A DNA stretch of 41,178 bases. Source: a virus. Numbering within the stretch: the first letter of the stretch is position 1; each line of letters starts with the position of its first letter. The position numbers and the translations under genes are program-made. This document shows positions 1 through 41,178 of the stretch, one piece after another. The notes beneath the pieces were generated by a model. The model was not told where the DNA came from. It did no database searches and worked only from the letters and a program-made list of their open reading frames with translations. Where the stretch lies: the IMG/VR virus record IMGVR_UViG_3300045431_000828, positions 1 through 41,178 of that record; one strand, written 5' to 3'.

Positions 1-1065
1 TTAGACACCGGCTGTTCTCGTTTCGGCCTGCTCGATCTTGTCCATGGCGGCGTCAGCGAGGGTCGCTTGGTTGGCTTCGCGGGTGTAGCGCGCGACCTCG
101 CCAAGGGTCGAGTGGCCGAGGATCGCGGCGATTTCCTTCTCGGTGCATCCGGCCTCAGCGAGTCGACGACCCGCCGACTTGCGCAGGCCGTGCGGGCTTT
201 TTCCCTTGAGACCTGCGTCCGCGCAGGCGTCGCGGAAGAAGTTGCCGAAGCCCTCGACGGTGAAGCCGACGCCCGACTGGGTCGTCAGGAAGGTCAGGCC
301 GCCGGCCGAGGCGTGCGCCGCGATCTCTTCGGCGAGGCGCGGGTGAATGCGGATCTTGAGGCGGTGCGCGGTCTTCTGCTGCACGACGCTGATCCGTCCG
401 CCCGAGACGTGCTGGCGACCCATGCGGATCACGTCGCTGCGACGCTGGCCGGTGTAGAGGCACAGGGCATAGGCGAGGCGTTCGCGCGTGCCGCTGGCCC
501 AGTGCGCCTCGAAGGCGGCCAGGTCTTCGTCGGTCCAACCCTTGATGCCACGGTCGCGCTTCCGGGTGATCTCGGTTTCGTTGACCGGATTGTCCCGGCG
601 CCAGCCCAGCCGGACGGCGAGGCGGAACACCCGCCGGAGGCGCTTGCGGAGATTCGCGGCGGCCTCTGGCGTGTCGCCCATGCCGAGGAAGATGGCTTCG
701 AGGTGGTGCGTCCCGATGCTGAGCGCGCCCTTGTCGCCGTGGGCGGCGCGGAAGCGATCAAGCTGGCCGCGATAGGCGCGACGGGTGGAGTCCGCCAGCT
801 GCCGGAACTCGGTCGAGCGATAGTATTCGAGGATCAGGGCGGTGATGGAGCGAGGCTGGACCTTGGCGGCGGCCTCGGCCTTGACGATCTCGGCCGACGG
901 GCGCGGCGCGCGGGCGTCGGCCAACTGATAGGCCGCCATGAACTCGGCCGTACCGGGTTCGCCGGGCAGGGCGACGGTCGCCAAGCCCTTGCGGCGGTAA
1001 TAGTACCGCATCCGCCCGTGGCGGTCCTTGTACGCCTTGACGTAGGCGATCTCGATTTTCGCCAT
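1..1065 (-). CDS. int: Tyrosine-type site-specific integrase
   Basis: A 354-residue tyrosine recombinase that should integrate and excise the phage chromosome. The catalytic set is visible: Arg208 in TGQRRSD, the beta-hairpin Lys231, His292-x-x-Arg295 in PHGLR, His318 in LGHST, and the nucleophile Tyr327 in RYTRE. Residues 65-165 look like the SAM-like core-binding domain, and the N-terminal 60 residues resemble the arm-binding region. I chose the ATG at 1065 because the protein then begins MAKIEIAYVK, like other alphaproteobacterial phage integrases; longer in-frame starts overlap the upstream gene. The stop codon is the first base triplet of the window, so no attachment site beyond it is visible. 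A decayed copy of the dispersed palindrome lies at 946-964. Confidence 0.95.
   Translation of the reverse strand: MAKIEIAYVKAYKDRHGRMRYYYRRKGLATVALPGEPGTAEFMAAYQLADARAPRPSAEIVKAEAAAKVQPRSITALILEYYRSTEFRQLADSTRRAYRGQLDRFRAAHGDKGALSIGTHHLEAIFLGMGDTPEAAANLRKRLRRVFRLAVRLGWRRDNPVNETEITRKRDRGIKGWTDEDLAAFEAHWASGTRERLAYALCLYTGQRRSDVIRMGRQHVSGGRISVVQQKTAHRLKIRIHPRLAEEIAAHASAGGLTFLTTQSGVGFTVEGFGNFFRDACADAGLKGKSPHGLRKSAGRRLAEAGCTEKEIAAILGHSTLGEVARYTREANQATLADAAMDKIEQAETRTAGV
946..964. repeat. Partial dispersed palindrome in the integrase gene
   Basis: GGCCGTACCGGGTTCGCCG: right half intact, left half changed at three positions. Possibly a decayed copy or chance. Confidence 0.35.
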
Positions 1066-1073
1066 GGACCTCA

Positions 1074-1268
1074 TCACGACGGCAGGACCACGTCCCACTC
1101 GTTCGCACCCGCGCCGCTGATCGTATCGAGCCGGGGCGGCTCGCCGAAGATCAACCGGAACCCGCCATGGCGCGGGAAGTCAATGCCAGCGACCGACAGG
1201 CCAGCCTTGCGGGCGGCCTTCACCGCTCGCTGGATGTCGGCCTCGGTGAAGCTGGCGCGGGCGGTCAT
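1074..1268 (-). CDS. Small conserved integrase-associated protein
   Basis: A 64-residue protein starting MTARASFTEADIQRAVKAAR, with an N-terminal amphipathic helix, a short basic loop (FPRHGGFRLIFGE) and an acidic end (NEWDVVLPS). Small proteins of this shape commonly sit directly before integrases in prophages of Alphaproteobacteria. Their function is not established; an excisionase-like or integrase-helper role is only a guess. The ATG at 1268 overlaps the stop of the upstream methyltransferase (ATGA), and the stop lies 8 bases before the integrase start, so the two are probably co-translated. A much longer frame reaches upstream but is a shadow of the methyltransferase. Confidence 0.8.
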   Translation of the reverse strand: MTARASFTEADIQRAVKAARKAGLSVAGIDFPRHGGFRLIFGEPPRLDTISGAGANEWDVVLPS

Positions 1269-1984
1269 GCCGCGACGCTCCAGACGCCGCCGCCGTGCCG
1301 CTCGAACGGACCCTGCTGCAGCGTGCGGCGGATGGTGGCCTGATAGGTCGCGTTGCCCCTGGCCTTCGGATGTCGGGCGAAGGCGCGATAGAGGGCGTCC
1401 AGCCGGACCGGGCCGCCCTGGCGGTCCAGCCACGCGCGGACCAGGTCGCGCCACGTCTGCTCGAGCTCGACGCCCGCGATGAAACGGGGCACGGCGAGGG
1501 GGACGAACTGGCCGGCGAGTCCGCAAAAGGCGAGGCGCTCGGCCTCGTCGGCGCCGTAGGCGCACAGGACCGAGGGCGCGCCGCTGTTGGCGTGGCCGAC
1601 CGTCCCGTCGGGGGCGAGGAAGCGCAGCCGGCCACGCAGGAACAGCAGGCCCGCCGCCCGCTCCCACACGCAACCGAAGAACTCGCGCGTCTCGGTCCGG
1701 GCGAAGATCAGGGCGACGCCCTGGTCGTGGTCGGCCATGCGCGCCATGAACCGGCTGAAGGCCGGGCGGCTGTAGGGCGGGTTCAGCCACACGCGGCCGA
1801 ACCACGGCTGGGCCAGACCGTCGTCGGCCTCGGTGTAGCGCGCCCGCGCCGTCGGCCACGGCTGGACCGGCGGCGTCGCCGGGTCGAGGTCGAAGCTGTC
1901 CGGCCCGCCCAGGGCGTCGATGACTGACGGCGGCGTCAGCCACACGTCGCTGGTGTTCCAGCCGTTGTGGTGGGGTTGGGACAT
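1265..1984 (-). CDS. Phage DNA N-6-adenine methyltransferase (Dam-like)
   Basis: A 239-residue protein of the phage DNA N-6-adenine-methyltransferase family (PF05869 type), which transfers a methyl group from S-adenosylmethionine to adenine. The catalytic NPPYS motif is at residues 68-72. The typical N-terminal block is present: TSDVWLTPPSVIDAL at 11-25, then FDLDPA at 31-36. A C-terminal basic segment (about 190-239) looks like a small wHTH-type tail. The start at 1984 overlaps the upstream stop by one base (TGATG) and the gene overlaps the next start. It is the first of three methyltransferases in this genome. The target sequence cannot be read from the protein. Confidence 0.88.
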   Translation of the reverse strand: MSQPHHNGWNTSDVWLTPPSVIDALGGPDSFDLDPATPPVQPWPTARARYTEADDGLAQPWFGRVWLNPPYSRPAFSRFMARMADHDQGVALIFARTETREFFGCVWERAAGLLFLRGRLRFLAPDGTVGHANSGAPSVLCAYGADEAERLAFCGLAGQFVPLAVPRFIAGVELEQTWRDLVRAWLDRQGGPVRLDALYRAFARHPKARGNATYQATIRRTLQQGPFERHGGGVWSVAA

Positions 1985-3054
1985 CAGGCCGCAACCCGCC
2001 GGCTTGCCGCGTCGTCCGAGGGTCTGTTTACGCCCCGGTAGAGCGGGGCGGCACCTGCAGCGTCGAACGCGCCTTGGTCGCGGCGGTCGAAGAGCGCCAG
2101 CCATTTGCCTAAATCGGCGCGTTCGCCGACCGGCGCTGTTGCCTGGTCGGCCTGGAAACGGACGAGCGCGGCCGGAGCCATAGCGATGATGGCGTCGATC
2201 TCGGCGGCCGGTAGAAGGCCCTGCTGGCGGATATAGTCGGTGATCCGGCCGGGCCTCTTCTCGGCACCCCGTGTGCCCTTCACGCCGTTGCGCCACAGGC
2301 CCTCGATCTGCCGAAGGCGTGGGGCTGCGCGAGCCTCCATCAGGACGATCCGACGCAGTTGCTCCGGCGGAAGGGTGTGGACCTCCCAAGGCTTCATCGC
2401 GCCGCACATAGAGCACGCGCTCTTCGGCGGAACCGGAAGGCCCGCAGCCCGGATGCGGGCCTCACAGTCCTCTCGGCACCATCCCAGTTCGCGAAGCGGG
2501 TAGCCATAGACGAACCGGTCATCGACGTGGCCTTCGCGGTGAGCGTACCGCTTCGCATCGGCGGGTGAGCAATCGTAGCCGATAAGCTTGATGACCTTGG
2601 ACCCGGCGCTCCATGCGAGCCGGGCCGGAGCCCACTGTTCTGTCCAGCGGTTCTGAGGCTCGATCTTCCACTTCTGAGAGCAGCTCGAAAAGCCGAACGA
2701 GATCGACGGCAGGGTGCCGTTCGTAAAGCAGTTCTCGTCGAGCGACCGGTAGGGCGGGAAGTTCTTGTAGTTCTTGGGCTGATAGCGGACCACGATCAGG
2801 GTCACGCCGCGGGCCGCCAGCCATTCTCGGAAGAGCTCGAGGTAGGCATAGGTGGCGGGCTTCTCGCTGCCCGTGTCAGCGAACAGGACGATGTCGATGC
2901 GGACCCCGCTCTCGACCAGTTCGATGAGCATGGCGGTCGAGTCGACGCCTGCGCCATAGGCGACCATCACCGGCACGTTCGAGGCGGGCAAACCCGGTTC
3001 GTGGTCGAGGGCCTCGACCCGCAGCCGGGCCATGAACTGTTCGAGATCGGCCAC
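1984..3054 (-). CDS. Phosphoadenosine phosphosulfate reductase-like PP-loop protein
   Basis: A 356-residue protein of the PAPS-reductase / adenine nucleotide alpha-hydrolase superfamily. The PP-loop is YGAGVDSTAML at about 33-43, where Gly-Val replaces the usual Gly-Gly-Lys. A Cys near SSCSQKWKIEP (about 120-130) and a CSMCG pair near 210 could bind metal or iron-sulfur. Phage members of this family are not proven sulfate-assimilation enzymes; relatives include DndC (DNA phosphorothioation) and IbrA, which is paired with the ParB-like IbrB. Here a ParB-like gene lies one gene upstream, so an IbrAB-like pair is possible but unproven. The start is GTG at 3054; an ATG at 3033 is an alternative. 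A full dispersed palindrome lies at 2986-3004. Confidence 0.85.
   Translation of the reverse strand: MADLEQFMARLRVEALDHEPGLPASNVPVMVAYGAGVDSTAMLIELVESGVRIDIVLFADTGSEKPATYAYLELFREWLAARGVTLIVVRYQPKNYKNFPPYRSLDENCFTNGTLPSISFGFSSCSQKWKIEPQNRWTEQWAPARLAWSAGSKVIKLIGYDCSPADAKRYAHREGHVDDRFVYGYPLRELGWCREDCEARIRAAGLPVPPKSACSMCGAMKPWEVHTLPPEQLRRIVLMEARAAPRLRQIEGLWRNGVKGTRGAEKRPGRITDYIRQQGLLPAAEIDAIIAMAPAALVRFQADQATAPVGERADLGKWLALFDRRDQGAFDAAGAAPLYRGVNRPSDDAASRRVAA
2986..3004. repeat. Dispersed 19-bp palindrome, copy 1
   Basis: GGGCAAACCCGGTTCGTGG, plus orientation, about 50 bases inside the PP-loop gene (encoded as EPGLP on the minus strand). It matches the consensus except at the final two positions. 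Confidence 0.85.
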
Positions 3055-3056
3055 GA

Positions 3057-3485
3057 CTACGCGGCCTCGCGGTGATCGGCGGCGTGCTGCTCGGCCTGGT
3101 GGCGAGCGCGGCGCAGAGCCGGTTCGAGGGTATCGCGGCCCTTGCCGCCCAGCCAGGCGAAGCCGAGGCAGGCTTCGGGCTCGTTCGCCATGTCCAGGAG
3201 CATGACCTTCACGCCGCTGTGCATCCGGCCGGCGTACTCGATGTCCTCGACCTCGATCAGCTGGAGGTTCTGGCCGTTGCGCCCGCGCTCGATATGGCGC
3301 GCGAGGGCCGCGAGGTCGGGGCAGACGATGGGGCGGGTGACCGCGTCGATGCGCGGGAGGAAGGCATAGTTCGGCTTGTCGGCCATCATCAGGCTCCGGG
3401 CGACGGGGTGAATGGGGGTCGGGGGCGTCGGGTCGAACCCGGCGGCGGCGAGGGCGGGGCCTGCCTCGAACCAGGGCGGGCGCAT
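3057..3485 (-). CDS. Hypothetical protein between ParB-like and PP-loop genes
   Basis: A 142-residue protein I do not recognise. The conserved-looking part starts near MADKPNYAFLPRIDAVTRP (residue 34 on) and contains an alternating hydrophobic stretch (LQLIEVEDIEY, VKVMLLDMANEPEACLGFAWLGGKG) that suggests a small alpha/beta fold. It ends in a His/Ala-rich tail. The ATG at 3485 overlaps the ParB-like stop (TGATG), which supports the long form; the ATG at 3386 would give 109 residues. It sits between the ParB-like and the PP-loop genes in one transcription unit, so it may work with either. Confidence 0.65.
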   Translation of the reverse strand: MRPPWFEAGPALAAAGFDPTPPTPIHPVARSLMMADKPNYAFLPRIDAVTRPIVCPDLAALARHIERGRNGQNLQLIEVEDIEYAGRMHSGVKVMLLDMANEPEACLGFAWLGGKGRDTLEPALRRARHQAEQHAADHREAA

Positions 3486-5434
3486 CAGTCCTGGCCCTCG
3501 TGATCGGCGGCGGCGTAAGCCTGCTCGGCTTCCTCGCCCTCTTCCGCTTCCTGCGCCTCGGCGGTCATCGCCTCGACGGCGAGGTGTTCGGCGCCGACGG
3601 CGGTCCAGTCCCAGCCGTCCCCGCCGAAGGCGACGCCATTGTCGGACAGGAACTCGGCGAGGAACCGGGCGGCGGCGTCGACGAAGGTCTCGGCGCCGGG
3701 GGTCTGGTAGCTGTGGACGGTCAGGGCATCGGCCATCCGGCGAACGAAGGTGTCTTCGTCCAGCACGGGGTTCGGGTCCGGCTCGTCCTCGGGCGTCTCG
3801 AACCCACCGGCCGCGTTGATCGCGAGGATGACCAGACGCATCCGGGCTTCGGCCCAGTCGCTGCGGCCGGAGATGATCACCTCGCCATCGGCCGCAACGA
3901 TGTCGCCGTTATGCAGGCGCCGCCACGGCAGCTTCGCATCCGCCGCCGCCGCCAGTTCGGCGACGACCGGGGCGGGCGGGGGCGTGGTCCGGTGAACGGC
4001 GAACAGTTCGCGGGTGCGGGCGGCGGCGTCGCGGGCGCGTTGCTGTTCCGCCGCCCTCTCGGCCTCCGCGGCTTCACGCTCGGCCACACGGCGGGCCTCA
4101 TCCTCGGCCTGCCGTTCGCGCCTCTCGGTGTCGGCCTGAACGATGGCGGCGCCGTCCTCGGTCAGTTCGAACGGGCCGTTCAGCCACGCGGTCACATAGT
4201 CGCTGCGGTCGGGGTGCCCGGCCTCGGCCTGCGCCGCGCGCAGCGCCGCGTCGCGCTCGTGCTCGTTCGAGGACCAGAACGGCGCGGAGAGGTCGGCGGG
4301 AATGCTGGAGGTCCGCTTGACGACGTAGTGGCCGAGGGTGTTGCGGTCGCCGTGCTCTACCGGGCCGCCGAACACGACCCAGCCCATGCCCGCGAGGGCC
4401 TGGCCGATCTTGGAGTCCTTCGCGTCGGCCTGAACGGCGATGTCGGCGTAGCTGTAATGCGCCCGTGCGGCGACGGCGTGCATGACCTCGACGGCGGCGA
4501 GGCGTTCCTCGGGCGGGATGGCCTGGAGTTCCTCACGGACCGCCTCGGCCTTGGTGGCTTCCGCCACCCTCTTGCGGGCCTCGCTGACCGACAGGCGGCG
4601 GGGGTCGTCCTTGGGCAGGGTCAGGCGAACCTGGTCCGCTTCGTCCAGCCTCATGAAGCTGCGGTGCTGCTGGACGTGTTCGATGGTGACGCCGACCCGG
4701 TCGGCGATCTCGCGATTGATGCGGCCTTCTTCGACACCCATGGCGGCAAAGGTGTTCGCCAGACCCTCGAAGGCGCGGGCCTTTTCCAGCGGGTTGAGGT
4801 TGCGGCGCTGGAGGTTTTCCGAGAGGGCGGCGAGGCGCTGGCCCATCTCATCGACATCAATGACACGGCACGGCAGGGGACGGTCGGCGGGCCAATCGTC
4901 GTCAAAAAGCGCCAGACCGATCGCGCGCCAGCGACGCTCGCCACCGATCAAGGTCCAAGGCTGGCCGCCGTCTTCGACAACCCCGGCGGGGCTGGGGCGC
5001 ACGACGAGGTTCTGCAGCAGCCCGACCTGGATGATGTCTTGCCGCAAGGCGTCGAGGTCGTCCTTGGCCTCGTCGCTGTCCCAGTCGGTTCGGGCGTTGG
5101 CGGGGTCAGGGCGGATGTCGCTGTGCAGGATCAGGCGAATATCCCCGACCTGCTGCGGGAAGCGGACGCGCTCGGGCGAACCCGGTTTGTCCTCGCCGCT
5201 TTCGGCGCGGTCGATGGCGTCCAGCTGCAGGTCGCCGATGTCCGACAGGGCGATGTCGTCGCCATCGGCCAGCAGGTCCGCGTTCCGCAGGATGGTCAGG
5301 TCGCGGGCGATGTTCTTGGGGCTGCGACCGGCGACCTTCGCCAGTTCGGTCTGGTTGGACCAGCCGCCGGCGCGGATGGCGCGCAACAGGGCGACCGACG
5401 ACACGGCGACGGGGTTCAAATGGATGGCGGTCAT
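3485..5434 (-). CDS. Large ParB/Spo0J-family DNA-binding protein, no ParA partner
   Basis: A 649-residue protein. Residues 12-58 resemble a winged helix (SNQTELAKVAGRSPKNIARD). Residues 95-215 form the ParB N-terminal domain, with the box II motif GERRWRA at 165-171 (the CTP-binding region of ParB) and ENLQRRNLNPLEKA at 206-219. Residues 238-262 carry the ParB helix-turn-helix. Past residue 300 lie a unique region and a Glu/Arg/Ala-rich coiled coil around 450-505. ParB proteins bind palindromic parS sites and slide as CTP clamps. No ParA ATPase is in the window, so plasmid-like partition is not supported. KorB- or IbrB-like gene control is an alternative, and the dispersed 19-bp palindromes are candidate sites. 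I chose the ATG at 5434; the frame extends upstream over the 46-residue gene. One palindrome copy lies inside at 5174-5192. Confidence 0.85.
   Translation of the reverse strand: MTAIHLNPVAVSSVALLRAIRAGGWSNQTELAKVAGRSPKNIARDLTILRNADLLADGDDIALSDIGDLQLDAIDRAESGEDKPGSPERVRFPQQVGDIRLILHSDIRPDPANARTDWDSDEAKDDLDALRQDIIQVGLLQNLVVRPSPAGVVEDGGQPWTLIGGERRWRAIGLALFDDDWPADRPLPCRVIDVDEMGQRLAALSENLQRRNLNPLEKARAFEGLANTFAAMGVEEGRINREIADRVGVTIEHVQQHRSFMRLDEADQVRLTLPKDDPRRLSVSEARKRVAEATKAEAVREELQAIPPEERLAAVEVMHAVAARAHYSYADIAVQADAKDSKIGQALAGMGWVVFGGPVEHGDRNTLGHYVVKRTSSIPADLSAPFWSSNEHERDAALRAAQAEAGHPDRSDYVTAWLNGPFELTEDGAAIVQADTERRERQAEDEARRVAEREAAEAERAAEQQRARDAAARTRELFAVHRTTPPPAPVVAELAAAADAKLPWRRLHNGDIVAADGEVIISGRSDWAEARMRLVILAINAAGGFETPEDEPDPNPVLDEDTFVRRMADALTVHSYQTPGAETFVDAAARFLAEFLSDNGVAFGGDGWDWTAVGAEHLAVEAMTAEAQEAEEGEEAEQAYAAADHEGQD
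5174..5192. repeat. Dispersed 19-bp palindrome, copy 2
   Basis: GGGCGAACCCGGTTTGTCC, minus orientation, inside the ParB-like gene, where it encodes KPGSP. It is only about 500 bases from copy 3, the closest pair in the window. Confidence 0.85.
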
Positions 5435-5445
5435 CGGCGATCCGA

Positions 5446-5586
5446 TCAGCTGAGGGCCGACGCCGCGAACGCGACGGCGAGCATGGCGAGGATGAGGAGG
5501 GTGCTGGCGCGGCCGGTGCGGCGCGGACGCTGCCGCAGCCATTCGACCAAGGGGCGGAAGCCCGCCGGGGAGAGGGCGCTGCGCAT
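5446..5586 (-). CDS. Small single-span membrane protein, 46 residues
   Basis: A small frame, MRSALSPAGFRPLVEWLRQR then PRRTGRA, followed by a hydrophobic stretch (STLLILAMLAVAFAASALS) reaching the C-terminus. This fits a tail-anchored or signal-anchor peptide with a basic cytoplasmic N-terminus. Its ATG (5586) overlaps the stop of the preceding small gene as TGATG, and its stop is 11 bases before the ParB-like start, which supports translation in the same operon. No function is recognised. The frame is short, so it could still be a leader or chance frame. Confidence 0.5.
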   Translation of the reverse strand: MRSALSPAGFRPLVEWLRQRPRRTGRASTLLILAMLAVAFAASALS

Positions 5587-5708
5587 CAGCCGCGCCATTC
5601 GATCAGCGCCGCCAGCGGCAGCAGGACGAAGGCGAAGGCCGCCACCTCGCCGGCCAGGCTACGGCGCGCCGTGTCGGTCGGACGAACCGGGTTTGTCTGT
5701 CGTTGCAT
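5586..5708 (-). CDS. Small membrane protein, 40 residues, first gene of the ParB-like operon
   Basis: A 40-residue frame, MQRQTNPVRPTDTARRSLAG followed by one hydrophobic helix (EVAAFAFVLLPLAALIEWRG). A good ribosome-binding site (AAGGAG, 8 bases before the ATG at 5708) fixes the start. It is the first gene behind the operator-bearing promoter at 5807-5857. A full dispersed palindrome (5680-5698) begins 7 bases after the start codon and encodes part of TNPVRP. Function unknown. Confidence 0.55.
   Translation of the reverse strand: MQRQTNPVRPTDTARRSLAGEVAAFAFVLLPLAALIEWRG
5680..5698. repeat. Dispersed 19-bp palindrome, copy 3
   Basis: GGACGAACCGGGTTTGTCT on the plus strand, minus-oriented relative to the consensus GGRCAAACCCGGTTCGYCC. 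It lies 7 bases inside the 40-residue gene, close to the operon promoter, so binding here could affect transcription or translation of the ParB-like operon. Confidence 0.85.
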
Positions 5709-5806
5709 CGGACACTCCTTGACGGGGTGTCCGCAGCGGAACCGGCGGAATGCCGGGGCTGGGCGGTCGGGGGGCTGGACACCCATCCGCTGCGGACGGG
5801 CAGATT

Positions 5807-5823
5807 GTTTGCAGATAGCGAAC
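5807..5823 (-). promoter_or_regulatory. Operator copy, ParB-like operon promoter (site 1)
   Basis: On the minus strand GTTCG-CTATCTG-CAAAC, a 5-7-5 inverted repeat of the same form as the operators beside the repressor gene. It lies exactly 34 bases from site 2. Confidence 0.7.
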
Positions 5824-5840
5824 AAACCCGCAAGCAGAAA

Positions 5841-5857
5841 GTTTGCTTACACCGAAC
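5841..5857 (-). promoter_or_regulatory. Operator copy, ParB-like operon promoter (site 2)
   Basis: On the minus strand GTTCG-GTGTAAG-CAAAC, followed by TTTC as in the CTTTT tail of the immunity-region copies. The shared tail suggests the full site is longer than 17 bases. Confidence 0.7.
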
Positions 5858-5926
5858 ACGCCATGCGTCATTTTTGGACGTAGGCGATGCGAGGGTCGAT
5901 TGACTCCGTCACCGTCCGGCGGATTC

Positions 5927-6232
5927 GTGGAGTCGTTAACGGAAGGGTTTCGAACGGTGGCGAGGGAGTTGCGGTATGTCGCGCAAGCGTTCTGGGGCGA
6001 CGAACTGCGCCCTGGCGACCCGTTGCCCTTCCTGTGTGCCGTGGACGCCGAGGAAGGCGCTGCCATTCTAGCCAAGACCGCGGAGGGCGTTGTTGCTTTC
6101 CAGCAGGTCTATGATCCGGAAGGGCCCATCTATGGTGAGCCGGACATCTTGGGCGTTTGGGGCCGAGTTCCCGCCGATGCCGTTTCTATGGACGGCGCGG
6201 CGTCAGATCCTTGGTTGGATGACGCCGCTTAA
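5927..6232 (+). CDS. Hypothetical protein, plus strand, beside the repressor
   Basis: A 101-residue protein I do not recognise: an N-terminal helix (SLTEGFRTVARELRYVAQAF), then a mostly beta-like region with PLPFLCAVDAEEG and GVVAFQQVYDPEG, and an acidic C-terminus. The start is unclear. GTG at 5927 follows GGCGGA; GTG at 5957 follows GGAAGG with good spacing and gives 91 residues; the ATG at 5843 lies inside an operator and is unlikely. Its stop abuts the repressor stop (convergent, no gap). Its promoter would share the operator region, so the repressor probably controls it. Confidence 0.6.
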   Translation: MESLTEGFRTVARELRYVAQAFWGDELRPGDPLPFLCAVDAEEGAAILAKTAEGVVAFQQVYDPEGPIYGEPDILGVWGRVPADAVSMDGAASDPWLDDAA

Positions 6233-6622
6233 TCAGGCAGCGCCACTCCGAGCCAGCCAGCGCTCCGCCATGTCTAGAACGGCATCTTGGCCGGCATCAT
6301 CCAGTTGGGCGACAGCGGCGTTCAGGCGCTCCATACGCTCCGACATCTCGAACGGGTTCACGTCGATTAGCCGACCGCCGGTCGTCCCGACGATCTTTGA
6401 AACCTGCTCGATCAAGTCGCGATTGAACCGGGTCGGTGCTCGACCAGGTCGCTGCGCGCCGGTTTCTAAGTCGGAGACGTAGCCCTTCGACTTGCCAATC
6501 TCGGCCGCGAGATCCTCCAGCGTCAGGCCGGTGAAATCCCGCCATGCCGCCAGGTACCAGCCACTCCGCTCACGGTAAGCTGGGTAAAGGTCGTGACGCG
6601 GCGGGCGTTGCTTATAGCGCAT
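6233..6622 (-). CDS. XRE-family phage repressor (CI-like, no peptidase domain)
   Basis: A 129-residue DNA-binding protein with a helix-turn-helix at about 33-59 (LTLEDLAAEIGKSKGYVSDL) and an acidic helical C-terminus (about 90-129). It lacks the S24/LexA peptidase domain, so RecA-driven self-cleavage is not expected. It is divergent from a Cro-like gene across a region with three operators, the classical immunity layout, and is the likely lysogeny repressor. The ATG at 6622 directly abuts the operator at 6623-6639 and has no ribosome-binding site, so the mRNA from the maintenance promoter may be leaderless, as known for lambda cI. Longer in-frame starts run back into the divergent gene and are rejected. 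Confidence 0.8.
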   Translation of the reverse strand: MRYKQRPPRHDLYPAYRERSGWYLAAWRDFTGLTLEDLAAEIGKSKGYVSDLETGAQRPGRAPTRFNRDLIEQVSKIVGTTGGRLIDVNPFEMSERMERLNAAVAQLDDAGQDAVLDMAERWLARSGAA

Positions 6623-6639
6623 GTTCGGAATCTGCGAAC
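6623..6639 (+). promoter_or_regulatory. Immunity operator O1
   Basis: GTTCG-GAATCTG-CGAAC, followed by TTTT. It touches the repressor start codon. With 6689-6711 it forms a longer direct repeat of the form ATGTTCGG...TG-CRAACTTTT. Confidence 0.75.
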
Positions 6640-6656
6640 TTTTGGCTTGGCTGTCA

Positions 6657-6673
6657 GTCCGGTGCCGTCGAAC
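6657..6673 (+). promoter_or_regulatory. Immunity operator O2 (imperfect)
   Basis: GTCCG-GTGCCGT-CGAAC: one mismatch in the left arm. It lies exactly 34 bases from O1 and from O3, which supports it as a real weaker site. Confidence 0.6.
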
Positions 6674-6690
6674 ATTTCGCTTGTTCAAAT

Positions 6691-6707
6691 GTTCGGCCTG
6701 TGCAAAC
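6691..6707 (+). promoter_or_regulatory. Immunity operator O3
   Basis: GTTCG-GCCTGTG-CAAAC, followed by TTTT, directly before the Cro-like start. An additional perfect 9-bp inverted repeat (CGAACATTT at 6669-6677, AAATGTTCG at 6687-6695) bridges O2 and O3. Confidence 0.75.
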
Positions 6708-6715
6708 TTTTCGGC

Positions 6716-7051
6716 ATGACCCCTCTCGCCGAACTTCGCCGTGACCTCGGAATGTCGCTCGACGCCATGGCCCGCATCGTGGGCCTGCGGAGTCGGGGCC
6801 ATCTCAGCCAGATCGAGCACGGCGAGACCGACGCCAGCGTGTCGGTCGCCCTCAACCTTGAAGCGTTGACCGGCTCCGTCGGCTTGGCGTCGGTTCTCTG
6901 CCCCGATGTCGCGCTCGTTCGCGCTCACGATGCTGATGGCCTGGCTCATCGAAAGTCCCTCCTGCTGGCCGCCAATGTGAACGGCCTCGCATCGGAAGGC
7001 GCCGAGAATCCCGGCGAGAACGTCTCGCGAACGGAAGGGGTGGCGGCATGA
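6716..7051 (+). CDS. Cro-like XRE-family regulator
   Basis: A 111-residue protein with an N-terminal helix-turn-helix at about 8-36 (LGMSLDAMARIVGLRSRGHL then SQIEHGE). The rest is poorly structured. It is divergent from the repressor and first in the long rightward early operon, the position of Cro in lambdoid phages. I chose the ATG at 6716, which gives the standard XRE N-terminus MTPLAELRRDLG; the ATG at 6689 overlaps O3, and the frame is open back to 6593. No clear ribosome-binding site precedes 6716. The stop overlaps the next start (ATGA at 7048). Confidence 0.7.
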   Translation: MTPLAELRRDLGMSLDAMARIVGLRSRGHLSQIEHGETDASVSVALNLEALTGSVGLASVLCPDVALVRAHDADGLAHRKSLLLAANVNGLASEGAENPGENVSRTEGVAA

Positions 7052-7494
7052 CCACCTCGAACCGCTGGCTGAAGCTGAAAACGAAACGCCTGATCGCGGA
7101 GTGCGGCGGGCTGGACGAGGCCTCGCGCGCTTGCGCCGAAGGGTGCCGCCCGTATTCGGTCAAGCAGTTGAGCCGGTGTCAGGTGCCGACGGCGCCGGAC
7201 TTCCTGCCCATCGACATCGTCCTGTGCCTGGAAGCCTATTGCGGTCAGCCCATCGTGACGGGAGCCATGGCCGAGGCGCGACCGGCCGCCGTCGATGCGG
7301 GTGACCTGCGCGACGAACTTTCGGACGTGGTCGAGGGCGGTGCCGCCCTGACCAGCCGCTGGCGTTCGATCATGGCCGACGACCGTGTCACGCCCGCCGA
7401 GCGGGCCGAGATGGAGGCGGGCCTCGAACGGCTCGCCGAGGAAGTCCGGCAGGCTCAAGCCGCCCTCAAGGCCACGCCCGGGGTGCGCCCATGA
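7048..7494 (+). CDS. Putative early regulatory protein
   Basis: A 148-residue protein. Its first 75 residues (KTKRLIAECGGLDEASRACA, then a segment ending in FLPIDIVLCLEAYCGQPIVT) match the pattern of small alphaproteobacterial phage regulators: a helix that counts and sorts, then MP-ID-V-LE, then G-P-VT. This fold is DNA-binding-like, and a CII-type role is possible but unproven. The C-terminus (about 105-140) is a charged helix, probably coiled coil. Translationally coupled on both sides by ATGA overlaps. Confidence 0.65.
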   Translation: MTTSNRWLKLKTKRLIAECGGLDEASRACAEGCRPYSVKQLSRCQVPTAPDFLPIDIVLCLEAYCGQPIVTGAMAEARPAAVDAGDLRDELSDVVEGGAALTSRWRSIMADDRVTPAERAEMEAGLERLAEEVRQAQAALKATPGVRP

Positions 7495-7937
7495 CCCGCG
7501 CCGCCGACGTGGATGTGAACTGGCTGGCCGGAAAACTGAACGCCGGGTTCGGCTGGTCCGCCATCGCCCGCATGGCCGGGTGTTCGGAGGTCGACCTGCG
7601 CCGCCTGCGCGACCCCGCCGTCGCCGCCGCCGACTGGATGCGGCGACCGGCGAACCCGCGCGAGATCGTGCGTGACGCCCTGGTGCGGCGCGGGTTCACG
7701 GGCGACGAAGCCCTGATCCTGTCGCGCCTGTGGCAGGGCAACGGCGCGCGCATCCGCAGCCGCGATCTGGCCGCCGGCATCGTCGGCGGGGACGCGGCGC
7801 GCGAGGTGTGCCGCGAGGCCAAGCGTCGCGCGTGGGAGAAGGGAATCGAGTTCGCCGAAGGGGCGGGCGGCTACGCCCTGGCCCCGGCGGGCCTGCTCAA
7901 GATCTCGGACTGGGCCGGACTGCGAGGCCGCCCATGA
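7491..7937 (+). CDS. Hypothetical protein with HTH-like N-terminus
   Basis: A 148-residue protein. Residues 8-40 (VNWLAGKLNAGFGWSAIARM then AGCSEVDLRRL) resemble a resolvase-type or sigma-type helix-turn-helix. A second helical segment (63-115) contains REIVRDALVRRGFTGDEALI and a basic region. No family is recognised with confidence. It lies in the early operon with 4-base overlaps to both neighbours, which suggests a regulatory or replication-linked role. Confidence 0.6.
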   Translation: MTRAADVDVNWLAGKLNAGFGWSAIARMAGCSEVDLRRLRDPAVAAADWMRRPANPREIVRDALVRRGFTGDEALILSRLWQGNGARIRSRDLAAGIVGGDAAREVCREAKRRAWEKGIEFAEGAGGYALAPAGLLKISDWAGLRGRP

Positions 7938-8359
7938 GCCCGCGCGGTTGGAAGGATCGGCGACCCGTTCGACGGCCCCGCGGAGCGGTCACGACCGTCA
8001 GCAGCCGGGCCGAATGGCGCGGGCTGATCGAACTGGCCCGGCGGTGCGCCGTCGATGCGCGCGAGGAAGTCAACGACGACGCGGCGGGCCAGCGCCTGCT
8101 CACCCTGCGTCGCCAGACGCTGGGCGCGTCTTCGGACGTGCTGGAGCGGGATGCCGGGGCGGCGGTCGCGGACTGCGGCCGGGCCTTCCTGCGGGTGTGC
8201 GGAGCGTTCGCGCGACACGGCACACCTGGCGAGACGCGCGCCGCCCTGGCCCCCGTGGTCGACGCCGCCGCCGCCTTCATCGACGACCGGCTGCACGCGA
8301 TGGCCGCCGCCGACTTTCACCGCGCCCACGACGGGCGCCGACCGGGGGGCTTTGAATGA
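7934..8359 (+). CDS. Hypothetical early protein, Arg-rich N-terminus
   Basis: A 141-residue, mostly helical protein with a basic N-terminus (SPRGWKDRRPVRRPRGAVTT) and Ala-rich helices after it. No catalytic motif is seen and no family is recognised. The ATG at 7934 overlaps the upstream stop and its own stop overlaps the next ATG (8356), so it belongs to the early operon. The basic N-terminus might contact nucleic acid (inference). Confidence 0.55.
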   Translation: MSPRGWKDRRPVRRPRGAVTTVSSRAEWRGLIELARRCAVDAREEVNDDAAGQRLLTLRRQTLGASSDVLERDAGAAVADCGRAFLRVCGAFARHGTPGETRAALAPVVDAAAAFIDDRLHAMAAADFHRAHDGRRPGGFE

Positions 8360-8787
8360 TCGACGCGGGCATCATCACGGCGCAGGTCGCCGGGGCCTTG
8401 GTCGCGGCCTGCCGCATCAACGATGTCGAGCCGCTAGGCGTGTTCGAAAACGGCGAGCGCGGAGGGATGACCCGCGTGCTGGCCGCCGCGACGTGCGTGG
8501 ACCGGCTGGGCTGGCATCCGCACTTCGCGGCGCGCGCCTTCCGCATCAACCGCAAGCGGCTGACGCCCTCGGGCCGTCGGATCGCCCGCGTGCGCGATCA
8601 GGACATCGACGCGGTCGAAGCCGCCGTCGCCCCGGCAAACCCGGTTCGCCCGGTGAGCGCGCGGATCATCGAACTGGCCCGGCCGCAGGTCGAGCGGGGC
8701 GCGGACGTGGCCTTCGTCGCGTCCTGTTACGACGTGGACGCCCGCGACCTAGCCCATGCCCTCGGACAGGAAGGAGTCGCGGCATGA
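8356..8787 (+). CDS. Hypothetical early protein
   Basis: A 143-residue protein I do not recognise. Its first 75 residues form a helical region with RINDVEPLGVFENGERGGMT and WHPHFAARAFRINRKRLTPS, the latter basic and possibly DNA-binding. The second half has a helix-turn-helix-like segment (ARPQVERGADVAFVASCYDV). A full dispersed palindrome (8633-8651) encodes part of ANPVRP in the linker between the halves. Overlaps its neighbours by 4 bases. Confidence 0.55.
   Translation: MIDAGIITAQVAGALVAACRINDVEPLGVFENGERGGMTRVLAAATCVDRLGWHPHFAARAFRINRKRLTPSGRRIARVRDQDIDAVEAAVAPANPVRPVSARIIELARPQVERGADVAFVASCYDVDARDLAHALGQEGVAA
8633..8651. repeat. Dispersed 19-bp palindrome, copy 4
   Basis: CGGCAAACCCGGTTCGCCC, plus orientation, inside the gene at 8356-8787, where it is read as ANPVRP. 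This frame differs from the EPGLP reading elsewhere, so the DNA rather than the peptide is conserved. Confidence 0.85.
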
Positions 8788-9188
8788 GCGCCGATCCGAA
8801 CGCCTGCTGCTGCGGCGGCGGGGCCGGCAACGGCCATCTCGTCGACTGCCCCGCCGATGCTCCGACTCCATGGGATGTGATGTCGCGGCGAACCTTGCTC
8901 GGGCTGGGCTGGCCGTCGGCGCCCGAGCTCGCGTCACGCTTCGCCTTCCCGCCGGAGATTCCTGTCTTCGCCGGTCTGGACCTTGGCCGAAGTCGGGACC
9001 GGGTCGCCCTTCGCTGCGGATGCGGTCAGGTGATCCGGCTGGACGGCGGCTCGCGCCTGCTGCTGGCCGCGCAGATGGTTCTCGACGTGCGCCCGACGAA
9101 CTGGGCCGACGATGAAGACCCCGACCAGGTCGCCGCGTGGTCGGCGCTGGAGGAAGCTGTGCGCGCCGAGACCGGGGGGGGGCAATGA
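8784..9188 (+). CDS. Cys-rich hypothetical protein
   Basis: A 134-residue protein starting MSADPNACCCGGGAGNGH, with further Cys at CPAD and a CGCGQ pair near residue 75. The Cys-Cys-Cys-Gly start plus later CxC suggests a zinc-binding fold, but no known finger pattern is clear. AAGGAG lies just before the ATG at 8784. The last codons include a run of nine G (9174-9182), so a slip there would change the C-terminus and the spacing to the next gene. Confidence 0.55.
   Translation: MSADPNACCCGGGAGNGHLVDCPADAPTPWDVMSRRTLLGLGWPSAPELASRFAFPPEIPVFAGLDLGRSRDRVALRCGCGQVIRLDGGSRLLLAAQMVLDVRPTNWADDEDPDQVAAWSALEEAVRAETGGGQ
9174..9182 (+). repeat. Homopolymer of nine G
   Basis: A G9 run directly before CAATG, the start of the gene at 9185. 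The same G9-CAA sequence recurs at 10021. Such tracts can slip during replication, or be miscounted in sequencing. Confidence 0.8.
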
Positions 9189-9556
9189 CCGCCGATGTGG
9201 TGCCCTTCCCCGGCCGGCCTGCGGCCGTTGAGGCCGCCAAGCGCCCGTGCGTCGCCGTCGGCGACATCGTCGTCATGTGCATGGAGACGCCGTTCGGGCG
9301 CCACTGGTGCGCTTGGCCGGTGGCGGCGACCGATGACGACGGCGTCGTGATCGGCGTCCACACCGACGCCGGCCGTTTGCTCGGCGCGGAACGGGTGTGC
9401 TGCGACCCCACGGTTTACGGCTTCCGGGCCGCCGACCACGATGCGGCGGCGTTCGCCGCGCTGCGCTGGAAGACGTGGCGCGACCCCGGACCCGCGCTGT
9501 TCGCCTTCGCGGCGATCTCGAACACACCTCAACCTCAACCGGAGCCCGTCGGATGA
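9185..9556 (+). CDS. Hypothetical early protein
   Basis: A 123-residue protein with a mostly beta-like middle (VAVGDIVVMCMETPFGRHWC, then DDDGVVIGVHTDAG) and a C-terminal Pro/Gln tail. No family is recognised. The ATG at 9185 overlaps the upstream stop and is preceded only by the nine-G tract, which must serve as or replace the ribosome-binding site. The gene overlaps the GapR-like start (9553). Confidence 0.55.
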   Translation: MTADVVPFPGRPAAVEAAKRPCVAVGDIVVMCMETPFGRHWCAWPVAATDDDGVVIGVHTDAGRLLGAERVCCDPTVYGFRAADHDAAAFAALRWKTWRDPGPALFAFAAISNTPQPQPEPVG

Positions 9557-10218
9557 CGCTAGGCCAGAACACCCCGAGCGCGGTGGCGCTCTCCAGTTTC
9601 GTCGAGCGCATCGAGCGCATCCGGGCGGACAAGAAACAGTTGGGCGAGGATGAAGCCCTGGTGATCGCCGAAGCGAAGTCGCAGGGCTTCGTTCCGGCCG
9701 CGATCAAGCACGTCATCAAGCTGCGCGGCATGAAGCCGTCGCAGCGCGAGGAAGCCGAGAGCATCGTCGACTCGTATCTGCACGCCCTCGGCATGGCCCC
9801 GGACACGCCCCTGTTCCGGTCCGTGGGGATGATGGCGGTCGACACCGCTTCGCGCGAACAGGTGATCGAGGCGCTCAAGCGGCTGGTCCCGGATTCGGGT
9901 AGCATCATCGTCGATGCGGGCGGCAAGCCGGTTCGTCTGGTGCGCGGCGACGACGGACAGGTGACGGTGACGGACTGGGTCGAACCTGCCCCGGCCCCGC
10001 GCGCGCAGCCCGCTCCGAATGGGGGGGGGCAACGCCCCAACCGCGAGCCGCCGCCGGACGTGGACGGCGAGGGCGCCGAACGGCTGGGCGGCGAAGCCTT
10101 CCGGGGCGACAAGCCCATCATCTCGAACCCGTTCCCGTTCGGCGACGACCGCCGGCCGCGCTGGGACGCGGGCTGGCGCAAGGCCAGCGGCACCGACGGC
10201 ATGGGGCGTGAAGACTAA
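9553..10218 (+). CDS. GapR-like (DUF2312) protein with long C-terminal extension
   Basis: A 221-residue protein. Residues 8-81 match the GapR/DUF2312 family: SSFVERIERIRADKKQLGED, AEAKSQGF, IKHVIKLRG, and YLHALGM. GapR is the alphaproteobacterial nucleoid protein that binds overtwisted DNA and assists topoisomerases at replication forks; cellular GapR ends soon after the LHALGM helix (about 90 residues). Here about 140 residues follow: a globular-looking part to about 135 (ASREQVIEALKRLVPDSGSI), then a Pro/Asp-rich linker with a nine-G run. The neighbouring AAA+ and replication genes suggest a part in phage replication (inference). The ATG at 9553 overlaps the upstream stop. Confidence 0.8.
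   Translation: MTLGQNTPSAVALSSFVERIERIRADKKQLGEDEALVIAEAKSQGFVPAAIKHVIKLRGMKPSQREEAESIVDSYLHALGMAPDTPLFRSVGMMAVDTASREQVIEALKRLVPDSGSIIVDAGGKPVRLVRGDDGQVTVTDWVEPAPAPRAQPAPNGGGQRPNREPPPDVDGEGAERLGGEAFRGDKPIISNPFPFGDDRRPRWDAGWRKASGTDGMGRED
10021..10029 (+). repeat. Second homopolymer of nine G
   Basis: A G9 run inside the GapR-like gene, read as PNGGGQR in the linker. A length change would cut the protein off after the globular part. Confidence 0.8.
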
Positions 10219-10221
10219 CCC

Positions 10222-11184
10222 ATGTTCCGTAATCCGCGCGGCAAGGTCGAACTGTCCCAGTTCGGCGATGTCTTCATGCCTGAAGAGGCCATCGAGCCCA
10301 TCCTGGCGAAGCCCGTCCGGGCGGCGCTGCTGGAATGGCTGACCGAGATCTGGTCCGAGGGCGACCTGAAAGCGGTCGGCATCAAGCCGCGTCGTCGGGC
10401 GATCTTCGACGGGCCTCCGGGCGTCGGCAAGACCACGCTGGCGCACCACCTCGCCGCCCGGCTGGGCCTTCCCATGCTGGCGGTGCGGCCCGAGCGGCTG
10501 ATCGCCCAGTATGTCGGCGCCACGGGCCAGAACATCGGCGCCCTGTTCGACGCTGCGGCCGAGGGTCTGGACGGCGAGCCCTTCATCATCTTCCTCGACG
10601 AGGTCGATGCGCTGGCCCGTCAGCGGCGGCGAGCCGAGCAGGGGGCGGACGACGAGCGGAACGCCTTCGTCAACGTCCTGCTGCAGCGTCTGGAGCAGCA
10701 CGACGGATTCCTGATCAGCGCCACGAACTACGGCAAGGACGTGGACCAGGCCATCTGGCGACGGTTCGACATCCACATCACACTCGAACTTCCCGGTCAG
10801 GGCGAGCGAGAGCGCATCCTTGAGCGCTACCTGCAACCGTTCGGCCTGCCGGCGGACGTGCTTGCCGAGTTCGCGCGTGCGTTCGAGACGGCGTCCCCGG
10901 CCCTGATGCGGGCCTTCGTCGAGAACCTGAAACGGCAGCTCGTCGTCGGGCCGAAGCTGAACGTGGACATGGACAAGCGGGCGGTGTTCGACCGGGTGCT
11001 GGCGAGTTGCCATCCGCACCCGGATCTCGGGAAGCCGCGCCTGTGGTCCCTCGGCGCCGCCGACCACGCGGTGGCGATGATGCCGTGGCCCTTGCCGCGC
11101 GCCGACGAACTTCCGGCTCTGGCCGCCGCCGCGACCGTGCCCGCCAGCGATTCGACGGTCGTACCGTTCGAGGCGCGCCGATGA
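10222..11184 (+). CDS. AAA+ ATPase
   Basis: A 320-residue AAA+ ATPase. Walker A is GPPGVGKT at 64-71, Walker B is IFLDEVDA at 123-130, sensor 1 is SATN at 166-169, and candidate arginine fingers are Arg180/Arg181 in AIWRRFD. The C-terminal 60 residues are unique. The architecture is that of classical (FtsH/spastin-like) AAA proteins without an added protease or helicase domain, so it may be a remodelling or loader ATPase. Its position between the GapR-like gene and the methyltransferases fits a replication accessory role, by inference only. The start is ATG at 10222, 3 bases after the upstream stop. Confidence 0.85.
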   Translation: MFRNPRGKVELSQFGDVFMPEEAIEPILAKPVRAALLEWLTEIWSEGDLKAVGIKPRRRAIFDGPPGVGKTTLAHHLAARLGLPMLAVRPERLIAQYVGATGQNIGALFDAAAEGLDGEPFIIFLDEVDALARQRRRAEQGADDERNAFVNVLLQRLEQHDGFLISATNYGKDVDQAIWRRFDIHITLELPGQGERERILERYLQPFGLPADVLAEFARAFETASPALMRAFVENLKRQLVVGPKLNVDMDKRAVFDRVLASCHPHPDLGKPRLWSLGAADHAVAMMPWPLPRADELPALAAAATVPASDSTVVPFEARR

Positions 11185-12143
11185 CCATGGCCGTCGATCT
11201 CCGACATGGCGACTGCCGCGAGGTCGTGCGGACGCTGGCCGACGCCAGCATCGACGGGGTGGCCTGTGACCCGCCCTATGCGCTTGTCAGCATCACGTCG
11301 CGGTTCGGCGCCGCCGATGCCGCACCGGCGAAGGCCGGCGCGAGCGGCGTCTATGCGCGCGCCTCGTCCGGCTTCATGGGCCAGACCTGGGACACCGGGG
11401 ACACAGCGTTCGACCCCGACTTCTGGCGCGAGGTGTTCCGGGTGCTGAAGCCCGGCGCGCACGTCGTCGCGTTCGGCGGGACGCGGACCTATCACCGTCT
11501 CGTCTGCGCGATCGAGGATGCCGGGTTCGAGATCAGGGACCAGCTGGCGTGGATATTCGGGAGCGGCTTCCCGAAGTCGCACGACCAGGGCCTCGGATGG
11601 GGCACGGCGCTCAAGCCGGGGTTCGAGCCCATCGTTCTCGCGCGCAAGCCGCTGTCAGAGGGCAGCATCGACGCGAACATGGCGAGGTGGGGTGTCGGCG
11701 CCCTGAACATCGACGGCTGCAGGGTGGGTGAGCGGTGGCCGGCGAACGTGATGCACGACGGCTCGGCCGAGGTGATCGCAGCGTTCCCGCAGACGAAGAG
11801 CGGCCGAGGCTATGCCCCGTACGCCTTGGGCCGCGAAAGCCGACCGGTCGGAACGGTGATGACCAGCTATGGCGATGCGGGCTCCGCGGCTCGCTTCTTC
11901 TACTCGCCCAAGGTCAGCCGGTCCGAACGCGGCGGGACCGGCCACCCGACCGTCAAGCCGGTCGCGGTCATGCGCTGGCTGTGCCGTCTGATTGCGCCGC
12001 CCGGCGCCGTCATCCTCGATCCGTTCGCTGGGTCCGGGACGACCGGCCTTGCCGCACGTGCGGAGGGCCAGCGGGCCATCCTGGTCGAACGGGAGGCCGC
12101 CTATTGCGGCGACATCCTCCAGCGACTGGCGAGGGCGGCATGA
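11181..12143 (+). CDS. Site-specific DNA methyltransferase (N4/N6, beta order)
   Basis: A 320-residue S-adenosylmethionine-dependent DNA methyltransferase. The catalytic motif DPPY (30-33) comes first and the cofactor-binding motif FAGSGTT (282-288) comes last, preceded by HPTVKP; this is the beta-class order seen in CcrM and similar enzymes. The middle holds the target-recognition region (about 110-250), in which I see no known specificity. Overlaps the AAA+ stop and the next methyltransferase start. No restriction endonuclease is adjacent, so it is an orphan enzyme, probably for host mimicry or protection. Confidence 0.9.
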   Translation: MTMAVDLRHGDCREVVRTLADASIDGVACDPPYALVSITSRFGAADAAPAKAGASGVYARASSGFMGQTWDTGDTAFDPDFWREVFRVLKPGAHVVAFGGTRTYHRLVCAIEDAGFEIRDQLAWIFGSGFPKSHDQGLGWGTALKPGFEPIVLARKPLSEGSIDANMARWGVGALNIDGCRVGERWPANVMHDGSAEVIAAFPQTKSGRGYAPYALGRESRPVGTVMTSYGDAGSAARFFYSPKVSRSERGGTGHPTVKPVAVMRWLCRLIAPPGAVILDPFAGSGTTGLAARAEGQRAILVEREAAYCGDILQRLARAA

Positions 12144-12952
12144 GTGCGCCTGTGCGTCCCCTCCTGAGATGGCATGGCGGCAAATGGCTTCTCGCGCCCT
12201 GGATCGTCGAAAACCTTCCGCCGCACCGGACCTATGTCGAGCCGTTCGGCGGCGCGGCGAGCGTGCTGCTGCGAAAGCGGCGCTCCTATGCGGAGGTCTA
12301 TAACGATCTCGACGCGGATGTCGTGAACCTGTTCCGCGTGCTGCGCGACCCGTCATTGGCCGAAGATCTGGTCGAGAAAATCCGCCTGACGCCCTTCGCG
12401 CGCGAGGAGTTCCTCGACGCCTATGACGCCGGCGCCGTGGGGGTTGAGGCCGCCCGAAGGCTGATCGTGCGCTCGTTCATGGGGTTCGGCTCGAACGGTG
12501 TGCATCGGCGCACGGGATTCCGGTCCAACAGCAGCCGGTCGGGCACGACGCCAGCGCGGGACTGGCTGAACTACCCGGAGGCGTTGGCCGCGGTCGTGGA
12601 TCGGCTGCGTGGGGTGGTGGTCGAGAACCGCGATGCCTGTTCGGTTATGGCGACGCACGACGGCGACGAAACCCTGCACTACGTCGATCCGCCGTATCTG
12701 CCAGAAACGCGCGACAGCGGGGCGGACTACGCCCACGAACTGACCTCGGAACAGCACCGGGAACTCCTCGTCTTCCTGCGCGGGCTCAAGGGCTCGGTCG
12801 TCCTCTCCGGCTATCCGCATCCGCTTTACGACGACGGCCTGCCGGGCTGGTCGCGCATCGAGCGCGAGGCGCTGGCGGACGGAGCTCGAGCTCGAACCGA
12901 GGTGCTTTGGCTGAACCCGCGCGCGACGCGGTCGGAGGGGCTGTTTCAATGA
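12140..12952 (+). CDS. D12-class (DpnM/T4 Dam-like) DNA adenine methylase
   Basis: A 270-residue DNA adenine methylase of the D12 class. The typical N-terminal motif is RWHGGK (10-15), followed by VEPFGGAASVLL (33-44) and NDLD (55-58). The catalytic DPPY is at 183-186. This class usually methylates GATC-type adenines, but the target here is not readable from sequence. It is directly coupled to the beta-class methyltransferase (4-base overlap), so the two are made together early in infection. Confidence 0.92.
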   Translation: MSAPVRPLLRWHGGKWLLAPWIVENLPPHRTYVEPFGGAASVLLRKRRSYAEVYNDLDADVVNLFRVLRDPSLAEDLVEKIRLTPFAREEFLDAYDAGAVGVEAARRLIVRSFMGFGSNGVHRRTGFRSNSSRSGTTPARDWLNYPEALAAVVDRLRGVVVENRDACSVMATHDGDETLHYVDPPYLPETRDSGADYAHELTSEQHRELLVFLRGLKGSVVLSGYPHPLYDDGLPGWSRIEREALADGARARTEVLWLNPRATRSEGLFQ

Positions 12953-13179
12953 CCGGCGACCTGTTCGGGTTCGACGATGTCGCGGAGCCGCCCAAGGGGT
13001 CGGTCGCGCTCGCCCTGGTCCTGCACGACCAGACGGACAAGGCGTGGCTGCTGTCAGAAACCGGGCGCGACGTGGATGCGCACTGGGCGCCCAAGAGCCA
13101 GTGCAAGCGCGGCGAGGGCCGCGACGAGAACGTGTGGACGATGCCGGCATGGTTGGCGGCGGATCGGGGTTGGACATGA
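12949..13179 (+). CDS. Hypothetical protein, 76 residues
   Basis: A small protein (MTGDLFGFDDVAEPPKGSVA; SETGRDVDAHWAPKSQCKRG; VWTMPAWLAADRG). The pattern of a response to input, W-P-KS, then W-MP-WLA, is seen in small phage proteins that follow methyltransferases, but no function is assigned. Overlaps both neighbours by 4 bases, so it is translated with them. Confidence 0.65.
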   Translation: MTGDLFGFDDVAEPPKGSVALALVLHDQTDKAWLLSETGRDVDAHWAPKSQCKRGEGRDENVWTMPAWLAADRGWT

Positions 13180-13478
13180 GTGGTTATGAAGCGGCCCTGA
13201 ACCGGCTGAAGGAAGAGCGCCTCGCGGTCACGGACATCCGTGAACAGATTCTGCGAGATGAGGAGTTGCAGGCGTCGGACCCGGCGCATCGGCGGCAACT
13301 GTTGTCGCAGACCCTTTGCGAACTGGGTGAGCTCGGCAGGGCTATCGACGTGCTGACCCGGCTCGAGTCGGGCGACCTGGTCGAGATGGATGCGCCGGAG
13401 CCCACGGTGCGGACGGTCATCGCGCCGCGCCAGACGGGCCTGATCCGCCGAACGCCGGAGGCGACGAACCGGGTATGA
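13176..13478 (+). CDS. Hypothetical coiled-coil protein, 100 residues
   Basis: A mostly helical protein with a charged heptad-like segment (ALNRLKEERLAVTDIREQIL, residues 6-25) and a second helix (HRRQLLSQTLCELGELGRAI). No family recognised. The ATG at 13176 overlaps the previous stop. Its last codons overlap the start of the replication gene, and a partial copy of the dispersed palindrome (13462-13480) lies across that junction. Confidence 0.6.
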   Translation: MSGYEAALNRLKEERLAVTDIREQILRDEELQASDPAHRRQLLSQTLCELGELGRAIDVLTRLESGDLVEMDAPEPTVRTVIAPRQTGLIRRTPEATNRV

Positions 13479-13480
13479 GC
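13462..13480. repeat. Partial dispersed palindrome over the replication-gene start
   Basis: CGACGAACCGGGTATGAGC: 15 of 19 positions agree with the minus-oriented consensus; the left half is intact and the right half is degraded by the ATG. A decayed or half-site copy. Confidence 0.4.
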
Positions 13481-14563
13481 GACATCGCGGTGACCTGGGC
13501 GAAGGCGCAGACCTGTCCGGATCGAAGTTCAAAACAGGTGCTGGTCGACCTCGCCGGCTATGCCGACGCCTCGGGAGAGGCGTGGGCGATGGTGTCGGTC
13601 CTGGCGTTCGAGAGTCAGGCGACCGACCGGACCGTGCAGCGCGCGCTGCGGGCGCTGGAGGATGCGGGGCTGATCAAGCGGACCGGACGGAACAAGACGT
13701 TCAAGGGCAAGGTCATGCCCATCTACAAGCTGCCGCTGGACACCGGCCCGGCGAACACCCGCGACGCCATGCGCCTGCTCGGCGCTTGGGGTGACACGGG
13801 TGACACCCCAAGGAAGCGCGAGAGGGCGTCAGGCGCGGTCAGGGACGACCGTTCCGGCGGTGCGCCGTCGCGCGCGTCCGGGGTCATCGGCGGCGGTTCT
13901 GAGGGGACCGGAGAGGCCGTCGCCAAGGCCGCGCGGGGTGACATGGGTGACGCCCCGCCGGAGGGTCTTGGGGTGACACGGGTGACACCCCAAGGAACCA
14001 CGGATGTCACCCCATGGGGTGACACGGATGTCACCCAAATAGGGAAGTTAGATTCTCAAGGGTTGAAACCCTCGGCGCGTGCGTGCGCGCGAGCGGCCCG
14101 GCTTTGGTCGGGGAAGGCCCCGGAGCGGGTGAGCCCGGTTCGGGTTGAGGCGGCGTGGGCGGCGGCGCTTGACCGAACGACCGACCTGACGCCGGAGCGA
14201 TTGGAGGCCGCCGTGGCGCAGGCGGTGAAGCGCGACCCGGACTTCGGGCGGGGCAAGGCCATGAACCTCGACCGCTGGCTGGACGAGGGTCGGTTCCTGC
14301 CTTGGCTGGCCGACGAGGCGGACGAACCGGGTTTGCCCGCGCGCTCGGCATGGGCGGGACCGGAGAACCTACGGACGGCCGTGGCCTCGGCGATGGGCGA
14401 GAGCGGGGCGGTCGCCTACCTCGATCCGGCGCGCTGGGACGGCGAGCGCAGCGTGATCGTGGCCCGGACCAGCCTCGCGCGGGACCGGCTTAGGGCTGGG
14501 GTGAAGAGCGCCTTCGGGCGGTTGGGCGTGACGGTCGAGTGCGAGGTGCGTGGTGGGGCGTAA
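13475..14563 (+). CDS. Replication initiator-like protein with internal origin
   Basis: A 362-residue protein. Residues 15-85 form a winged helix of the kind at the start of lambda O-type initiators and DnaD-like proteins (CPDRSSKQVLVDLAGYADAS, ATDRTVQRALRALEDAGLIK). Residues 103-190 are low-complexity and encoded by an iteron cluster. The C-terminal part (about 215-275) has a helical domain ending in NLDRWLDEGRFLPW, common in phage replication proteins. Binding of the protein to the repeats within its own gene, as in lambda, is the natural reading but is inference. The start is ATG at 13475. A full dispersed palindrome is at 14320-14338. Confidence 0.75.
   Translation: MSDIAVTWAKAQTCPDRSSKQVLVDLAGYADASGEAWAMVSVLAFESQATDRTVQRALRALEDAGLIKRTGRNKTFKGKVMPIYKLPLDTGPANTRDAMRLLGAWGDTGDTPRKRERASGAVRDDRSGGAPSRASGVIGGGSEGTGEAVAKAARGDMGDAPPEGLGVTRVTPQGTTDVTPWGDTDVTQIGKLDSQGLKPSARACARAARLWSGKAPERVSPVRVEAAWAAALDRTTDLTPERLEAAVAQAVKRDPDFGRGKAMNLDRWLDEGRFLPWLADEADEPGLPARSAWAGPENLRTAVASAMGESGAVAYLDPARWDGERSVIVARTSLARDRLRAGVKSAFGRLGVTVECEVRGGA
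13785..13815 (+). repeat. Iteron block A (exact repeat of 13967-13997)
   Basis: Two tandem units GGGTGACAC (13789-13797, 13798-13806) inside 9-bp inverted arms. Identical to block C, 182 bases downstream. Confidence 0.85.
13935..13956 (+). repeat. Iteron block B (diverged)
   Basis: Units GGGTGACAT and GGGTGACGC in tandem, closed by CCCC; same geometry as blocks A and C. Confidence 0.75.
13967..13997 (+). repeat. Iteron block C (exact repeat of 13785-13815)
   Basis: Same 31 bases as block A, with both tandem units and the inverted arms intact. Confidence 0.85.
14005..14024. repeat. Perfect 20-bp palindrome in the origin region
   Basis: TGTCACCCC-AT-GGGGTGACA: two iteron units head to head, followed by another inverted unit to 14036. 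Confidence 0.8.
14320..14338. repeat. Dispersed 19-bp palindrome, copy 5
   Basis: GGACGAACCGGGTTTGCCC, minus orientation, inside the replication gene about 280 bases after the iteron cluster; encoded as DEPGLPA. Confidence 0.85.
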
Positions 14564-15350
14564 GGCTTTCCGGGGAGGGCGCGCCCAGGCGGCGGCGCCC
14601 ATGTCTGAACCGGTCGTCAGCGGACGGAAGTTGAGCCGCGCCCAACGCGAGCGGCTGGGCGAGGCCGAGCGGCTGGCGGCGGGCTCGCCGGCCGAACGGC
14701 GTCAGGCCTCGGACATGGTGCGCGAGATTGAACGGGAACTGGCCGCCGCGCGCGAGGCCGAGGAAACCGAGGCCGCCATCGCCGCCGCCCTGGCCCGCGC
14801 CCGTCGGCATGGTGAGGCGTTCGAGGTCGAGGAAGTCGATGTTGGCGAGTGGCGCAGGGACGACGACGGCGCCCTCGTTCGGCGCAAGGGCGAACTGGTG
14901 CTGGACGTGCAGACCGTGCGCCGGGCCAGCCGGGTCGATGGCCTGGTCAACCTCTATCGGGCGGGCGTGATCGACGACGACGACAAGCGGGACGCCGCCG
15001 CCTTCCGCGTTCTGTGGGGGCGGGCCGTGCCGCCGATGGCCGTCAGCGACACGGCTCCGCGGTCGGGCGGCGGAAGCGACCCGGACGGGATGCTGCGCAA
15101 GGTCGTGGTCTCGGGTAGCGCGGGCGCGGTCGTGACCGAGATCGGGCGCAGGATCTCGGAACGGACCGGCGATGGTCGGGCTTTCGAGGTGCTGTGCGCC
15201 GTCGCCGGCAGGGGCGCGACCATCCGTTCGCTGGGTGATGGTGGCGACGTGAAGGCGTCCAATCGAGAGCGCCTGCTGCTGGCTCTGGAAGCGGTAAGCG
15301 AAGTTCTTGCGGAACCGAAGTGGAAAGGGCTTGCCAACAAGGCCCGGTAA
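14550..15350 (+). CDS. Hypothetical protein at the early/late boundary
   Basis: A 266-residue protein I do not recognise. Residues 28-90 are a long charged Ala/Glu/Arg helix, probably coiled coil. Residues 105-150 look globular (LVLDVQTVRRASRVDGLVNL, AAAFRVLWGRAVPP). The C-terminus includes TIRSLGDGGDVKASNRERLL. It starts at GTG 14550, overlapping the replication gene, or at ATG 14601. Its place between replication and packaging genes would suit a late-gene regulator or replication partner; there is no motif proof. Confidence 0.6.
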   Translation: MVGRKAFRGGRAQAAAPMSEPVVSGRKLSRAQRERLGEAERLAAGSPAERRQASDMVREIERELAAAREAEETEAAIAAALARARRHGEAFEVEEVDVGEWRRDDDGALVRRKGELVLDVQTVRRASRVDGLVNLYRAGVIDDDDKRDAAAFRVLWGRAVPPMAVSDTAPRSGGGSDPDGMLRKVVVSGSAGAVVTEIGRRISERTGDGRAFEVLCAVAGRGATIRSLGDGGDVKASNRERLLLALEAVSEVLAEPKWKGLANKAR

Positions 15351-15386
15351 GTCCTATGGACTCGCATCGCTGAGAAATGCGCCTTG

Positions 15387-15416
15387 AGCCCGCCCTGACC
15401 CGGTCAGCGGCGGGCT
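15387..15416 (+). terminator. Strong hairpin after the early operon
   Basis: AGCCCGCC at 15387-15394 pairs with GGCGGGCT at 15409-15416, and CTGACC/GGTCAG extend the stem inside. Only CTTACC follows rather than a U-run, so it could be a weak terminator, an RNA-processing hairpin, or part of a packaging signal between the early and late blocks. Confidence 0.4.
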
Positions 15417-15437
15417 TACCGCATCTAAGGGGGTGTG

Positions 15438-15833
15438 ATGGCCGGACGGCTCCGCTCTCCAGCCCAGCGCCTCGCCTATTCGACCGGCAAGACCCAGTTC
15501 GCCCGTCCGGCTGTCGCCTCGGGTCCGCTGCCTTCACAGTCGTCGGCGCCGTGGCGTGGCTGGTATAAGACCGCACGCTGGAAGCATCTGCGCGCCAAGG
15601 TTCTGCTGCGCGACGGCTACACATGCCAATGGCCAGGGTGTGGTCGCGTCCTCGGCGGGAAGAGCCCGGACGACGACAGTCCGGTCGTTGACCACATCCG
15701 CGCGCACCGTGGCGATGAGCGCCTGTTCTGGTGCGAGACCAACCTTCAGACACTCTGCAAGTCGCCCTGTCACGACCGGCACAAGCAAGCCCTCGAACAG
15801 GAGAGCCGCAACCAGGTCGGAGTGTGGGACTGA
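15438..15833 (+). CDS. HNH endonuclease
   Basis: A 131-residue HNH nuclease. The zinc-ribbon Cys pair is CQWPGC, followed by VVDHIRAHRGD (the first His of the HNH) and a CKSPCHDRHKQ end (second Cys pair and last His). HK97-type phages carry such a nuclease beside the terminase, where it is needed for specific cohesive-end cleavage. A good ribosome-binding site (AAGGGGG) precedes the ATG at 15438; the GTG just before it is the alternative. The gap to the small terminase gene (15834-15916) may hold the cos site. Confidence 0.88.
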   Translation: MAGRLRSPAQRLAYSTGKTQFARPAVASGPLPSQSSAPWRGWYKTARWKHLRAKVLLRDGYTCQWPGCGRVLGGKSPDDDSPVVDHIRAHRGDERLFWCETNLQTLCKSPCHDRHKQALEQESRNQVGVWD

Positions 15834-15916
15834 CCTGACCGAGGCGGGGGGTATCGAAAGGTTCGGGCGCCTCTCGGCCAAGGACCGGCGGGGGTGCCAC
15901 GCAAGGATTTTTTTCC
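15834..15916 (+). other. Candidate cos/packaging region
   Basis: An 83-base gap between the HNH and small terminase genes containing G-runs (GGCGGGGGG, GGCGGGGGT) and a T7 run just before the small terminase ATG, unusual in this GC-rich genome. In HK97-type phages cos lies near this spot. No cut site can be identified from sequence alone. Confidence 0.3.
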
Positions 15917-16393
15917 ATGACGGACGAAAACGGGGGCCTGACCGATCTGTGGGGCAACCCGTGGACGCCGGAGCCCGACCCGCGAGGCCGTAAGAGGCAC
16001 AAGCGGACGCCGCAAATCGCTGAAAACATTTCAGTTTTGCGAGCGGCGGCCCTGACGGTCGAGCAGATCGCGGCGCGGGTCGGCCTGAGCGAGCCGACCC
16101 TGAGGAAGTATTATTTTCGAGAGCTCGACGACGGCGCGGTTCTCGCTGAGGCCGTCCTGACCGAGGCCATGTGGAAGAAAGCGCGGGAGGGCAACGTGTC
16201 CGCCGCCCGGTTCATCCGCGAGACCTTCAAACAGGGCGACGCCGTCGATGCTGACCGACGGGTCAAGAGCCGCGCGCGTGAGCCGCGCGAAGAGCCCGTC
16301 GGCAAAAAGGAAGAGCGGCTTCGCGCCGCCAAACAGGTGACGGGCCGGTTCGCCACGCCCTCGGGGCCACGACTGGCGGTCGATAACGGCTGA
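15917..16393 (+). CDS. terS: Terminase small subunit
   Basis: A 158-residue protein with a helix-turn-helix at about 40-70 ([20 protein letters not shown] then TLRKYYF), a helical middle ([20 protein letters not shown]) and a basic C-terminal tail ([14 protein letters not shown]). This fits small terminase subunits, which recognise the packaging site and load the large subunit. The stop overlaps the large-subunit ATG (TGATG), as is usual for the pair. Confidence 0.8.
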
Positions 16394-18102
16394 TGGAGTG
16401 GTCCACGGCCTGCCCCGACTGGCGCGAGCGTATCGTCGCCAGGCGGTCGCTGCTGCCTTCGCCGCTCTTCGCCGACGAGGCCGAAGAGGCGCTGGCGGTC
16501 TTCAAATCCCTGAAGATCGTCGATGCGCCCAAGATCTTCGACCCCGTCGAGGGAGAGTTCCGACACCCGACCTTCGGCGAGGCATGCGAGGAGTGGGTCT
16601 TCGACTTCGTCCGCGCGATCTTCGGCGCGTACGACGCGGCGACCGGACGGCGGCTGATCCAAGAGTTCTTCCTGCTGATCAGCAAGAAGAACTCGAAGTC
16701 GACGCTGGCGGCCGGCGTGATGGTCACGGCCCTGATACGCAACTGGCGGCACTCGGCCGAACTGCTGATCCTGGCCCCCACGCTGGAGGTCGCGAATAAC
16801 GCCTTCGAGCCCGCGCGCGGGATGGTGAAGGCGGACCCGGACCTCGACGCGCTGCTGCACGTCCAGGAGCACACCCGGACGATCACGCACCGCCTGACCG
16901 AGGCTAAGCTGAAGGTCGTCGCGGCGGACTCCGATACGGTGTCGGGAACGAAGGCGGCCTACGTCTTCGTTGACGAACTCTGGCTGTTCGGGAAGCGGCC
17001 GAAGGCCGAGGGCATGTTGCGCGAGGCCATCGGCGGGCTGGTCGCCCGGCCTGAAGGCTTCGTCATCTGGGCTAGCACCCAATCGGACGAGGAGCCCGCC
17101 GGGGTCTTCAAGTCAAAGCTCGACTATTTCCGTCAGGTCCGGGACGGGACGATCAACGACCCGCGCAGCCTCGCGCTGATCTACGAGTTCCCCGAGGACA
17201 TGGTCGAGGCCAAGGCCTACCTGGACCCGGCGAACTTCTACGTCACGAACCCGAACCTCGACCGGTCGGTGGACCTGGCGTGGCTTACGGCGGAACTGAA
17301 CAAGGTCATCAACGCGACCGGCGGCGAGCGGCAGGTGTTTCTCGCCAAACACCTGAACGTCGAGATAGGGCTGCGCACGGCGAACGATGGCTGGCGCGGG
17401 GCAACCTACTGGCTCGCGGCGGGCGAACCGGGTTTGTCCCTAGAGACGCTTCTGGCCCGCTGCGAGGTCGTGACCATCGGTATCGACGGCGGCGGTCTGG
17501 ACGACCTCTTCGGTCTGGCTGTCCTCGGACGCGAGCGTGTCACCCGGCGCTGGCTCCTGTGGAACCGAGCCTGGGCGCATGATGACGTTTTGCAGCGTCG
17601 GCAGGACATCGCTCCGCGGCTGCTGGATTTCGTCGCGCAGGGCGACCTCGTCGTCTGCGACAACCCGATGACGCCCTACATCGAAGCCGCCGACCTGGTC
17701 GCGCTGGTCCGAGATACCGGCCTTTTGCCGGAGGAAGACGCTGTCGGTCTCGACCCCGCCGGGGTGACGACGATGGTGGACGAGCTCGAGGCCCGAAAAA
17801 TCGGCATCGGGATGCAAGTCGCCATCCGTCAGGGTTACGCGCTTTCGCCGGCCACATGGGGCGGCGAGATGAAGCTGAAGAACGGCACCCTTCGCCACGC
17901 CGCCCAGCCGATGATGGCGTGGTGCGTCGGGAACGCGAAGGTGCTCAAGAGCGGGAACGCCGTGATCGTCTCCAAGGCGGTCTCCGGGTCGGCGAAGATT
18001 GACCCGCTCTGCGCCGCGCTGAACGCGGTGATGCTGATGAGCCGCAACCCGAAAGCGGCGGGCCGCTCGGTTTACGAGACGCGCGGCGTCCGAATGGTCT
18101 GA
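16393..18102 (+). CDS. terL: Terminase large subunit
   Basis: A 569-residue packaging motor and nuclease of the HK97-type (Terminase_1) group. The Walker A-like loop is SKKNSKST (97-104), Walker B with the catalytic acid is VFVDE (191-195), and a coupling motif [12 protein letters not shown] lies near 226-237. The RNase H-like nuclease starts with GIDGGGLDD (363-371), with a later catalytic Asp in VGLDPAGV. The dispersed palindrome at 17421-17439 is in the linker just before the nuclease domain. Length is typical. Confidence 0.95.
17421..17439. repeat. Dispersed 19-bp palindrome, copy 6
   Basis: GGGCGAACCGGGTTTGTCC, minus orientation, inside the large terminase gene between the ATPase and nuclease domains; encoded as GEPGLS at about residues 344-349, a likely linker that tolerates the sequence. 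Confidence 0.85.
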
Positions 18103-18112
18103 GGGAGGGCGA

Positions 18113-19471
18113 ATGAACCTGCGCGACTTCGTGCCTTCGATCAGCTGGCCGGGCCTCGCGTCCAGCGCACCGTCGACGCCGTCCGTCAGGGCGGACGCCG
18201 CCGGGCCGGGCGTTCTGTTCTATGACCTGAGCGACCCCCGCGTCATCGACCTGCTGCGGGGAGCCATCGAAACGTCGTCGGGCTTCGGCGTCTCGGTGGA
18301 GATGGCGCTTAGGAACCCGACTGTTTTCCGCTGCGTCGATCTCATCTGCGGCACGGCGGCCATGCTGCCGTTGATCCTGAACCGGGAAAGCGCGACGGGC
18401 GACCTGTCGCAAGCCCGAGACCATCCGCTCTATCGGGTTCTTCGGCGACGGCCGAACGCCTGGCAGACGCCGTTCGAGTTCAAGGGGCTGATGCAGTTCC
18501 GCGCGCTGACCGAGGACAAGGGCGCGGTCGCCCTGGTCGTGCGGTCCCCGCGCGGTCCGGTGACTGACCTGATCCCGCTCGACCCCAAGCGGGTCGATGT
18601 CCGTCAGGGCGATGACTTCGCCATGCGCTACACCTATCAGCGCAAGAGCGGCGGGCGGGTCGATCTGAAGGCCAAGGAAGTGCTGCACCTTCGCGGTCTG
18701 ACCTTCGACGGCGTCAACGGTCTGTCGCGGGTGCGGAAGTCGGCCGACGCCATCGCCATCGCCATCGCTGCTGAAAGGGCGACGGCGGCGCTGTTCCGGA
18801 ACGGCACCTTTGCGTCGGGGACGCTTGAGGTGACGGGCGAACTGAGCGACGCGGCCTATGCCCGCCTGAAGGAAAGCTGGGCGTCTCGGCACACCGGGGC
18901 GGACAACGCCGGCAGCACTCCGATCCTCGAAGGCGGCGCAAGCTACAAGGCGTTCGCGATGAGCGCTCGCGACGCCCAGTCCGCCGAGTCCCGGCGGTTC
19001 CAGGTTGAGGAGATCCTGCGGACCTTCGGCGTGCCCCGTCCGCTGGCGATGATGGATGACACCGGCTGGGGCACCGGCATCGAACAGCTGTCCATCGGGT
19101 TTGTCCGGTATGCGATGAACCCTTGGTTCCGTGCCTGGTCGGAGGCGATTGGCCGTGACCTGCTCGACGAGCGCGAGGTCGACCTGGAGGCGATCTTCAA
19201 TGCCGAAGCGCTCCTGAACGGTACGATCAAGGACCAGTTCGAGGCCTACGCGAAGGCCGCGGGCGCGGGCGGGCACAGGCCTTGGATGACGGGGAACGAC
19301 ATCCGCCGCCGTCTCGGTATGTCGCCGCATCCCGACGGCGACAGCCTTGAACCGGCCGGCGGGGCCAAGCCCGACGGCAAGGGCGATGACCCGACCGAAG
19401 AACTCGACGCCGCCGCTGACGCGGCGCTGCGCAAGCGGCAACCCAGCAGGGAAACTGACGATGAAGACTGA
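18113..19471 (+). CDS. Portal protein, HK97 family
   Basis: A 452-residue portal, the dodecameric ring through which DNA enters the head. Recognisable blocks are the stretch around NPTVFRCVDLICGTAAMLPL, then LYRVLRRRPNAWQTPFEFKG, then NGLSRVRKSADAIAIA. A later block is the conserved FGVPRPLAMMDDTGWGTGIE (about 304-323), close to the family motif around FGVP. AGGGCG precedes the ATG at 18113. It overlaps the protease start by 11 bases. Confidence 0.93.
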   Translation: MNLRDFVPSISWPGLASSAPSTPSVRADAAGPGVLFYDLSDPRVIDLLRGAIETSSGFGVSVEMALRNPTVFRCVDLICGTAAMLPLILNRESATGDLSQARDHPLYRVLRRRPNAWQTPFEFKGLMQFRALTEDKGAVALVVRSPRGPVTDLIPLDPKRVDVRQGDDFAMRYTYQRKSGGRVDLKAKEVLHLRGLTFDGVNGLSRVRKSADAIAIAIAAERATAALFRNGTFASGTLEVTGELSDAAYARLKESWASRHTGADNAGSTPILEGGASYKAFAMSARDAQSAESRRFQVEEILRTFGVPRPLAMMDDTGWGTGIEQLSIGFVRYAMNPWFRAWSEAIGRDLLDEREVDLEAIFNAEALLNGTIKDQFEAYAKAAGAGGHRPWMTGNDIRRRLGMSPHPDGDSLEPAGGAKPDGKGDDPTEELDAAADAALRKRQPSRETDDED

Positions 19472-20342
19472 TCGCCCTCGCGCCGTCTGCGGCGCCGTGC
19501 GGGCCGAGCGCCCGTCCAAGATCGCGCTCCCGGTTCGCACCGACGTGTCGGCCTACTCCAAGCCGGAGACCTTCGCGAAGTGGAACGCGGGGATTCGCGC
19601 GGCCACGTCGCCGGGCGACAACGTCATCACCATCTATGACATCATCGGCGAGGACTGGTGGACGGGCGAGGGCGTCACGGTCAACCGCATTGACGCGGCC
19701 CTGCGCAAGATCGGTCAGAACACCGCCGTCGAGGTCCATATCAACTCGCCGGGCGGCGATGTCTTCGAGGGCATCGCCATCTTCAACCGGTTGCGCGAGC
19801 ATGGCGCGAAGGTCACGGTCAAGGTCATGGGCCTGGCGGCGTCCGCCGCTTCCATCATCGCCATGGCTGGCGACGAGGTGCTGATCGGTTCGAGCTCGTT
19901 CCTGATGATCCACGATTGCTGGGTCGTCGCCATCGGCAACCGGCACGACATGGCCGAGACGGCGGCCTTCCTCGAACCGTTCGACGCGGCCTTGGCCGAT
20001 GTGTACGCCAAGCGTTCCGGCCAGTCGGTTGCCGACTGCGCCGCCTGGATGGACGCCGAGAAGTGGATCAACGGTTCCGAAGCCATCCGGCTCGGCTTCG
20101 CCGACGGCCTGCTGCCGTCGGACGAGATGGCCGAAGACGAGAGGGTCACGGAACAGGCCCGCGCCACGAACGCGCTGCGGACCGCCGAACACGGCCTGAT
20201 GGCCGCCGGCAGCAGCCGCGCGCAGGCGCGCGACCTGCTCGCACAGATCAAGGGCAAGCGAGACGCTGCCCCTGAACCCGCCAAGCCTGGCGCTGGCGAC
20301 TTCGACTGGTCCGCCGCTTCGGCGGGCCTCTTCAAATCCTGA
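19461..20342 (+). CDS. ClpP-like head maturation protease
   Basis: A 293-residue serine protease of the ClpP/S14 type used for HK97-like head maturation. Catalytic Ser128 lies in GLAASAASIIAMAG, His151 in FLMIHD, and the INSPGGDVFEG loop is at 95-105. It should trim the capsid N-terminus, and the coiled-coil delta region of the next gene is the expected substrate. The start at 19461 lies within the portal gene end. The C-terminal 70 residues are charged and may act as scaffold. Confidence 0.93.
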   Translation: MKTDRPRAVCGAVRAERPSKIALPVRTDVSAYSKPETFAKWNAGIRAATSPGDNVITIYDIIGEDWWTGEGVTVNRIDAALRKIGQNTAVEVHINSPGGDVFEGIAIFNRLREHGAKVTVKVMGLAASAASIIAMAGDEVLIGSSSFLMIHDCWVVAIGNRHDMAETAAFLEPFDAALADVYAKRSGQSVADCAAWMDAEKWINGSEAIRLGFADGLLPSDEMAEDERVTEQARATNALRTAEHGLMAAGSSRAQARDLLAQIKGKRDAAPEPAKPGAGDFDWSAASAGLFKS

Positions 20343-20365
20343 CGCGCCTTAGGAGGGCGACCCCC

Positions 20366-21655
20366 ATGCGACACCACAATCTCCGCCATGCCCTGGCGGG
20401 TTCTTCCGCCATGCTCGCCGCCGCCGCCGCGCAGCCCGCTCCGTCCGCCCTTCTGGGCGGTCGCGTGCAGGCCAAGGGCGACCCGGCCGAAATCCTGGCC
20501 CAACTCCAGAAGGACTTCTCGGACTTCAGGGCGGCCAACGACGAGAAGCTGAACGGCAAGGCCGACGTGCTGGTGGACGAGAAGGTCCAGCGCATCGACG
20601 CCTCGGTCGGCGAACTGCAGTCGGCCCTGGACAAGATGAACGCCGAGATGCAGGCGCTGCGCCTGAACGGCGACGGCGGCACGGTCATCGGCGACATCGA
20701 GCCGGACCCGGAGTACGTGAAGGACTTCAAGGCCCACATGCGCAAGGGCGACGTGTCGGCTTCGATGACCAAGGGCGCTGACGCCGACGGCGGCTATCTG
20801 GCCCCGGTCGAGTGGGACCGGACCATCCAGGGCAAGCTCAAGCGGGTGTCGCCCATTCGAGCGAACGCCCGTGTGATCCAGATCACCACTGCCGGTTTCA
20901 AGCGGCTCTACACCGACCGCGCCGTCGGCTCGGGCTGGGTCGGCGAGGTCGCTGCGCGGCCGGAGACCAGCACGCCGCAGATCGCGTCGCTCGACTTCCC
21001 GCTGGGCGAAATCTACGCGAACCCGGCCATCTCCCAGCAGCTGCTGGACGACGCGGCCATCGACTTGGAAGCCTGGCTGTCGGACGAAGTCGACACCGAG
21101 TTCGCCCGCCAGGAAGGCATCGCCTACCTGTCCGGCAACGGGGTCAACAAGCCGCACGGCATCCTGACCTACGTCACGGGCGCCGCCAACGCCGCGCGCC
21201 ATCCGTGGGGAGCGATCGAGGTGGTGAACTCGGGCGGCGCGGCGGCCCTGACGGGCGACGGCTTCCTCGACCTGTTCGGCGCCCTGCCGTCGGAGTTCCG
21301 GGCGAACGCCAAGCTCTACACGAGCCGCGGAGCCCAGACGGCGATGCGCAAGATGAAGGACGGTCAGGGCAACTACCTGTGGCAGCCGTCCTACGCGCAG
21401 GGCCAGCCCGCTACCCTGGCCGGCGAGGCCATCGTCGAAATCCCGGACATGCCGGCGGTCGCGGCCAACGCCATCGCCGCGCTCTACGGCGACATGGAAG
21501 AGACCTATCTGGTCATCGACCGCGTCGGCATCCGGGTTCTGCGCGATCCCTTCACCAACAAGCCGTTCGTCCACTTCTACACCACGAAGCGCGTGGGCGG
21601 CGGGGTCAACAACCCCGAAGCCATGAAGGCGCTGAAGGTCGCGGCGAACGCCTGA
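20366..21655 (+). CDS. Major capsid protein, HK97 fold
   Basis: A 429-residue HK97-type capsid protein. Residues 40-100 are a coiled-coil delta-type segment (ILAQLQKDFSDFRAANDEKL), likely removed by the protease. The mature part starts near the ASMTKGADADGGYLAPVEWD block. Other family features are VGEVAARPETSTPQIASLDF (the E-loop/spine region) and SGNGVNKPHGIL. A strong ribosome-binding site, AGGAGGG, precedes the ATG at 20366, fitting high expression. A hairpin follows the gene. Confidence 0.95.
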   Translation: MRHHNLRHALAGSSAMLAAAAAQPAPSALLGGRVQAKGDPAEILAQLQKDFSDFRAANDEKLNGKADVLVDEKVQRIDASVGELQSALDKMNAEMQALRLNGDGGTVIGDIEPDPEYVKDFKAHMRKGDVSASMTKGADADGGYLAPVEWDRTIQGKLKRVSPIRANARVIQITTAGFKRLYTDRAVGSGWVGEVAARPETSTPQIASLDFPLGEIYANPAISQQLLDDAAIDLEAWLSDEVDTEFARQEGIAYLSGNGVNKPHGILTYVTGAANAARHPWGAIEVVNSGGAAALTGDGFLDLFGALPSEFRANAKLYTSRGAQTAMRKMKDGQGNYLWQPSYAQGQPATLAGEAIVEIPDMPAVAANAIAALYGDMEETYLVIDRVGIRVLRDPFTNKPFVHFYTTKRVGGGVNNPEAMKALKVAANA

Positions 21656-21661
21656 TCTGGA

Positions 21662-21689
21662 CCGGGCCGGCTCGCGAGGGTCGGCCCGG
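21662..21689 (+). terminator. Hairpin after the capsid gene
   Basis: A 10-bp stem with one G-U pair (CCGGGCCGGC with GTCGGCCCGG) around an 8-base loop, followed by CTTCCC. It may lower read-through or stabilise the capsid mRNA 3' end; there is no U-run. Confidence 0.5.
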
Positions 21690-21755
21690 CTTCCCTGAAC
21701 GGATGGGTCTTGGACTGTCCGCTCTGGCAAGCCGGGGAAACAGAGGAGAGAACCC

Positions 21756-22001
21756 ATGATCAAGAAAGCCGCTGCCACGAAGGCGGCCCCGAAGAAACCC
21801 GCCGGGCCGAAGCCTGCCACGGAGTTCGATCCGTCGGGCGCGCCGCATCAGGTCGCGCAGGTCGATCCTGACCGCCCCGCGCTGGACAACGATCCGCGCG
21901 CGAACACCAGCGCTGATCAGAACCGCATCGACCTGAACGACCCGACCCTGTCGGGCGCGGAAGCGGTCGAACGCAACCTGGCCGAACAGAGCGAGGCCTG
22001 A
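21756..22001 (+). CDS. Small Lys/Ala/Pro-rich head-region protein
   Basis: An 81-residue protein with a Lys-Ala-Pro N-terminus (MIKKAAATKAAPKKPAGPKP) and an acidic Asp/Asn-rich C-terminus; probably disordered. GAGGAG precedes the ATG. Such small proteins often lie between capsid and connector genes; role unknown, possibly a capsid decoration or scaffold. Confidence 0.7.
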   Translation: MIKKAAATKAAPKKPAGPKPATEFDPSGAPHQVAQVDPDRPALDNDPRANTSADQNRIDLNDPTLSGAEAVERNLAEQSEA

Positions 22002-22004
22002 TCC

Positions 22005-22574
22005 ATGAACATCCTCGTCGTCACGCCGCCCGCTCGGCTGGTCAGCCTGGACGACATGAAGGCGCACCTTCGCGTGACGACGGACGACGAGGATGGACTG
22101 ATCGAAACCTATATCGACGCGGCCTGCGCCTGGATCGACGGGCCGAACGGCTGGCTGGGCCAGTGCATCGGCGAGCAGGTTCTGGAGGTCAGCTATGGCG
22201 ACGGTCGGGGCCTGACGGCCTGGGCTTACGGTCCCCCGATGCGCCCGCCCATGGGACCGCTGCTGGGGGTGGTCGAGATCACGTATCGCGACCGTGACGG
22301 GGTCGAGCACGATGCCGATGTCGAGCCGCTCTACGTCAATAACGGCGCGGTCGATGGCTTCCTTGGCGCGGCTTGGGCGGGCGGGGCAAACCGGGTTCGT
22401 CTGCGGTATCGCGCTGGGTTCGAGGTGGTGCCGCCACCCGTCACTCAGGCGGTCAAGCTGCTCGTTGGCCAGTGGTTCCGGAACCGGTCGGCCATCAACG
22501 TCGGAAACATCGTCAACGAACTCCCGAACGGCGTGAAGGCGCTGCTCGGCCCGTATTGGTTCAGGAGGATCTGA
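22005..22574 (+). CDS. Head-tail connector protein (gp6-like)
   Basis: A 189-residue protein of the HK97 gp6/gp15-like connector family. The N-terminus (VVTPPARLVSLDDMKAHLRV, TDDEDGLIETYIDAACAWID) is the typical start, and the end (PPPVTQAVKLLVGQWFRNRS) is the usual helical block. It docks on the portal below the head. The dispersed palindrome at 22384-22402 is inside. Confidence 0.88.
   Translation: MNILVVTPPARLVSLDDMKAHLRVTTDDEDGLIETYIDAACAWIDGPNGWLGQCIGEQVLEVSYGDGRGLTAWAYGPPMRPPMGPLLGVVEITYRDRDGVEHDADVEPLYVNNGAVDGFLGAAWAGGANRVRLRYRAGFEVVPPPVTQAVKLLVGQWFRNRSAINVGNIVNELPNGVKALLGPYWFRRI
22384..22402. repeat. Dispersed 19-bp palindrome, copy 7
   Basis: GGGCAAACCGGGTTCGTCT, plus orientation, inside the head-tail connector gene; encoded as GANRVRL, a third reading context. 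Confidence 0.85.
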
Positions 22575-22576
22575 GC

Positions 22577-22768
22577 ATGAAGGTTGTCACCTTCGCGCGC
22601 CGCTGGCGGCGCCGTCTCGACGAGACCACGGTCGAGGAGTTCCCGAAGGGCGCGACCGCCACCGTGAACAACGACCGTGCCGCCGCCGCGCTGAAGGCCG
22701 GCGTGCTGGACGGCGAGCCCATCGACCCGCCGAATGAAGGCGGCGATGGCGGCCAGTCGCAAGGCTGA
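22577..22768 (+). CDS. Small head-region protein, 63 residues
   Basis: A small protein (MKVVTFARRWRRRLDETTVE, then AAAALKAGVLDGEPID and a Gly/Gln tail). It looks like a short beta-helix fold found between connector genes in HK97-like phages. AGGAGG lies before the ATG at 22577. Function unknown. Confidence 0.7.
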   Translation: MKVVTFARRWRRRLDETTVEEFPKGATATVNNDRAAAALKAGVLDGEPIDPPNEGGDGGQSQG

Positions 22769-22770
22769 CC

Positions 22771-23094
22771 ATGGACCCCGGCGAGTTCGACAAGCGGGTC
22801 GCCGTCGTCCGCGATGTGAAGACGGGCCGGGACGCGGCCGGCGCGCCGACGACCGCACGTCAGGAGATCGCCCGTCCTTGGGCGAAGGTGATCTATCCGG
22901 GCGGGCGTGAGTTCCTGGCTGGTGACGGCGAGGCGACGGAGCGCCGGGTGGTGTTCCGCATGTACCCTCTGGCCGGGGTCGATGTCGGAACGGTCGTCGT
23001 CTTTAAGGACGTCGACCACGACGTTCAGGACATCCGACCGTTCGACGATGTGATCGAACTGCACACGGTCAGCAAGGCCCCGGTCGCGCCGTGA
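22771..23094 (+). CDS. Phage head closure / head-tail adaptor protein
   Basis: A 107-residue protein with the head-closure pattern: DPGEFDKRVAVVRDV at the start, RPWAKVIYPGGREFLAGDGE in the middle, and VVFRMYPLAGVDVGT and IELHTVSK at the end. This matches the SPP1 gp16/HK97 head-tail adaptor family that closes the connector. Overlaps the next start. Confidence 0.85.
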   Translation: MDPGEFDKRVAVVRDVKTGRDAAGAPTTARQEIARPWAKVIYPGGREFLAGDGEATERRVVFRMYPLAGVDVGTVVVFKDVDHDVQDIRPFDDVIELHTVSKAPVAP

Positions 23095-23537
23095 AGACGA
23101 CCTTCAAGACGGAGGGCTTCGCCGAGCTCGAGGCGGGTCTCGGCGAGTTCAAGAAAGCCACGGCGCGAAATGTCCTGAAGCGGGCCGGGCTCGACGCCAT
23201 GCAGCCGGTCGCGGACGAGATGGAGCGCCGCGCTCCCCGCGATCAACAGGACCTGGCCGAGGCCATCGACACCGGGACGCGCCTGCCACGCGGGGGCAAG
23301 CGCCACTTCCGAGACCGAGGGACGGTCGAGATCTACGCGGGGGTCAAGGTCGTCGGCGGCGGGATGCCGCCACAAGCGACGCAGCAGGAGTTCGGCAACG
23401 AGCACCACGGACCGCAGCCCTACGCGCGTCCCGGCTGGGACGCGGAGCGCGGTCAGGTGATTCCGCGGCTGGCCGAATCCCTGGGTCGGGAGATCGACGC
23501 CGCCAAGGCCCGCGCCCGGAAGCGGGCCAAGAGGTGA
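23091..23537 (+). CDS. HK97 gp10-family tail-connector protein
   Basis: A 148-residue protein of the HK97 gp10 family. The start (KTEGFAELEAGLGEFKKATA, then RNVLKRAGLDAMQPVADEME) and the QQEFGNEHHGPQPYARPGWD block are typical. It starts at GTG 23091, overlapping the adaptor stop. It probably acts in the neck that joins head and tail. Confidence 0.88.
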   Translation: MKTTFKTEGFAELEAGLGEFKKATARNVLKRAGLDAMQPVADEMERRAPRDQQDLAEAIDTGTRLPRGGKRHFRDRGTVEIYAGVKVVGGGMPPQATQQEFGNEHHGPQPYARPGWDAERGQVIPRLAESLGREIDAAKARARKRAKR

Positions 23538-23540
23538 TCC

Positions 23541-23927
23541 ATGGAAGAAGCCCTTCGGGGTCACCTGGCCGCAGACGCCGGGCTGACCGCGCTTGTCGGT
23601 CAGAGCATCCAGTGGGCGGTGCGCGAGGCGCCGCCGTCCTTGGCGCTGCACCTGATCGACGGCCCGCCTGACACGACCATGAAGGGGCGAACGGGCCTGG
23701 TCATGGCGCGGGTCCAGGCGGACTGCTGGGGCGACCGGTTCCTGACGGCCAAGGCCATCGGCGAAGCGTTCGTCGCGGCTCTTCCTGCCCGTCGGCAGGT
23801 CATCGACGGCGTGATGTTCCAAGGCTGCGTCGTTCTCGACACCGAGCGCAGCGGCCCGATGGGGGACGCTCCGAACATCCTTTTCCGGACTCGCATTGAC
23901 GTGCGGGTCTCCTTTAGCCCGGCCTAA
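23541..23927 (+). CDS. DUF3168 tail terminator-like protein
   Basis: A 128-residue protein of the DUF3168 family: EEALRGHLAADAGLTALVGQ at the start, then VMARVQADCWGDRFLTAKAI and RTRIDVRVSF at the end. This family caps the tail tube (tail terminator) in related phages. Located directly before the major tail protein gene, as usual. Confidence 0.88.
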   Translation: MEEALRGHLAADAGLTALVGQSIQWAVREAPPSLALHLIDGPPDTTMKGRTGLVMARVQADCWGDRFLTAKAIGEAFVAALPARRQVIDGVMFQGCVVLDTERSGPMGDAPNILFRTRIDVRVSFSPA

Positions 23928-23942
23928 GGAGGGCCGATCACC

Positions 23943-24380
23943 ATGGCAGAATCCGAAGGCATCATCGGCCTCGGCTCGTCCTTCTCGCGCCGTACTTCGG
24001 CGGTCGGGGTCGTGCCCAAGGTCTTCGCGGAGATGGGCGAGGCCATCTCGATCACCCCGCCGAACCCGACGCGCGAGTCGGCCGACTTCACGCACCTGAA
24101 GTCGCCGAACAAGACGCGCGAGCACAAGCCCACGCTGATCGAACCGGGCGAGGCGAACGTAAACTTCCACTACACCCCGGCCTGCCGCACGGCTGTCGAC
24201 ACGTCTTTCCTTTCCGGCCTGATCGAAGAGTTCCAGATCGGCTATCCGGATGGCGCGACCGAGACGTTCTTCGGGTTCTTCACCGGCAAGGCGACCGACC
24301 CGCTGGAGATCGACGGCAAGGTCACGATCTCGGCGCCCATCAAGATCACCGGCCTGCCGGTGTATGCGGAGCCGGCGTAA
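23943..24380 (+). CDS. Major tail (tube) protein
   Basis: A 145-residue protein, placed and sized like the tube subunit of siphophage tails. Segments TSAVGVVPKVFAEMGEAISI and FGFFTGKATDPLEIDGKVTI suggest the beta-sandwich tube fold. A strong AAGGAGG ribosome-binding site precedes the ATG at 23943. Assigned mainly by gene order (between terminator and chaperone). Confidence 0.8.
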   Translation: MAESEGIIGLGSSFSRRTSAVGVVPKVFAEMGEAISITPPNPTRESADFTHLKSPNKTREHKPTLIEPGEANVNFHYTPACRTAVDTSFLSGLIEEFQIGYPDGATETFFGFFTGKATDPLEIDGKVTISAPIKITGLPVYAEPA

Positions 24381-24381
24381 C

Positions 24382-24747
24382 ATGGCCAATCCCATCAAGG
24401 GCGAAGTCGCCCTGTCGGCGTTCGGCCAGGACTACACCTTCGTTCTGGACCTGAACTCTTTGTGCGAGGCCGAGGAGTATGTGCCTGGCATCATGGACGG
24501 CTTCACGGAGGTGAAGTCCATCCGGGCTATCCGCGCGGTATTCTGGGCTGGCCTGAACCGCAACCATCCCGAGGTCACCCTGCAGGAGGCCGGGCGTATC
24601 GCGCAGGAGGTCGGAATGGTGAAGGTCGGCCAACTGGTGGGCGAGGGCGTCAAGTTGGCCTTCGGCGTCAAGGCCGTCGGCCCGGCTAAGGAGGGCGGCG
24701 ACAGCCCCCCGGCTCCCGCGAGCCCTGGGACTGGGACCGCTTCCTAG
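24382..24747 (+). CDS. Tail assembly chaperone (lambda G-like product)
   Basis: A 121-residue protein (MANPIKGEVALSAFGQDYTF, LDLNSLCEAEEYVPG, and SIRAIRAVFWAGLNRNHPEV). The GEVAL start and NSLCEAEE segment match the GTA-gp10/TAC-type chaperones that precede the tape-measure gene. In such phages a fraction of ribosomes slips into a second frame to make a longer G-T form that also binds the tape measure. The slip site C CCC CCG lies at 24705-24711, near the end of this frame. Confidence 0.85.
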   Translation: MANPIKGEVALSAFGQDYTFVLDLNSLCEAEEYVPGIMDGFTEVKSIRAIRAVFWAGLNRNHPEVTLQEAGRIAQEVGMVKVGQLVGEGVKLAFGVKAVGPAKEGGDSPPAPASPGTGTAS

Positions 24748-25019
24748 GCCTTTGGCTCGAAACCGGGCGGGACGCTGACAGCTTCTGGCGGCAGACCCCC
24801 CGGACCCTGAGGCTCGCGCTCGACGCCTATGCAGAGGTGATCGAGCGCGAGCGCCGTCGGGACGCCTGGACGGCCTGGCACGTCGCGGCCCTGATGCGTG
24901 TGAAGAAGGGTCGCCTGCCGAGCATCGACGACCTGTTGGGCATCAAACGCGGTCCGGTCGTTCAGACGCCCGACGAGATGAAGTCAGTCTTCGCCGCGAT
25001 CCGGTTGCAGATGCAGTAA
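24690..25019 (+). CDS. Frameshifted extension of the tail chaperone (T part of G-T)
   Basis: This frame (open from 24690, no good start before GTG 24837) encodes PWDWDRFLGLWLETGRDADS, then DAYAEVIERERRRDAW and further helical sequence to SVFAAIRLQMQ. A -1 slip at C CCC CCG (24705-24711) joins it to the first frame after GGDSP. The combined product would be about 212 residues, a normal size for G-T. Downstream sequences compatible with an RNA structure were not assessed. Confidence 0.75.
   Translation, partial: GGRRQPPGSREPWDWDRFLGLWLETGRDADSFWRQTPRTLRLALDAYAEVIERERRRDAWTAWHVAALMRVKKGRLPSIDDLLGIKRGPVVQTPDEMKSVFAAIRLQMQ
24705..24711 (+). promoter_or_regulatory. Programmed -1 frameshift site (C CCC CCG)
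   Basis: The heptamer fits X XXY YYZ with codons CCC and CCG in the zero frame, and CCC CCC after the slip. It lies inside the 58-base overlap of the two open frames. Confidence 0.65.
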
Positions 25020-25042
25020 GGGGTGGTCGCGAGGCCGCCCCT
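25019..25042. terminator. Two-way hairpin between convergent chaperone and moron genes
   Basis: A 10-bp stem with two G-U pairs (AGGGGTGGTC with GGCCGCCCCT), capped by the stable GNRA loop GCGA. It sits between the stop codons of the plus-strand chaperone and the minus-strand moron, so it can end transcription from both sides. Confidence 0.6.
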
Positions 25043-25421
25043 ATCTGTGCCTCACCCGGTCCGAAAAATCGGGGCCGCTCCACTTGCGTCCGTCCTCGCC
25101 GCAGAAGGCGTCGAGCATGATGTCATCGTCGCTCTCGGCGCTGTCGATCAAGAGATACGGTTCGTCGGCAAAGCTGGCCCAAGCGAACCGGTTCCAGCCG
25201 ACATAGGCTCCCATCCTGTTCTTCGAGTTCACGAAGCCGCAGATGACCAAATCGGTGCCTCTCACATCGCGGAATCGTGCCGAGGGGTAGTCCAAAAGCC
25301 GTTCGTCGAGAGCACCGCGGACCGCAGCGAACTGCGCGTCAGTAGGCGGCGCATCCGGTCGTCCGGAACCCTGTTGGGGCACGGTGACGGCCAGCGCCGC
25401 CGCGATCAGCAACGTCTTCAT
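25041..25421 (-). CDS. Secreted moron-type protein
   Basis: A 126-residue protein with a signal peptide (MKTLLIAAALAVTV), no lipobox Cys, and a compact domain containing YPSARFRDVRGTDLVICGFV and NRMGAYVGWNRFAWASF, with two later Cys (CGF, FCGED). Proteins of this pattern are widespread unknowns in Proteobacteria and phages. It is the only minus-strand gene inside the tail cluster, bounded by its own terminator hairpin and a promoter gap, which is the layout of a moron expressed from the prophage. Superinfection exclusion or host fitness are possible roles (inference). The ATG at 25421 follows GGGGGAA; a TTG at 25433 is the alternative. Confidence 0.8.
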   Translation of the reverse strand: MKTLLIAAALAVTVPQQGSGRPDAPPTDAQFAAVRGALDERLLDYPSARFRDVRGTDLVICGFVNSKNRMGAYVGWNRFAWASFADEPYLLIDSAESDDDIMLDAFCGEDGRKWSGPDFSDRVRHR

Positions 25422-25435
25422 TCCCCCATTCAACC

Positions 25436-25454
25436 GGGCAAACCGGGTTTGTCA
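25436..25454. repeat. Dispersed 19-bp palindrome, copy 8 (intergenic)
   Basis: GGGCAAACCGGGTTTGTCA, the only intergenic copy and the most symmetric (CAAAC on both strands). It lies between the divergent moron (ATG at 25421) and tape-measure (ATG at 25466) genes, 14 and 11 bases from their start codons, and abuts the AAAGGAGG ribosome-binding site. Confidence 0.85.
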
Positions 25455-25465
25455 AAGGAGGTCTC

Positions 25466-28330
25466 ATGAGCGCCGACGCGGTTATCGGCTCCCTGAAGGC
25501 TGTCCTCGGGCTGGATTACGCTCAGTTCGAGGATGGCCTGGACGCGGCGCGCAAGCAGCTTCGTCAAGCGAGCCGGGACTTCCAGCGCGTCGGCCGTGAA
25601 CTGAGCGGCATCGGTCGTGACCTGACCATGTGGGTGACGGGGCCACTGGCCCTGGCCGGCGGTGCGGTGATCAAGACGGCGGCGGACTTCGAGTCGGCGA
25701 TGGGCCGCGTCAGCATCTCGACCGGCGCGGCGGGCGAGAGCCTGGAGGCGATGAGCGATCTGGCGCGCGAGATCGGCAAGGAGACCGTGTTCAGCGCCAC
25801 CACGGCGGCGGACGCGATGGACATGCTGGCCAAGGCGGGCGTGTCGGTCGAGGACATCCTGGGCGGCGCCGCGCGCGCCGCCGTGGACTTGGCCGCCGCC
25901 GCCGGGACCGAACTGGACCCCGCCGCCGCCGCCATCACCGACACGATGGCCCAGTTCCACAAGACCGCCGCCGAACTGCCGACCGTCGTCAACCAGATCA
26001 CCGGGGCGGTGAACGAGTCGAAGCTGGACTTCGTCGACTTCCAGCAGGCCATGGGGCAGGCGGGCGGTGTGGCCGCGAACCTCGGCGTGAGCTTCGAGGA
26101 CTTCAACGCGGTCCTGGCCGGGACGAGCCCGCTGTTCTCGTCCGGATCGGACGCTGGCACCTCGTTCAAGACCTTCCTGCAAAGGCTGGTCCCGACGACC
26201 GAGGGCGCGGCGACCGCGATTCAGGAACTGGGTCTCAGCTTCCACGACGCGGAGGGAAACCTGCGGCCGATGCGCGAGATCGCGCAGCAGCTCAAGGACT
26301 CGCTGTCGGGCCTGTCCGATCAGGCGAAGACGGAAGCCCTGACGGAGATCTTCGGCACCGATGCCATGCGGACGGCCATCGCCCTCATGGATCAGGGCGC
26401 CGAGGGCCTCGACCGCATCGCCGAGCGCATTGCCGCGACCGACGCTGCTGCGCAAGCCGCGAAACGGATGGAGGGCTTCAACGGCCAGATGGAGCAACTG
26501 GGCGGCGCCTTTCAGGAAGTCGCCATCGCCATCGGGGAGAGCGGCATCCTGCAACTGGCGACCGGTCTGGTGACGGCGTTGGCCGACATCATGGGCCACG
26601 TCTCGGAACTGAACCCGGTGCTGCTGCAAGTCGGCGTGGTGTTCGCCGCCATCGCAGCGGCCATCGGCCCGGTGATCATGCTGGTGGGCGGACTGGTCAG
26701 CGCCATGGGGGCGCTGACCGGGGCCTTCGCGGCAGGCGGTCTGTTCGCGGCCGGCGGCGCGCTGGCCACCATCGGGACCGCGCTGGGCGCGCTGTCGGCC
26801 ATCGCCCTGCCGGTCGTCGCGACCATCGCCGCTGTGGTCGCCGCCTTCCTGCTGTTCCGCGACGACATCGAACCGGTCATGCAACGCCTCTGGCAGACGT
26901 TGCAGGCGACGCTCGGCCCAGCGCTAGGCGACCTGTTCAATACGGTCGGGGAGACCGTGCAAGCGCTTGGAGAAGGGCTGAAGGCGTTCGCAGACGGTCC
27001 AGCGGGTCAGGCGATCATCAAGTTCTCGATGTGGATGGCCGAGTTCTGGGGGACTGTGCTGATCCGCGCCTTGACGGCAGCCGTCCGGATCATCGACGGC
27101 GCGCTGAAGAACATCGGCACGGCGTTCTCTATCCTCGGCGACCTGCTGACTGGCGACTTTTCCGGCGCTTGGGAAGGCGTCAAACGCCTGGTGACCGACT
27201 CGATCCAGTCCATGGGCCGGGTCATCGAGGCCATCTTCCCCGGTGCGCTGGACTGGATGAAGCGGCTCTATGAGGGCGTTCGCGACTGGCTGCAGAACAA
27301 GCTCGGCGGCGTGTTCAACTGGGTCGGCGACAAGGTGAAGTGGGTCGGCGATCAGTTCTTCAAGCTGTACGACGCCGTCGTCGGGCATAGCTACATCCCC
27401 GACATGGTCGAGGGCATCGCCGAATGGATGGCCAAGCTCGACGCCGGGATGGTGGTGCCTGCTCGAAACGCGACGGCCGCCACCCGAGAGGCGTTCGAGG
27501 ATCTCCGCGACGACATTGCGGACATCATGGAAGGGCTGCTCACCGATCAGGAGCGTGCTGCCCGCGACCTTGCCCAAAAGACGGCCCGCATCAGGGAAGC
27601 GGTGCGAGCGGGAATGATCACCGAACGCCAGGGGCAAATCCTTGAAGCGGGGGTTGCGGCCGAAGGGATGCGGCTTCCCGAGGTTCCCCGCGTCGATCCC
27701 GGCGCTCTCGCTGACGGCCGAGACATCAGCCGTCAGATGAAAGAGGCCGGAGATCGCGTCAAAGAGGCAATGAATGCCGTTGACGCGAAGATGCAGGAAG
27801 CCGCCGACCGGTTCTCGGACCGCTTCGCCAGCGGTCTCGAAGCGGCGCTGAACGGCGACCTGAGGGGCGTCCTGGAAGCGATCTTCGGCGACTTGCGGAC
27901 GCATCTCCGCGACCTCGGTCGACTGCTGTTCGACGCCATCAACGGGGGCGGTGCGGGCGGCAAGGGCGGTGGGTTCGGCGGCAACATTCTGTCCTCGATC
28001 TTCGGGAGCGGGAGCCTGAAGATTCCGGGGTTCAAGGACGGGGTGTCGTTCAAGGTGGCCGGGGCGGGGGCGCAAGACAGCCGTCTGTTCGGGATGCGCC
28101 TGTCGCCCGGCGAAATGGTCGATGTCCGCAAGCCCGGTCAGGACGCCGGCCCCGCGCTCGCGGGGGCACCCATGTCGTTCGACCTGCGCGGCGCGGTGAT
28201 GACCGGCGACCTGCTGCGGCAGATGGAGGGGATGGCGCAGGCCTCGGGCGGCGCGGCAGTGCGCGGTGCGCGGACGACCGTGCCGACCGACATGGCCTAT
28301 GCGGGCCGCTATCGCCGGGGAGGTCGCTGA
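25466..28330 (+). CDS. Tail tape measure protein
   Basis: A 954-residue protein that sets tail length. The start (VIGSLKAVLGLDYAQFEDGL, then RKQLRQASRDFQ) and the block SAMGRVSISTGAAGESLEAM belong to the TP901-like tape-measure family. A long hydrophobic region at about 388-463 (AAAIGPVIMLVGGLVSAMGA and what follows) could span the membrane during DNA ejection. The C-terminal 150 residues are Gly-rich with a charged segment. Using the known rule of about 1.5 angstrom per residue, the tail would be about 140 nm. A perfect AAAGGAGG precedes the ATG at 25466, and the dispersed palindrome abuts it. Confidence 0.95.
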   Translation: MSADAVIGSLKAVLGLDYAQFEDGLDAARKQLRQASRDFQRVGRELSGIGRDLTMWVTGPLALAGGAVIKTAADFESAMGRVSISTGAAGESLEAMSDLAREIGKETVFSATTAADAMDMLAKAGVSVEDILGGAARAAVDLAAAAGTELDPAAAAITDTMAQFHKTAAELPTVVNQITGAVNESKLDFVDFQQAMGQAGGVAANLGVSFEDFNAVLAGTSPLFSSGSDAGTSFKTFLQRLVPTTEGAATAIQELGLSFHDAEGNLRPMREIAQQLKDSLSGLSDQAKTEALTEIFGTDAMRTAIALMDQGAEGLDRIAERIAATDAAAQAAKRMEGFNGQMEQLGGAFQEVAIAIGESGILQLATGLVTALADIMGHVSELNPVLLQVGVVFAAIAAAIGPVIMLVGGLVSAMGALTGAFAAGGLFAAGGALATIGTALGALSAIALPVVATIAAVVAAFLLFRDDIEPVMQRLWQTLQATLGPALGDLFNTVGETVQALGEGLKAFADGPAGQAIIKFSMWMAEFWGTVLIRALTAAVRIIDGALKNIGTAFSILGDLLTGDFSGAWEGVKRLVTDSIQSMGRVIEAIFPGALDWMKRLYEGVRDWLQNKLGGVFNWVGDKVKWVGDQFFKLYDAVVGHSYIPDMVEGIAEWMAKLDAGMVVPARNATAATREAFEDLRDDIADIMEGLLTDQERAARDLAQKTARIREAVRAGMITERQGQILEAGVAAEGMRLPEVPRVDPGALADGRDISRQMKEAGDRVKEAMNAVDAKMQEAADRFSDRFASGLEAALNGDLRGVLEAIFGDLRTHLRDLGRLLFDAINGGGAGGKGGGFGGNILSSIFGSGSLKIPGFKDGVSFKVAGAGAQDSRLFGMRLSPGEMVDVRKPGQDAGPALAGAPMSFDLRGAVMTGDLLRQMEGMAQASGGAAVRGARTTVPTDMAYAGRYRRGGR

Positions 28331-28332
28331 CC

Positions 28333-28917
28333 GTGGGGCTGATCCTTCCGACCATGCCCGGCCCCCGGTCGGCGCACGTCCGCCCGGTGTCGCGGCGGGC
28401 GAAGCTGGAGCCGGAGTTCGGCGGCGAGACCATGCGGCTGAACCGCAAGGGTTCGCGGTACGCCATGGATGTCGAACTGCCGCCGCTGACCTATGCGGAA
28501 TCGCTGGCGTGGACCGACCTGGAAGAAGAGACCGCGACCGTCGTGATGGAGGTGCCACAGCCCGGCGTGAACACGGGCCTTCCGGGCGCGGGCGTCGTGG
28601 TGGACGGGGACGACCAGGCCGGGACCACCCTGCGTCTTCGCGCCGTGACGCCCGGCTATGTGTTCCGCAAGGGCTGGTATCTGTCGGTCAGCACGGGCGG
28701 GTTCTGGTTCCTGTACCGGTCGCGGGCGACGGCCATGGCGGATGCCGACGGCGTGCTGGAGATCCCGCTGCGGACCATGCTGCGCGAGCCGCACGCCGAC
28801 GGCGATGTCGTCGAACTGCGCCGCCCGGTGATCGAGGGGTTCGCCACCTATGAGGGGGCGCCGATCGAGGTGACGCAGATGACCGAACTGCGCTTCACCA
28901 TCGAAGAGCGGGCGTGA
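28333..28917 (+). CDS. Minor tail protein
   Basis: A 194-residue protein starting at GTG 28333, two bases after the tape-measure stop. Beta-rich: SRYAMDVELPPLTYAESLAW, VVVDGDDQAGTTLRLRAVTP, then a C-terminus rich in alternating hydrophobics (EVTQMTELRFTIEERA). Its place after the tape measure and before the DUF2163-like gene fits a distal-tail type protein, by position rather than motif. Confidence 0.75.
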   Translation: MGLILPTMPGPRSAHVRPVSRRAKLEPEFGGETMRLNRKGSRYAMDVELPPLTYAESLAWTDLEEETATVVMEVPQPGVNTGLPGAGVVVDGDDQAGTTLRLRAVTPGYVFRKGWYLSVSTGGFWFLYRSRATAMADADGVLEIPLRTMLREPHADGDVVELRRPVIEGFATYEGAPIEVTQMTELRFTIEERA

Positions 28918-29552
28918 TGGACCCGACGACGGAGGCGGCATATCGGGGCCTCGCGCCGGTCGCCTGCACCCTGATCCGGTTCGCCCTGCCCGCCGGAGCG
29001 CTTTGCCTGACCGACGGCGGCTTCGTCCGGTTCGACGCGGGTGAGGGCGCCGGGCTCGAGCTCTATCGCGAGCGCGACCCGGTGTTCGGGGCGCTGGGTT
29101 CGCTGCCCCGGATCAGGGACGGCGCCGAGGAAACCACCACGCGCCTCAGCCTGGTGCTGCTGCCCGAGACGGACGAGGCTGCGGCGGCGCTGGGTCAGCT
29201 CAACGTGCAAGGGTGTCGGGTTCAGTGGTGGGAAGGCGTGGTCGAGCCCGCCTCCGGGACGCTGGCCGGGCCTCCGCTGCTGAAGTTCGACGGTGAGATC
29301 GACCGGCCCCGGCTGGGCGTCGGCGCCGGTCGCTCGATCCTGCTGGACTGCGGGACGCAGGCCGAACGGCAGGTCGAACCTAACGCGGACTGGCGGCTGA
29401 ACAGCGCCTTCCACCAAGCCATCTGGGGCGAGGAAGAGCTCGGCCTCGTCCACGTCGTCAACGTCCTGAAGAAGTCGGAATGGCGGGAGCGTCCGCCGAA
29501 CCCCGGCTTGTTCAAGCGGCTGCTGAACACCTTCATTCCCTTCACGAAATAG
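28917..29552 (+). CDS. Minor tail protein (tail-tip, DUF2163-like position)
   Basis: A 211-residue protein. Segments LAPVACTLIRFALPAGALCL, RIRDGAEETTTRLSLVLLPE and CRVQWWEGVVEP give a beta-rich tail-tip pattern; the end (HQAIWGEEELGLVHVVNVLK) is helical. In siphophages related to gene transfer agents, the DUF2163-type hub protein occupies this slot. The ATG at 28917 overlaps the upstream stop. Confidence 0.75.
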   Translation: MDPTTEAAYRGLAPVACTLIRFALPAGALCLTDGGFVRFDAGEGAGLELYRERDPVFGALGSLPRIRDGAEETTTRLSLVLLPETDEAAAALGQLNVQGCRVQWWEGVVEPASGTLAGPPLLKFDGEIDRPRLGVGAGRSILLDCGTQAERQVEPNADWRLNSAFHQAIWGEEELGLVHVVNVLKKSEWRERPPNPGLFKRLLNTFIPFTK

Positions 29553-29560
29553 GGGCGCGA

Positions 29561-29974
29561 ATGCATCCCATGTTGAAGCGGGCCGCCGCGGTGCAGGCCT
29601 GCATGGACCGGTTCGCGGGCAAACCCTACTCCGCCGGATCGCGGGACTGCGCCAAGCTGGCCGCCCACGCCCTGCACAAGATGGGGCGCTCGTGCCGTCT
29701 GTTGAGCGACGCCCGACACACGACCGAACAGGGGGCGTTGCTCTACGTCCGGCGCAAGGGGTTCGAGAACCTGGTCGAGCTCATGGACGCGACGGGCCTG
29801 CCCCGGATCGCTCCGGCCTCGGCTCTGCCCGGCGACATCATCGGGCTGGAGTCGGGTGACGCATTCGGCTGCTCGCTGACGGTCGCCCTCGGCGATGGCC
29901 TCGTTCTCGGCTTCAAGGACGGTGTCTGCCAGCCGGTCCAGCCGCACGCTTTCGTCGCGGCCTGGAGGGCCTGA
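29561..29974 (+). CDS. NlpC/P60-like tail cell-wall hydrolase
   Basis: A 137-residue protein. Cys30 in SAGSRDCAKLAAHALHKMG is the likely nucleophile of a papain-like (NlpC/P60, DUF6950-type) fold. The later segment ASALPGDIIGLESGDAFGCS resembles the central beta core. I cannot see the usual His clearly, so catalysis is not certain. It lies between the tail-tip and J-like genes, where such peptidoglycan hydrolases usually are. The ATG at 29561 follows GGGGCG. Confidence 0.75.
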   Translation: MHPMLKRAAAVQACMDRFAGKPYSAGSRDCAKLAAHALHKMGRSCRLLSDARHTTEQGALLYVRRKGFENLVELMDATGLPRIAPASALPGDIIGLESGDAFGCSLTVALGDGLVLGFKDGVCQPVQPHAFVAAWRA

Positions 29975-32181
29975 TGCCGCAGATCTTCGCCGCCGCCGCC
30001 AGCGCCTTCTCGGCCGCCGCGCCCGCCGTCGCCGCCGCCGCTCCGGCCGCCGCGCCGCCGCTCACCTCGGTGGCGATGAAGGTGGCGCTGAACGTCGCCA
30101 TCACGGCGGCGATGTCGGCGCTCCAGCCGCAGGTCGGTTCGGCGGGCAAGACGTTCGAGTGGACGCTGGACCCGAACGCGCCCATCCCGTTCGCCGCCGG
30201 CCGCGTCGGGGTCGCGGGCTCGGTCGTCCACCTGGACACCTTCGGCCCGGACAAGATGTATTACGGCTTCGTCTCGGTCCTGTCCGGCGCCGGGCCGATC
30301 AAGGGCGTGGTCGGGTTCAAGGGCGACGACGAGGCCGTCACCTTCGACGCCGACGGCAAGGCCATCACCTCGCAATGGGAGGGCGAGATGTGGATGCGCT
30401 GGCGCGCGGGCTCGCAGCCCGAGGCGGCCGCCATCACGTCCCCGCCCGGTCTGAAGAACGGCGCCGTCCTGCCGGACTGGACCGCCGCGCACAAGATGTC
30501 CGGCAAGGCCGGCTACATGCTGGTGCTGGGCGAGAACTCCAAGCGCACGGCCTATCCGACGGGCGAGGTCAAGCCGCTGGTCACGGTCGAGGGGCTGTTC
30601 GCCTACGACCCGCGGCTGGACAGCACCTATCCGGGCGGCGAGGGCGGGTGCCGCCTCGACAATCCGGCGACCTGGGTCTGGACCGAGAACCCGATCCTGT
30701 GGGCGCTGAAGTGGTCGCTGGGCCTATGGGAAGGGCCGGTCGGCAAGGGCGCGCCGGGCGTCGACTATCAGGTCGGGGGCATCGGCGCCGCGCCGTCGGG
30801 CATCGACTTCCCAGCGTTCGTGGTCGCCGCGAACGTGGCCGACGCCAACGGATGGAAGGTCGCGGCCTATCCGACGACCGATGACGACAAGAGCCAGGTT
30901 CTCGACGCCTTCCTGCAAGCGGGCGGCGCGATCTACGCCCAGCGCGCGGGCAAGATCAGCTGCATCCAGCGGGCCGCGCCGCGCGCCAGCGTCGTCACCA
31001 TCACCGCGCGGGACACTGCCGGTCCGCTGGAGATCGACACGGCGGCCAGCCGCATCGACCGCATCAACACCATCCGCCCGCGCTTCTGGAGCGAGGCGCA
31101 CCGCTGGCAGATGCATCCGGCGGACGAGGTGTCGTTCGCGACGTGGCGGGAACAGGACAACGGCACGCGCCCGCGCGGGCTGGACTTCCCCTATGTGCCG
31201 CTGGCGACGCAGGCGGTGCAGCTGGCCGGGCTCCAGATCGCTCACACCCGCGAGGGCATCGCCGGGGTGATCCCGCTGAAGCCCTATCTCCAGCGCATCG
31301 CGCCTGGCATGGCTTTCACGATCAGCGAGCCGGGGTTCCTGCTGGACGGGGTGAAGTGCCTGTGCCTGAACGCCGAGTACGACGCGGCCTCGGGTATCGT
31401 CTCGGTCACCTTCGTCAGCGAGACCGACGCGAAGTATCCCTTCGCGCTGGGCCTGTCGTCGGACCCGCCCGCGCCGCCGGTCATCGGCCCGGTCGTGCCG
31501 CCGGTCACGCCGCCGGCCGAGGGCGAATGGACGCTGACCGCTGAGAACTTCACGGACAACGGGGCCTCGATCCCGGCCCTGGTGCTGACCGGCGAAGTCG
31601 ACAACGCAATGGCGCAGTCGGTCGTGTTCGAGTTCCGGCCGGTCGGCGCCGCCGCGTGGGCGGGCGCGGGCGCCGAAGACCCGACTGTCGAGCGCAAGGA
31701 GATCACCGGACTGACGCCGGGGACGGATTACGAGGCGGCGGTTTCGTACCGCATCGGCTCGCGGATCAGCGAGCGGCTGGTGCTGGGGCCGGTGACGGCG
31801 GGCGTCCTGGTGCCGCCGCCGGGGGAGGGTGCACGGATTCCCGTCGGTCGGAGCGTGGCCTACCCGCTCTCGGCCCCCGACGCCAATACCATCGAGGTCG
31901 CGGCCTTCAACGCCTACATGGCCGACGGCACGACTATCGCCCTGCCGGCCGGCGACATGGTCGGCCTGGCCGAAGACACGATCTACGGCGTCTTCTGGCG
32001 CGAGGGTGATGGTTACGAGGCCGAGGTTCAACCGGCCACAGTCCACATGACGACCGGGCGCTGGGTCTTCCTCGGCTGGCAGACCACGCCCGACGCGCTC
32101 GGCGACTTCAACCCGCCGCCGCCGCCGCCGCCCGGATGGGGCGGGAGCGGCGAAACTCCGACCTATTACGCTGAACCCTGA
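29974..32181 (+). CDS. Tail tip attachment protein (host specificity, J-like)
   Basis: A 735-residue protein. The first 35 residues are a hydrophobic Ala-rich helix (FAAAASAFSAAAPAVAAAAP). Next come the J-like blocks: PNAPIPFAAGRVGVAGSVVH, a stretch ending in GAGPIKGVVGFKGDD, and WTENPILWALKWSLGLWEGP with VGGIGAAPSGID. Residues about 510-610 form a fibronectin III-like domain (ALVLTGEVDNAMAQSVVFEF). A Pro-rich stretch (NPPPPPPP) ends the protein. Central tail-tip proteins of this type bind the receptor and the fibres. Confidence 0.88.
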   Translation: MPQIFAAAASAFSAAAPAVAAAAPAAAPPLTSVAMKVALNVAITAAMSALQPQVGSAGKTFEWTLDPNAPIPFAAGRVGVAGSVVHLDTFGPDKMYYGFVSVLSGAGPIKGVVGFKGDDEAVTFDADGKAITSQWEGEMWMRWRAGSQPEAAAITSPPGLKNGAVLPDWTAAHKMSGKAGYMLVLGENSKRTAYPTGEVKPLVTVEGLFAYDPRLDSTYPGGEGGCRLDNPATWVWTENPILWALKWSLGLWEGPVGKGAPGVDYQVGGIGAAPSGIDFPAFVVAANVADANGWKVAAYPTTDDDKSQVLDAFLQAGGAIYAQRAGKISCIQRAAPRASVVTITARDTAGPLEIDTAASRIDRINTIRPRFWSEAHRWQMHPADEVSFATWREQDNGTRPRGLDFPYVPLATQAVQLAGLQIAHTREGIAGVIPLKPYLQRIAPGMAFTISEPGFLLDGVKCLCLNAEYDAASGIVSVTFVSETDAKYPFALGLSSDPPAPPVIGPVVPPVTPPAEGEWTLTAENFTDNGASIPALVLTGEVDNAMAQSVVFEFRPVGAAAWAGAGAEDPTVERKEITGLTPGTDYEAAVSYRIGSRISERLVLGPVTAGVLVPPPGEGARIPVGRSVAYPLSAPDANTIEVAAFNAYMADGTTIALPAGDMVGLAEDTIYGVFWREGDGYEAEVQPATVHMTTGRWVFLGWQTTPDALGDFNPPPPPPPGWGGSGETPTYYAEP

Positions 32182-32194
32182 GGGCAGACCTTTT

Positions 32195-32575
32195 ATGATC
32201 ATCCCCATGGATGCGCCGCTCGTCATACGGCGCAACGACAACCCGTTCCGGGTTCTGTTCGTGTTCGAGAACCCCGACGGGTCGGTGATCGACATGACCG
32301 GCGTGACGGCCAAATGGCAGGCCCGGCTCTACCCTGGCGCGCCCGGCGGTCCGCTGCTGGAGGCGACCACGGGGGAGCTCGTGGCTCCGCGCCTGATCGC
32401 CTCGGGTCTCGGCATTGAACTGATCCTGACGAACGCGGCCATCGAAACCCTTCCGCCGGGCGAACCGGGTTTGCCCTCCGTCATCCACCACGACCTGCTG
32501 ATCACGATGGATGGCGACGAAAACGCCTGGGCCGTGGGCGCGGTCACGGTCGAATGGGGCGTGACCAATGACTGA
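32195..32575 (+). CDS. Small tail-tip associated protein
   Basis: A 126-residue beta-rich protein (DAPLVIRRNDNPFRVLFVFE, DMTGVTAKWQARLYPGAPGG, LIASGLGIELILTNAAIETL). Proteins of this kind follow J-like genes in many siphophages and may form a collar for fibres; the function is not proven. The dispersed palindrome at 32458-32476 encodes GEPGLPS. An in-frame ATG at 32207 is an alternative start. Confidence 0.7.
   Translation: MIIPMDAPLVIRRNDNPFRVLFVFENPDGSVIDMTGVTAKWQARLYPGAPGGPLLEATTGELVAPRLIASGLGIELILTNAAIETLPPGEPGLPSVIHHDLLITMDGDENAWAVGAVTVEWGVTND
32458..32476. repeat. Dispersed 19-bp palindrome, copy 9
   Basis: GGGCGAACCGGGTTTGCCC, minus orientation, inside the gene at 32195-32575; encoded as GEPGLPS. 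Confidence 0.85.
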
Positions 32576-34412
32576 GGTGAGGGGGCGAGTCCTTCAGCAA
32601 CAAATCCGGGGCCGGATCTTCGGCGGCGTCGGCGTCGAGCAACTGGCGGCGCTGTTCGGGCGCAACGCCGTCGTGTTCGTCGAGGCGGACGACGCCTCGC
32701 CTCCGAACCTTCTGGACTGGACACCCGTGCCGGGGTCGGTCCTGCCCAACACCTCGGGCGAGAACACCCTGTTCATTGGTCGGCTTCCGGCGGACCGACC
32801 GCCGGAAGCCGGGATGCAGGCGCGCGTCGCCGGCGTGACCGCCGAGTTCTTCCAGTTCCTGACCCTGAACGATGATCCGATCCCCGAAGGGGCCTATGAC
32901 CAGGGCGACTATGCGGCCTTCATCCGGAACGGCGAGGGCGGTTGGGCGGCCCTGACCTTCTTCTCCGGCGACCTGGCCGGGGCGGGCGGCGGCTCGCCCT
33001 TCGTCATCGCGGAGGCGACCGAAGACAGCACCGCGACCTATCTCATCCTCGACCCGGTGGCGGGTAAGCCGTCGGCGACGGGCGAGAACACCCTGTTCCT
33101 GGCCAAGGCGCCATTCGACCGGCCGGCCGAAGGGGGCATCATCGGCAAGGTGCTGGGCGTGAACGACGCCGAGCCGTTCCAGTTTCAGACGCTGGACGGC
33201 GACCAGATTCCGGTCGGGGCATGGGTCGAGGACGACTGGCTGCTGTTCATGCGGCCGGAGGGGATTCACTTCAAACTGCTGACGGTCTTCAAGGCCGACC
33301 TCGGCGCCGGGGACACCCGGACGCCGTTCGACCGGATCGCGGAGGTGAACGCGGGCCGGAACGCGGCGCGCGCCGACCGGCGGGCGCGGCGCACCCGGTC
33401 GGACGTGGCGGCCCTTGGCGAGGAGATCGCGCCCGCCGCCTTTGACGGCGACGACCTGACGCTGGACTTCGCGAATGGCTTCTATCGGCTCATGGGCGAG
33501 CGTCACCACGCCCTGCGCGCGGCCCAAGGGTTCAGCTACGCGCGGACAGGGGCCAAAGGCGAGTTCGCGACAGACCGGGTCGTGTTCCAGCAGGCGAACG
33601 TCCCGGCCATCCTGGCGGGCGTCGGCTACTACGCCCGGAACGCGGTCACGAACCTGCTGCTGAACTCGGCGTTCCTGGCGACCCAGAACGTGACGGTGAC
33701 AGCGGTCGAGCACACCCTGTCGTTCATCGGCACGGGTTCGATCACCCTGACCGGCGCGCACGCCGCCGTTCTGGCGGGGACCGGGGCCAAGAACCGGGTG
33801 TCGCTGACGTTCACTCCGGCGGCCGGAACGCTGACGGTGACGGTGGCCGGCTCGGTCCGCCTTGCGACGCTTGCGACCGGATCGCTTCGCGGTCCCATCA
33901 TCATCTCGGCCGGGGCGCAGGCGACGGTCGGGGCCGACACGCTGCAGGTCAGTTATTCGCTGGATGACGAGCCCTTCTTCCTTTTCGCAAAGGTCGACTT
34001 GAAACTGGCCGGTTTCACGGCGCGGCTGCTGGTTCTGAACGAAGCGAACTCGTCGAACCTGATCCGGTTCGAGCGCCTTGCGACCGGTCAACTGCGGGTC
34101 ACGCCGGTCGTGGGCGGGGTCGCGCAGGCCATCGGCCAGATTCCCGCGCACCTGCTGGACACCGTCGGCACCGTCGTCCTGGGCGTTCGTCGCGACGCTG
34201 CGGGCAAGTTCTCGGAGGCGGCGCGGCACGTCAACGGAACGGTTGTCGTCGCCGCGCCCGGCGCCGCCGCGCCGATGCCGCCCGGCATGACCCGGCTCGA
34301 CATCGGAAACCACTTCGGTTCGGACCAGCCGCGGAGCCCCATTGCCCTTGTCCGATGCATCCGTGGCGACCTGACCGACGCCGAGATCACCGCCCTGCTG
34401 GAGGCCGCCTGA
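32568..34412 (+). CDS. Tail fibre protein with internal repeat and C-terminal lectin-like domain
   Basis: A 614-residue fibre. Two related segments of about 85 residues lie at about 60-145 and 165-252; both contain GENTLF, PFDRP or PADRP, then FQFQTL or FQFLTL and a GAW/GAY turn, indicating an internal duplication. Residues about 320-600 look like a concanavalin/laminin-G-type domain: GFSYARTGAKGEFATDRVVF, then beta-rich sequence to the acidic end. This is a likely receptor-binding protein. It overlaps the upstream gene by 8 bases and the next gene by one. Confidence 0.8.
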   Translation: MTEVRGRVLQQQIRGRIFGGVGVEQLAALFGRNAVVFVEADDASPPNLLDWTPVPGSVLPNTSGENTLFIGRLPADRPPEAGMQARVAGVTAEFFQFLTLNDDPIPEGAYDQGDYAAFIRNGEGGWAALTFFSGDLAGAGGGSPFVIAEATEDSTATYLILDPVAGKPSATGENTLFLAKAPFDRPAEGGIIGKVLGVNDAEPFQFQTLDGDQIPVGAWVEDDWLLFMRPEGIHFKLLTVFKADLGAGDTRTPFDRIAEVNAGRNAARADRRARRTRSDVAALGEEIAPAAFDGDDLTLDFANGFYRLMGERHHALRAAQGFSYARTGAKGEFATDRVVFQQANVPAILAGVGYYARNAVTNLLLNSAFLATQNVTVTAVEHTLSFIGTGSITLTGAHAAVLAGTGAKNRVSLTFTPAAGTLTVTVAGSVRLATLATGSLRGPIIISAGAQATVGADTLQVSYSLDDEPFFLFAKVDLKLAGFTARLLVLNEANSSNLIRFERLATGQLRVTPVVGGVAQAIGQIPAHLLDTVGTVVLGVRRDAAGKFSEAARHVNGTVVVAAPGAAAPMPPGMTRLDIGNHFGSDQPRSPIALVRCIRGDLTDAEITALLEAA

Positions 34413-35404
34413 TGCCCGTGACGAACATCATGAACCTGGTCCTGGACACCCAGGCCAAGGCCGAGAAGTGGTTCACGATGCTGGACAGCTCGGCTGGGAC
34501 CGAGATCGCCTATCCCGAGTGGGTGAACGCCGGAGCGAACAGCTACATCCGCTTCGTCTTCGCCGAGAACCCGGTCGCGGTCGCGAAGCTGTTCCGGACC
34601 AAGGCGCTGATGGACGCCGACCTGGCCCATGCCGACGGCGTGCTGGTCAACTGCGCCGACGCGGACCCGGCCAAGCGGGGCCGGTACGAAAAGGATGGCG
34701 CGTCGGGAGGCGGGGCATGGGTCCGGGTCGGCGACCTGACCGACAAGGCGTGGGAGGACAAGAACCACCACGGCCGGACGCTGGAGATCCTGGCGGGGTC
34801 GTGGAACGACAAGGACATCATCGGCGCCCTGGTCGGTCCGCAGGGATGGTCCGGCCCCGCCGACGGCGACTGGACGAACCTGCGCATCACTCTGGATATG
34901 CAGGTGATCGGCTTCCATGGCGGGCCGTGGATGAAGATGTTCCTGCACCTGCAGGGCAACGTCCCGCGCCTGACGGCGGTGCTGCCGCAGGTGCATGGGC
35001 TGGGGAACTGGGCCTATGCGAACTATCTGTTCACGGGCTCGGCGGTCAGCGACCAGCTGGGGTTCGGCGTCGATAGCGTCGGCCTGCCGAACGCCGTGCC
35101 GCACGTCGAGAACAGCAACCGCGTCAACGTGGTCCTGAACTTCTCGGCCGAGGACGAGGACTGGGAATGCCTCGGCCGCATCGACCGGCCGCTGGCAGAC
35201 TCGCCCCTGCACTATGTCGCCGCGCCCATCGCCGAGGTGGCGGGCGACCTTCAAGGCGGGAACCTGTACCTGCTGGCCGTTCATGACATGCCGCCGGCCA
35301 GTGACGCGGCCTTCTTCGACGGGGCGCAGGAGCCCATCGGCGAGACTAACCGCGTGCGCGGCGAACTGCGCATCTTCGGCATCAAGATCGACCGGGTGAC
35401 GTGA
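34412..35404 (+). CDS. Tail fibre-associated protein, possible receptor-binding protein
   Basis: A 330-residue beta-rich protein I do not recognise by name. Visible segments are NIMNLVLDTQAKAEKWFTML, GGAWVRVGDLTDKAWEDKNH and GNWAYANYLFTGSAVSDQLG. The N-terminus (about 1-115) resembles an adapter that attaches to the preceding fibre, and the rest may be a spike. Starts at ATG 34412, overlapping the fibre stop (TGATG). Gene order makes it a tail-fibre partner. Confidence 0.7.
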   Translation: MPVTNIMNLVLDTQAKAEKWFTMLDSSAGTEIAYPEWVNAGANSYIRFVFAENPVAVAKLFRTKALMDADLAHADGVLVNCADADPAKRGRYEKDGASGGGAWVRVGDLTDKAWEDKNHHGRTLEILAGSWNDKDIIGALVGPQGWSGPADGDWTNLRITLDMQVIGFHGGPWMKMFLHLQGNVPRLTAVLPQVHGLGNWAYANYLFTGSAVSDQLGFGVDSVGLPNAVPHVENSNRVNVVLNFSAEDEDWECLGRIDRPLADSPLHYVAAPIAEVAGDLQGGNLYLLAVHDMPPASDAAFFDGAQEPIGETNRVRGELRIFGIKIDRVT

Positions 35405-35661
35405 TGGACGCAGACATCATCGGAACGCTGTACGACCCTCCAGCGATCGAGGGCGGGGAGCCCGTGTCGTTGCCCGGCTGGCACGTCAACGTGACCCGGC
35501 GGGTGATGATCCAGCGTCCCGCGCTGGAAGCCTGGCGCGTCGAGCCGGAGACCCTGCGCCGCGTGTGGGCCGGGGACGATCCGGACGACCCGACCGTGAC
35601 CGTGGCGCTGAAGTTCGACAGCGAGGCCGAGGGCCGCGCGGCGCTCGGGCTGGAGGGGTGA
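35404..35661 (+). CDS. Hypothetical protein after the fibre genes
   Basis: An 85-residue protein (MDADIIGTLYDPPAIEGGEP, GWHVNVTRRV, TVALKFDSEAEGRAALGL). Small, beta-alpha in appearance; similar short proteins follow fibre genes in alphaproteobacterial phages. The ATG at 35404 overlaps the upstream stop, and its own stop overlaps the next start. Confidence 0.7.
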   Translation: MDADIIGTLYDPPAIEGGEPVSLPGWHVNVTRRVMIQRPALEAWRVEPETLRRVWAGDDPDDPTVTVALKFDSEAEGRAALGLEG

Positions 35662-36116
35662 TGGCGAACTCTCACGGCCTGTTCCATCCAGGGGCGTTCC
35701 AGAGCATCGCCGCGCTGCTCGGCGCCCTTGGGCTCGGAAGCGTCCTGACGGCCCTGATCCAGCGCCCTTCGCGGGCGGCGATGGAGGCCACGGCCTCAAA
35801 GGATCACGCGACCGGCGAGGCGGCGGTGATCACCGCTACGGCGACCGCCTTCACCGAAGTTACGACCGGGCTCCGCGAGGAGATCGAGCGGCTGCAGCAT
35901 GTGGCCGTGAAGTTCGAGGCGGACCTGGCCGCCGCCCATGATCGCGCCGTCGCCCTTGAGGCGCAGGTGGCGCAACTGACGGCCGACCTCCTGAGGGTGC
36001 GAAGCGAGCGCGACGCCGCGCTGGAGAAGGTCGAACTGCTGAACGGGCAGTTGCGCCAGCTTCAACAGGTGATCGCGTCCGCCGGCCGAACCGAGACGAA
36101 GGGAGAGGTGACTTGA
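35661..36116 (+). CDS. Membrane-anchored coiled-coil protein before the lysis genes
   Basis: A 151-residue protein. One hydrophobic helix at about 10-32 (FQSIAALLGALGLGSVLTAL) is followed by a long charged coiled coil (about 65-145: LREEIERLQHVAVKFEADLA and LEAQVAQLTADLLRVRSERD). A membrane anchor with a coiled coil could be a spanin-like or holin-partner protein, but a separate Rz/Rz1 pair follows, so the role is open. Starts at ATG 35661. Confidence 0.65.
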   Translation: MANSHGLFHPGAFQSIAALLGALGLGSVLTALIQRPSRAAMEATASKDHATGEAAVITATATAFTEVTTGLREEIERLQHVAVKFEADLAAAHDRAVALEAQVAQLTADLLRVRSERDAALEKVELLNGQLRQLQQVIASAGRTETKGEVT

Positions 36117-36409
36117 AACTGCCGATCATCCTGCGCCTGCCGCCGATGCCGCAGACCACCAGCATCCTCGCCATCGGCTTCCTGGCCGGGTGTCTGCTGT
36201 TCACGCCCATGATCGCCGTGGTGGGCAAGCACGTTCCGCCCGAGTTCCGCGAGGCCGTCATGACCATGGCGGGTCTGTTCAAGGACGGGATGCTGCTGAT
36301 CCTCGGCTTCTACTTCGCCAAGGTCGTGAACGCCGGTCAGCAGGACATGGCGAACAAGGCCCTCGACGCGGTCGCCTCTGCGCCGCCGGCCGCGCCGCCG
36401 CCGGCCTGA
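36113..36409 (+). CDS. Holin candidate
   Basis: A 98-residue protein with two hydrophobic helices (TTSILAIGFLAGCLLFTPMI at 15-34, GMLLILGFYFAKVV at about 59-72) and a Pro/Ala tail. Size, two spans and position directly before the endolysin fit a holin. The start is TTG at 36113, overlapping the upstream stop; a slow start codon would suit tight control of lysis timing (inference). Confidence 0.7.
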   Translation: MKLPIILRLPPMPQTTSILAIGFLAGCLLFTPMIAVVGKHVPPEFREAVMTMAGLFKDGMLLILGFYFAKVVNAGQQDMANKALDAVASAPPAAPPPA

Positions 36410-36454
36410 CCCCTCGGGCGAGGTCTTCGCCCTCCCGCAATCCGGAGACTGACC

Positions 36455-37045
36455 ATGAGCAAGGCTCTATTCGACGCCGTGCGCGCCGTGAAAGGTGCGC
36501 CCCTGACACAGGCGGACGTGGACCTGGTGAACCGCGCCCTCGGCGCCGACGTACAGACGGCGGCCGGCGGGATGAAGGTCAGTCAGCGCGGCATCGACCT
36601 GATTCACAGCTTCGAGCAATGCCGCCTGACGGCCTATCCCGATCCGGGGAGCCGCGACGGTCATCCCTGGACCATCGGCTGGGGCGCGACCGGTCCCGGC
36701 ATCGGCAAGGGAACGGTGTGGACGCAGGCCCAGGCCGACGCCCGCTTCGCGCAGGATCTCGCCGCCCGCGAGGTGGCCGTGAACATGCTTCTGGCGGGAC
36801 GCCCGACGACGCAGGGCCAGTTCGATGCGCTGGTCAGCTTCGCCTACAACGTCGGCCTCGACATCGACGATGACAGCGCCGCTGAAGGCTTGGGTGATTC
36901 GACCCTGCTGAAGAAGCACCTCGCCGGGGACTATGCCGGGGCGGCTGCGCAGTTCGCCCTGTGGAACAAGAACGACGGCAAGGTGATGGCCGGTCTGACC
37001 CGCCGCCGCGCCGCAGAGGCCGCCCTGTATCGGGGGCAGCAATGA
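36455..37045 (+). CDS. Endolysin, GH24 lysozyme
   Basis: A 196-residue muramidase that cleaves the MurNAc-GlcNAc bond. The catalytic core is SFEQCRLTAYPDPGSRDGHP then WTIGWGATG: Glu54, Asp63 and Thr73 form the T4-lysozyme-type triad, with a few extra residues in the loop. The C-terminal half holds FDALVSFAYNVG and GGAAQ-type helices as in R21/P22 endolysins. The N-terminal 40 residues resemble a small peptidoglycan-binding-like extension (PLTQADVDLVNRALG). No signal peptide is seen, so a holin is needed. Confidence 0.92.
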   Translation: MSKALFDAVRAVKGAPLTQADVDLVNRALGADVQTAAGGMKVSQRGIDLIHSFEQCRLTAYPDPGSRDGHPWTIGWGATGPGIGKGTVWTQAQADARFAQDLAAREVAVNMLLAGRPTTQGQFDALVSFAYNVGLDIDDDSAAEGLGDSTLLKKHLAGDYAGAAAQFALWNKNDGKVMAGLTRRRAAEAALYRGQQ

Positions 37046-37452
37046 TCGCCGGGGCCGTCGCCTTCCTTCGCGGGGTCTCTCCGCGGGCCTGGCTGGTCGT
37101 TGGGCTGCTGGCCGCCTTAGTCCTCGTCGGCGGCTACTGCTCGACCCGCGCGACCTTCAAGGAACGGGGGCGCAACGAGGCCGCCGTCGCCAAGGCCAAC
37201 CTCAAGACCGAGCGCCGCAACAGCGCCGCGCACACCGTCGCGGCCGACGAGCGGCTGACGGACGAACGCAACATCACCGCCCTGGAAAGGAAACTAAACG
37301 ATGCGGTCTCCCCGCTCCCTGACGCTCGCCCTTCTGACCGTCGCCGCGCTCTCGCTTGTCAGCGGCTGCGAAACGATCCCGACGCCGACCGCGACGCCGT
37401 TGCCGCCCGCTGCGGACCTGAGAGTGGAGCCCAAGCCGCGTCTCGCCCCTGA
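37042..37452 (+). CDS. Rz-like inner-membrane spanin
   Basis: A 136-residue protein with an N-terminal membrane helix (AWLVVGLLAALVLVGGY at about 16-32), then a charged helical periplasmic part (FKERGRNEAAVAKANLKTER) and a Cys near the end. It overlaps the endolysin stop by 4 bases. Together with the overlapping lipoprotein gene it forms the Rz/Rz1 pair that fuses inner and outer membranes at lysis. Confidence 0.8.
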   Translation: MIAGAVAFLRGVSPRAWLVVGLLAALVLVGGYCSTRATFKERGRNEAAVAKANLKTERRNSAAHTVAADERLTDERNITALERKLNDAVSPLPDARPSDRRRALACQRLRNDPDADRDAVAARCGPESGAQAASRP

Positions 37453-37597
37453 GGACGTGGACAGCGAGGCGGCGCTGGATCGGCACGACATCGCCCTGGA
37501 GACGTGGGGCGAGCGCGGTTGGGCCGCCGTCGGCCGCCTGTGCCGCTGGGCGGAAGCGAACGGCGCGCGCGGGCTCGACTGTCCGGCCCCGGACTAG
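37301..37597 (+). CDS. Rz1-like outer-membrane spanin lipoprotein
   Basis: A 98-residue lipoprotein. The signal peptide is SLTLALLTVAALSLVSGC, with a lipobox VSGC and Cys23 as the lipidated residue, followed by a Pro-rich region (PTPTATPLPPA) typical of Rz1. It begins inside the Rz frame, 152 bases before the Rz stop, in another frame, with AAAGG before the ATG. The C-terminal part (about 60-98) is longer than in short Rz1 proteins. Confidence 0.82.
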   Translation: MRSPRSLTLALLTVAALSLVSGCETIPTPTATPLPPAADLRVEPKPRLAPEDVDSEAALDRHDIALETWGERGWAAVGRLCRWAEANGARGLDCPAPD

Positions 37598-37710
37598 AGC
37601 AAGCACTCCTCCAGCGCCTCGATCATCGCATCTCGCGCGCCTTTGGTTTCCGGTATCATTTTCCCTACGACCATTTCTGCCGCATTGCGCGAGTAGGACG
37701 GCGTTAACCA
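37594..37710 (-). pseudogene. Possible minus-strand gene remnant
   Basis: A minus-strand frame ends at 37594 and encodes TPSYSRNAAEMVVGK then ETKGARDAMIEALEE, which reads like genuine protein rather than shadow: codons ccg tcc tac tcg cgc aat gcg gca gaa. Only a 26-residue peptide is possible from the ATG at 37674, and the longer frame runs antisense into the next gene with no good start. It may be a decayed gene or a very small protein. The rest of the 146-base gap (37598-37743) holds the start region of the next gene. Confidence 0.3.
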
Positions 37711-37743
37711 ACCGGCGCGAGTGTTCCGCCGGGGAGCTTCACC

Positions 37744-38511
37744 ATGGCCGACACCTCTATCGAATGGACGGACTCGACCTGGAACCCGGTCGCTGGCTGC
37801 ACCATCATCACGCCCGGCTGCACGAACTGCTACGCGATGCGGATGGCGGCGCGGCTCGACGCCATGGGGGTCGAGAAGTACGCCGGCCTGACCCGCAAGA
37901 GCGGCGGTCGATATGTCTGGACGGGGCGCATCTCCCTCGACGAGGCGGCGCTGACTGTGCCGGCGCGCTGGCGCAAGCCGCGCATGATCTTCGTGAACTC
38001 GATGTCGGACCTGTTCCATCCCGACGTTCCGCTCGACTTCATCGCGAGGGTTTGGGCGGCGATGGCGGCGGCGCCGCATCACGTCTTTCAGGTTCTAACC
38101 AAGCGTCCGGAGAGGATGCGCGAGGTTCTGAGCGAGATCGCGCCGCGTCCTCTCTCGCATGTTTGGCTAGGCACGACGGTCGAGGACAACGCCGTCGTCG
38201 GCAGGCTGGACGAACTGCGCGCCACGCCGGCCGGGGTGCGGTTCGTTTCGTTTGAGCCGCTTATCGGATCAGTGAGCCAAGCGGACCTCACGGGCATCCA
38301 TTGGGCCATCGTGGGCGGCGAGTCCGGCCCCCGTGCCCGGCCCATGGACGAGGTGTGGATCGACGAAATCAGGGCCGCGTGTATCGCCGCCGATACGGCG
38401 TTCTTCTTCAAGCAGTGGGGCGGGCGCAACAAGAAGGCAGCGGGCCGGACCTACCAAGGCCGGGTCTGGGATGAGATGCCCTTGTTGATCACGTCGCCCG
38501 CCAGCCTCTGA
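37744..38511 (+). CDS. DUF5131 (phage Gp37/Gp68-type) three-Cys-motif protein
   Basis: A 255-residue protein of the phage Gp37/Gp68 (DUF5131) family. The three-Cys motif is AGCTIITPGCTNCYA, with Cys19, Cys26 and Cys29, similar to radical-SAM cysteine patterns. Other family segments are MIFVNSMSDLFHPDVPLDFI, FQVLTKRPERM, WLGTTVEDN, RFVSFEPL and WAIVGGESGPRARPM, and FFFKQWGG near the end. The biochemical activity is unknown. GGGGAG precedes the ATG. It is convergent with TcmP and their ends overlap by 61 bases. The pair is known to co-occur, hence the partner name. Confidence 0.92.
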   Translation: MADTSIEWTDSTWNPVAGCTIITPGCTNCYAMRMAARLDAMGVEKYAGLTRKSGGRYVWTGRISLDEAALTVPARWRKPRMIFVNSMSDLFHPDVPLDFIARVWAAMAAAPHHVFQVLTKRPERMREVLSEIAPRPLSHVWLGTTVEDNAVVGRLDELRATPAGVRFVSFEPLIGSVSQADLTGIHWAIVGGESGPRARPMDEVWIDEIRAACIAADTAFFFKQWGGRNKKAAGRTYQGRVWDEMPLLITSPASL

Positions 38512-39404
38512 GCCAAGCCCATCGCAGGGCCGGAAGCGTTCGAGAGGGCGAAGAACAGAGAGAACTGGTGAACGCCCTTGCCGTCCATGTAGAGGCGCAG
38601 CGGCTTGGACACCCATGGGAACAGCGATCCGAGGCGTCTTTTGACCCATTCCTCGACGGCGGCCTCGTCGGCGGTGCGGCTCGAATCGCGGGCGGTTTCG
38701 CCTAGGTCGAGATCCTCGAACAGGCTGACCTGGTCCGGTCGCAGCTCGTACCATGCTGAGCGCCAGTCTTCGGTGCCGAACATCCGTGTAAGGCGCCGCT
38801 GCTTGTGTCCGTCGACGGCGGATAACGCCTTGGCTGCCTGACGCAGAATTCCGTTGATGTTGACGAGGTACCAGACATCAATCGAGTTGGTCCGGCGGAT
38901 GACTTCGAGTGTGGTCCAGTCAACGTTCAGACCGTAGGGGTCGAGGAACATGACGGCGCGTTTCCCCGCCCATCGCTCGCCGGCCAGGGCGCGCGGAATG
39001 ATGTCATTGCAGTCGCCCCGGACGACGTCGATGACGCGGTCGGGGTGTTCCGCCGCCAGCGCCTGCAGGGCGCGGACGTGGCCTGGCTTCTGGTCGATAA
39101 AGGTCAGGCGGTCGAAGCGGGGACGGGCGTCGAGAGCGATGCGGGCGGAGCCTCGGCGCTGCTCTCGGAACGCCTCCCGCTCCTCTTCCAAGATCGAGCC
39201 GCGGACTTCGGGATGTATGATTGTCCGGTGTCCGGCGCCCGCGAAGGCGTCGATATACCAAAGGTGATTGAACTTCGACCGCAGGGCCGTGGTGTAGGCG
39301 TTCAAGTACCGCTCGATCACCTCAAGCTTCAGGTCGGTCGAAGTGTTGCCGAAGACGTGGTCTGTCACGAAGTCGCCCGCGAGCGCCGACTCGGCGCGAT
39401 TCAA
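38451..39404 (-). CDS. tcmP: Three-Cys-motif partner protein TcmP
   Basis: A 317-residue protein of the TcmP family, which co-occurs with three-Cys-motif (DUF5131) proteins. Visible features are STDLKLEVIERYLNAYTTAL, then YIDAFAGAGHR, which resembles a methyltransferase-like motif I, and FLDPYGLNVDWTTLEVIRRT, similar to a DPY catalytic motif. A methyltransferase-like fold is therefore likely, but activity is unproven. The start is unclear: TTG at 39404, or a GTG near 39368. It is last of three minus-strand genes from a promoter near 40033-40201. Confidence 0.88.
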   Translation of the reverse strand: MNRAESALAGDFVTDHVFGNTSTDLKLEVIERYLNAYTTALRSKFNHLWYIDAFAGAGHRTIIHPEVRGSILEEEREAFREQRRGSARIALDARPRFDRLTFIDQKPGHVRALQALAAEHPDRVIDVVRGDCNDIIPRALAGERWAGKRAVMFLDPYGLNVDWTTLEVIRRTNSIDVWYLVNINGILRQAAKALSAVDGHKQRRLTRMFGTEDWRSAWYELRPDQVSLFEDLDLGETARDSSRTADEAAVEEWVKRRLGSLFPWVSKPLRLYMDGKGVHQFSLFFALSNASGPAMGLAQRLAGDVINKGISSQTRPW

Positions 39405-39455
39405 GGGTCAGCGTTACACGTCAACATGGAGTTGTGGAGTCGCGACCTTTCGCGG

Positions 39456-39812
39456 TCATCGGCCGTAGGATCGCGCCTGACTACGGAGGGCGATGGCGCT
39501 CTGCACCTCGCCCGACATCCGCAGCGGGACCACGCTGCCGGTCTGACTGGACTGGGCGAGGAACATCACCTGGCCCTCGCATCGCCTGTCCAGCGTCCAT
39601 CGGACCCAGACCTTGCACCGGGACGACTTGCCCCACAGCACATAGTCGTCGCCCATCACCCGCCGAAGCGCGCCAAGGTCGACGTGGACGCGGGTGCGGC
39701 AGGCCCGGCAGTCGGCCGTAATGGTCCACCGCTGGGCGTGCATCTCGGCCAGCGTCAGCGCGCCGAGCGGGCTAGGCGGCGGGCATAGGAGATCGGGATT
39801 CCGCGCGCCCAT
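39456..39812 (-). CDS. Hypothetical protein with Cys pairs
   Basis: A 118-residue protein with a zinc-binding-like core (TITADCRACRTRVHVDLGAL, then KSSRCKVWVRWTLDRRCEGQ). Two Cys pairs with matching spacing suggest a single zinc ribbon. Similar proteins are common in Caulobacterales prophages and are unassigned. The C-terminus is Ser/Arg-rich. Its start is 4 bases from the upstream stop, so it belongs with the 71-residue gene and TcmP in one unit. Confidence 0.65.
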   Translation of the reverse strand: MGARNPDLLCPPPSPLGALTLAEMHAQRWTITADCRACRTRVHVDLGALRRVMGDDYVLWGKSSRCKVWVRWTLDRRCEGQVMFLAQSSQTGSVVPLRMSGEVQSAIALRSQARSYGR

Positions 39813-39816
39813 GGCC

Positions 39817-40032
39817 TCAGTGCGCGGCGCTCGACAGGGTTCTGGCCCGGCGGATTTCGATGGCGGCGTTCAGCCGCTGGATGGCCTCGGGGTCGATGGC
39901 CGCCAGTTCGCGCATGATCGCGCCCAAGCCGGCGCGGCCGTCCGCGCTGGTCGTGTCCAGAGCCGAGACCAGGCGCAGCATCAGCGCCGCCTTCTCCTCA
40001 TCCGTCGCGGGCAAACCCGGTTCGTCCGCCAT
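39817..40032 (-). CDS. Small helical protein, first gene of the TcmP operon
   Basis: A 71-residue protein, mostly helical (ATDEEKAALMLRLVSALDTT, AIMRELAAIDPEAIQRLNAA). The ATG at 40032 follows AGGGAG at normal distance; the ATG at 40038 is too close to it. The dispersed palindrome begins 2 bases after the start codon. Function unknown. Confidence 0.65.
   Translation of the reverse strand: MADEPGLPATDEEKAALMLRLVSALDTTSADGRAGLGAIMRELAAIDPEAIQRLNAAIEIRRARTLSSAAH
40009..40027. repeat. Dispersed 19-bp palindrome, copy 10
   Basis: GGGCAAACCCGGTTCGTCC, plus orientation and an exact consensus match, 2 bases after the minus-strand start codon at 40032; encoded as DEPGLPA. Confidence 0.85.
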
Positions 40033-40201
40033 GATCATCTCCCTTCATTCCGTCTCTCGATCCGGGGCGGGATAGGCGCGCGGCAACGCGCCGACCTGCG
40101 GGCATCACCCCGCACGACTGGACCGAACGGCCATCCGGCCGGTCACCGCCCCGCTCTCGCGAGAGGGGTTTATTCCTACTCGTGCCAAGTGCTCCTCCGC
40201 A
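40033..40201. promoter_or_regulatory. Divergent control region of the TcmP operon and com-mom
   Basis: A 169-base gap with three hairpin-prone elements: TGCGGG-catcac-CCCGCA (40097-40114), CGGCC-atcc-GGCCG with outer arms (about 40127-40140), and the perfect CTCTCGCGAGAG (40154-40165). A short AT-richer patch, GGTTTATTCCTACT, follows at about 40167-40180 and is the best candidate for the com-mom promoter. No GATC or GANTC site lies near it. Confidence 0.45.
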
Positions 40202-40426
40202 ATGACTTGTTCCAGTTTTGTTCCGGTTCCTAATCGGACCGCCCGCGCCCTCCGCTGTCGGTCGTGCGCGAAGCTCCTGGCCCTCGCCAGCGAGACGTTC
40301 CGTGGCCCCCTCGACATCCGATGCGGGCGCTGTAAGACGGACAACAGGTTCACCGAGCGCCCGCGAGCGCCTTCCCATCCGGAGGGCGCATGTCAGACCG
40401 CAAAGCCTCGGCTCCCGCCTACCTGA
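40202..40426 (+). CDS. com: Com-like zinc-finger translational activator of mom
   Basis: A 74-residue protein. The finger is LRCRSCAKLLALASETFRGP, then DIRCGRCKTDNRF: Cys19, Cys22, Cys41 and Cys44 form a CxxC-CxxC zinc site, as in the Mu Com protein. Mu Com binds mom mRNA and opens a structure that hides the mom ribosome-binding site. Here the gene ends 37 bases inside mom, also as in Mu, and a matching hairpin lies before the mom ATG. The start at 40202 has no clear ribosome-binding site. The name com is used by analogy. Confidence 0.82.
   Translation: MTCSSFVPVPNRTARALRCRSCAKLLALASETFRGPLDIRCGRCKTDNRFTERPRAPSHPEGACQTAKPRLPPT
40367..40389 (+). promoter_or_regulatory. Translation-inhibitor hairpin over the mom ribosome-binding site
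   Basis: GCGCCTTCC (40367-40375) pairs with GGAGGGCGC (40381-40389): 9 pairs, one of them G-U, with a 5-base loop CATCC. The mom Shine-Dalgarno GGAGGG is the 3' arm, and the start codon (40390) follows directly. This is the arrangement that Com relieves in phage Mu. Confidence 0.8.
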
Positions 40427-41178
40427 TCGACCAAATGGCGCTGATCGGCGCCGCGCCCGTGTGCGGCTTCGGAACGCCCGCGTTCCAAGTCCGCGAGATC
40501 CATCGCGACCGGGCCAACGCCATCATTCGGCGCTGCCACTACAGCCACAAGATCGTCAATAACGCCTATGTCCACCTCGGCGTCTTCATCGACGGCGAGC
40601 TCTATGGCGTGCTGCAGTTCGGCTACGCCATGAACCCGGCCTCGGCCGGCGGCGTCGTGGAGGGGACCGGGAACGACGAGTACCTTGAACTCAACCGCAT
40701 GTGGCTGGACGACTTCGCGCCTCGCAACAGCGAGAGCCGGGCGATCAGCTACGCCATCCGCTACATCCGCCGGGCCTGGCCGAAGGTGCGCTGGATTCAG
40801 TCATTCGCGGACGAGCGGTGCGGGCTGAACGGGACCGTCTATCAGGCCGCCAACTTCGACTATGCCGGCGGGCACGTCTCGACCTTTTGGGAACTCGACG
40901 GCGAGATGTTCCACAATATCGCCGCCACCACGACCGGCGACAAAGGCGGAGCTCGATCGAGGTGGCTGCGCGAGAACCTGCACCGCGCGACGCGGCACGA
41001 CCTGCGCCAGTTCCGATACCTGTTCTTCATGGCTCCGCGGTTCCGGCGCGGCCTGAAGCTGACGCTTCAACCCTTTCCCAAGGCGACCCGTCCAGAAGAC
41101 GAGCCCGCGACCAGCGGGTGCGAGCCAGGTGTGAGTCTTGGGGGTCGCTCCAATACAACGACGGCCGGTGTCGGTTAG
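40390..41178 (+). CDS. mom: Mom-like DNA adenine modification protein
   Basis: A 262-residue protein of the Mom family, which in phage Mu converts adenine in DNA to a carbamoylmethyl/acetamido-type N6 derivative that blocks many restriction enzymes. The conserved core is visible: RCHYSHKIVNNAYVHLGVF (His50-Tyr51), GELYGVLQFGYAMNP, YLELNRMWLDDFAPRNSESR, the helix SRAISYAIRYIRRAWP, and WIQSFADERCGLNGTVYQAA. It is a GNAT-like fold in predictions for Mu Mom. The C-terminal 45 residues are a low-complexity tail. Translation is probably held back by the hairpin at 40367-40389 until Com is made. Expression late and after replication would be expected, since the modification is toxic to the host. Confidence 0.88.
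   Translation: MSDRKASAPAYLIDQMALIGAAPVCGFGTPAFQVREIHRDRANAIIRRCHYSHKIVNNAYVHLGVFIDGELYGVLQFGYAMNPASAGGVVEGTGNDEYLELNRMWLDDFAPRNSESRAISYAIRYIRRAWPKVRWIQSFADERCGLNGTVYQAANFDYAGGHVSTFWELDGEMFHNIAATTTGDKGGARSRWLRENLHRATRHDLRQFRYLFFMAPRFRRGLKLTLQPFPKATRPEDEPATSGCEPGVSLGGRSNTTTAGVG

Follow-up and report, generated by a model that had tools for sequence, protein, structure and literature searches.

In phage Mu, the com-mom promoter region is controlled by Dam and OxyR and activated by C, and the product of Mom is N6-carbamoylmethyl-adenine. A structured RNA, the D12-methyl motif, lies upstream of D12 methyltransferase genes. SELEX and SHAPE defined the target of Mu Com as a hairpin loop containing CC(N)2-3GAG, and Com works through binding of this hairpin motif (PMC6483171), while the general role of Com was described in a review as still to be explored (PMC6240691).

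The window, which is the whole stretch of DNA analysed here, is an IMG/VR virus record of 41,178 nt with com and mom at its right end. Both record ends coincide exactly with gene ends, so the window is probably a trimmed prophage. Its main genes include ParB-like and replication-initiation genes, head-tail connectors and the following:

1-1098: tyrosine integrase
16393: large terminase, HK97-type
18113: portal
20366: major capsid protein
25466: tape-measure protein

A preliminary description of this DNA had proposed a Mu-type module in a non-Mu siphophage, which is supported by the integrase, the HK97-type terminase, portal and capsid, and the tape-measure gene in the scanned ORFs. MuA and Mu transposition genes were not found among the main window ORFs scanned, a partial set, which held the integrase instead; the sole match to a transposition protein was weak and of a generic ATPase type. 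Gene content thus supports a temperate, integrase-carrying, siphophage-type prophage that appears non-Mu-like in the ORFs scanned. Just left of com-mom (37744-39404), a DUF5131 gene (PF07505, 320 bits) is convergent with a gene for the three-Cys-motif partner TcmP (TIGR04474, 182 bits), DUF5131 and TcmP being a mobile pair, and on the minus strand at 1984-5542 a PAPS-reductase-like gene stands beside a ParB-like gene.

The genes and RNA elements around the mom start are these:

40202-40426, + strand: com, ATG 40202 to TGA 40426, 74 aa, Com-like zinc ribbon
40357-40370, + strand: Com-box hairpin, stem GCGC/GCGC, loop CCGCGA, motif CC(N)3GAG
40367-40389, + strand: predicted translation-inhibiting stem of mom, 9 bp, with GGAGGG inside at 40381-40386
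40390-41178, + strand: mom, ATG 40390 to TAG 41178, 262 aa, Mom-family DNA-modifying enzyme

Coordinates (an overlap of exactly 37 nt), cysteines and the Mom profile agree with the earlier reading of a Com-like CxxC-CxxC protein overlapping a Mom-like gene by 37 nt. The Mom product matched PF25680 with 245.8 bits (E = 4 × 10−73, curated cut-off 27.1) and the solved Mu Mom structure 8bv8 with 223 bits (E = 3.9 × 10−65), showed 52% identity to Mu Mom across 79% of the query, and retained the blocks HYS, NRMW, NSES and FADERCG (DER motif). By these matches its assignment as a true Mom-family gene is secure, and its chemistry, adenine modification, would be that of Mu by analogy. Com kept both CxxC pairs (CRSC and CGRC; all four cysteines), could be aligned with Com of Mu, JD024 and PAN70, and matched PHROG families named translational regulator/gpCom (phrog_6417, E = 2.1 × 10−6; phrog_13819, E = 6 × 10−4), while its PF10122 score fell just under the cut-off (21.8 bits, E = 1.3 × 10−4, cut-off 22.9). 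It carries an N-terminal extension and has no clear Shine-Dalgarno (SD) sequence, and the similarities support its placement as a divergent Com member. Among 55 Mom proteins placed in a tree, those linked to Com formed one group (support 97/96), in which the window branched deepest, and close com-less Moms fell outside it. Within that group only an Aeromonas phage Mom (L057) is without Com; L209 carries Com, and its 'nocom' tag in the tree is a labelling miss. In L026, around 4959, a stop follows the expected ATG directly in the mom frame, which implies use of a different start or damage to the gene.

The stem at the mom start consists of GCGCCTTCC (40367-40375), the loop CATCC and GGAGGGCGC (40381-40389), with nine pairs, one of them G-U, and a 3' end flush with the mom ATG. 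Its description as a 9-bp stem hiding GGAGGG up to the ATG proved real: of 62 stems of like strength on the window + strand, no other abuts the start of a listed + strand gene, and pairing between the 3' arm of the Com box and the mom start region exceeded that in shuffles (6.97 vs. 1.63 pairs, P = 0.02). The local fold is mildly unusual at most (z = −1.76), which is unconvincing alone, and we therefore turned to conservation. The window Com box, GCGC-CCGCGA-GCGC, matches the Mu Com target AUGC-CUGCGA-GCAU. It had gone unmentioned in the preliminary description and reinforces the Mu-type hairpin logic proposed there, as a CC(N)2-3GAG hairpin adjoins a start-blocking stem (40357-40370 and 40367-40389). 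Positions 40367-40370 serve as the 3' arm of the Com box and also as the outer part of the 5' arm of the blocking stem; full formation of one fold excludes that of the other, and the folds compete.

Conservation of the Com box was assessed in 84 non-redundant Com loci, picked by resemblance to a chosen set with near-copies removed, and in a smaller set of 30 further loci found in genomes by Pfam profile; the first Com alignment was too diverse for scanning, and the Com scan was run with a closer subset. At least one Com-box hairpin of 4 bp occurred in 79 of the 84 loci and two occurred in 50. Dinucleotide shuffles averaged 2.1 loci with a hairpin (max 8), and shuffling of synonymous codons gave 7.7 (max 15). 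With the loop motif only required, and not pairing, stem positions 2 and 3 paired in 79/84 and 78/84 loci (shuffles ≤61 and ≤60, respectively). The profile-found loci had a box in 28 of 30 cases (0.46 expected, max 4). Relative to com, boxes fall in each of the three reading frames, and protein coding therefore does not explain them. A box was seen in every com-mom locus compared and in none of ~45 com-less mom loci fetched by similarity. Its end lay commonly ~15-22 nt upstream of the start codon of the downstream gene, as taken by longest ORF. The 3' arm of the box paired with the start region of the gene behind com above shuffled levels for Mom (5.4 vs. 1.6) and Dam (4.7 vs. 1.3), while such pairing was not above shuffles in the C5 and N4/N6 sets.

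The best explanation of the whole, to which we assign a probability of roughly three in four, is a late anti-restriction module with a leader and a Com-switched mom. Without Com, the stem at 40367-40389 would bury the mom ribosome-binding site and keep mom off. Com would bind the hairpin at 40357-40370, and the bound hairpin would take four of the nine pairs of the blocking stem, such that the weakened stem lets ribosomes start Mom, which would then modify phage DNA adenines and shield the DNA from host nucleases. Com binding in the window phage and the direction of control are here presumed to follow Mu. In the energy model, the switch to the Com hairpin cost 10.7 kcal/mol, binding energy excluded, and when this hairpin was enforced in the computed fold, five pairs of the blocking stem persisted and SD accessibility hardly increased; merely holding the hairpin would therefore not suffice, and Com must do something further or be helped by ribosomes translating com. 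Complete opening of the blocking stem, on this model, would need Com or a ribosome.

The weak gain in SD accessibility counts in favor of plain translational coupling, by which ribosomes on com pass through 40357-40426, open the stem and restart at mom while Com is no regulator. Such coupling is geometrically possible, as com is read through the entire stem and stops 37 nt beyond the mom start, yet it needs no Com box, whereas the box is kept across both sets of Com loci (79/84 and 28/30) in differing frames and is absent from com-less mom, and Mu Com acts by binding this motif. We consider coupling of this kind unlikely and a Com-switched mom the better account.

Genes behind com in the non-redundant set, assigned by Pfam on cluster representatives, were mainly D12 Dam (25), Mom (16), C5 methyltransferase (13) and N4/N6 methyltransferase (10), with a minority bacteriocin-like or unknown. 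This pattern fits earlier reports in which Com lay close to an N4/N6 methylase (PMC3091744) or preceded lectin-like bacteriocins (PMC6240691). Com looks like a portable switch, placed mostly before D12, C5 and N4/N6 DNA methyltransferases. In five loci (L185, L098, L167, L273 and L274), the gene behind com encodes a colicin M-like or lectin-like bacteriocin; these loci have Com boxes, and in most the start is farther downstream. About a dozen near-identical com-dam copies occur in the single genome of Methylophaga thiooxydans DMS010 (L187, L189-L198, L213), several of them near contig ends, reflecting either a multi-copy prophage or an assembly artefact.

Upstream of com, many relatives share a conserved, GC-rich segment with multiple hairpins, which in the window has the following parts:

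40056-40173, + strand: com leader RNA (model R1, 69.5 bits, E = 4.6 × 10−11, the window being among the 10 seed sequences)
40063-40070/40146-40153, + strand: leader helix P1
40075-40080/40087-40092, + strand: leader helix P2
40097-40102/40109-40114, + strand: leader helix P3
about 40116-40125/40136-40144, + strand: leader helix P4
40154-40158/40163-40167, + strand: leader helix P5
40150-40173, + strand: terminator-like 3' hairpin of the leader, CCC-G-CTCT-CGCG-AGAG-GGG-TTTATT

This segment modifies what had been said of upstream control. The earlier remark that the promoter has no GATC was imprecise, as GATC occurs at 40033 and 40059 and our search found no promoter; and where the Dam/OxyR control of Mu had been noted as having no counterpart, there is more than an absence, since the conserved leader RNA stands at that place. 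The prophage has its own Dam-like DNA methyltransferase at 11735-12952 (phrog_56; weak TIGR00571 match), extended at its N terminus, and a link to mom control is conceivable by analogy with Mu, in which mom transcription is under the control of host Dam.

The window leader folds with a z of −2.46. The first alignment of alphaproteobacterial leaders, which contained the window, had 93.7% of its pair cells paired and a covariation of 0.233 vs. 0.092, and the Pseudomonas/betaproteobacterial form gave 0.370 vs. 0.111. An enlarged set of 25 distinct sequences, with an alignment that was fitted to the model, showed covariation of 0.382 vs. 0.115 when shuffled (0/500), with both sides changed in 21 of 27 pairs and sliding controls ≤0.065. 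Judged by these alignments, the leader at 40056-40173 is a conserved, covarying multi-helix RNA. A terminator-like match lies at 40154-40167 (0.3 expected), and the 3' hairpin would compete with P1 for the C-rich strand. In the module that we favor, the mRNA would begin with the folded leader, followed by com and mom, and the leader would form an earlier layer, acting by attenuation or control of com translation via the competing folds P1 and P5; competition between P1 and the terminator-like hairpin is the probable mechanism. In Rfam 15 (cmscan), no leader from the window or relatives scored above the gathering score, and the best match of the window leader (E = 3.3) was at chance level. A NiCo riboswitch match in PAN70 (29 bits, below the cut-off of 37) lay on the minus strand, the wrong one, and was dismissed as a product of fold symmetry. 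Model R2 gave minus-strand matches, which were discounted because they mirror the long P2 helix.

In a search of 467 kb of phage sequence, mostly mom-bearing, matches to model R1 (E < 0.1) were confined to com-mom loci and to four phages that lack com (L017-L020), in which the leader lies directly before mom. Genome searches covered subsets of 318 alphaproteobacterial and 25 Pseudomonas-group genomes. The blind search of the former with R1 returned 16 places in 13 genomes, 11 of which had an intact DNA-modification gene behind the leader, either a D12 methyltransferase directly (8) or com plus a modification gene (N4/N6, mom or C5; 3), and the remainder looked broken or were unclear. Model R2 found six places in the Pseudomonas-group genomes, half of them (3) in front of D12 genes and the other half in front of com. 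Among the 98 Com loci searched, 62 had a leader upstream (E below 0.05, seed sequences counted in). The leader was always upstream of the gene and co-oriented with it, mostly ~5-60 nt from the start codon. Tandem leader copies occur in L222 (1688-1802 and 2357-2470), with a truncated com remnant behind the second. An initiation region like ATGGAGTCCAT was seen in L275-L288 and at the com starts of L141, L163 and L209, and is common to com genes and com-less D12 genes behind the leader; the start site behaves as if it were part of the leader element.

Within the open-licence literature covered, we consider it probable that the leader and its relatives constitute an undescribed cis-regulatory RNA class of proteobacterial phages and prophages that fronts DNA-modification genes. 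The proposed class would include mom and D12, C5 and N4/N6 methyltransferase genes, with or without com, and some Pseudomonas Com-linked bacteriocin or unknown genes. A DNA element, such as a cruciform or a recombination site moving modification cassettes, would likewise be expected to have covarying paired segments, and such a role would suit the mobility of the cassettes and their links to different enzymes. We regard this as improbable, given the invariable upstream position and orientation with the gene and the mostly short spacing to the start codon, together with conserved unpaired segments, some G-U pairs and the competing 3' hairpin, all of which argue for an RNA. Decay of com, mom or the prophage is least likely, being suggested by a divergent, N-terminally extended Com with a sub-threshold Pfam score and a record trimmed at gene ends, but opposed by intact com and mom frames, the retained four cysteines and conserved Mom residues, and two intact RNA folds.

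Com has been studied almost solely in Mu, and Com-box RNA, near-universal with Com, now points to its target genes, which mostly encode enzymes that modify DNA. The likely cost of modifying host DNA early makes it plausible that phages share a single RNA switch for delaying this step. If the proposed class holds, the leader and Com box would provide a two-layer, portable RNA control of the timing of phage DNA modification. The covarying leader is a concrete candidate RNA, and because it is linked to modification genes even without com, the signal that starts phage DNA modification becomes directly testable.

Compared to described systems, the leader resembles the D12-methyl motif as a structured RNA before D12 genes, while that of the window has no meaningful Rfam match. 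The Pseudomonas Com-linked bacteriocin genes (PMC6240691) share with the window a Com upstream of the controlled gene and, in several, a Com box, but encode lectin-like bacteriocins rather than DNA modification and start farther downstream. The Mu com-mom operon shares the Com zinc finger, the gene overlap, a Com hairpin with a 6-nt CYGCGA loop, a start-blocking stem and the Mom family. It differs in that its stem holds the GUG start, whereas that of the window buries the SD beside the ATG; its hairpins are adjacent, whereas those of the window overlap by 4 nt; the leader-model search found no leader RNA in Mu; and Mu is transposable, whereas the window phage is integrase-based. Pseudomonas phages JD024 and PAN70 have Com, Com box and Mom as the window does, and in PAN70 an integrase gene adjoins mom, but both have two tandem hairpins and a Pseudomonas-type leader (R2) in place of the single hairpin and alphaproteobacterial leader (R1) of the window. 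With these two phages already in public records, com-mom outside Mu is no novelty and we make no such claim. The com-mom pair itself is already known in kind, and the new parts are the overlapping switch, the family-wide Com box and the leader, which may represent a new RNA class.
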